Assembly (NCBI GenBank): GCA_030696845.1
Contig: JAUYRJ010000016.1
Span: 1 to 38,897 of the forward strand
Direction of reading: 5' to 3'
DNA from: Polynucleobacter sp.
GTDB lineage: Bacteria > Pseudomonadota > Gammaproteobacteria > Burkholderiales > Burkholderiaceae
DNA length: 38,897 bases
In this document: positions 1-38,897 of the stretch, piece by piece
How positions within the stretch are numbered: the stretch's first letter is position 1
How the letters are laid out: the number at the start of each line of letters is the position of its first letter
Program-made: the position numbers and the translations under genes
Notes under the pieces: generated by a model
What the model was told of the DNA's origin: nothing
What the model saw: only the letters and a program-made list of their open reading frames with translations
Database searches by the model: none

Positions 1-4
1 GTAT

Positions 5-1369
5 TTAGTTGTGTCGCCCAATGCCTTGATACTCAAACCCCAATTCTTGCATAGCTTGCGGCTCGTAGAGGTTTCTGCCATCAAAAATAATCGGCAACTT
101 CAGCTTTTGCTTGAGCAAGTCAAAATCGGGGCTACGAAAAGCCTTCCACTCGGTCACGATCACCAGGGCATCGCAACCCTCCACGGCGTCCATGGGCTGA
201 TCCACCATCGAAACCTGTTTTAAGGCCTCTGGATTTCCTGCAAAATCGGCTTCCAATCCGTGCTTTGCTTCTGGCATAGCAACGGGGTCATGCGCCACAA
301 TCGCCGCGCCACGTTTCACGAGCTCAGCAATAATCACGCGGCTGGGTGCCTCTCGCATGTCATCGGTATTGGGCTTAAATGCCAGGCCCCATAGCGCGAA
401 CTTCATCCCCTTAAGGTCTTTACCAAAGCGCTTTTCTATTTTCTCGACCAAGATGGTTTTCTGGGCTTCGTTGACCGCTTCGACGGCTTGCAATATTTTT
501 AAATCGCGACCGTGCTCGACTGCGGTTTTACTCAAAGCTGACACGTCTTTCGGAAAGCACGAGCCGCCATACCCCGTCCCTGAATACAAAAAGCCATACC
601 CAATCCGAGAATCCGAGCCAATGCCTTGGCGTACCGCTTCAATATCAGCGCCCACCACATCGGCTAAATTGGCTAGCTCATTCATGAAGGAGATGCGCGT
701 GGCTAACATGGCATTGGCCGCGTACTTGGTCAGCTCCGCACTTTTGACATCCATGTAATAGGTGCGCTCATGGTGGCGATTAAATGGGGCATAGAGTTTG
801 CGCATCTGCTCTTTGGCGCGCAGGCCAGCTGGCGTTCCGTCTGTTCCAATCACGATGCGATCGGGGCGCATGAAATCTTCTACCGCCGCGCCCTCTTTTA
901 AAAACTCCGGGTTCGATACCACCGAACACAAATCGGCCGACAGGCCGCGCTTACTTAATTCTTCAGCAATGGCTGCAGATACTTTTTCGGCGGTGCCCAC
1001 CGGTACGGTGGACTTATCGACCACCACTTTGGGCGTGGTCATATGGCGACCAATATTGCGCGCTGCTGCCACGACGTATTGCAAATCGGCTGAACCATCC
1101 TCATCGGGTGGAGTGCCAACCGCAATAAACTGAATCTCGCCATGTGCGACGGAAGCGGCAATGTCGGTGGAGAACTGCAAGCGTCCCGCAGCGCGATTAC
1201 GCTCAATCATCTCTTTTAAACCGGGTTCGTAAATTGGTACGCCGCCCGAGTTCAAAATGGCGATTTTCTTGGGATCGAGATCAAGGCAAAACACATTATT
1301 CCCTTGCTCAGCCAAACAGGCGCCGGTAACCAAGCCGACGTAACCGCTACCGATGATGGTGACTTTCAT
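5..1369 (-). CDS. ugd: UDP-glucose 6-dehydrogenase
   Basis: Oxidises UDP-glucose to UDP-glucuronate with two NAD+, in the cytoplasm, feeding capsule, exopolysaccharide or LPS sugar synthesis. The 454-aa protein begins with a Rossmann dinucleotide site ([10 protein letters not shown], residues 7-16). Its catalytic cysteine is Cys271 in [12 protein letters not shown]. The central helix containing ELTKYAANA and the C-terminal UDP-binding part are present, and the length is normal for the family. It is last in the minus-strand block, 29 bp after lapB, and its stop codon lies at the left edge of the window. The related GDP-mannose dehydrogenases share the fold, but the overall sequence fits UDP-glucose dehydrogenase better. 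Confidence 0.95.
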
Positions 1370-1398
1370 GCTTTAATCCGTTTCTTTTTTCATTGCGC

Positions 1399-2610
1399 TT
1401 ACATCGATGGGCCGCTGGCGGCGACCCCTTCGCTACGCCGGGGCGAGTAAGCCTCCCAATGATTGCAGCCTGGGCATTGCCAATAAAAACGCCGCGCCCT
1501 AAAGCCGCAATTGCCGCAGGTGTAGCGCGCCAAGGAGGTGGTGCGCTGTTTTAATAAACCCAAGGTCGCCTGTAAATCCGCCACGCGCTCAGGACTGCCG
1601 CCCGCCTGGGCCAACGCTAAACGCGTTTCTGCTAACTTAGAAAGCGCGGTCAAACTAGGCGTGTGTTGCATCACCTCGACCAGCATCTTTTCGGTAGCAG
1701 CTGCCCCCCGAATTTGCATCATGTGTTTATGCACGATATCCAAGAGCTCGCCAGCAGCCTGGGTTTGAAGCAGCTCCATCAACTGATCGAGTCCCGCATC
1801 AGTTTTATCAACTGCGGCATGCGCCGCCATCCAGCGGTCGGCAACCAAATGCATATAAGCGGGGTGCTTTTGCGCCAGCGCGCTCCACACTTCAATGGCT
1901 TGACTGGGGCGATCATTCGCAAGCAAATAGTCGCCTTGCAACATCAAGGCTCTAGCTTGCGCAGGCACGGCCTGCAATGCCTGGTTAATAGAGTGCTCGG
2001 TTTCAGGCATGTCTTTACGGCGCAGCGCCTCTTGCGCGAGCTCGCAATGAAACTGCGCAATCTCGGTATGGTGGTCTTTGCCCTGCAGCACGGCTAACTC
2101 GGTAGCGGCAACGATGGCTTTTTTCCAGTCGCGCTCCACTTGATACATTTCCAATAAGCTCTCTTTGGCCGGCACACTGTATTTGCCTTCACCCACTTGA
2201 TTGAGTGAAGCTTCAGCTCGATCTAGCAGACCAGCCCGCAAAAAATCACGGCCAAGCTCGTAAGCGGCATGGTCGCGATCACGCGGCTTTAGATCGGTAC
2301 GGCCAGCCAAGTGCTGATGAATCCGAATCGCCCGCTCGGTCTCACCGCGGCGCCGAAATAAATTCCCTAAAGAAAAATGCAGGTCGACTGTTTCAGGGTC
2401 GAGCTGCGCCACCTTCACCAAGGCTTCAATGGCCTGATCGGGCTGCTCGTTCAGTAACAGGCTAAGGCCTTTAAAGGTAGAGCGCTGCTGCTGCATGCGC
2501 TCGCGCTCATCCATACGACTCTCAAGCCGCAAGTCCCAACGCGAGGCAAGCCATCCCAATCCGAATAAGACGGGAAGCAGTAATAACCATGCGGTTTGAA
2601 TTTGAATCAT
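1399..2610 (-). CDS. lapB: LPS assembly regulator LapB (YciM), TPR protein with rubredoxin-like end
   Basis: The E. coli homologue is an inner-membrane-anchored regulator that promotes FtsH degradation of LpxC and so balances LPS synthesis. The 403-aa protein has an N-terminal membrane helix (about residues 7-23), then a long array of TPR-like helix pairs (about residues 45-350). It ends in a rubredoxin-type metal site with Cys365, Cys368, Cys379 and Cys382 (YTCGNCGF and QCPGCNHW). This order and length match the family. It lies downstream of ihfB on the same strand with an 81-bp gap, an arrangement common in proteobacteria. Confidence 0.93.
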   Translation of the reverse strand: MIQIQTAWLLLLPVLFGLGWLASRWDLRLESRMDERERMQQQRSTFKGLSLLLNEQPDQAIEALVKVAQLDPETVDLHFSLGNLFRRRGETERAIRIHQHLAGRTDLKPRDRDHAAYELGRDFLRAGLLDRAEASLNQVGEGKYSVPAKESLLEMYQVERDWKKAIVAATELAVLQGKDHHTEIAQFHCELAQEALRRKDMPETEHSINQALQAVPAQARALMLQGDYLLANDRPSQAIEVWSALAQKHPAYMHLVADRWMAAHAAVDKTDAGLDQLMELLQTQAAGELLDIVHKHMMQIRGAAATEKMLVEVMQHTPSLTALSKLAETRLALAQAGGSPERVADLQATLGLLKQRTTSLARYTCGNCGFRARRFYWQCPGCNHWEAYSPRRSEGVAASGPSM

Positions 2611-2691
2611 GGGGGACGATTTACGTAAGGCAGCTTGATATCAAACTAGGCCTGCGATGACTCAGGGGCGATTGCTCGAAAACGAGGCAAA

Positions 2692-3045
2692 TCAGCCTTC
2701 CTTGTTACCAGACTGCGCCTGCTGGTGAGGCTGATTGAGCGGCTTGTAGTCAACCCGTTCACGCAGCTCTTTACCTGGCTTGAAGTGGGGTACCCGCTTT
2801 TCTGGAATTAATACTTTTTCGCCCGACTTGGGGTTGCGACCGGTACGTGCTGGACGGTGATGCAATACAAAACTGCCGACGCCACGCAATTCAATGCGCT
2901 TACCTTCCGCAAGCGCGTGCGTCATGGTATCCAAGAGCGTTTTAACCGCTAACTCGACATCGCGCGGCAAAAGCTGCGGAAACTGCTCCGCTAAGCTTTC
3001 GACGAGCTCTGAACGTGTAATGGCTTGTTGATCGTGATCTGACAT
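2692..3045 (-). CDS. ihfB: Integration host factor subunit beta
   Basis: DNA-bending nucleoid protein that pairs with IhfA; it acts in replication, transcription and site-specific recombination. The 117-aa sequence has the HU/IHF fold with the DNA-binding arm around [18 protein letters not shown] and the conserved [12 protein letters not shown] end. It is about 20 residues longer than the E. coli protein because of a polar Gln/Lys-rich C-terminal tail. It follows rpsA by 47 bp, and that gap carries a terminator-like hairpin, so it is probably transcribed by read-through or from its own promoter. IhfB rather than HU is supported by the position next to rpsA. Confidence 0.93.
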
Positions 3046-3054
3046 GATCTATCA

Positions 3055-3084
3055 ATAAAAATCGCCACCCCTCATGGAGTGGCG
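3055..3084 (-). terminator. Terminator-like hairpin between rpsA and ihfB
   Basis: On the minus strand a stem CGCCAC/GTGGCG (3063-3084) is followed by ATTTTTAT. It lies just after the rpsA stop and before the ihfB start, so it probably reduces ihfB transcription relative to rpsA. Confidence 0.7.
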
Positions 3085-3092
3085 AAATTGAT

Positions 3093-4766
3093 TTAGCCCT
3101 GATTGTCCAACTTCGCTTTGAGTAAAGCGCCCAAATTGGTCGTGCCAGACTGCGCATCGCCTTGGAGCTTGCTCATTGCATCGTGTTGATCAGCACTGTC
3201 TTTGGCCTTGATCGACAGGTTGATATTGCGTGACTTGCGATCAATATTAATGATCATCGCTGTCACGGTATCGCCTTCTTTCAGGACATTGCGTGCATCT
3301 TCAACGCGATCGGTTGAGATTTCAGAAGCGCGCAGATACGCCTCGACTTCATCAGCCAAGTGAATGGTTGCACCCTTGGCATCAACGCTCTTCACCGTAC
3401 CAGTAACGAGGCTACCTTTGTCGCTAGTCGAGGTGTAGTTGTTGAATGGGTCGCCAGACAATTGCTTGATGCCCAGAGAGATACGCTCTTTCTCAACATC
3501 GATGGCCAATACCGTGGCTTCCACTTCGTCGCCTTTTTTGTATTTCTTAACGGCTTCTTCACCAGGCTCATTCCAAGACAGGTCGGAGAGGTGTACGAGG
3601 CCATCAATACCGCCAGGCAAACCAATGAACACACCAAAGTCGGTAATCGACTTGATGGCACCAGTGAGCTTGTCGCCCTTCTGTTGACCGCGGGAGAACT
3701 CTTCCCATGGATTGGCTTTGCACTGCTTGATACCAAGACTGATGCGGCGCTTGTCTTCATCAATATCCAGCACCATGACTTCCACTTCGGTACCCAGAGC
3801 AACGGCTTTGCTTGGAGCGACGTTCTTGTTGGTCCAGTCCATTTCAGAAACGTGTACCAAACCTTCAATGCCGCTCTCGATTTCTACGAATGCGCCGTAG
3901 TCGGTGAGGTTGGTGACCTTACCGAATAAACGGGTGTTGGGTGGGTAGCGACGCGCGATGCCAACCCATGGGTCGTCACCGAGCTGCTTCACACCGAGTG
4001 AAACGCGATTCTTCTCTTGATCGAACTTCAAGATCTTCGCGGTCACTTCTTGACCAACAGTCAACATCTCGCTGGGGTGACGCACGCGACGCCAAGCCAA
4101 ATCGGTAATGTGCAAGAGGCCATCGATACCGCCGAGGTCCACGAATGCGCCGTAGTCGGTGATGTTCTTCACTACACCCTGTACTACGCTACCTTCTTTG
4201 AGGTTTACCATCAACTTGGCACGCTCTTCACCTTGGCTAGCTTCAACCACAGCACGACGGGAGAGAACCACGTTATTGCGCTTACGATCGAGCTTGATGA
4301 ACTTGAACTCCATGGTCTTGCCTTCGTATGGGCTGGTATCTTTAATCGGACGGGTGTCAACGAGGGAACCGGGCAAGAATGAGCGAATGCCGTTCACCAT
4401 GACGGTTAAGCCGCCTTTGACCTTACCGGTAACCGTACCAGTAACAATCTCCGCTTGCTCCAAGGCTTTTTCCAAATTCATCCACGATGCCAAGCGCTTC
4501 GCTTTATCGCGGGACAGGATGGTATCGCCGTAGCCGTTTTCAAGGGCGTCGATCGCTACCGAAACGAAATCGCCAGGAGCGACTTCAATCTCGCCAGCGT
4601 CGTTATGGAATTCTTCAACGGGAATAAACGCTTCGGACTTGAGGCCGGCGTTCACCACCACGAAATTATGATCAATGCGAAGGACTTCAGCCGAGATAAC
4701 TTGGCCGGTCTTCATATTCGATCGGGTTAGGGATTCTTCAAATAGTTCTGCAAAAGATTCAGACAT
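3093..4766 (-). CDS. rpsA: 30S ribosomal protein S1
   Basis: Binds mRNA on the small ribosomal subunit and supports initiation on structured or weakly SD-led messages; it also works with tmRNA. The 557-aa protein has six S1 (OB-fold) repeats, seen as recurring [21 protein letters not shown] and RRISLGIKQ type segments, and the length equals E. coli S1. It starts 134 bp after the end of cmk on the minus strand, the usual cmk-rpsA-ihfB order. The leader has room for a promoter of its own, which I could not pinpoint. Confidence 0.97.
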
Positions 4767-4900
4767 GTATATTCACTTTGTGCCGCCAGAAGGCCTGACG
4801 GGTTAGGTTAAACAAGTTCGTTGAAACACGCGGTTTAGAAAGATGCGTTGTAGAGTTTCAAGAACACCAATAAATCAACAACTTACTGCACTCACTACAC

Positions 4901-5581
4901 TTACTGCGCGCACTCGGCCAGCGATTGATACCAACCGATCACTTGCTTGACTGCCTGATCAATCGATAAATCCGATGTATCGAGCACTTTTGCGCCTTCT
5001 GCCACGACTAATGGAGCGCTACCCCGATTACTATCCCGAGCATCGCGCTGCTTTAAATCGTGCAACAAGTCCTCCATATTAGCAGAAAACCCCTTAGCGA
5101 TCAATTGCTTATATCGACGTTCTGCGCGCGCGGCAACGCTAGCGGTTAAAAATACCTTGAGGCGCGCATCCGGGAAAATGACGCTCGCCATGTCACGACC
5201 GTCGGCCACTAAGCCCGGATTTTGGCGAAAACCGTGCTGCAATCGCACTAATGCCTGCCGCAACTCCGGATGCACCGCGATTTCAGAGGCCCGTAGGCCG
5301 ATGGCCTCGGTTCGAATTAACTCGGAAACGTCTTCCTCGCCCAGTAATATCTGCCCACCCTGAAACGCGACCGGCATGGACTCGGCTAATTTGCTTAAAA
5401 AATAGGCATTTGTGCTTGAAATACCCTCTCGCTCGCTGGCTAAGGCCACTAAGCGGTACAGGGCACCGCTATCCAGATAATGAAATCCCAAGGCCTTGGC
5501 TACCAAAGCGGCAACGGTACCCTTGCCTGAGGCAGTGGGTCCATCAATCGCAATGACCGGAGGCGCCGACAATGCACCCAT
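4901..5581 (-). CDS. cmk: Cytidylate kinase
   Basis: Phosphorylates CMP and dCMP with ATP, in cytoplasmic nucleotide recycling. The 226-aa protein has a P-loop (GPTASGKGT, residues 14-22), the YLDSGALYR segment that binds the CMP side, and [15 protein letters not shown] with the conserved RDM region. The start lies 2 bp after the aroA stop codon, so the two are translationally close, as is common in this order. Confidence 0.95.
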
Positions 5582-5583
5582 CC

Positions 5584-6924
5584 TTACGCGGAAGAGACCA
5601 ACTGGGCAAATTCCGCAAAATAGTGCGGAAAGGTTTTAGCGACGCAATCGGGATCATTAATCACCAGCGCATTCGGTCCAAATGCCGCCAGGGAGAAACA
5701 CATCGCCATGCGGTGATCGTCGTACGTATCAATTCCGCTTCGGGGAGAGCGCCAGGTAGTAGGCGAGCGAATGAGCAAATAATCCGGCCCCGCCTCAACG
5801 CCTGCGCCAAGCTTCTCAAGCTCGCATGCCATCGCCGCAATGCGGTCAGTTTCTTTCACGCGCCAACTGGCAATGCCATTTAAACGCGTCTCGCCGCTTG
5901 CGAACAGCGCCACAATCGCCAGCGTCATCGCCGCATCGGGTATCTCGGTGCAATCGATGGTGATGCCATGCAATGGGCCGTTCTCTGGCGCAGCCGCCTC
6001 AATCCAATCGTCGCCTTTCGTAATGAGCGCGCCCATCTGCGCTAAGGCGTCAGCAAAAGCAACGTCCCCCTGAATGCTCTCGCGCCCCACCCCCAGCACG
6101 CGTACTGGGCCCGCGCCAATCGCGCCTGCCGCTAAAAAATAAGATGCGGATGAGGCATCGCCTTCCACCGCTAAGCGCCCAGGGCTTTTGTAGACTGCCC
6201 CGCCCGCTTGCAATGCGGCTTGCGCTGGTATCACAAAGGTGTGTAAATCCGGGCATTCCACTTGCACGCCAAAGCGTTGCATGAGTTTTTGCGTAATCTC
6301 AATATAGGGTCGTGAGATCAGTTCACCAATCACTTCAATCCGAATCGCTTCTCTGGCAAGGAGGGGCAAGGCCATCAGCAGCGCAGTCAAAAACTGACTC
6401 GACACATCCCCCCGAATGCGCACCACTTCAGGAATCGATATCGCTGCCGCATGCATCTGTATCGGGGGATAACCCTCTTCCTGAAGGTAGCTGATATCGG
6501 CGCCGATTTGGCGCAGCCCATCCACCAAATCCCGAATGGGTCTCTCGTGCATGCGCGGCACGCCCGAGAGGCGGTAGCTGCCTTGCTGCATGACGAGTGC
6601 AGCGGTTAAAGGACGAATCGCGGTACCGGCATTGCCCATAAATAAATCGGCTTCCCGCACCGGAAAACGGCCACCACTACCTGTGACCGTGCACAGCGCC
6701 TCGCCCTGATCGATCACGCTTAAGCCCAGCTGGCGCAATGCCGCGCGCATCACTTGGGTATCGTCCGCATCCAGCAAATTGCTCAGCGTGGTTTGACCAT
6801 CCGCCAAGGCGGCTAAGAGTAAGCAGCGATTGGAAATGCTTTTGGACCCCGGCAGCGTAATCTGCCCATGAGCCCGAGTAAAGGGGCCGATCTCGATCTG
6901 TTTGACTGCCTGATGCTGACTCAT
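5584..6924 (-). CDS. aroA: 3-phosphoshikimate 1-carboxyvinyltransferase (EPSP synthase)
   Basis: Transfers enolpyruvyl from PEP to shikimate-3-phosphate, the sixth step of the shikimate pathway. Family motifs are present: [20 protein letters not shown] near the N-terminus and [11 protein letters not shown] around residue 97. An in-frame ATG exists at 6939, but I prefer the ATG at 6924 ([10 protein letters not shown], 446 aa) because it forms an ATGA overlap with the tyrA stop, matching the tight coupling elsewhere in this block. Confidence 0.95.
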
Positions 6925-7802
6925 TGAGGGCCATCCCATGCTTGGCGCGCTGTACTGGCTTTGGTAAAGGCTTTTTCTAAAGCCGCCGCATCTTCTTTGG
7001 CAATCAGCTCACGCAAATGGCTGGCGACCAATAAATACTGATCCAACTCTTTGAGGATAGCGGTGCGATTCGCTAGGCAAATATCGCGCCACATCTCTGG
7101 GCTAGAGGCAGCAATGCGTGTGAAATCCCGAAAGCCCGCGCCAGCGTGCTCCAGCTTTTCATTGGCATCTTCAGAATTCATGACGCTCACCATCAGGGCA
7201 TACGAGAGCACATGCGGTAAGTGCGATACCGCTGCAAAAATGGCGTCGTGCTGAACTGCTCCCATCTTTCGCACCCGAGCGCCGGTGGATTCCCAAAACT
7301 GCGTGATGAGTTCGACATCGACCTTGGCGTTTTCTTGCAACTGGCACAGGATGGTTTGCTTGCCTGTAAATAAATCAGCTTTTGCTGCCGCAGCACCATG
7401 CTGCGCGCCGCCCGCAATCGGATGGGCTGGCACAAACTGGCAGGCTTTTTTTCCTAAGACTTCTTTAGCCGCCAAAATCACATCGCTCTTGGTGCTACCC
7501 GCATCGGTAATCAAGGTGTGCGACTCTAAAAACGGTTCGATCGCCGTGAAGGTGGCGCGCATTTGCGCGACCGGCACGCACAGCACCAGCACTTGGGACT
7601 GTTTGCATGCCTCCTCCAAACTCACTACGCCATCAATGGCGCCAATGGCCATCGCCTCATCTAAATTGGCTTTGCTGCGGCCGACTCCATAAACCGCATC
7701 CACGGCACCAGCGCGCTTGAGCGCTAAGCCTAGCGAGGCGCCAATCAAACCCACTCCCACAATGGTGACGGTACCGAAATGGGCGGTTTTAGTTTGGTTC
7801 AT
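6921..7802 (-). CDS. tyrA: Prephenate dehydrogenase
   Basis: Oxidatively decarboxylates prephenate to 4-hydroxyphenylpyruvate (or arogenate to tyrosine) in tyrosine synthesis. The 293-aa protein is a stand-alone TyrA with an N-terminal Rossmann site ([17 protein letters not shown], residues 16-32) and the [14 protein letters not shown] substrate-site region, followed by the all-helical dimerisation domain. No chorismate mutase domain is fused to it; that domain is on PheA in the same operon. It begins 22 bp after hisC and overlaps aroA by 4 bp. Cofactor preference cannot be read with certainty. Confidence 0.93.
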
Positions 7803-7824
7803 GAATGATGGAATCAGTGCCGGC

Positions 7825-8958
7825 CTAAACTGAGGCTGACTTCAGAATATCGCGTAAGGCGTGAATGAAGGCTGCATTTTCTTCAGGCAGACCAATCGAG
7901 ATCCGCAGCCATTCAGGCAAGCCGTAATTGCCAACCGGGCGAACGATGATGCCGCGCTTAAGTAACTCTAAGTTGATACGCGCGCCCGCGCCTGCATCCT
8001 CACCCACTTTGACTAAAATAAAGTTACCGGCAGACGGCAAGAATCGCAAGCCTAGGTCTTTAAATGCATCCGTTAACTGCGCATACCCAGCTTGATTTAA
8101 TTCAAAGCCAGCTTGTAAAAAGGCGTCGTCCTGAAACGCCGCAATTGCGGCCGCCTGGGCCAGACTATTCACATTGAAGGGTTGCCGAATGCGATTGAGT
8201 AAATCGGTGAGTCCAGGCTGGGCTACGCCATAGCCAATCCGCAGTCCCGCCAAACCATATGCTTTTGAAAAGCTGCGCGAGAGAATCATATTGGGGTAGC
8301 GCTTGACCCAGGCAATTGCATCGTAGCGCTGCTCTGGGGTCAAGTACTCGTTATAGGCTTCATCGAGCACCACCACGACATGCGGAGGCACTTTCGATAA
8401 AAATGCGTCAATTTCCTGAGGCTCTAAATAGCTGCCAGTGGGATTATTGGGGTTCGCCACAAACACCAGCTTGGCTTTATCGCCCGCTTGCGCAATCGCA
8501 CTTAGCATGGCGGGTAAATTATGGCCATACACCGCAGTTGGCGCCACTTCCACTGCAACCGCGCCCACCGCCTGCGTTGCGAGTGGGTACACCGCAAACG
8601 CATGCTTTGAGAAGATAACCGCATCACCGGCTTGTGCCACGGCTCTGGCTGCTAACTCCAAAATATCGTTGCTGCCATTACCTAAGGTAATCCAATCGGC
8701 GGGAACGCCCAAGCGATCGGATAAGACTTTCTTGAGTTCAAAGCCATTGGAGTCGGGATAACGACCGAGGTCGCTGGCAGCGCGCAGCATCGCCTCTTGC
8801 GCAGACTGGGGCATGCCCAATGGGTTTTCATTAGAGGCGAGCTTCACAATCTTGCTCTCATCAAGGCCGTATTCACGGGCCACTTCACTAATGGGTCGGC
8901 CCCCAACATAGGGTGCAATCGCTTGAATGTGTTTCAGACCGAGGGGCGTTGCCATCAT
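7825..8958 (-). CDS. hisC: HisC-type aminotransferase (histidinol-phosphate / aromatic aminotransferase)
   Basis: PLP-dependent fold-type I aminotransferase of the HisC family, 377 aa. The PLP lysine is Lys232 in SRSFSKAYGLAGLRIG. Asp199 in LDEAY contacts the pyridine nitrogen, and Asn172 lies in NPNNPTGS. It sits between pheA and tyrA, not in a his operon. By known cases in this arrangement it may mainly transaminate phenylpyruvate and 4-hydroxyphenylpyruvate, perhaps with histidinol phosphate as well; that role is inferred from context. The first of two adjacent ATG codons overlaps the pheA stop as TAATG. Confidence 0.88.
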   Translation of the reverse strand: MMATPLGLKHIQAIAPYVGGRPISEVAREYGLDESKIVKLASNENPLGMPQSAQEAMLRAASDLGRYPDSNGFELKKVLSDRLGVPADWITLGNGSNDILELAARAVAQAGDAVIFSKHAFAVYPLATQAVGAVAVEVAPTAVYGHNLPAMLSAIAQAGDKAKLVFVANPNNPTGSYLEPQEIDAFLSKVPPHVVVVLDEAYNEYLTPEQRYDAIAWVKRYPNMILSRSFSKAYGLAGLRIGYGVAQPGLTDLLNRIRQPFNVNSLAQAAAIAAFQDDAFLQAGFELNQAGYAQLTDAFKDLGLRFLPSAGNFILVKVGEDAGAGARINLELLKRGIIVRPVGNYGLPEWLRISIGLPEENAAFIHALRDILKSASV

Positions 8959-10040
8959 TAAATCCGTGCGCGTGGGTATGAACCCAATTTTTTGTAAAAG
9001 GCGGCTGTATCTTGCAGCTCTACCAATGCTTTGGCCACATTGGCATCCTCGGCATGACCCGCAACATCAATATAGAAGTGATATTCCCAAGTGCCTTTGC
9101 GCGCGGGGCGCGATTCAAAACGGGTCATCGAAACACCATGCTTCGCCAAAGGAGCTAAGAGAGAATGCACTGCACCGGGTTTATTGGCCACCGATAAAAC
9201 TAAAGAGGTTTGATCATTTCCAGTCGGCTGGCAAAGATAAGTGCCGATCACCACAAAGCGCGTGCGATTGTGTGGATCATCCTGAATCTGCTGCGCCACC
9301 GCTTGTAAGCCATAAGCCACCTGTGCCGGATCGCCTGCGATTGCCGCAATGCTGGGATCTGCCGCAGCCATGCGCGCTGCTTCGGCATTACTGCTCACTG
9401 CTTGGCGATTGAGCTGCGGGGCATGTACGCTCAGCCACTGCTGGCACTGCGCTAAGGCTTGCGCGTGCGCGCAAACCGTCGTCACGCCATCGATCTTGCC
9501 TGTCTTACTAAGTAAATGGTGCCGAATCGACAGCACCACTTCACCGCTAATTTGCAATGGGGAGTCGAGCAATAAATCCAAGGTGCGCGAGACCGCGCCC
9601 TCGCTGGAATTTTCTACGGGCACTACGCCAAACTGCGCTACGCCTTTTTCAACCGATTTAAATACTTCGTCTAAGCTGGCGCACGGCAATCCCGCAATCG
9701 ATTGCCCAAAATAGGTTTGCGCGGCTAACTCAGAAAAGGTTCCAACCGGCCCCAAATAGGCAATGGTTTGCCTTGCCTCAAGAGCCCGGCAAGCGGACAT
9801 GATTTCGCGCCAAATGGCGGCAATACCATCTTCCTGCAAAGGGCCTGGATTGGTCTTGAGTAAATTGGCTACCACTTGACGTTCACGCTCAGGCCGAAAT
9901 ACGGGCGATACAAAATCGCCTTTAACGTGACCCACTTCTTGAGCGGCTTTAGCGCGCTTTGATAAGAGTTCGAGTATTTCAGCGTCAAGCGCATCAATAC
10001 GCGCTCGCAAGGGAGCCAGCCGCTGATCTTCGGTAGCCAT
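8958..10040 (-). CDS. pheA: Bifunctional chorismate mutase / prephenate dehydratase (P-protein)
   Basis: Converts chorismate to prephenate and prephenate to phenylpyruvate. The 360-aa protein has an AroQ-type chorismate mutase helix domain (about residues 1-90, starting LRARIDALDAEILELLSKR). A prephenate dehydratase domain follows (about 95-275, with AYLGPVGTFSELAAQ and VENSSEGAVSRTLD). A C-terminal ACT domain (about 280-360) has the ESRP motif used for phenylalanine feedback. Both ends overlap neighbours as TAATG: serC stop with the pheA start, and pheA stop with the hisC start. Confidence 0.95.
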   Translation of the reverse strand: MATEDQRLAPLRARIDALDAEILELLSKRAKAAQEVGHVKGDFVSPVFRPERERQVVANLLKTNPGPLQEDGIAAIWREIMSACRALEARQTIAYLGPVGTFSELAAQTYFGQSIAGLPCASLDEVFKSVEKGVAQFGVVPVENSSEGAVSRTLDLLLDSPLQISGEVVLSIRHHLLSKTGKIDGVTTVCAHAQALAQCQQWLSVHAPQLNRQAVSSNAEAARMAAADPSIAAIAGDPAQVAYGLQAVAQQIQDDPHNRTRFVVIGTYLCQPTGNDQTSLVLSVANKPGAVHSLLAPLAKHGVSMTRFESRPARKGTWEYHFYIDVAGHAEDANVAKALVELQDTAAFYKKLGSYPRARI

Positions 10041-11137
10041 TACGCCCGCCTTTCAAATTCACGCATAAATTCCAATAAGGTCTTTACACCCTCGAGTGGC
10101 ATTGCATTGTAAATACTGGCGCGCATACCGCCTGCTGCCTTATGGCCTCGCAAGGCGGCCAAGCCAGCGCTACTCGACTGGGCTAAAAAGGCAGCGTTAA
10201 GGCCTTCGTCTTTTAGGAAGAAGGTGACGTTGGTTCGTGAGCGATAGCGTGGATCAACCCGGTTCTCGTACAAACTGCTGCTATCAATGTAGTTGTAAAG
10301 CAAGTTGGATTTCTCTAAGTTCACGCGTTCCATCTCGGCAACGCCGCCTTGCTTAAGTAGCCACTTAAATACGAGGCCCGATAAATACATCGCAAAGGTG
10401 GGGGGCGTATTGAGCATCGATTGCGTGGCTTCTTGTTTTGCCCAATCCCAAATCGATGGAGTGATGGTCATCTGATAACCCATCAGGTCTCGGCGAATAA
10501 TCACAAAGGTCACGCCGGCCGGACCAATGTTCTTTTGCGCGCCCGCAAACCACACGCCGCACTGCGTCACATCCATCGTGCGCGACAAAATATTACTGGA
10601 GATGTCAGCCACCAAAATACGATCACCCACATCCGGTACTTCTTGAAATTCCACCCCGCCAATGGTTTCATTGGCGCAGTAATGCAGGTAAGCGGCATCA
10701 TCGGATAAATGCCAACTGCTTCTCTCTGGAATGGTTGTGAAGCGCTCCTCTTTCGAGCTCGCGACGAGGTGGGCTTGACCGTATTTTTGCGCCTCTAAAA
10801 ACGATTTTTCGGACCAAATGCCGGTCACCAGAAAGTCTGCTTTAGGGCCATTTTTAGCGAGCGGCATGAGGTTCATGGGCACCGCGGCATTTTGACCAAT
10901 ACCGCCGCCTTGCAACATCAAAATCGCATAACTATCGGGGATACCCATCAGCACCCGTAAATCCTGCAAAGTCTCTTCGTAGAGGGCCATGAACTCCGGG
11001 CTGCGATGGCTGATTTCCATCACACTTGTGCCCATGCCCCGCCAGTTCAGCAGCTCTTCCGACGCCTGTTGCAAGACTTCGGTTGGCAAAGTGGCGGGTC
11101 CCGCTGCGAAATTAAAAATGCGGCGGTCAAAAGTCAT
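10040..11137 (-). CDS. serC: Phosphoserine aminotransferase
   Basis: PLP enzyme that makes 3-phosphoserine from 3-phosphohydroxypyruvate and glutamate, and a related step in PLP synthesis. The 365-aa protein has Lys202 in WFAGAQKNIGPAG as the Schiff-base lysine, LQGGGIGQNAAVPMNL near the phosphate site, and the FNFAAGPATLP N-terminus typical of SerC. It starts 34 bp after gyrA on the same strand, so it may be co-transcribed with gyrA, and it overlaps pheA. Confidence 0.96.
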   Translation of the reverse strand: MTFDRRIFNFAAGPATLPTEVLQQASEELLNWRGMGTSVMEISHRSPEFMALYEETLQDLRVLMGIPDSYAILMLQGGGIGQNAAVPMNLMPLAKNGPKADFLVTGIWSEKSFLEAQKYGQAHLVASSKEERFTTIPERSSWHLSDDAAYLHYCANETIGGVEFQEVPDVGDRILVADISSNILSRTMDVTQCGVWFAGAQKNIGPAGVTFVIIRRDLMGYQMTITPSIWDWAKQEATQSMLNTPPTFAMYLSGLVFKWLLKQGGVAEMERVNLEKSNLLYNYIDSSSLYENRVDPRYRSRTNVTFFLKDEGLNAAFLAQSSSAGLAALRGHKAAGGMRASIYNAMPLEGVKTLLEFMREFERRA

Positions 11138-11171
11138 AAGGCGGCCTAGGTCTTAATGTAAAAACAGCAGC

Positions 11172-13865
11172 TTACGCATCCGCAGCGGCGTCATCGCCAA
11201 CAGCATCGGGCGCATCACCCACATCTTCAGCATCCACTTCAGCATCGTCATCGGAGTCGCTTTCCGCAATGCGCTGTAAACCGGACAAGCGGGTGCCCTC
11301 ATCGACGCTAATCAAGGTCACGCCTTGCGTAGCGCGACCCATCTCCCGAATTTCCGATACGCGAGTGCGAACTAGAACACCACCTGTCGTGATCAGCATA
11401 ATTTGATCTTCCGGCGAGACGAGGGATGCAGCCACTACCTTACCGTTACGCTCACTCGTCTGAATCGCGATCATGCCTTTGGTACCGCGACCATGGCGGG
11501 TGTATTCCGCAATCGGAGTACGCTTACCGTAGCCGTTCTCGGTCGCAGTCAATACGCTACTTGGCGCTGCTACCGCATCCTCTGTGGCTGGCGCGCCCTC
11601 AGAAGCCTCGGCTGGAGCAACCAGCATCGCAATCACCTGCTGCTCGGCGCCCAAGTTCATGCCGCGCACACCGCGGGCGGTTCTGCCCATGGGACGCACA
11701 TCGTTCTCGTCAAAGCGCACTGCTTTACCCGCATCGGAGAAAAGCATCACATCATGCTTCCCATCGGTAATGGCCGCGCCGACCAAGAAGTCATTCTCAT
11801 TTAAGTCCACCGCAATAATGCCGGCCTTACGTGGATTGGAAAAATCCGAGAGGCGAGTCTTTTTCACTGTGCCAAGGCTCGTTGCCATAAAGACATACTG
11901 GTCATCTTGGTAGCCTTTGATCGGCAAAATCACGGTGATTTTTTCACCATCGATCAGCGGGAACATATTGACGATGGGCTTGCCACGCGAGGTACGGCTA
12001 CCTTGTGGCACTTCCCAGACTTTGAGCCAGTACATCCGGCCGCGGTCGGAGAAACACAAAATCGTGTCGTGGGTGTTGGCCACAAACAGGGTGTCAATCC
12101 AATCTTCGTCCTTCGTTGCTGCCGCTTGCTTACCGCGTCCACCGCGTTTTTGCGCGCGGTATTCACTTAAAGGCTGACTCTTCATGTAGCCGGAATGCGA
12201 TAAGGTCACCACCATGTCTTGCGGCGTGATCAAATCTTCCGTAAAGAGTTCGGTGGCGTTCATTTCAATAAACGACCGGCGACCCGTATCCCCGCCCGCT
12301 TTGCCGTACTCGGCCTGCACCTCTTTGAGTTCATCCTCAATCACTTGAGTCACGCGCTCGGGCTTGGCCAAGAGATCCAGCAGATCGGAAATCTCATTCA
12401 TTACTTCTTTGTATTCAGAGACAATCTTGTCTTGCTCAAGACCGGTTAAACGCTGCAAGCGCATCTGCAGAATTTCTTGCGCTTGGCTGTCGGATAAACG
12501 ATACAGCCCGGTACTCTGCATGCCGTACTCGGGCAGCAATCCTTCCGGACGATAGGCATTGCGGCCTCCGGGAGTATCGGTTTCCGCGCGCGCCAGCATC
12601 TCGCGCACCATGGATGAGTCCCAGGATTTGCCCATCAATTCCTGTTTAGCGACCACTGGATTGGCGGCGGCTTTGATGATGGCAATGAACTCGTCGATAT
12701 TGGCCAGGGCTACGGCCAAGCCCTCTAAGACGTGACCACGGTCACGGGCTTTGCGTAATTCAAAAATGGTGCGGCGTGTGACCACTTCGCGGCGATGCTG
12801 CAAGAAGTACTCCAGCATCTGCTTCAAATTCAAGAGGCGCGGCTGGTTATCCACGAGCGCCACCATATTCATACCGAAGTTATCTTGTAACTGGGTACTC
12901 TTATAGAGATTATTCAGCACGACCTCAGGCACTTCACCGCGCTTGAGCTCAATCACTACCCGCATACCGGATTTATCCGACTCATCGCGTAAATCGGAAA
13001 TACCTTCAATCTTCTTCTCGTTCACGAGCTCGGCGATGCGCTCGAGCAAGTTCTTCTTATTCACCTGGTAGGGGAGCTCATCCACGATGATGGACTGGCG
13101 CGAACCCTTATCTAAGTCTTCAAAGTGGGTTTTAGCCCGCATTACCACTCGGCCGCGGCCAGTGCGATAGCCTTCACGTACGCCCTGCACGCCATAAATG
13201 ATTCCAGCAGTTGGGAAATCGGGTGCCGGCACAATCTCAATTAATTCATCAATGGTGCATTCGGGGTGGTGCAGCACGTGCAAGCAAGCTTGAACCACCT
13301 CATCGAGGTTGTGTGGCGGAATGTTGGTCGCCATACCCACCGCAATACCGGAGGATCCATTAATCAGCAAATTAGGCACTTTGGCCGGCAGAATTAAAGG
13401 TTCTTTCTCGCTACCGTCGTAGTTGGGCCCAAAATCGACCGTTTCTTTATCCAAATCGGCTAGCAAGTCATGCGCAATCTTGCGCAGACGGATCTCGGTG
13501 TAGCGCATGGCGGCGGCGTTATCGCCGTCGACCGAGCCAAAGTTGCCCTGACCGTCTACTAACATATAGCGCAGGGAGAAGTCTTGGGCCATCCGAACAA
13601 TGGTGTCGTAGACCGCCGAATCGCCGTGCGGATGGTATTTACCGATCACATCGCCAACTATACGGGCAGATTTTTTGTAAGGGCGGTTCCAATCGTTGTT
13701 TAATTCATACATTGCGAAAAGGACCCGTCGGTGAACCGGTTTTAGGCCGTCACGCACGTCTGGTAGGGCTCTGCCGACGATGACGCTCATCGCGTAGTCC
13801 AAATAGGACCGCCGCATTTCGTCTTCGAGGGATATTGGTAGTGTTTCTTTAGCGGCTTGTTCCAT
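11172..13865 (-). CDS. gyrA: DNA gyrase subunit A
   Basis: Breakage-reunion subunit of DNA gyrase (A2B2), which introduces negative supercoils. The 897-aa protein has the catalytic Tyr122 in [10 protein letters not shown]. The quinolone-resistance region reads [12 protein letters not shown] with Ser83 and Asp87, the usual susceptible residues in E. coli numbering. The C-terminal DNA-wrapping domain carries the GyrA box (QKRGGRGK), and the protein ends in a strongly acidic tail. It is divergent from the ompA-like gene across a 158-bp gap that should hold both promoters; I see no strong consensus pair for either. Confidence 0.98.
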
Positions 13866-14023
13866 CTCGAAATAATATCATTTTGAAGGCGGGCAAGCCC
13901 TGTGCTAAGATTCTGTCAGTTTGTACGAATTTAGAAGTATCGCTTTGCGCTTTTTGCAGTTATGTGGGGCGACATACATACAAGTTTGAATTTAATTAAA
14001 AAAAGTGAATTTGAGGACTAAAA

Positions 14024-14605
14024 ATGAATAAAACCCTAAAACTGGTACTTGCTGGCGTAGTTACTGTTGCTGCTGGTGCTACATCTGCTCAAAACGTTGA
14101 CAACTGGGTCAACGCAACTGGCACACCATGGAAAAACGGCGACGGCACATTGTGCTGGCGTGATGCCAACTGGACTCCAGCAACTGCAGCTAAGGGTTGC
14201 GATGGCTTTTTAGAGGCTAAAAAAGCAGCTCAGCCAAAAGTCACCCAAACCAAGATCACATTGCAAGCCGATACTTTGTATGATTTCGACAAAGCCACCC
14301 TCAAGCCAGAAGGCAAAGCAACTTTAGACAAAGTTGCTGCCGACTTAGCGAAGATCAAATTGGAAGTCATCATCGCCGTTGGTAACACCGACAGCGTTGG
14401 TACAGATGCATACAACATGGCCTTGGGTCAGCGTCGTGCACAGTCTGTAAAGGCTTATTTGGTAAGCAAGGGTGTTGACGGTAGCCGCATTTACACCGAG
14501 AGCAAAGGCAAGAGCAATCCTGTAGCGAGCAACGCTACTGCAGAAGGCCGCGCTAAGAATCGCCGTACCGATATCGAAGTAGTTGGTACTGTTGCACTCA
14601 AGTAA
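14024..14605 (+). CDS. OmpA-family outer-membrane / peptidoglycan-binding protein
   Basis: The 193-aa protein has a classic Sec signal peptide (residues 1-22, ending ATSAQ). A short mature N-terminal segment with two cysteines (TLCWRDANW and KGCDG) may form a disulfide. A C-terminal OmpA/MotB peptidoglycan-binding domain (about residues 75-188) contains YDFDKATLKPEGKATLDK, NTDSVGTDAYNMALGQRRA and EGRAKNRRTDIEV. There is no eight-strand barrel domain, so it is the short Burkholderiales type and not full OmpA. An SD-like GAGGA lies 6 bp before the ATG, and a strong terminator follows. It is probably an abundant structural protein, an inference from its strong codon choice and terminator. Confidence 0.92.
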   Translation: MNKTLKLVLAGVVTVAAGATSAQNVDNWVNATGTPWKNGDGTLCWRDANWTPATAAKGCDGFLEAKKAAQPKVTQTKITLQADTLYDFDKATLKPEGKATLDKVAADLAKIKLEVIIAVGNTDSVGTDAYNMALGQRRAQSVKAYLVSKGVDGSRIYTESKGKSNPVASNATAEGRAKNRRTDIEVVGTVALK

Positions 14606-14620
14606 TACTAAGTACCTCCT

Positions 14621-14648
14621 AAAAAGCCCGGTTCTGCCGGGCTTTTTT
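14621..14648 (+). terminator. Rho-independent terminator after the ompA-like gene
   Basis: Stem GCCCGG-TTCTG-CCGGGC (14626-14642) followed by a run of six T, with an A tract on the 5' side. It lies 16 bp after the stop codon. Confidence 0.92.
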
Positions 14649-14668
14649 ATTTCCAGTACAGTCTTGTT

Positions 14669-15379
14669 ATGAATACATCGACCAACGTTGACCCCTCAGA
14701 AATCAGCAAATTTAGCGCTTTAGCGCACCGCTGGTGGGATCCCAATAGCGAATTTAAGCCATTGCATGCCATTAACCCATTGCGCCTGGGTTGGATTGAG
14801 ACCTTCATCACCCTCCTGGGCAAGAAAACCGTGGACATTGGCTGTGGCGGTGGCATTTTGGCGGAATCGATTGCCAATCGAGGAGCAGATACCTTGGGTA
14901 TCGATCTTTCCGATAAGGCGCTCAAGGTTGCTGAGCTGCACGCACTAGAAACGGGGGCGAGTGTGCGCTACCGCTCGATCTCCGCAGAAGCCTTGGCCCG
15001 CGAAGAAGCGGGTCAATATGACCTAGTGACTTGCATGGAAATGCTGGAGCACGTACCAGATCCCGCATCGGTGGTGCAGGCCTGTGCAGACCTGGCCAAA
15101 CCCGGCGCAACCCTCTTTTTTAGCACCCTCAACCGCAACCTCAAATCCTATGTCTTTGCGATTGTTGGCGCTGAATATATCCTGCGCCTACTGCCTAAAG
15201 GCACACACCAATACGCTAAATTCATTAAGCCATCGGAGCTTGCGCGCTTTATTCGAGAGGCTAATTTAGAGATCATTGGCATGAAAGGCTTAAGCTATAA
15301 CCCCATCACTCAGGTCTACAGCCTGAGCGACGATACGGATGTGAACTACATGATCGCCGTCAGAAAGCCCTTAGCGTGA
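14669..15379 (+). CDS. ubiG: Ubiquinone biosynthesis O-methyltransferase
   Basis: SAM-dependent methyltransferase that performs both O-methylations in ubiquinone synthesis. The 236-aa protein has motif [16 protein letters not shown] (residues 55-69), the acidic ribose-binding GIDLS, and the [10 protein letters not shown] segment typical of UbiG. The N-terminal [17 protein letters not shown] is also characteristic. It overlaps gph by 4 bp (GTGA), so the two are probably one operon. Confidence 0.95.
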
Positions 15380-16056
15380 GCGCTGCCTTCTTGCAAAGTC
15401 CCTACCAGGGGGTGTTTTTTGATCTCGATGGCACCTTAGCCGATACTGCGCCCGATTTGGTAGCGGCTGCCAATCAGCTCCTCATTAAGCGCAACCGCGA
15501 TCCCAAGCCGTATGCCGAGCTCAGGCCCAGGGCATCGGCTGGCGCGCGGGGGTTGATTCAAGGGGCATTTGGCTACGATACCGAGCATCCTGAATTTATC
15601 CCCTTGCGCGATGAGTTCTTCACTTATTACGAAAACGCACTACTCGTGCATAGCGTTCTGTTTGATGGCGTGGATCACCTCTTAGAACAACTCGATTTAG
15701 CTAAATTACCCTGGGGCATCGTCACCAATAAAAGTGAGCGCTTTACGCACCCCCTAACCGAGCAAATGGGCTTGCGACAACGTTCGGTGTCAACGGTCTC
15801 GGGCGATACCACTCCCCACGCTAAACCCCACCCCGAGCCCATTTTGCATGCCGCCAGAATCGCTAATATTGCCCCTGAATATGCACTCTATGTAGGCGAC
15901 GATATTCGTGATGTCCTTGCTGGCAAAGCGGCTGGCATGAAAACCGTGGCCGCGGCCTATGGCTATTGTGGGTGTGCTGAACCCCCCGAAGCGTGGGGCG
16001 CTGACTACCTGATCCGTTCGCCACTCGAGTTGCTGGACATCGTCTTTCCACGATAG
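15376..16056 (+). CDS. gph: HAD-family phosphatase, phosphoglycolate phosphatase-like
   Basis: Haloacid-dehalogenase hydrolase, 226 aa. Motif I is [10 protein letters not shown], with nucleophile Asp16 and acid/base Asp18. Motif II is VTNKS, the lysine motif lies in AKPHPEPIL, and motif IV is YVGDDIRD. It probably removes the phosphate of 2-phosphoglycolate, but this subgroup is broad and MupP-like (N-acetylmuramate 6-phosphate) activity next to ubiG is a real alternative. It starts with GTG inside the ubiG stop. Confidence 0.87.
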
Positions 16057-16112
16057 TCCTGCAGACTCTTCCAATCGGTCGTAAAATAGAATTTCTTTAA
16101 TGCAATGCATCT

Positions 16113-16471
16113 GGGGTCGACATGGTTTCGACGTGGATTACAAAGCATCAAGGGCATACCGAGGACCCGTTATCTCGTAAATCAATGGGAATGTAATAAC
16201 TGCTAACGACGAACGTTACGCACTAGCCGCTTAATTGCGGTTGCCCCTGAACTGATTCTCTCTTGGGTCAGGTAGCGAAAGCTACATCAGGGTCATTTAC
16301 AAGAGATAAGGTTGCCTCGTGTCACGAGGGGTAGCTCGAAAATAAAGTGAATCGCCAGTGTGGAACGTGTCTATCCGTGACTAGCCGGCTAAATTAAATG
16401 ATATGACTAAGTATGTAGAACTTGTTGTAGAGGATTTGCGGACGCGGGTTCGATTCCCGCCGACTCCACCA
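16113..16471 (+). ncRNA. ssrA: Transfer-messenger RNA (tmRNA), tag (A)ANDERYALAA
   Basis: One-piece tmRNA of about 359 nt. The 5' end GGGGTCGACATGGTTTCGAC pairs with the 3' end CGACTCC-ACCA to give a 7-bp acceptor stem, and a T-arm with GGTTCGATTCC is present near the 3' end. The resume codon GCT is at 16202, and the frame reads ANDERYALAA then TAA at 16232-16234. It rescues stalled ribosomes together with SmpB. The 3' end is a common integrase target, and an integrase remnant follows within 170 bp. Confidence 0.97.
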
Positions 16472-16494
16472 CTAAGTAGTACACAGCACAAGAG

Positions 16495-16519
16495 CGCCGC
16501 CCTAGAGGGTGGCGTTTTT
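16495..16519 (+). terminator. Terminator of ssrA
   Basis: Stem CGCCGCCC-TAGA-GGGTGGCG (16495-16514, with one G-T pair) followed by TTTTTC, 24 bp after the tmRNA 3' end. Confidence 0.9.
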
Positions 16520-16582
16520 CTTTGTAGATAAAGGCCTCTAGGTCCATTGTGGTCTTTACAAATCCAGCTGTAGCCAAATGCA

Positions 16583-16646
16583 TTGGGGGGTATTATTGGG
16601 GGTATTCAAGCAAAATCGAACTGGGTAAAAAACATGGTTGGGGGTA
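16583..16646 (+). repeat. Iterated TTGGGGGTA motif at the integrase remnant
   Basis: TTGGGGGGTATTA at 16583 is followed directly by TTGGGGGTATT at 16596, a 13-bp period. A third TTGGGGGTA lies at 16638-16646, across the likely start of the truncated integrase gene. The arrangement suggests binding sites for the integrase or a directionality factor; no function is proven. Confidence 0.8.
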
Positions 16647-16879
16647 CGTCTGGAAGGCTTACAGATAAAGGGATTAAAAGTTTTATCACCCGCAAAGTCA
16701 TAGGCAGTAAGCTTTCAGATGGTCAGGGCCTTTATCTACTTATCACCCGAGCCAAAACAGCTTCTTGGCGCATCAAATGCCGCCTAGAAGGTAAGGAAAA
16801 AATCTACTCGATTGGCACCTATCCTCAAAACAGCTTGGCACAGGCCAGGTTAGAGCTGAACAAAGTTAAGGTCCATTAA
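16634..16879 (+). pseudogene. Truncated P4-type tyrosine integrase (N-terminal domain only)
   Basis: The 81-residue reading frame from the ATG at 16634 matches only the N-terminal DUF4102-like domain of P4-type integrases, with LTDKGIKSF, KLSDGQGLYLLIT, WRIKCRLEGKEK and SIGTYPQNSLAQAR in the expected order. Full-length family members are about 400 aa, so the core-binding and catalytic domains are missing; the frame ends at 16879. It lies just downstream of the ssrA terminator, the usual position for an integrase that used the tmRNA 3' end as its attachment site. An in-frame TTG at 16583 would lengthen it but lies inside the repeat motif. I did not find the matching second attachment copy in the window. 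Confidence 0.85.
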
Positions 16880-16942
16880 CACCTTAACAAAGTGTCTATG
16901 AAACCGGGTTTAGCCCAGTCCAGTGCCCTATGTAAAGGTGCT

Positions 16943-17380
16943 TTAACACCCTGTTAGATTAAGTGTTGCTTGGTCCTTGCTGCCCGCAAAGAATTTATCC
17001 AGCACACTATTTAGCAATGGGGAATCGGGTTCTGCCTCCAAGAATATGGTTAAAGACGATTGAAGCTTCTTTGCGTCAGTTTTGCCTAATATCGCCTCTG
17101 CGCTACTCTTGGCCAATTCCAAGAGCTGTAAGCACTCTTGATAGCGATACCCTAGGCTGGGGTGCTGAAGATAGCGTTTAGCCTCTTCAATGTCTTTTAG
17201 TCCGTAGTATTTGGCGTATTCACTATGCCCAAGTCCAGCTAGCTGGGGAAAAATAAACCACATCCAATGGCTTCGTTTCTGCTCATCCCGCAATTCTTGA
17301 ATGACTGCTGCGTAACATGTGTTTTGCGCTATAACAAAACGCTCTAGCGAGTCTTGAAATTCAAGCTTGTGGTTAATCAT
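16943..17380 (-). CDS. DUF1810 family protein
   Basis: The 145-aa cytoplasmic protein has the DUF1810 hallmarks: LERFVIAQ near the N-terminus, RSHWMWFIFPQLAGLG (about residues 36-51), YYGLKDIEEAKRYLQHP, and a C-terminal LLNSVLDKFF. No biochemical role is established for the family as far as I know. It starts 5 bp after the stop of a 59-residue frame and may be the last gene of a three-gene minus-strand unit (17731 to 16943). It lies between the ssrA integrase remnant and tRNA-Ser, so it may be island cargo. Confidence 0.88.
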   Translation of the reverse strand: MINHKLEFQDSLERFVIAQNTCYAAVIQELRDEQKRSHWMWFIFPQLAGLGHSEYAKYYGLKDIEEAKRYLQHPSLGYRYQECLQLLELAKSSAEAILGKTDAKKLQSSLTIFLEAEPDSPLLNSVLDKFFAGSKDQATLNLTGC

Positions 17381-17385
17381 TTGGC

Positions 17386-17565
17386 TTAGGTGGCTGAAGG
17401 CCTCGATTTACGGTTTCGGCCCTCAAATTCAATAGCCTCTTGCAGTAGAGCTTTTTGCCGTTCCCGCTCTTTATCGCGGATGATCAGGTCTTTTCCGGTC
17501 GAAATCTGCTGGTCTTTTAGCAACGATTCAAGCGTTGGTTTCGTTTTCTTCTGCAAATCGCTCAT
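17386..17565 (-). CDS. Small charged hypothetical protein (59 aa)
   Basis: A short frame beginning MSDLQKKTKPTLESLL and ending NRKSRPSAT. It is rich in Lys, Glu, Arg and Gln and probably helical. I do not recognise it. It overlaps the upstream 67-residue frame by 38 bp in another phase and ends 5 bp before the DUF1810 start codon. That spacing supports it being a real gene in the same transcript. No clear SD is seen, and a chance open frame remains possible. Confidence 0.5.
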   Translation of the reverse strand: MSDLQKKTKPTLESLLKDQQISTGKDLIIRDKERERQKALLQEAIEFEGRNRKSRPSAT

Positions 17566-17731
17566 AACTTAAATCATTTATTTCTAGCTTTAGTTTTGCT
17601 GTGCGCTTCATTTCTCTATCGAGCCTATCTTGGCGGATGGCTGCTTGTTCGCGCTTGCGATCCTCCTCCAAGGAGGTCAATCTTTGAAAACTGGCCTTTC
17701 CAGCAAACTCAAGATTTGATTCATTAGTCAT
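17528..17731 (-). CDS. Small charged hypothetical protein (67 aa)
   Basis: A frame beginning MTNESNLEFAGKASFQRL. The middle is highly charged and probably coiled-coil (EEDRKREQAAIRQDRLDREM), with hydrophobics at heptad-like spacing. It has no recognised family. It is the first of three closely packed minus-strand frames ending with DUF1810 and starts about 175 bp downstream of tRNA-Ser. The SD is weak. The small size and charge are typical of accessory or phage-like genes. Confidence 0.5.
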   Translation of the reverse strand: MTNESNLEFAGKASFQRLTSLEEDRKREQAAIRQDRLDREMKRTAKLKLEINDLSYERFAEENETNA

Positions 17732-17834
17732 TTTTATATCTTAAACGGTAATTTTTTCGAAAAATAGCCTTTTTACCGCCTGTTTGCACCCGCAATAAGC
17801 AGTTAGAAAGACCGAATTGAGGCCTTGTTTTAGT

Positions 17835-17856
17835 GGTGGGTAGAAAGGTGGGTAGA
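17835..17856. repeat. Direct repeat GGTGGGTAGA, 12-bp period, near tRNA-Ser
   Basis: Two identical copies at 17835-17844 and 17847-17856 (TCTACCCACC on the minus strand), about 50 bp beyond the 3' end of tRNA-Ser. In spacing it resembles the pair at the ssrA integrase and the pair before the recombinase at 37281. It may be left over from an integrase promoter region. Confidence 0.75.
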
Positions 17857-17872
17857 GAACCTTCCAAAAGAT

Positions 17873-17895
17873 AGAGCCCCGTATATACGGGCTCT
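17873..17895 (-). terminator. Probable terminator of tRNA-Ser(UGA)
   Basis: On the minus strand the stem AGAGCCC/GGGCTCT surrounds a palindromic CGTATATACG core. Only a short T stretch (CTTTT) follows, so efficiency may be moderate. It lies 12 bp after the tRNA 3' end. Confidence 0.6.
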
Positions 17896-17906
17896 CCTGT
17901 CGTATG

Positions 17907-17996
17907 TGGCGGAAGCTGTGAGATTCGAACTCACGGAGGACTTGCATCCTCGCCAGTTTTCAAGACTGGTGCATTCAACCGCTCTGCCAAGCTTCC
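17907..17996 (-). tRNA. serT: tRNA-Ser(UGA)
   Basis: A 90-nt type II tRNA with the CCA end encoded. The acceptor stem is GGAAGCT/AGCTTCC followed by G-CCA. The anticodon stem-loop CCAGT-CTTGAAA-ACTGG gives anticodon TGA. A long variable arm and the T-loop GTTCGAATC are present. It reads UCN serine codons, mainly UCA. Confidence 0.96.
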
Positions 17997-18054
17997 TTTA
18001 ATTAAGCGCTCAATTATAAGGAAGTTCAATTGCGCTTGTGAAAGTACCTATTCC

Positions 18055-19179
18055 TTACTGAGCTTTGACGAGCCCTTCTAGGTGTTTTGCAATCGCCAAG
18101 CAGGAGGTAAGACCTGGGGACTCAAAGCCATACAGGTTATAAAGTCCTTCTAAGCCATGCTCAGCAGGGGTATCAAATACAAAGTCGCCTGCTGGAGCGC
18201 CTGGCGGAACAATTTTGGCTCGAATTCCGGAGTAGTCTGGGGCCAGTGTGCCGTCCTTCAGCCCAGGCCAGTAGCGACGTACCGCAGCATAAAACCCCTC
18301 GCTGCGCTGCGCATTCACTGCATAACTCACCTCTTCTTCAGACTCGATATCGAGCCACTCCACATCGGGACCAAATTTAGCTTGACCGGCCATGTCCAGC
18401 GTCAAGTGAACACCAAGGCCGCCCGGCTCTGGAATGGGATAAATCAGATGCTGAAACGGGGATCTACCCGTTAAAGAGAAATAATTGCCTTTAGCAAAAT
18501 AGGCTTTGGGAATCTGCTCCGGATTTAAACCCTCTATGCAGGCCGCCACTTTAGGAGCGCTCATACCCGCACAATTGATCAGCAGCTTCGTCTCAATCTG
18601 CATGCCTTCGGCGCCGCCAATATCCAAACGAAATCCGCCTCCAGGCAAAGCCAACGCACTTAACAAGGGAGATTGATACGCCACCATCCCGCCGGCATCC
18701 TCAAAACCACCCAAGAGGGACAGCATCAAACCATGACTATCGACAATGCCAGTCGATTTAGAAAGAAGTGCGGCAGAGCATTGCAGTTGTGGCTCTAAGG
18801 TCTTGGCCTCTGTGCCACTCAGCATGGAAAGACCGGGAACGTCATTATTTTGCGCGCGGTACATAATGGCTTGCAAATCATCCAGCTGGGAATCATCTGC
18901 CGCGACAATGAGTTTGCCGTAAGGCTGCGTGCCGACCTGATGACTACGGCAATATGCATACAACATGGTGTTGCCAGCAACGCATAAACGCGCTTTTAGT
19001 GAATCTTTTGGGTAATAAATCCCCGCATGAATCACCTCACTGTTGCGTGCACTGCTAATCGTGCCAAATGCCGCCTCGCGCTCCAAAAGAATGGTTTCTC
19101 GGCCCTGTAAAGCCATTTCGCGTGCGATCGCTAATCCAACCACGCCTGCACCAACTACCACGCAATCCACCTGCTCCAT
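18055..19179 (-). CDS. FAD-dependent oxidoreductase, L-2-hydroxyglutarate oxidase-like
   Basis: The 374-aa DAO-family flavoprotein has the FAD ADP-binding motif VVGAGVVGLAIAREMALQG (residues 8-26) and SSARNSEVIHAGIYYP (about residues 42-57), a segment characteristic of the L-2-hydroxyglutarate dehydrogenase group. It closes with a second FAD-contact region, GLYNLYGFESPGLTSCLAIA. It probably oxidises L-2-hydroxyglutarate or a similar 2-hydroxyacid and passes electrons to oxygen or quinone; the exact substrate is inferred. It is divergent from pgi across 136 bp. Confidence 0.85.
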   Translation of the reverse strand: MEQVDCVVVGAGVVGLAIAREMALQGRETILLEREAAFGTISSARNSEVIHAGIYYPKDSLKARLCVAGNTMLYAYCRSHQVGTQPYGKLIVAADDSQLDDLQAIMYRAQNNDVPGLSMLSGTEAKTLEPQLQCSAALLSKSTGIVDSHGLMLSLLGGFEDAGGMVAYQSPLLSALALPGGGFRLDIGGAEGMQIETKLLINCAGMSAPKVAACIEGLNPEQIPKAYFAKGNYFSLTGRSPFQHLIYPIPEPGGLGVHLTLDMAGQAKFGPDVEWLDIESEEEVSYAVNAQRSEGFYAAVRRYWPGLKDGTLAPDYSGIRAKIVPPGAPAGDFVFDTPAEHGLEGLYNLYGFESPGLTSCLAIAKHLEGLVKAQ

Positions 19180-19315
19180 ACCGCTTTATCCTGACTCAAT
19201 CTAAAAATGGGCTTCTTTTAATCGCTTTAGCACCTAGCAAAGCCTCCGCACGAGTGAAATCGTACCATTTTCAGTGTTTAAGGGATTGGGATTCCCTTAT
19301 TGATAAAATTCAGAA

Positions 19316-20806
19316 ATGCCTTTGCCATCCCAATCTGCATCAAACCCCACTCACTCCGCCGTCGATGTGGTGCTTGATACCGCCTACCAAGGCATTGATG
19401 CGAAGACATGGACAAACTTATTTGCCCATGCTCGTCAATCCAAGGTAGAACAGTTTATTGCGGACCTGTTTGCCGGCAGGCACATTAATGTTAGTGAGGA
19501 TCGCCCTGCCCTGCACTCCGCCTTACGCAATCTCAGCAAAACACCCGTAGTAATTGATGGTACAGATGTCATGCCGGCGATTGCCGATGTCTGGCGCCGC
19601 ATAGAAGCGCTCTGCAATACCTGGGCCGGAGTGACCGATATTATTCACATTGGCATAGGTGGATCAGACTTTGGGCCCCGCCTGGCGATTGAGGCCTTAG
19701 CGCATGTACCGGGGATTGAAAGTCGTGGGATGCGGATGCATTTCTTAGCCAATATTGATACCGCCGAATTGGCTCGCATTCTGGCACGTGCTCAGCCGCA
19801 CAGTACGCGCGTCATCATTGTGTCGAAGTCATTCACGACGCTTGAGACCACCATGAATGCCAAGGCCGTACTTGCTTGGCTTAGTCAGAGCGACTGCTCT
19901 AAAAGCCAAATTGCACGCGCCTTGTATGCAGTCACCGCCAACATTCCTGCCGCCAAAGAATTTGGCGTCGAAGAAAATAATATTTTTCCATTTTGGGATT
20001 GGGTGGGTGGGCGCTACTCTGTTTGGTCGGCGGTTGGGCTACCCATCGCCCTGCAGTATGGCTTTAAAACCTTCCAGCAGTTTTTGGCAGGAGCCGAAGC
20101 CATGGACCTGCACTTTCGGAACGCGCCCCTCGAAGACAATTTGCCGGTCATTATGGCACTTGCCTTGCTTCACCAACAAGAAACGCATCACATTAAATCC
20201 TACGCAGCCATTCCGTATGCAGATGCTTTGGATTGGTTTCCAAAATGGTTGCAACAACTGGATATGGAAAGCAATGGCAAGAGCGTTGATCGCGACGGGA
20301 AGCCCGTCAAATATTCATCGCCTGTTGTATTTGGTAGTGCCGGCAGTAATGCGCAGCATTCGTACTTTCAGCTCCTGCACCAAGGTACCGATATTATTCC
20401 GATTGATTTCATTGCGGTACGTCAGCCCATGAGCAATCGTCCAGAAGCCGTAGCACACCACCGCATTTTGCTCTCCAATTGCTTAGCGCAAGCGCAAGCA
20501 TTGGCGAATGGCAAAGCCGCAAGCAAGCCGAATGACGTTTACCCAGGGAAACGTCCTAGCAATCTGGTGTTACTTCCTAAACTAAACGCCTACTACCTAG
20601 GCGCTTTACTTGCCCTGTATGAGAACCGCGCCGCAACCCTGGGCGCGCTCTGGAACATCAATAGCTTTGATCAGCCGGGCGTGGAATACGGCAAGGTTTT
20701 GGCCAAACCCATCGAAAAAGCGCTGGCCAGTGGCGCGCACGATATTACCGCCAGCGATAGCATCGACGCCATCACAGCCGCACGAATCAATTTTCTAAAT
20801 TCATAA
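19316..20806 (+). CDS. pgi: Glucose-6-phosphate isomerase
   Basis: Interconverts glucose-6-phosphate and fructose-6-phosphate. The 496-aa protein has the signature regions GGRYSVWSAVGLP and SFDQPGVEYGK, the HIGIGGSDFGPRL phosphate loop, SKSFTTLET, and MESNGKSVDRDG with the active-site residues. It is about 50 residues shorter than the E. coli enzyme, within the family range. A 7-bp perfect inverted repeat (TAAGGGA-N7-TCCCTTA, 19279-19299) lies 16 bp before the start and might be regulatory. Its product links to the phosphohexomutase 700 bp downstream. Confidence 0.95.
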   Translation: MPLPSQSASNPTHSAVDVVLDTAYQGIDAKTWTNLFAHARQSKVEQFIADLFAGRHINVSEDRPALHSALRNLSKTPVVIDGTDVMPAIADVWRRIEALCNTWAGVTDIIHIGIGGSDFGPRLAIEALAHVPGIESRGMRMHFLANIDTAELARILARAQPHSTRVIIVSKSFTTLETTMNAKAVLAWLSQSDCSKSQIARALYAVTANIPAAKEFGVEENNIFPFWDWVGGRYSVWSAVGLPIALQYGFKTFQQFLAGAEAMDLHFRNAPLEDNLPVIMALALLHQQETHHIKSYAAIPYADALDWFPKWLQQLDMESNGKSVDRDGKPVKYSSPVVFGSAGSNAQHSYFQLLHQGTDIIPIDFIAVRQPMSNRPEAVAHHRILLSNCLAQAQALANGKAASKPNDVYPGKRPSNLVLLPKLNAYYLGALLALYENRAATLGALWNINSFDQPGVEYGKVLAKPIEKALASGAHDITASDSIDAITAARINFLNS

Positions 20807-20830
20807 GCACCTCACCCTTTGTTGTTCGGT

Positions 20831-20867
20831 TTGACATCATCAATAAAGTGTTTATACTTGTATAAAC
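20831..20867 (+). promoter_or_regulatory. Promoter and palindromic operator of the MazEF-type pair
   Basis: A near-consensus promoter has -35 TTGACA (20831-20836), a 16-bp spacer, and -10 TATACT (20853-20858). The -10 lies within a perfect inverted repeat GTTTATAC-TT-GTATAAAC (20850-20867). A protein bound there would block RNA polymerase, the usual autoregulation layout of antitoxins. Confidence 0.82.
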
Positions 20868-20886
20868 AATATAAAAGGGGATGAAA

Positions 20887-21147
20887 ATGAGTCCTGCACT
20901 AAAAGTAGAGCAAACCATTCAAGAATGGGGTAACGGTTTAGGCGTAAGAATTACGCAACCCGTCGCCAAGGCGGCTCACTTAGCTCAAGGTATGCCCATC
21001 TCGATTGAGGTGGTTAAAAACGGCTTACTGCTCAAGGTTGTTGGCAAGCCAAAACTGAGCCTAAGTCAAAAATTGAAAGTATTTGATCCACAGCAGCATG
21101 GCGGTGAAGCGATGGCCGTATCCCCAATTGGAAAGGAACAGATTTGA
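20887..21147 (+). CDS. mazE: MazE-type antitoxin (AbrB/SpoVT fold)
   Basis: The protein begins MSPALKVEQTIQEWGNGLG and contains VRITQPVAKAAHLAQGMPI and a beta-rich segment ending KVVGKPKLSL, the swapped-hairpin AbrB-type DNA-binding domain. A disordered C-terminal tail follows that would bind the toxin. An ATG at 20881 directly abuts the SD; the ATG at 20887 is better placed, 6 bp after AAGGGG, and gives 86 aa. It overlaps the toxin start by 1 bp. Confidence 0.85.
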   Translation: MSPALKVEQTIQEWGNGLGVRITQPVAKAAHLAQGMPISIEVVKNGLLLKVVGKPKLSLSQKLKVFDPQQHGGEAMAVSPIGKEQI

Positions 21148-21515
21148 TGGTGGATAAATTAAGGATTTGGGTTCCAGAACGCAGGGATATGATTTGGATT
21201 AATTTCAATCCCCAATTAGGGAAAGAAATGAAAGATGAGCATCCGATGCTCGTGATTTCACCAAAGCCGTTTAATGAAAAAACCGGTATTGTGATTGGGT
21301 TGCCAATGACACATGCCAAATCCAATGAAACCAATCCTTTTGCAGTACGTTTCTCCATTGCGCGAAGTGAGCCTATTTTCATATTGACACATCAACCAAA
21401 ATCGTTTGATTGGCGTCAGCGCTCAGCAAGGCCGCACCCATGGAAAACGCTTCCCCCAGCTATTTTTCAAGAGGCCTGTGAAGGGCTAGATTCGATTATC
21501 GGCATCAGCAACTAA
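21147..21515 (+). CDS. mazF: MazF/PemK-type toxin, predicted endoribonuclease
   Basis: The 122-aa protein has the MazF/PemK beta-barrel pattern: RRDMIWINFNPQLGKEMKDE at the N-terminus, HPMLVISPKPFNEKTGIVIGLP, then a C-terminal helix with FQEACEGLDSIIGI. MazF family members cleave single-stranded RNA at short motifs; the target here cannot be read. The ATG at 21147 overlaps the antitoxin stop (TGATG) with GAAAGGAA as SD. An upstream in-frame TTG at 21144 is less likely. The pair sits between pgi and the phosphohexomutase gene, probably as an insertion between two metabolic genes. Confidence 0.86.
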   Translation: MVDKLRIWVPERRDMIWINFNPQLGKEMKDEHPMLVISPKPFNEKTGIVIGLPMTHAKSNETNPFAVRFSIARSEPIFILTHQPKSFDWRQRSARPHPWKTLPPAIFQEACEGLDSIIGISN

Positions 21516-21527
21516 TAAGGATTCCAC

Positions 21528-22913
21528 GTGCACCTCTCCCCTTCCATTTTTAAAGCCTACGATATTCGCGGCATCATTGATCAAACTCTTGATGCGGAGG
21601 TCGCATGTTTGATTGGCAAAGCCTTTGGTACGGAAATGCGCGAACTTGGTGAAGACGTGCTCGTGATTGGTCGCGACGGCAGGCTCTCTGGTCCGGCACT
21701 GATCGAGGCGCTCACCGAAGGCCTACTCTCTACCGGTGTTGATGTAATCGATTTGGGTATGGTTGCCACCCCCATGGTTTACTTTGGCGCCAATCAAGTC
21801 ATTCACGGTAGAAGCCCAAAATCCGGCATCATGATCACGGGTAGCCACAACCCGCCCAATTACAACGGCTTTAAGATGGTGCTGGGTAGCGCCGCTATTT
21901 ATGGTGAGCAAATTCAGGGCCTGCGAAAACGGATTGAAGCCAAGCAGTTTGCAACAGGCCTTGGCAAACACAGCACCTTTGATATTTTCCCAATGTATTT
22001 GAACCGCATTGTGGGCGATGTGAAGTTAGCTCGCCCCATGAAAATCGCTGTCGATTGCGGCAACGGCGTCGGCGGCGCATTTGCTGGAAAGCTGTTTAGG
22101 GCTTTAGGCTGTGAAGTGGAAGAGCTATTCTGCGAAGTGGATGGGCATTTTCCAAATCACCACCCCGATCCAGCGCATATCGAGAACTTACAGGACTTGA
22201 TAAAAAATCTGCAAACGACTGACAATGAACTGGGTCTTGCTTTTGATGGCGACGCCGATCGCCTTGGCGTTGTAACGAAAGACGGACAAGTGATCTTTCC
22301 AGATCGACAAATGATGTTGTTTGCCAAAGATGTTTTGTCGCGCAACCCCGGCGGTCAAATTATTTATGACGTTAAATGCACCCGTAATTTAGCCAGCTGG
22401 GTGACGGAGCATGGCGGCGAGCCGCTCATGTGGAAAACCGGTCACTCTTTGGTGAAGGCTAAACTGAAGGAAACGGGCGCGCCATTGGCTGGGGAGATGA
22501 GCGGCCATATTTTCTTTAAAGACCGCTGGTTTGGATTTGATGACGGTCTCTATACGGGCGCCCGTCTTCTGGAAATTTTGAGTAAGGAAATCAACCCATC
22601 AGAGATCCTCAATCAGTTGCCCAATGCCATCTGCACGCCAGAACTGCAGTTAGCCTGCGCCGAAGGAGAGCCCTTTACGGTGCTGGAGCACATTAAAGCT
22701 AATAGTAGCTTTGCTAGTAGCGTATCGGTCAACACCATTGATGGAGTGCGGGTGGAATACGCTGACGGCTTTGGTTTAGCAAGGCCTTCGAACACCACTC
22801 CAGTGGTGGTCATGCGCTTTGAGGCAGATAGTGATGCAGCGATTGCCCGCATTCAGGCGGAATTTAAGGTGGCTTTGTTGGCCGCTAAACCCGATGCAAT
22901 ACTGCCCTTCTAA
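21528..22913 (+). CDS. Phosphomannomutase / phosphoglucomutase
   Basis: Alpha-D-phosphohexomutase of the AlgC type, 461 aa. It interconverts the 1- and 6-phosphates of mannose or glucose for nucleotide-sugar and polysaccharide synthesis. The phosphoserine is Ser106 in GIMITGSHNPPNYNG, the Mg2+ loop is FDGDADRLG, and the sugar-binding loop is GEMSGHIFFKDR. The start is GTG at 21528 with TAAGGA upstream, 12 bp after the toxin gene, so it may be transcribed partly from the toxin-antitoxin promoter. Mannose versus glucose preference is not certain (manB/algC-like). Confidence 0.92.
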   Translation: MHLSPSIFKAYDIRGIIDQTLDAEVACLIGKAFGTEMRELGEDVLVIGRDGRLSGPALIEALTEGLLSTGVDVIDLGMVATPMVYFGANQVIHGRSPKSGIMITGSHNPPNYNGFKMVLGSAAIYGEQIQGLRKRIEAKQFATGLGKHSTFDIFPMYLNRIVGDVKLARPMKIAVDCGNGVGGAFAGKLFRALGCEVEELFCEVDGHFPNHHPDPAHIENLQDLIKNLQTTDNELGLAFDGDADRLGVVTKDGQVIFPDRQMMLFAKDVLSRNPGGQIIYDVKCTRNLASWVTEHGGEPLMWKTGHSLVKAKLKETGAPLAGEMSGHIFFKDRWFGFDDGLYTGARLLEILSKEINPSEILNQLPNAICTPELQLACAEGEPFTVLEHIKANSSFASSVSVNTIDGVRVEYADGFGLARPSNTTPVVVMRFEADSDAAIARIQAEFKVALLAAKPDAILPF

Positions 22914-22934
22914 ATCCAGAAAAGCATTGATTCT

Positions 22935-23303
22935 TTAGCAACTAATTTTTTTAATCTCTTTAATTTGATTCTGATCGCCCAATAAGACCACTTTTGGTAT
23001 GTGGGTCGGCACATCGTTGTCATCTACCGGACCATACGTGCAGATAATTAAATGGTCGCCAACATGGGCTTTGCGCGCTGCAGCGCCATTGAGGGAGATC
23101 ACTCCCGAGCCTCGCGCGGCTTTAATAATGTAAGTTGAAAAACGCTCGCCGTTATTGATGTTGTAGAGCTCAATCTTTTCAAACTCGCGCATATCAGCGG
23201 CTTCCATAAGGTTCTCATCAATTCCGCAGGAACCCTCATAGTGCAAATCCGCCTCGGTCACGACGGCCCGATGCAATTTAGCCAACAACATGATGCGCTT
23301 CAT
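22935..23303 (-). CDS. panD: Aspartate 1-decarboxylase proenzyme
   Basis: Pyruvoyl enzyme that makes beta-alanine from aspartate for pantothenate and CoA. The 122-aa proenzyme carries the self-cleavage site between Gly24 and Ser25 (LHYEGSCGID). Conserved Thr and Tyr residues lie in FSTYIIKAARGSG, and Asn72 in the SLNGAAARKAHVGD region. It is convergent with the phosphohexomutase gene, only 21 bp apart. Confidence 0.95.
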   Translation of the reverse strand: MKRIMLLAKLHRAVVTEADLHYEGSCGIDENLMEAADMREFEKIELYNINNGERFSTYIIKAARGSGVISLNGAAARKAHVGDHLIICTYGPVDDNDVPTHIPKVVLLGDQNQIKEIKKISC

Positions 23304-23546
23304 ATAACTCCTTGTTTGAGGGTGAAATTCTAGCCTGAAATTGGGTTCCCACTCCCTTAAGTTGCCTAAAACTAGATCTCGCCCTCAATGCTGAAAATCT
23401 AGAAAGGTATTTCACTCACAACCATTTCCTAAAATCACAGACTTTTCGACAAACCTATTTATATTTTCTTAGAGTGAATACACCCCTCAGTTTTTAAAAA
23501 CCCTCTTTTTTACTGAAAAAACGCCTCAAACAGGGTAAGATTTCGT
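23304..23546. promoter_or_regulatory. Intergenic region between divergent panD and nadA
   Basis: A 243-bp AT-rich stretch that must carry the promoters of both genes. I see no clear -35/-10 pair. It contains a perfect 12-bp palindrome GTTTTTAAAAAC at 23490-23501, 45 bp before nadA, which could be a regulator site or chance in AT-rich DNA. Confidence 0.4.
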
Positions 23547-24674
23547 ATGAATTCAGTTAAAGACGCACCCATTCCGTTTGACTACCCCCAACAAAATGCC
23601 GCAGGCACGACCTGCATTGCGCAGGCATGGGCTAAAGCACCGGTTCATTTGCCGCCGCAAGAGAAATTAGAGGTAATTAAGCGCATTAAGCAGCTTTTAA
23701 AGGAAAAAGATGCGGTTTTGGTGGCCCATTACTACGTTGATGGCGATATTCAAGATCTCGCTGTCGAGACAGGGGGCTTTGTATCCGATTCACTGGAGAT
23801 GGCGCGCTTTGGTAAAAACCACGCAGCTCAAAACCTAATCGTGGCGGGCGTGCGCTTTATGGGCGAAACCGCCAAAATCCTCAGTCCAGAAAAGCGCGTC
23901 TTTATGCCCGACTTAGATGCGACCTGCTCGCTCGACTTAGGTTGCGATGCGGCCCACTTTGCCCAGTTTCGGGCAGAGCACCCCGACCGAGTGGTGGTGG
24001 TCTACGCCAATACCAGTGCCGCCGTTAAAGCCCAAGCCGATTGGATGGTCACCAGCTCCTGCGCGCTAGCGATTGTTCATCAGCTCAAGGAGCAAGGCAA
24101 AAAAATTCTATGGGCGCCTGATCGCCATTTGGGGCGTTACATTCAAGAACAAACCGGTGCGGACATGCTGCTCTGGAACGGCGCCTGCATTGTTCATGAT
24201 GAATTTAAAGGTGAAGAGCTCGCTATGCTACGCGCGCGCCACCCCAATGCACAAGTATTGGTGCACCCAGAGTCCCCCCAAAGCGTAGTTGATCAGGCCG
24301 ATATGGTCGGATCCACTTCAGCCATGATTAAAGCGGTTGTGGATGGTAGCGCCACCGAATACATCATTGCGACGGACAAAGGCATCCTTCACCGCATGCG
24401 CCAATTGGCACCGCATAAAGTCTTAATCGAGGCGCCAACCGCGGGCGATAGCGCAACCTGCAAAAGCTGCGCGCACTGCCCTTGGATGGCCATGAATGGC
24501 CTGCGCGATATTTTGCATTGCCTGGAAAATCAGTCCGGTGAAGTCACTATTCCAGAACCAACACGTGCAGATGCCCTCGGCTGCATTGAGCGTATGCTGG
24601 ATTTCACAAAAAACCACCCTGATTTACTCGCTAAAGCACAACACGGCTTTGTGAAAAGCATCGGCGCTGCCTGA
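23547..24674 (+). CDS. nadA: Quinolinate synthase A
   Basis: 4Fe-4S enzyme that condenses iminoaspartate (from NadB) with dihydroxyacetone phosphate to quinolinate in de novo NAD synthesis. The 375-aa protein has cluster cysteines at Cys127 ([10 protein letters not shown]), Cys172 (TSSCALAIV) and in the C-terminal [13 protein letters not shown]. The [14 protein letters not shown] segment is typical. nadC follows 5 bp later, so the two are one operon. Confidence 0.96.
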
Positions 24675-24679
24675 GTTGT

Positions 24680-25543
24680 ATGTTTGATTACAACGAAACG
24701 CTGGAACAAGCGCGCGCTCGCAATATTCGCGATGCCTTGATGGAGGACATCGGCACGGGCGACTGGACGGCCATGCTCGTGCCAGCAAGCCAAACTGCCA
24801 AAGCCAAACTGATCGTGCGGCAAAAAGCCGTGCTGTGTGGAACGGATTGGTTTGCGGGCGTGATCGAGACGCTGGATCCTCGAGCAAAGGTCATTTGGCA
24901 ATACGCCGAAGGCGACTGGATGGATGAAGGCAGCATCGTCTGTGAAGTGGAGTCGGATGCCAGAGCCTTACTGAGCGCTGAGCGCCCTGCCATGAACTTT
25001 TTGCAAACCCTCTCATGGACTGCCACCACTACCCGCATGCACGTGGATGCGATTGCGGGCGCCAGCCCGAATCCCAATGGCTGTGTTGTACTCGATACCC
25101 GCAAGACTATTCCGGGCCTGCGACAAGCGCAGAAATACGCCGTACGCATTGGTGGCGGACAGAACCAACGCATGGCTTTATGGCATGGCATTTTGATTAA
25201 AGAGAACCACATCGCGGCAGCGGGCAGCATTACCGCCGCCTTACAAGCAGCTCAGGCACTCCATGCTGGGGTTGATATTCAAGTTGAGGTTGAGAATCAA
25301 GCTGAGCTAGCGGAAGCCATTGCAGCAGGGGCTAAAAGTATCTTAATTGATAACTTCACACCATCCCAAATGAAAGATGCCGTGGCCTTCACCCAAGGTC
25401 GCGCATTACTTGAAGCATCGGGTGGACTTGGGCTTGATCAATTGCGCGCCATTGCTGAAACAGGCGTTGACCGGATCTCGATTGGCAAGCTCACTAAAGA
25501 CATCGTTGCAGTCGATTACTCGATGCGGATCCTGGCCCCTTAA
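24680..25543 (+). CDS. nadC: Nicotinate-nucleotide pyrophosphorylase (carboxylating)
   Basis: Converts quinolinate and PRPP to nicotinate mononucleotide, CO2 and PPi. The 287-aa protein has ERPAMNFLQTLSWTATTT, LDTRKTIPGLRQAQKYAV with the conserved Arg and Lys of the quinolinate site, and the C-terminal barrel segments EVENQAELAEAI and EASGGLGLDQLRAIA. It is co-directional with and immediately after nadA. Confidence 0.96.
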   Translation: MFDYNETLEQARARNIRDALMEDIGTGDWTAMLVPASQTAKAKLIVRQKAVLCGTDWFAGVIETLDPRAKVIWQYAEGDWMDEGSIVCEVESDARALLSAERPAMNFLQTLSWTATTTRMHVDAIAGASPNPNGCVVLDTRKTIPGLRQAQKYAVRIGGGQNQRMALWHGILIKENHIAAAGSITAALQAAQALHAGVDIQVEVENQAELAEAIAAGAKSILIDNFTPSQMKDAVAFTQGRALLEASGGLGLDQLRAIAETGVDRISIGKLTKDIVAVDYSMRILAP

Positions 25544-25546
25544 TCT

Positions 25547-25565
25547 TTAGCGCCATGAGCGCTAA
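25547..25565. terminator. Hairpin between the convergent nadC and lipoprotein genes
   Basis: Perfect 7-bp stem TTAGCGC-CATGA-GCGCTAA just after the nadC stop. Neither side has a good T run, so it is at best a weak or bidirectional terminator. Confidence 0.45.
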
Positions 25566-25598
25566 GATAAGGTGGCCATATTTCTGGATTGGTTACTG

Positions 25599-26260
25599 TT
25601 AGTGATGGTCAACACCGTCGGTAGCGATACCCGTTTCCAATAAAACCTCGGCATCAATGTGACCCATGCTTTTACACGATTCACTAAACATGGCTTTGTA
25701 AAAATAGGCTGCGGTTTCTTTTGGCAACATGAGCGCTAAGTAATTTTGGATTTTTCGTATGGCAAGTTGATCATTCTCATGCGAAACGCATCGACCAAAA
25801 AACAATGGTGAGCTAGGTTGATGCACGCCTAATTTTGTCTTTTTGGTGATGTTGGAACTCAAGTGAGCCAAACGACGCGCTCCGCCAATATAAATAAAGC
25901 TGCATGCCGAATCGCAATACTGATGGATGTCCGTTGTCACATTCGCATTTCTGAGCTCTTCACCAATGTGCATTGCGGTTGCTAAATCACCCCCTTTGGA
26001 GTTCACAATCACAATCGTTTCAACGCACTCGCGACCTTCAAGGTTCCGAAGGGCTTGATTCATAACGGGCTCTAAGGAGGCCGTAATACTGCCTTTGATC
26101 GATAAATAGCAATCGCCATAATCGTCTAAACAGTGACTTTACCGCCAGAGTATGGATATTCCTGATCAGAATAAATATCACCGGAGTTTGCACACGAAAC
26201 AAGCCCGCTTACCAGAGCAACCATGATCAGGGCTTTAGTAAGCGATAAACCCGTCATCAT
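25599..26260 (-). pseudogene. Frameshifted lipoprotein with a periplasmic ClpP-like domain
   Basis: Two reading frames make up one gene. The first (26260-26126, 44 codons) starts MMTGLSLTKALIM with a lipoprotein signal and lipobox LVSC (Cys23), and stops after SGGKVTV at a TAG. The second, opening in another phase near 26127, reads DDYGDCYLSIKGSITASLEP and runs into the 154-residue frame from the ATG at 26063. Its ETIVIVNSKGGDLATAMHIGEELR, DSACSFIYIGGARRL and TKLGVHQPSS resemble the ClpP/crotonase-fold 'periplasmic protein' family (COG3904-like), with a Ser-Ala-Cys-Ser region where the catalytic Ser would be. Adding one base in the TTTA run (plus-strand AAA, 26128-26130) restores one frame of about 220 codons. 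It lies 20 bp after nadB on the same strand. A sequencing error is the main alternative. Confidence 0.75.
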
Positions 26261-26280
26261 GACTAACTCTAGTAATGAAT

Positions 26281-27942
26281 TTATTTTGAGATCGGTTTAC
26301 CACCCGAGCGCGGCGTCAAGATGGTGGGGTAGGACACAGCCCACGTTTCAGGGTAGTCACGGCTGTAATGCAAGCCCCTGCTCTCTCTTCTAAGCAAAGC
26401 CGATCGCACAATTAACTCCGCGCATTCCAGTAAGTTGCGCAACTCAATTAAATCGCGTGAGACCTTAAAGTTACTGTAGTACTCCTGCACCTCGTTGCGC
26501 AATAACTCAATGCGGTGCAGTGCGCGCTCAAGGCGCCGATTGGTGCGTACGATGCCGACGTAGTTCCACATTAAAGAGCGCAATTCATCCCAATTGTGGG
26601 CGATCACCACCTGCTCGTCAGCATCTTCCACCTGACTCTCATCCCATAAAGGCAGGTTGGGTAGTGGCGGTGTTTGGGCGGTGGCAATATCGCGCGCGGC
26701 AGACTTACCAATCACCACACACTCCAGCAATGAGTTGCTTGCCAATCGGTTAGCGCCATGCAGTCCGGTATAGGTTGCCTCGCCAACTGCATACAGCCCC
26801 GGCAAGTCGGTCTTACCATTTAAGTCGGTCACCACACCCCCACAGGTATAGTGGGCTGCTGGCACCACCGGTATTGCTTGCTGGGTAATGTCGATCCCTA
26901 AGCTTAAGCAGCGCGCGTAAATCATCGGGAAGTGTTCTTTGATGAATGCCTCACCCAACTCTGTCGCATCCAGATTGACATAATCGAGGCCATGCTTTTT
27001 CATTTCAAAGTCAATAGCGCGGGCCACAATATCGCGCGGCGCAAGCTCGCCACGGGCATCGTGTTCTGGCATAAAGCGGGTGCCATCGGGCAAGCGCAGG
27101 ATGCCGCCCTCTCCGCGCAAAGCTTCCGTAATCAAGAAGGTACGATCGCTGGGGTGATACAAGCAGGTTGGATGAAACTGAATAAATTCCATATTACCAA
27201 CGCGGCAACCCGCCCGCCAGGCCATGGCAATGCCATCGCCCGTCGCCGTATCGGGATTGCTGGTGTAGCGATAGACTTTGCCAACGCCTCCAGTAGCGAG
27301 CACCACCGACTTAGCGGCAATGGTTTCTACATGGTTGGTATTGATATTGAGAGCATACACCCCATAACAGCGATTGGGTCGATTGCGCTTTTCTTTGGCA
27401 CCCAGGTGACGATTGGTAATCAAATCAAGGGCGATCCAATGCTCCAAAATAGAGATATTGGGGTGAGCGCGCGCATGATCCAATAGCACCTCATGAATCG
27501 CCTTGCCCGTCGCATCTGCTGCATGGGCAATGCGGCGGTGGCTATGGCCACCCTCGCGCGTGAGGTGCAAGCCCATTGGACCGCTTTTATCCGTCGTAAA
27601 TGGCACGCCTTGATCTACTAACCACTGAATAGCGTCTGCACTCTCTTCGGCAATATAGCGGGCGGTAGATTCCACCACCAAGCCCGCGCCGGCATCAATG
27701 GTGTCACTCACGTGCGCATCAATGCTGTCATGTTCTTTATCAACCACGCCCACAATACCGCCCTGTGCCCATGCAGTGGCTGCCTCATCTAAGCCGCGTT
27801 TAGCCATCAACACCACTTTTTGGGTCTCTGCTAAATGCAGCGCTACCGTGAGACCCGCAAGCCCCGCACCAATAATCAAGACGGGTAAGTCTGCCGCATC
27901 GGATGGGATAGCTTGGTCTGTTGATTTTGAGTTTGTTGGCAT
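26281..27942 (-). CDS. nadB: L-aspartate oxidase
   Basis: FAD enzyme that oxidises aspartate to iminoaspartate for NadA. The 553-aa protein has the N-terminal FAD motif [19 protein letters not shown] (about residues 21-39), the [14 protein letters not shown] segment, the [10 protein letters not shown] active-site region, [15 protein letters not shown], and [17 protein letters not shown]. The C-terminal helical domain of the succinate dehydrogenase/fumarate reductase flavoprotein family is complete. It is not in an operon with nadA-nadC but lies opposite to them, separated by the broken lipoprotein gene. Confidence 0.96.
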
Positions 27943-27982
27943 AGATAACTATTCTAAAGAGGAATTGATATTTATATTTTTA

Positions 27983-28201
27983 TTATTTTTTTATGCTGTA
28001 TGGAATAGCATCCCCAGCTTGCTCAGCTAGCGCATCCAAACAATTCGCAATAAAACTAGCCGGAAGATCTGGATTTTGAATGGCGGCTCTTCCCAGCTTT
28101 GCCCAAAACTGTATTTGTTCTGCTGTTGTTCTGCCTACTTTTTTAGCCTCACGATTCGCCGCATCGTATAGATTCTGATTAATCGATATGAGCATGGTCA
28201 T
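27983..28201 (-). CDS. ParD-like antitoxin without a visible partner
   Basis: The 72-aa protein begins MTMLISINQNLYDAAN and has AKKVGRTTAEQIQFWAKLGRAAI, matching ParD-like antitoxins with a ribbon-helix-helix N-terminus. I chose the ATG at 28201 because AAGGAG lies 6 bp upstream; longer in-frame starts would run through the palindrome and the formate dehydrogenase terminator. No ParE/RelE-type frame is adjacent: nadB follows 40 bp downstream. It could be a solitary regulator or the remnant of a pair. Confidence 0.78.
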   Translation of the reverse strand: MTMLISINQNLYDAANREAKKVGRTTAEQIQFWAKLGRAAIQNPDLPASFIANCLDALAEQAGDAIPYSIKK

Positions 28202-28210
28202 TGCCTCTCC

Positions 28211-28236
28211 TTTATTTGTATTTTCCAACAAATAAA
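28211..28236. promoter_or_regulatory. Palindromic operator candidate before the ParD-like gene
   Basis: Perfect 9-bp inverted repeat TTTATTTGT-N8-ACAAATAAA, ending 9 bp before the ParD-like start codon. Its size and place fit an autoregulatory operator bound by a ribbon-helix-helix dimer pair. Confidence 0.65.
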
Positions 28237-28250
28237 CCTCCGAATCAGAA

Positions 28251-28281
28251 ATAAAAAGGCCTCGCTGTAAACGAGGCCTTT
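28251..28281 (-). terminator. Terminator of the formate dehydrogenase operon
   Basis: On the minus strand a 10-bp stem AAAGGCCTCG/CGAGGCCTTT with a 7-nt loop is followed by TTTTTAT, 20 bp after the alpha-subunit stop. Confidence 0.9.
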
Positions 28282-28300
28282 GCTCTACCAATCCACTGAA

Positions 28301-31192
28301 TTAAGCAGGAACACTTGCCTTATTCTTAGGATCATTCGTGCCATAACCAATCTGCGCAGAGGCTTCACCGCCCTTGGTTACTGCTACCGCGCAATACTTG
28401 AACTCGGGGATCTTACCTACTGGATCCAAGGCGGCATTGGTAATGAGGTTGGCAGCAGCTTCGTAGTACGCGAATGGAATGAAGATCACACCACGTGGCG
28501 TGCCATCGTCCCGGCGCACATGAATCCCCACCTTGCCGCGGCGTGAAGCAACGGTAATCACATCGCCAGCAGTTACGCCCAGCTGGGTCATATCAGCGCC
28601 GTTCATTGATACGGTCGCCATCGGCTCAATCGCATCCAAGACGGTAGCGCGGCGCGTCATACTGCCGGTATGCCAATGCTCCAATTGACGACCCGTGATG
28701 AGTACATATGGGTACTCGCTATCGGGGCGCTCATCGGCCGGAATAATGTCGGCGGGAACCAATTTAACCTTGCCATCAATCGTTGCAAAATGATCATCAA
28801 ACACGATTGGACGACCCGGATCTTCTTCCGATAAGCAAGGATAAGTAACGCTCGACTCGCGCTCAAGACGCTCCCACGTAATACCTTTAATAGCAGCGTG
28901 CATAGCTAGGCGCATTTCATCATAGACTGCGGCAACACCGGCTTCTGGGCCTTGGTAGTCCCAGTTAAGGCCCATGCGCTTAGCGATCTCTTGAATGATC
29001 CACAGATCCGGCTTAGCGTCACCTGGCGGATTGACGGCGCGTTTGCCCATCTGCACCATGCGATCGGTATTGCTAACCGTGCCGGTTTTTTCTGGCCAAG
29101 CGCTGGCTGGCAGAACCACGTCAGCCAACAGTGCGGTTTCGGTCATGAAAATATCCTGCACCACTAAATGCTCCAGCGAAGCTAAAGCATGGCGAGCATG
29201 ATTCAGATCGGGATCACTCATTGCAGGGTTCTCACCCTCAACGTACATGCCGCGAATCTTATGGGGATCGCTATCTGGCGCTGTGATCTTATGCATGATC
29301 TCGACCACCGTGTAACCCGGTGTCTTATCGAGTTTTGTGCCCCAGAAATTCTCAAACCAGGCATGAGCCGCATCGTGATCAACGCGCTGGTAATTGGGGA
29401 ACATCATCGGAATCAGACCGGCGTCACTGGCGCCCTGCACGTTATTTTGACCACGCAGGGGATGTAAACCCGAACCAGGCTTGCCGATTTGACCGGTGAT
29501 ACTCACTAGTGCGATCAAGCAGCGGGCATTGTCCGTGCCGTGTACGTGCTGACTCACGCCCATGCCCCACAAAATCATCGCTGACTTGGTGGTCGCAAAC
29601 TCACGAGCGACTTCACGCAGGGTTTCTGCTGGAATACCGCAGATCGGCGCCATGGCTTCTGGGCTATAGCCTTTGATATTTTCTTTTAACGCATCAAAAT
29701 TGTTGGCGCGCTCTTTAATGAAATTTTCATCCGCCAAGCCTTCTTCAATAATGGTGTAGATCATGGCATTGAGCATCGCCACATCGGTATCGGGCTTGAA
29801 CTGCATTGTGCGCCAGGCGTGTTTACCAATGTCGGTAATGCGCGGATCGCAGAGCACAATCTTGGCGCCCCGCTTAGCGGCATTCTTAAACCAAGTCGCA
29901 GCAACCGGATGGTTTGCTGTGGGATTAGAGCCAATCAGCATGATCAAGCTGGAATGCTCAACGTCATTCACCTGGTTGCTCACCGCGCCCGAACCAACAC
30001 CCTCGAGCAAGGCTGCTACGCTAGAAGCATGGCATAAGCGGGTGCAATGGTCGACGTTATTGCTACCAAAACCGGTACGAACCAGTTTTTGGAATAAATA
30101 CGCCTCTTCGTTGCTGCCTTTGGCTGAACCAAAACCAGCAAGGGTCTTATTGCCATGCTGATCGCGCAACTGCTTTAACTTGCCAGCGGCTAAATCCAGC
30201 GCTTCTTCCCAGGTGGCTTCACGGAAAATATCCGACCAGTCCTGTGGATTCTGAATCGCATTCTCATCCTTCGGCACGCCTGGTTTCCGAATCAAGGGCT
30301 TGGTTAAGCGCTGTGGATTATGGATGTAATCCATACCAAAGCGACCCTTCACGCACAGGCGATTGTGGTTTGCAGGGCCATCACGACCATCAACGCTAAC
30401 GATTTTTTCATCTTTAACGTTATAGGTAATTTGGCAACCCACACCGCAGAATGGACAGACCGAGTCGACCTTGCGATCCACGGTTTGCGAGCCAATCAAA
30501 CCCTTCGGCATTAAGGCGCCGGTTGGGCAAGCCTGAACGCACTCACCACATGCAACGCAGGTGCTGTCACCCATCGGATCGCTCAGGTCAAACACGATCT
30601 CGCTGTGCGCCCCGCGCATGGCGTAACCAATCACGTCGTTCACTTGCTCTTCACGGCAAGCACGCACACAGCGGTTACATTGAATACAGGCGTCTAAATT
30701 GACCGCCATGGCTGGATGCGAAATATCCGCAGCCGGCTGTTCGCGACGCAGCGCCTTGAGTTCGGGTCGAACCTGAACATCGAGGCGTGTCGCCCAAGTG
30801 CTCAGCTCGCCGTGTTGTTGTTGGCGTTGTTCTTCGTCGCTGTCTCCTACCCACTTATACCCTTCATCTGGCATGTCGGATAACAACATTTCCAGTACTA
30901 ATTTTTGGCTTTTGAGCGCACGCTCACTATTGGCTTTGACATCCATACCCGGTGTCGCGCTGCGGCAGCAGCTGGGGGCTAAGGTACGCTCGCCATTGAT
31001 TTCGACAACACAAGCGCGGCAATTACCGTCGGGGCGATAGCCATCTTTAAAACACAGATGGGGAATATCCACACCGTGGCGTTTAGCCGCCTTGAGAATG
31101 GTTTCGCCTTCATAGGAAATAATCGTCTTGCCATCAAGCTTGAACTCGACGGTTTGCAATTCGAGTTCTTTTGGATTTACTGGGGCGTTCAT
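28301..31192 (-). CDS. fdhA: NAD-dependent formate dehydrogenase, alpha (catalytic) subunit
   Basis: Oxidises formate to CO2 at a bis-MGD Mo or W centre in the cytoplasm. The 963-aa protein starts with a 2Fe-2S ferredoxin domain (Cys47, Cys58, Cys61, Cys75/76). A NuoG-like Cys/His segment and two 4Fe-4S motifs follow (CIQCNRCVRAC from 169; CVACGECVQAC from 212). Next is the CPFCGVGC cluster (from 246), then the molybdopterin domains. The active-site residue is Cys387 in DHCTRLCHASS, encoded TGC, so this is a cysteine and not a selenocysteine enzyme. It directly follows the beta gene (TAAATG). It belongs to the soluble FdsA/Fdh1A type. Mo versus W cannot be told. Confidence 0.94.
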   Translation of the reverse strand: MNAPVNPKELELQTVEFKLDGKTIISYEGETILKAAKRHGVDIPHLCFKDGYRPDGNCRACVVEINGERTLAPSCCRSATPGMDVKANSERALKSQKLVLEMLLSDMPDEGYKWVGDSDEEQRQQQHGELSTWATRLDVQVRPELKALRREQPAADISHPAMAVNLDACIQCNRCVRACREEQVNDVIGYAMRGAHSEIVFDLSDPMGDSTCVACGECVQACPTGALMPKGLIGSQTVDRKVDSVCPFCGVGCQITYNVKDEKIVSVDGRDGPANHNRLCVKGRFGMDYIHNPQRLTKPLIRKPGVPKDENAIQNPQDWSDIFREATWEEALDLAAGKLKQLRDQHGNKTLAGFGSAKGSNEEAYLFQKLVRTGFGSNNVDHCTRLCHASSVAALLEGVGSGAVSNQVNDVEHSSLIMLIGSNPTANHPVAATWFKNAAKRGAKIVLCDPRITDIGKHAWRTMQFKPDTDVAMLNAMIYTIIEEGLADENFIKERANNFDALKENIKGYSPEAMAPICGIPAETLREVAREFATTKSAMILWGMGVSQHVHGTDNARCLIALVSITGQIGKPGSGLHPLRGQNNVQGASDAGLIPMMFPNYQRVDHDAAHAWFENFWGTKLDKTPGYTVVEIMHKITAPDSDPHKIRGMYVEGENPAMSDPDLNHARHALASLEHLVVQDIFMTETALLADVVLPASAWPEKTGTVSNTDRMVQMGKRAVNPPGDAKPDLWIIQEIAKRMGLNWDYQGPEAGVAAVYDEMRLAMHAAIKGITWERLERESSVTYPCLSEEDPGRPIVFDDHFATIDGKVKLVPADIIPADERPDSEYPYVLITGRQLEHWHTGSMTRRATVLDAIEPMATVSMNGADMTQLGVTAGDVITVASRRGKVGIHVRRDDGTPRGVIFIPFAYYEAAANLITNAALDPVGKIPEFKYCAVAVTKGGEASAQIGYGTNDPKNKASVPA

Positions 31193-32995
31193 TTAAGCTA
31201 CCTCTTCTGGGAAGTATTTAGCGATACAGCGAATGGGATTGGGCGCTGCTTGACCAAGACCGCAAATCGAGGCATCAACCATGACGGTCGCTAAATCCTC
31301 GAGCGTTTCTTTATCCCATGACTGGGCTTGCATCAGTTTGGCGGCCTTACTAGTGCCTACCCGGCATGGCGTACATTGCCCACAGCTCTCATGCTCAAAG
31401 AAGTGCATGACGTTGAGCGCCGCATCACGGGCTTTGTCTTGATTGCTAAATACCATTACCGCGGCAGAACCAATGAAGCAACCGTAGGGCTGCAAGGTAT
31501 CAAAGTCAAGCGGGATGGTATTCATGGTGGCAGGCAAAATACCGCCCGAGGCGCCGCCGGGCAAGTAACCATAAAACGTATGGCCATCTTGCATGCCGCC
31601 GCAATACTCATCAATTAGCTCTTGAATAGTAATGCCGGCCGGGGCTAATTTCACACCCGGTAACTTCACGCGGCCGCTCACGCTAAAGCTACGCAAGCCT
31701 TTGCGGTCATGGCGTCCGTAGCTACTAAACCACTGGGGTCCACGCTGAACGATATCGCGCACCCAATACAGGGTTTCAAAGTTATGCTCGAGCGTGGGAC
31801 GACCAAACAAACCAACTTGCGCAATATACGGTGGGCGCATCCGGGGCTCGCCACGCTTGCCCTCAATACTTTCAATCATCGCCGACTCTTCGCCGCAAAT
31901 GTAAGCACCCGCGCCGCGGCGCAATTCAATTAAGGGCAATTTAAAGGGAGGATTCGCTTGCAGCTTGGCGATTTCACGCTCAAGCAACTCACGGCAACCG
32001 TGATACTCGTCGCGCAAATAAATATAGCAAGCATCAATGCCGACGACATGGGCGGCAATGAGTAAACCCTCTAAAAAGCGATGGGGGTCGCGCTCTAAAT
32101 AGGTGCGGTCTTTAAATGTACCTGGCTCACCTTCGTCAATGTTGACGGCCATGAGTTTGGGCGCAGGCTGATCCTTCACAATGCGCCACTTGCGACCTGC
32201 TGGGAAACCAGCGCCGCCAAGACCACGCAAACCGGAGTCTTCCATGGCTTTAATAATGCCCTCGCCATCGCGCTTGCCGCTAGCGAGCTCGGTCGCTAGG
32301 GCGTAACCGCCTTTGGCGCGGTAGGTTTCGTAACCCACGTAATCGGGCGAAACCGCTTGATCGTGACCTTGGGGCGATACGCCTTTTTCCGCTAATTCAG
32401 CAGGCTCAAAAGTACCGCTATCACTCGCTAATGGATGTGAAAGTTGCTGGTTCGCCACTGCGGCCGCAACCGTTTCAGTGGTAGCGAATAAAACAGGGTA
32501 TTGGTGCACTACTGCAACTGGCGCTTGTTCACAGCGACCAACGCAAGGCGCGGCAATGACTTTGACCTTGGGGTTACCCAAGATGGCAGGCAGGCGCGCT
32601 AACAAATCTTTTGCTCCAGCCAGCTCACAGGAAAGTCCATCGCACACGCGTACCGTAATATCCGCAACCGGATCATCGCCGCGCACCACTTCAAAGTGAT
32701 GGTAGAAGGTCGCGACTTCATACACTTCAGCCATCGGCAAATTCATTTCTTTGGCAAGCGCCACCAGATGACGATCGTGCAAGGCGCGATACGCGTCATT
32801 TAATTTATGTAGGTTTTCGATCAGAAGATCACGGCGGTGCGGAGCCTCGCCAATCAGTTGCCGCACTTCGGCAATCGATGCGTCGTCTGCCTGACGGCCT
32901 TTTAATTTACTTTTACGACGAATGGTTTCCCGTAAATCATTTACTGTTGCAACGGCAACGGCCTGGATTGCTCCGGAGGGCTTGGGATGATTCAT
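31193..32995 (-). CDS. fdhB: NAD-dependent formate dehydrogenase, beta subunit: NuoE-NuoF fusion
   Basis: Diaphorase part that passes electrons from the alpha subunit to NAD+. The 600-aa protein is a fusion. Residues about 20-180 are a full NuoE-like unit with a helical bundle and a thioredoxin-fold 2Fe-2S site (Cys118, Cys123, Cys151, Cys155). Residues about 215-600 are NuoF-like, with the FMN/NAD glycine region GLRGLGGAGFPAGRKW, GEPGTFKDR, GAGAYICGEESAMIESIEG, and the 4Fe-4S cysteines in ESCGQCTPCR plus a distal Cys in ASICGLGQ. This matches the two-subunit design known from Methylorubrum extorquens FDH1, not the separate FdsG and FdsB of Cupriavidus. It is first in the operon. Confidence 0.93.
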   Translation of the reverse strand: MNHPKPSGAIQAVAVATVNDLRETIRRKSKLKGRQADDASIAEVRQLIGEAPHRRDLLIENLHKLNDAYRALHDRHLVALAKEMNLPMAEVYEVATFYHHFEVVRGDDPVADITVRVCDGLSCELAGAKDLLARLPAILGNPKVKVIAAPCVGRCEQAPVAVVHQYPVLFATTETVAAAVANQQLSHPLASDSGTFEPAELAEKGVSPQGHDQAVSPDYVGYETYRAKGGYALATELASGKRDGEGIIKAMEDSGLRGLGGAGFPAGRKWRIVKDQPAPKLMAVNIDEGEPGTFKDRTYLERDPHRFLEGLLIAAHVVGIDACYIYLRDEYHGCRELLEREIAKLQANPPFKLPLIELRRGAGAYICGEESAMIESIEGKRGEPRMRPPYIAQVGLFGRPTLEHNFETLYWVRDIVQRGPQWFSSYGRHDRKGLRSFSVSGRVKLPGVKLAPAGITIQELIDEYCGGMQDGHTFYGYLPGGASGGILPATMNTIPLDFDTLQPYGCFIGSAAVMVFSNQDKARDAALNVMHFFEHESCGQCTPCRVGTSKAAKLMQAQSWDKETLEDLATVMVDASICGLGQAAPNPIRCIAKYFPEEVA

Positions 32996-33049
32996 AGTCT
33001 ATTTGGTCTCTAATCGGTTGAAAACGACGGCGCCAGCATGGAATTGCGA

Positions 33050-33071
33050 GTTTTATTATTGCTAATAAAAC
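33050..33071. promoter_or_regulatory. Palindrome in the formate dehydrogenase leader
   Basis: Perfect 9-bp arms GTTTTATTA-TTGC-TAATAAAAC, 54 bp before the fdhB start. It may be an operator or an RNA hairpin in the 5' leader; it lacks a T run and is not a convincing terminator. Confidence 0.55.
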
Positions 33072-33136
33072 AATAACGTCCGCATGATTTTGGTGGATTT
33101 CACCCCCCAAGTCCTTGACGGCTATCAAGACCCTTT

Positions 33137-33179
33137 CCTAGGGGAAATACTAGGGGTTTACCCCTAAATATTTTAGGGG
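33137..33179. promoter_or_regulatory. TAGGGG box array upstream of formate dehydrogenase
   Basis: Four boxes lie within 43 bp: TAGGGG at 33139 and 33151 (12-bp period), CCCCTA at 33161, and TAGGGG at 33174. They form two alternative perfect inverted repeats, TAGGGG-TTTA-CCCCTA (33151-33166) and CCCCTAAA-TAT-TTTAGGGG (33161-33179). The cluster begins about 140 bp before fdhB. It probably binds a dimeric activator; no regulator gene is in the window. Confidence 0.65.
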
Positions 33180-33197
33180 GATTTCAAGCACAGCCGA

Positions 33198-33446
33198 CTA
33201 CAACAAGCTGGGCTTTGGAATCAGGTCCGACGGTCTAGAGTAATCTAAATTGCGCTCCCGCACCCGCGCCCGAAAGCAGTCCTCATATCCCGCGCTACCC
33301 ACGGTCCAGCCGATCGAGGTGCAATCCTCTTTTGCTGCCGACTCCACCGTGCCACAGGCCGTGAGACCGAGTGCGGAAATCGAGAATACCCCTGCCATAA
33401 GGCGGGTTAGTAAGGAGATGGGTAAGTTAGAAGGGCAGTTTTTCAT
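33198..33446 (-). CDS. Small putative lipoprotein (82 aa)
   Basis: It has an N-terminal signal with a hydrophobic stretch (LMAGVFSISALGLTAC) and lipobox LTAC with Cys31 as the lipidated residue. The mature part is short, contains two further cysteines (EDCTSIGW and YEDCFRAR) that could form a disulfide, and ends DLIPKPSLL. I do not recognise a family. It follows the DUF748 gene by 36 bp on the same strand and may be its partner in the envelope. Confidence 0.72.
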   Translation of the reverse strand: MKNCPSNLPISLLTRLMAGVFSISALGLTACGTVESAAKEDCTSIGWTVGSAGYEDCFRARVRERNLDYSRPSDLIPKPSLL

Positions 33447-33482
33447 GCGGCTAGTCTATCACCCTAAACGTACTTGCACGCG

Positions 33483-35954
33483 CTACTTAGAGCCCAGCGC
33501 CACTTCCAGCGGAATGCCGTCGCGATTAGCGCTAGCCTCTTTGGCTGGGCTCACCACAATGCGATCTTGCAGCGCTGGCGCTGCTTTGAGCATGAGCTCT
33601 TGCGCCAGCTTTGCTCTTGCATCGCCCAGAGCCCGCAATTGCTGTGTATCCACTGCGTAATGGGCAATCAACTCCTGTCGCAATTGCTGATAACGCTCTA
33701 CGTTATCGGACAAGGTGATGATGCGCTGCGCCAGCTTAATCCGCCCAATCTCAGTTCCATAAGCGGACTTCACGCCCGCCTGAATGCGTTTATCGGCAAG
33801 GCTGGGCATCGGCAAAGGCGCGTTGGGCTCAAGCTTAAAGCCGGCTGCAATCAAAATCGCGCGGTCCGCCTTGGCTCTAGCCAATTCCAAACGATCGCGC
33901 TCCGCATCATAGGTGCCAATCAAACTTAAGGTAGCGTGCGGACGTTTAGCCAATACCTCACTGTATTTAACTAGCCGATCTTCGTCCTCGGGCAAATACG
34001 CCACCTCGCCTGGGATTGCGTTAATCGCCACATCACCCTTGAGGCCCAAGATCGATGCTAAAGCCCTAAAGGGTGCCGTCACGACATTACTCAGCACCGT
34101 TCGAATGGCTTGCCAAACAAGTCCGGCCGCACTGAACTCAGGGGAATTAACGTTACCGGCAATATCGATATTGACATCAATAATGTCATCCGAGTCTTCC
34201 AGTAGTGCTACTGCCAATCCTAAAGGCAGGCGCTTACCTTTGAATTCAGGGACCTCTTCCCCTAGTTCAATGTTTTTAATCACAAAGCGATTTTGGCCAT
34301 TGAGTTGACCATCGGTGGATTTGTAATTCAGGGAGAGGTCTAAACGACCACCCAATATATGTTGCCCCGCAAATGCCATGAAATACGGATTGGCATCGCT
34401 TAGTGGCAAGTGGCGGAACTGCAAGACCATATCGTGATTTAAACGGGGATCGTCAAACGCCATTTGCCCTTTGGCGCGCATGCTACCGGAATTGGCCACG
34501 ACTCCATCTAGAGCGATCGACGCAAAATGACCCGGCGCATTACTGATGCCCAGCAGTGATCCTTTGAGTTTGCGAATTTGCACCTGCACTTTAGGCTTAA
34601 TCGCTAAATCGGTAAATGCCATCGTGCCATCACGCAACTGCACCGAGCGCACATCTAAACTAAAGAGGCTGGGTTCTTTTTTGGCAGGCGCTGCACTTTC
34701 AGCAGCCTGTGGAGTATTTTCTGGAGCAACATTATTGGCTGGTGAATCGATTGGCGCAGGCTCTGCCGCATCGCCGCCTTTCATGAAGAGGCGCCGAAAG
34801 TTCGACAAACCCTTCTCATTGATCTCGTACTGTATTTGCGGCTGTGCTAACGCGACCTCATGAATGGATAACTGACTGCGGCCATCGGCCTGCTTTTTAA
34901 ATAGCAGTTGCTCGATATTGGCTTCTTTCCAAGCCAGCAGTGGCGCCTTGGCATTGACCTCACGAATAAACACATCCGGAAATGCCAGATTGCCTTTTAC
35001 CGACCATGCGCCCTGCCCCATCTCGAGCGCCAGATCGCCAGCCAACGTGCCACTTTGGGTAAAAAGTGGTTTATTCGCTGGCAATAAGCCGACCAACTGA
35101 GTAATCGGCATTTGCTCGATCGCCAGCGTGCCAGATAAGCTATTGCTCTTCGCGCCAAAGAGCCAATGGGAGGTGATTTTTCCATTGTCCAATTGCACCG
35201 CCAAATCAATCGCTAATGCATCGTTTTCTGCCGCATCCACGCCCCCACTCAATATGGCTTTACTGAACTGAACGCGCTGACCCGTTTTGGGAATCACAAA
35301 GTCGATCTTGCCCAGATCAATTTGATAGTCACCCTCGACGGTATTGGGTTTGCCCTCGGCACTGTGGTTTGCTACATCGCGCAATTGAAATGCCATTGGC
35401 CCGAATTCCTGCACGTATTGATTGGGTCGATCGTTTAAGCGCAATACGAAGCCGCTGGTATCAAACTGCTTCACCATTATTTTTTTGGGGGAAGATACGG
35501 CTGCTGGATCTTTGGGTGGTAAGGCTGCCGTTACTGCGGCAATAAACGTTTGCCAATTCCATTGCGTTGGCTTGCCTGCACTTAGTCCGCGCTCGACATT
35601 AATCTTGGGGCCATCCAAAAGAATCGTATCGATCCCAATCTTGCCTGCCAGCAAGGCTGTCCAATTGAGCTCAATCAGACCACGCTCGAGTGAAAATAAT
35701 GGGGCTGAACTCGGTTCGCGACTGGCTAAGGTCAATCCATCGATCTCGAGTTTGAGCTGAAATGGCGAGAGGCGCAGATCGCGATACTCGATGCGATACC
35801 CCATCTTGGCGCTGTACTCTTCGAGTGATTGCTTTAAGAAATGCACGCCCCACGTAATGCCCAAGACCCAAAAGGCCAAGACCAAGCCCAGCACGGTAAG
35901 TACCGTATACCGCAAGGCATTAGAGCGATAAAGAGATTGAAGTCGTGTTCCCAT
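33483..35954 (-). CDS. DUF748 domain-containing, AsmA-like envelope protein
   Basis: A large periplasm-facing protein with one N-terminal membrane helix (about residues 15-37, YTVLTVLGLVLAFWVLGITW). A long AsmA/DUF748-type beta-rich region follows, with KMGYRIEYRDLRLSPFQLKL, many short repeats of paired strands and a Pro/Ala-rich linker in the middle. The C-terminus carries DAERDRLELARAKADRA, recalling OmpA-like helices. AsmA-like proteins are linked to phospholipid transport and outer-membrane homeostasis; this member's role is unknown. I use the ATG at 35954 (823 aa); a TTG three codons earlier is also in frame. Confidence 0.88.
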   Translation of the reverse strand: MGTRLQSLYRSNALRYTVLTVLGLVLAFWVLGITWGVHFLKQSLEEYSAKMGYRIEYRDLRLSPFQLKLEIDGLTLASREPSSAPLFSLERGLIELNWTALLAGKIGIDTILLDGPKINVERGLSAGKPTQWNWQTFIAAVTAALPPKDPAAVSSPKKIMVKQFDTSGFVLRLNDRPNQYVQEFGPMAFQLRDVANHSAEGKPNTVEGDYQIDLGKIDFVIPKTGQRVQFSKAILSGGVDAAENDALAIDLAVQLDNGKITSHWLFGAKSNSLSGTLAIEQMPITQLVGLLPANKPLFTQSGTLAGDLALEMGQGAWSVKGNLAFPDVFIREVNAKAPLLAWKEANIEQLLFKKQADGRSQLSIHEVALAQPQIQYEINEKGLSNFRRLFMKGGDAAEPAPIDSPANNVAPENTPQAAESAAPAKKEPSLFSLDVRSVQLRDGTMAFTDLAIKPKVQVQIRKLKGSLLGISNAPGHFASIALDGVVANSGSMRAKGQMAFDDPRLNHDMVLQFRHLPLSDANPYFMAFAGQHILGGRLDLSLNYKSTDGQLNGQNRFVIKNIELGEEVPEFKGKRLPLGLAVALLEDSDDIIDVNIDIAGNVNSPEFSAAGLVWQAIRTVLSNVVTAPFRALASILGLKGDVAINAIPGEVAYLPEDEDRLVKYSEVLAKRPHATLSLIGTYDAERDRLELARAKADRAILIAAGFKLEPNAPLPMPSLADKRIQAGVKSAYGTEIGRIKLAQRIITLSDNVERYQQLRQELIAHYAVDTQQLRALGDARAKLAQELMLKAAPALQDRIVVSPAKEASANRDGIPLEVALGSK

Positions 35955-36129
35955 TAGTGTCAATTATCAAACAAAATACGGACTACATCCCACATCGAAA
36001 TGGGATCACCTAGAGCCGCATCAGACCCAACGGGAATGGCTATTGTCTGCTGGGCTAATACAAGCGTTTGGGCATTACAGGGTATCAGCACTTTCGTACA
36101 CGCTTTTCAGTAAAGGATGATGTAATATA

Positions 36130-36147
36130 CGTACCATAATTGGTACG
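36130..36147. promoter_or_regulatory. Palindromic operator candidate before the HigBA-type pair
   Basis: Perfect inverted repeat CGTACCA-TAAT-TGGTACG, 8 bp before the toxin start. A -10-like TAATAT at 36123-36128 precedes it. The short leader leaves no SD, so transcription may start inside the repeat. Confidence 0.7.
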
Positions 36148-36155
36148 ATATTTGG

Positions 36156-36503
36156 ATGAATAAGCCCATCCTACATGTCTACTTTTATAAAACGGAACAG
36201 GGTAATGAGCCGGTTAGGCAGTGGTTACTTCGTCTTAACGCAGATGATAAGAAACGCATAGGCGAAGACATCAAAACTGTTCAGTTTGGATGGCCCTTGG
36301 GTATGCCACTAGTAAAACATCTTGACGGAGAGTTATGGGAGGTGCGCATACCGCTAAACAAACGTAATGCAAGGGTGTTATTTGTACTGAATAAGGGTTC
36401 AATAGTATTAATTCATGGGTTTATTAAAAAGCAGCAAAAGACCTTGAAATCGGATTTAGAGTTAGCAAAAGACAGAGCGAAGATCTTACGGGAGCGTTTA
36501 TGA
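36156..36503 (+). CDS. higB: HigB/RelE-type toxin of the Gp49-like family
   Basis: The 115-aa basic protein starts HVYFYKTEQGNEPVRQWLLR and has FGWPLGMPLVKHLDGELWEVRI, ARVLFVLNKGSIVLIHGFIKK and a C-terminal helix rich in Lys and Arg, the Gp49-like/HigB toxin pattern. Such toxins usually cleave mRNA on the ribosome. It comes before its antitoxin, the usual higBA order, and overlaps it by 4 bp (ATGA). There is no clear SD before the ATG. Confidence 0.87.
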   Translation: MNKPILHVYFYKTEQGNEPVRQWLLRLNADDKKRIGEDIKTVQFGWPLGMPLVKHLDGELWEVRIPLNKRNARVLFVLNKGSIVLIHGFIKKQQKTLKSDLELAKDRAKILRERL

Positions 36504-36790
36504 AGAAAAAACACATTGGCAGTAACTTTGATGATTTTTTAAAAGGGGAATCCATCCTGGATCATTCCAGCGCGGTAGCGGTTAAACGCGTCATTGCCTG
36601 GCAAATTGAACAAGAAATGATGAAGCAACAATTAACTAAAACGCTAATGGCTAAGAGAATGCACACCAGCCGAGCAGCACTGAATCGATTATTGGATGAG
36701 ACCGATACAAGCCTAACCCTACTCACCTTGACTAGCGCCGCCTCCGCGCTTGGAAAAATGATTACATTTAAGTTGAAAGCGGTTTCCTAG
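36500..36790 (+). CDS. higA: HigA-type antitoxin (XRE-like helix-turn-helix)
   Basis: The 96-aa protein has a helix-turn-helix in the C-terminal half (QLTKTLMAKRMHTSRAALNR then LLDETDTSLTLLTLTSAA), typical of antitoxins paired with Gp49-like toxins. The N-terminal part (NFDDFLKGESILDHSSAVAV) is the likely toxin-binding piece. Translation is coupled to the toxin by overlap. The palindrome at 36130-36147 is its probable operator. Confidence 0.86.
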   Translation: MKKKHIGSNFDDFLKGESILDHSSAVAVKRVIAWQIEQEMMKQQLTKTLMAKRMHTSRAALNRLLDETDTSLTLLTLTSAASALGKMITFKLKAVS

Positions 36791-37118
36791 TCGATGCAGG
36801 CAAGATTATGCCCATGATGAAGACCAAGCCAACCAAGGTGATCGAATCTCCTGAGTCTACCGCTGCATATTCTTCCAAATCATTCTGGAAGAAATGAGAT
36901 TTATTTCAGTCGAACCCTCAACATCAGATACGATAATTTCTAGCCGAGCTTCATCCAATAACGTGGCGACGTGGGGATAAATCCCTATCTAGCAGTTCAG
37001 TGCTGTAACTAATGCTAGCTGTCTTGCTTGCCATACACAAACCATGCGATTTTTTAAGGTGCTCACGCGCAATGACATCAAGGCCGAACGGCAAAAGTAA
37101 GGAGAGCAAAACCAGGGC
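36791..37118. other. Gene-free stretch with possible decayed coding traces
   Basis: I support no intact gene here. On the minus strand, pieces in different frames look protein-like, such as TELLDRDLSPRR, LDEARLEIIVSDVEGSTEI and a hydrophobic ITLVGLVFIMGIILPA, each cut by stops. They may be the remnants of one or two old genes, or chance. The stretch ends at the displaced tRNA terminator and attachment site. Confidence 0.4.
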
Positions 37119-37152
37119 AAAAAAAATCCCCTTGGATTACGAAATCAAGGGG
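37119..37152 (-). terminator. Displaced tRNA terminator at the element edge
   Basis: On the minus strand a 7-bp stem CCCCTTG/CAAGGGG is followed by a run of eight T. It lies 11 bp after the tRNA-3'-end copy at 37164-37181, as expected for the original terminator of the target tRNA left behind by integration. Confidence 0.85.
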
Positions 37153-37163
37153 ATTGATACAAC

Positions 37164-37181
37164 TGGCGGAGAGGGCGGGAT
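37164..37181 (-). repeat. Attachment site: duplicated tRNA 3' end (probably tRNA-Ser)
   Basis: The minus-strand block ATCCCGCCCTCTCCGCCA has the form of a tRNA end: T-loop AT, T-stem half CCCGC, acceptor half CCTCTCC, G73 and CCA. The acceptor half CCTCTCC would pair with GGAGAGG, as in many tRNA-Ser. No tRNA body precedes it, so it is a partial copy. It differs from the tRNA-Ser(UGA) at 17907, which shares only TCCGCCA. It marks the left boundary of the element carrying the recombinase at 37281. Confidence 0.8.
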
Positions 37182-37242
37182 ACTCTGCTTAAAGTCGTTT
37201 CAGCCTTATAAACATTATATTTATTGACTTCTGACACATAGC

Positions 37243-37265
37243 GTAGTACAAAAGTGTAGTACAAA
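37243..37265. repeat. Direct repeat GTAGTACAAA, 13-bp period, before the recombinase
   Basis: Identical 10-bp copies at 37243-37252 and 37256-37265, ending 15 bp before the recombinase start and 62 bp inside the attachment site. Probable recombinase arm-type or operator sites. Confidence 0.78.
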
Positions 37266-37280
37266 CCAATCTCACCGCTT

Positions 37281-38510
37281 ATGTCTAATTATATATTACT
37301 TCAACGCAAATGCTGGTATGCCCGCTTGGGTATCCCTGTAGAGCTCAGACCTCATTTCAATGGCAAGAGAGAACTCAAGGAGACTCTAAAAACCTCAGAC
37401 CAGCGTGTCGCCGAACTAAAAGCCATGAAGCTCGTAGGAGGTTGGAAAATGCAGTTCGATGCTCTCAGAGGAAGTGTTTACGCATCCCAAGCCTTAGCAG
37501 CTGACTTCTTGCCACATCCAGATGGCAGAGTTAATTCTGAGACAGGGATGAGCGATAAGGACTATGCAATTGAAGCACAAGCAGATGCGTTGGCTGATGG
37601 TCAAAAGAGAGCATTCTATGAAGTTGCCTTAGGGAGGGCTACACCTACCCTGCTCTATTTGGATAAGTTCCTAAAGCAGTGGGAGGTAGAGCAAAAGACT
37701 AAAGACATGGCTCAAACAGCCATTAAGCGAGTAGCAGATAACTTCACTACTCTAGAGATGATTACTGTGCCTCTGATTTATCAAATGATTGATGCAGATA
37801 CCAATAGAAAGGCAACAAAAGAAAAGAATTACGGCTTTGTTAGGCAGTACTTTAAATACCTAAAGCGTATGCAAGCAATCCCTCAGGATAAGCCTAACCC
37901 TTTCGAGGATTTAGACTTCAAGCAGCCAAAGAAAAATGCTGCTACAAGCAATAAAAGGACTGCCTTTACAGCTGCTGAAGTTAAAAAGCTCATGAAAGCA
38001 GCAGCAGACAAAGGTGATGCACAGTTGATGAATCTGATTCAGTTAGCAGCTTATACAGGTGCACGAATAGAAGAGTTGTGCAGCCTTAAAGTTACTGATG
38101 TCATCAAGGTAGATAGAGTTAACTGCCTCAGTATTACGGATGCAAAGACAGAAGCAGGAAACAGAGAAGTTCCAATCCATCCATCAATCGCAGACCTTGT
38201 TAAAAAGCTAATAGAAAAAAGTGCTGACGGATACCTCTTTTCGGGACTAACCTTCAATAAGTATATGAAGCGAAGTAATGCAATAGGTAAGCGTTTTGGG
38301 CATATGAAGACTGGACAAGGTTTTGGCAAGGGACATGTCTTTCACTGCTTTAGGAATACTGTGGCAACCCAGCTTGAAAACGCTGGAGTCCCAGAGGGTG
38401 TCGCTGCCGATATTGTTGGGCATGAGAAAAAGACGATGACTTATGGACTTTACTCTGGCGGCACTTCTGCAAAGATTAAGTATGAAGCAGTTAAGAAAAT
38501 TAAATATTGA
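37281..38510 (+). CDS. int: Tyrosine recombinase / integrase
   Basis: The 409-aa phage-type integrase has an N-terminal segment like those that open with a Tyr-Leu-x-Arg-Arg pattern (YILLQRKCWYARLGIP), a SAM-like core-binding domain (about 120-215), and a catalytic domain. Catalytic residues seen are Arg262 (YTGARIEELC), Lys289 (TDAKTEAGNR), His355 and Arg358 (HCFRN), His381 (GHEKK), and the nucleophile Tyr391 (YGLYSGG). All are intact, so it is probably active. It reads away from the attachment site at 37164-37181 and is AT-richer than the core genes, in keeping with transfer. Confidence 0.93.
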   Translation: MSNYILLQRKCWYARLGIPVELRPHFNGKRELKETLKTSDQRVAELKAMKLVGGWKMQFDALRGSVYASQALAADFLPHPDGRVNSETGMSDKDYAIEAQADALADGQKRAFYEVALGRATPTLLYLDKFLKQWEVEQKTKDMAQTAIKRVADNFTTLEMITVPLIYQMIDADTNRKATKEKNYGFVRQYFKYLKRMQAIPQDKPNPFEDLDFKQPKKNAATSNKRTAFTAAEVKKLMKAAADKGDAQLMNLIQLAAYTGARIEELCSLKVTDVIKVDRVNCLSITDAKTEAGNREVPIHPSIADLVKKLIEKSADGYLFSGLTFNKYMKRSNAIGKRFGHMKTGQGFGKGHVFHCFRNTVATQLENAGVPEGVAADIVGHEKKTMTYGLYSGGTSAKIKYEAVKKIKY

Positions 38511-38529
38511 TAGCTGAGATAAACCTAAA

Positions 38530-38733
38530 TTGGTTACCGTAAAACACAATTCAGTGACGCATGAATTTGAAACTTTAGACCAAGCAATGGCTTGGGCAAA
38601 GGAGTTAGGTGATTTTGTGACAATTCAATTTAATGGTTCAGAGGTTGTTGGTAAGTTTGGAGCGGATGGCATCTTGGACGGTAAGCTCCCAAATGGTGAA
38701 TCCTATAGATGGAAAAAACGTAGAAGAACTTAA
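38530..38733 (+). CDS. Small hypothetical protein of the integrated element (67 aa)
   Basis: A frame beginning with TTG at 38530 (MVTVKHNSVTHEFETL) and ending YRWKKRRRT, with a very basic tail. I do not recognise it. It starts 19 bp after the recombinase stop and may be co-transcribed. There is no ATG near the start, and the SD is not obvious. The next frame begins 5 bp after its stop. Confidence 0.6.
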   Translation: MVTVKHNSVTHEFETLDQAMAWAKELGDFVTIQFNGSEVVGKFGADGILDGKLPNGESYRWKKRRRT

Positions 38734-38738
38734 AGACT

Positions 38739-38897
38739 ATGCCTTCATTTGAATATCGAGCTTACTCAAGGCATCCAGCCATCTCTAAGCAAGCCAAAGT
38801 GCTTGTTGATGAGATGCTCACAAGCTATAGACGCAAGCCATCGGCAGTAAGGCGAAGCAGTCTTACCAAATGGATGAAGACTGCTGTAGCAGCTCTA
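38739..38897 (+). CDS. Partial hypothetical protein, runs off the window
   Basis: An open frame of 53 codons from the ATG at 38739 (MPSFEYRAYSRHPAISKQ), with no stop before the window ends. The visible part is basic (SYRRKPSAVRRSSLTKW) and could be a DNA-binding or recombination accessory protein, but no family is recognised. It starts 5 bp after the preceding small gene, so it is probably in one operon with it and the recombinase. Confidence 0.6.
   Translation, partial: MPSFEYRAYSRHPAISKQAKVLVDEMLTSYRRKPSAVRRSSLTKWMKTAVAAL

Follow-up and report, generated by a model that had tools for sequence, protein, structure and literature searches.

Why does the end of a tRNA stand without its tRNA between a hairpin and a recombinase gene, close to the end of a contig of Polynucleobacter sp.? 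The stretch of DNA analysed here (the window) is the entire contig C29, 38,897 bp long, from a draft genome of 1.95 Mb in 86 contigs. Its minus strand reads ATCCCGCCCTCTCCGCCA at positions 37164-37181. This 18-bp block, when divided after the model of the intact tRNA-Ser(GGA) on contig C16 of the same genome, consists of AT (end of the T loop), CCCGC (3' half of the T stem), CCTCTCC (3' half of the acceptor stem), the discriminator G and CCA. We propose, at a probability of about 93%, that a mobile element integrated by site-specific recombination of its attP with the 3' end of the tRNA-Ser(GGA) gene. The block would then be the copy of the attachment site that lies away from the tRNA.

A tRNA end without its tRNA

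Within the window the block has a single exact site, and the sole other site at up to three mismatches (position 27101) differs at all three. Shuffled versions of the window gave a mean of 0.04 matches at this threshold and never reached two. Behind the CCA a hairpin followed by eight T occupies 37119-37155 on the minus strand. When 37105-37163 was folded on this strand, the hairpin and the T run came out at -15.4 kcal/mol (z -2.4), a value equalled by 4 of 200 shuffles, with a stem that is bulged in the computed fold. A simple terminator consensus scan of 36800-37400 gave no terminators, and the hairpin therefore fails that consensus. A similar hairpin with a T run is present at same-genus loci, and the one in the window is probably the original terminator of tRNA-Ser(GGA), stranded at the far side of the element.

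The original prediction, made from the letters of the window, had described a tRNA 3' end on the minus strand without a tRNA body, a hairpin with eight T beyond its CCA and an intact recombinase about 100 bp inside. All of this holds. The first is confirmed by reading the sequence and by ARAGORN, which found no tRNA in 36000-38897 of the window, the second by the fold, although the consensus scan missed it, and the third by an integrase frame of full length whose ATG stands 99 bp inside the block. The left boundary of the element is not marked by low GC, because positions 36001-37000, outside the element, are also low in GC (43%).

Where is the tRNA to which the block belongs? In the own genome the block occurs at three sites when up to two mismatches are allowed, and the reversed control pattern at none. 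Besides the window these are tRNA-Ser(GGA) on C16, with an exact match of 18/18, and tRNA-Ser(CGA) on contig C35, with 17/18 and one mismatch. Six short contigs (11,796 bases) are read as N, and genome searches may leave them out. The intact tRNA-Ser(GGA) occupies minus-strand positions C16:526-615, its acceptor stem is GGAGAGG/CCTCTCC, and its end at C16:526-543 is identical to the block in the window. The match between the two copies is confined to exactly these 18 bp and breaks off at both edges. The 3' side of the tRNA points to the contig start, from which it is separated by 525 bp, and the GC content of C16 is 35% over positions 1-500 and 51-56% over 501-2000. By eye no hairpin with a T run is visible after the CCA of this gene.

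A complete tRNA-Ser with just this acceptor stem had been expected on the minus strand, together with the proposal to look for the block inside a complete tRNA; run genome-wide, that search led to one exact copy, in tRNA-Ser(GGA) of C16, which carries all 18 bp. The prediction had further placed the tRNA to the right of the window. The minus-strand gene exists, on C16, while its rightward position follows from orientation and from a shared repeat pair (see below). The claim that everything up to the tRNA is foreign can be judged for the assembled 1.7 kb of C29 and 0.5 kb of C16. Because the only other exact copy of the block ends the C16 tRNA and faces the contig start, we infer that C29 and C16 carry the two flanks of one element, the interior of which was assembled with neither. 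Both exact copies are on the minus strand, and the orientations of the two separate contigs are compatible with a direct repeat. No contig bridges C29 and C16, and the outermost 120 bases of C29 (end) and of C16 (start) have no second copy elsewhere in the genome. Since these end stretches match no other contig and six contigs are read as N, the adjacency of C29 and C16 is deduced rather than read.

The integrase and its relatives

Just inside the block the window encodes a tyrosine integrase of 409 aa (37281-38510, plus strand), recognised as such by Pfam, as a PHROG integrase, by alignment, by AlphaFold2 and by Foldseek. Pfam assigns residues 5-63 to DUF6538 and residues 229-391 to Phage_integrase. 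R262, K289, H355, R358 and H381 are unchanged in all five homologues compared, and so are Y388 and Y391. We take the former five, together with a Tyr, to fill the catalytic roles Arg-Lys-His-Arg-His-Tyr. In the alignment Y379 of Tn1549 Int stands opposite L390 of the integrase, so that either Y388 or Y391 may be the nucleophile. An AlphaFold2 model from five sequences reached a mean pLDDT of 79 and a pTM of 0.51, and its N-terminus runs strand-strand-helix-strand-helix. Arm-binding domains are built of three strands plus a helix. Structures of lambda Int (PDB 1z1b, 5j0n) top the Foldseek list for the integrase, and Tn1549 Int (6emy) tops the sequence list. Because the full-length superposition is poor (the top match has a TM of 0.48 by query and an rmsd of 20), we go as far as calling an arm-binding role of DUF6538 plausible on the strength of the model. 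As a whole the protein is probably a lambda-Int-like tyrosine integrase of a tRNA-gene island, a known kind of system. It differs from lambda Int and Tn1549 Int in its N-terminal family DUF6538, in an identity of about 17-22% and in predicted arm sites that are pairs with a 13-bp period.

Close homologues of the integrase were not found in 60 relatives, 36 of them of the same genus; 12 of the 60 gave matches of 25-31% identity, and the 36 gave matches of 26-31% identity only, in 11 genomes. Scanning viral_contigs with six peptide patterns yielded one candidate and zero confirmed relatives of the integrase. Plasmid matches came to 69 records, all below 60% identity, and among the open-licence PMC papers searched the name DUF6538 appears in none. 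Homologues at 36-40% identity are present in Paucibacter (L091), Primorskyibacter (L092), Maritimibacter (L093) and a marine alphaproteobacterial SAG (L094). These are all four homologues confirmed by the scan, and a further one, G219, was added from 398 genomes of the phylum. In each of the five a tRNA-Ser 3' end is present as a copy of 16-19 bp, the integrase starts 82-120 bp inside it, and an intact tRNA-Ser lies to the right on the minus strand: tRNA-Ser(CGA) about 9.3 kb away in L091, tRNA-Ser(GCT) about 10.5 kb away in L092, tRNA-Ser(TGA) about 12.0 kb away in L093 and about 9.6 kb away in L094, and tRNA-Ser(GCT) about 14.2 kb away in G219. In L093 the block was first read upstream of the integrase and then searched for genome-wide, and the second copy found in this way ends tRNA-Ser(TGA).

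Across the wider family the tRNA-Ser rule holds loosely. Eight further integrases were drawn from the 398 genomes of the phylum (E 1e-40 or better), and G219 alone has the full layout, which brings the core copy together with an intact tRNA-Ser to 6 of 13 integrases (that of the window, the four homologues and the eight further ones). In G366 an end resembling that of tRNA-Ser was recognised by eye, with a repeat pair 63 bp inside and no second copy of that end within 19.5 kb. The element of G100 is at a tmRNA, its integrase adjoining the intact gene, and G351 shows a tmRNA-like end by eye. For G282, G147, G135 and G398 neither a tRNA nor a tmRNA end was seen by ARAGORN over 19.5 kb each or by reading the upstream DNA; a 'tRNA-???' call of ARAGORN in G147 was dismissed as it reads as coding sequence. 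Since only G219 among the eight repeats the layout, specialisation in tRNA-Ser would at most characterise the close clade, and the more distant homologues comply with it in part.

Is the element in the window still whole? Behind the integrase follow a small ORF of 67 aa with a TTG start (38530-38733, plus strand) and the first part of an ORF cut off by the contig end (38739-38897, plus strand). Neither these two nor a C-terminal fragment on C16 has a convincing family match. The interior was searched for in 60 further contigs ranked by GC, six of them read as N, by sampling the first 3 kb of each, or the whole contig if shorter; ten contigs of low GC or short length were taken whole, plus 3 kb of C86. 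Ten ORFs scanned from those contigs comprised AcrB-type efflux, outer-membrane efflux, P-type ATPases, FAD oxidase, porin, a weak Sel1 match, periplasmic binding protein and cyclopropane synthase. Nothing was found that links the sampled contigs to the element. It is possible, though less likely than not, that the element is a defective remnant which has lost excision: about 2.2 kb of it are assembled, and no excisionase was recognised there. This is countered by an integrase frame that is full length and retains the columns invariant across the five homologues, and by core copies that are identical to each other. We infer that the element may still be active.

Paired repeats and the unoccupied site

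Between the block and the integrase gene lies a tandem pair, GTAGTACA-N5-GTAGTACA, with a period of 13 bp (37243-37263, plus strand), which we regard as a predicted arm-type site. In the searchable genome this pattern has two forward matches, the one in the window and one at C16:451-471 in the same orientation, and the reversed control has none. The homologues show a like geometry. On the integrase side all six elements (that of the window and those of the five homologues) have a tandem pair with a period of 13 bp, placed 60-65 bp inward of the block, and five of the six, L091 being the exception, have a pair of the same motif and period on the tRNA side. The motif varies from element to element (GTAGTACA, GTGTGG, AGGGGTA, GTGGGTGG and others) while the period is constant. 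In the five elements scored, the score of the integrase-side pair was reached by 1 to 3 of 300 shuffles. Scores on the tRNA side were reached by 0 and 3 of 300 shuffles in L092 and L094, by 14 of 300 for C16 of the own genome, where an AT-rich repeat with a period of 12 ties with the GTAGTACA pair, and by 30 of 300 in L091, where the repeat differs from that on the integrase side.

An exact pair of 8-mers with a period of 13 was found within 100 bp upstream of 8 of 327 ORFs (at least 150 aa), a control sample that includes the elements themselves, and in 99 of 20,000 random 100-bp windows from the same loci. Seven of the eight ORFs are integrase frames of the family (the window, L091, L093, L094, L209, L210 and L211). 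The eighth pair has an opposite-strand ORF on one side and the integrase of L213 on the other, and stands about 50 bp ahead of the first possible start of that integrase. At positions 974-995 of L213 (G147) a pair almost identical to the GTAGTACA pair precedes the integrase homologue, and no tRNA end was seen adjoining it.

The repeat pairs bear on the question whether one element or two are present. Two different elements might sit in tandem at tRNA-Ser(GGA), one of them contributing the C16 end and the other the window end with the integrase. The interior is not assembled, and in G219 a second pair with a period of 13 lies just outside the block, so that tandem insertion could occur in the family. 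Yet the GTAGTACA pair is found at both ends and nowhere else, and the search for the block gave two exact copies, where two elements in tandem would usually leave three. We therefore consider two elements improbable and a single one by far the better reading.

If a single element integrated, relatives without it should show what the site looked like before. The DNA downstream of tRNA-Ser(GGA) was compared at the loci of 29 relatives, of which 28 belong to the same genus. One of these, G010, has acs, tRNA-Ser(GGA), a terminator and a gene of the AsmA/DUF748 family in this order. In the window a gene with a match to this family lies at 33483-35963 on the minus strand and forms the host flank. 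The G010 gene, starting 108 bp past the CCA, has 58.8% identity to it over 469 aligned columns, in a comparison that ends with the 1.5-kb stretch, the greatest length beyond the tRNA that any of the loci covers. This order connects the left flank on C29 with the right flank on C16 across the element, and represents the unoccupied site. A comparison with relatives that lack the recombinase had been suggested along with the original prediction, and G010 provides the uninterrupted order. It is the only one among the 28 same-genus loci with a clear AsmA neighbour at tRNA-Ser(GGA); G013 has an AsmA match of 37%, located 482 bp past the CCA. In the window 1.2 kb with a Gp49/HigB-like gene separate the AsmA gene from the block, for which there is no space in G010. 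This Gp49-family (HigB-like) gene and a small ORF downstream of it (36156-36790) may be an older, separate insertion.

At 20 of the 28 same-genus loci, as counted by eye, the CCA is closely followed by a hairpin and a T run. Four same-genus genomes (G015, G025, G003 and G001, at loci L040, L041, L042 and L043) have other DNA after the gene and, by eye, no evident terminator, and because of these the tRNA-Ser(GGA) gene looks like a repeatedly used target of insertion. Of 61 same-genus genomes, 56 have one copy of a degenerate form of the block, 3 (the own genome, G023 and G071) have two and 2 have none. It is hardly credible that the block is an 18-mer that arose by chance, or a decayed tRNA pseudogene that has nothing to do with integration. 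Apart from the missing spanning contig nothing speaks in favour of this, and against it stand the mean of 0.04 matches to be expected in the window at up to three mismatches, the single copy in most genomes of the genus, and an integrase and a repeat pair at distances typical of the integrase family.

According to the integration of a single element, then, the attP of the element would recombine with the gene for tRNA-Ser(GGA) at the 3' end of the gene. Because the element would bring its own copy of the last 18 bp, the tRNA beside acs on C16 would have remained whole; the original 18-bp end would have been displaced to the far side together with its terminator (window 37119-37181). The recombinase would be the 409-aa integrase, situated just within the far end and reading into the element. 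It probably acts like lambda Int, in that the catalytic domain would cut in the 18-bp core and the N-terminal DUF6538 domain would hold the tandem repeats with a period of 13 bp, about 50-65 bp inside both core copies.

Other sites in this genome might carry traces of similar events. Behind tRNA-Ser(CGA) at C35:36969-37058 (locus L037 of the own genome, G000) lies a degenerate 13-bp pair, GTACAAAAACGCA-GTACAAAA, that resembles the one of the element and whose score is reached by 7 of 300 shuffles. Because neither an integrase match nor a second core copy was found there (ORFs listed, 12-19.9 kb of L168), we rate this pair as a possible relic of the same integrase family. In the window an ORF of 98 aa at 16583-16879, just after the 3' end of ssrA (tmRNA 16113-16471), has Arm-DNA-bind_3 as its sole family match and looks like a truncated integrase N-terminus, a relic of another island at ssrA. 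Downstream of tRNA-Ser(TGA) (17907-17996), in 17777-17906, we noted a pair with a period of 12 bp, GGTGGGTAGAAA-GGTGGGTA, for which 1 of 300 shuffles was as good. The 3' end of this tRNA has no second copy in the window, and the pair is perhaps a relic of the sites of another integrase.

Relation to known islands and significance

Integration at tRNA 3' ends is common and textbook knowledge. Genomic islands of this type (tDNA islands), as catalogued by Islander, have a regenerated tRNA gene at one end, a displaced fragment at the other and a tyrosine integrase within (PMC4383910). The element described here is like them in that the end of the intact tRNA equals the displaced fragment (18/18 bp) and the integrase is encoded inside, and unlike them in that the island is split over contigs C29 and C16. 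An account of freshwater Methylophilaceae describes a replacement island that is assigned to phage defence, has tRNA-Ser(gga) at its flank and contains a tmRNA gene; our element is like it in having tRNA-Ser(GGA) at its flank, and differs from it in that the replacement island is described as being exchanged by recombination (PMC10872708). The same account describes tycheposons with a tRNA at their border, a tyrosine recombinase and a cargo of 4-200 kb (PMC10872708). The element in the window shares the tRNA border and the tyrosine recombinase, with tRNA-Ser(GGA) in place of the tRNA-Met at which tycheposons start. VPI-2 of Vibrio cholerae, a 57-kb island (PMC3014918), likewise sits at a tRNA-Ser gene.

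What might such elements carry? Selected ORFs between integrase and tRNA were scanned in three relatives (L091, L092 and L094). McrB-like and McrC genes were found in L092, and a UvrD helicase, a GmrSD-Schlafen protein and a Cas4-like nuclease in L094. Five of the ten ORFs scanned had no match in the defence library, and L091 gave weak matches only. Taking the family together, we tentatively suggest, at slightly less than even odds, an unnamed clade of small islands in Alpha- and Betaproteobacteria (about 9-14 kb in the five that were measured). Their DUF6538 integrase would be specialised in tRNA-Ser 3' ends (GGA, CGA, GCT, TGA) and would dock on arm pairs with a period of 13 bp and changing sequence, about 60-65 bp from the core on the integrase side. 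As two of the three relatives scanned have candidate anti-phage genes in the stretch from integrase to tRNA, these islands would be candidate shuttles of defence genes.

In conclusion, the integration event at this locus is ordinary in kind. From it come an exact boundary and, for the clade of DUF6538 integrases, a geometry that can be put to the test (core, 60-65 bp, 13-bp pair, integrase). This geometry allows such islands to be found from one end, which is of use in fragmented assemblies, and the integrase clade is a tidy and perhaps useful one.
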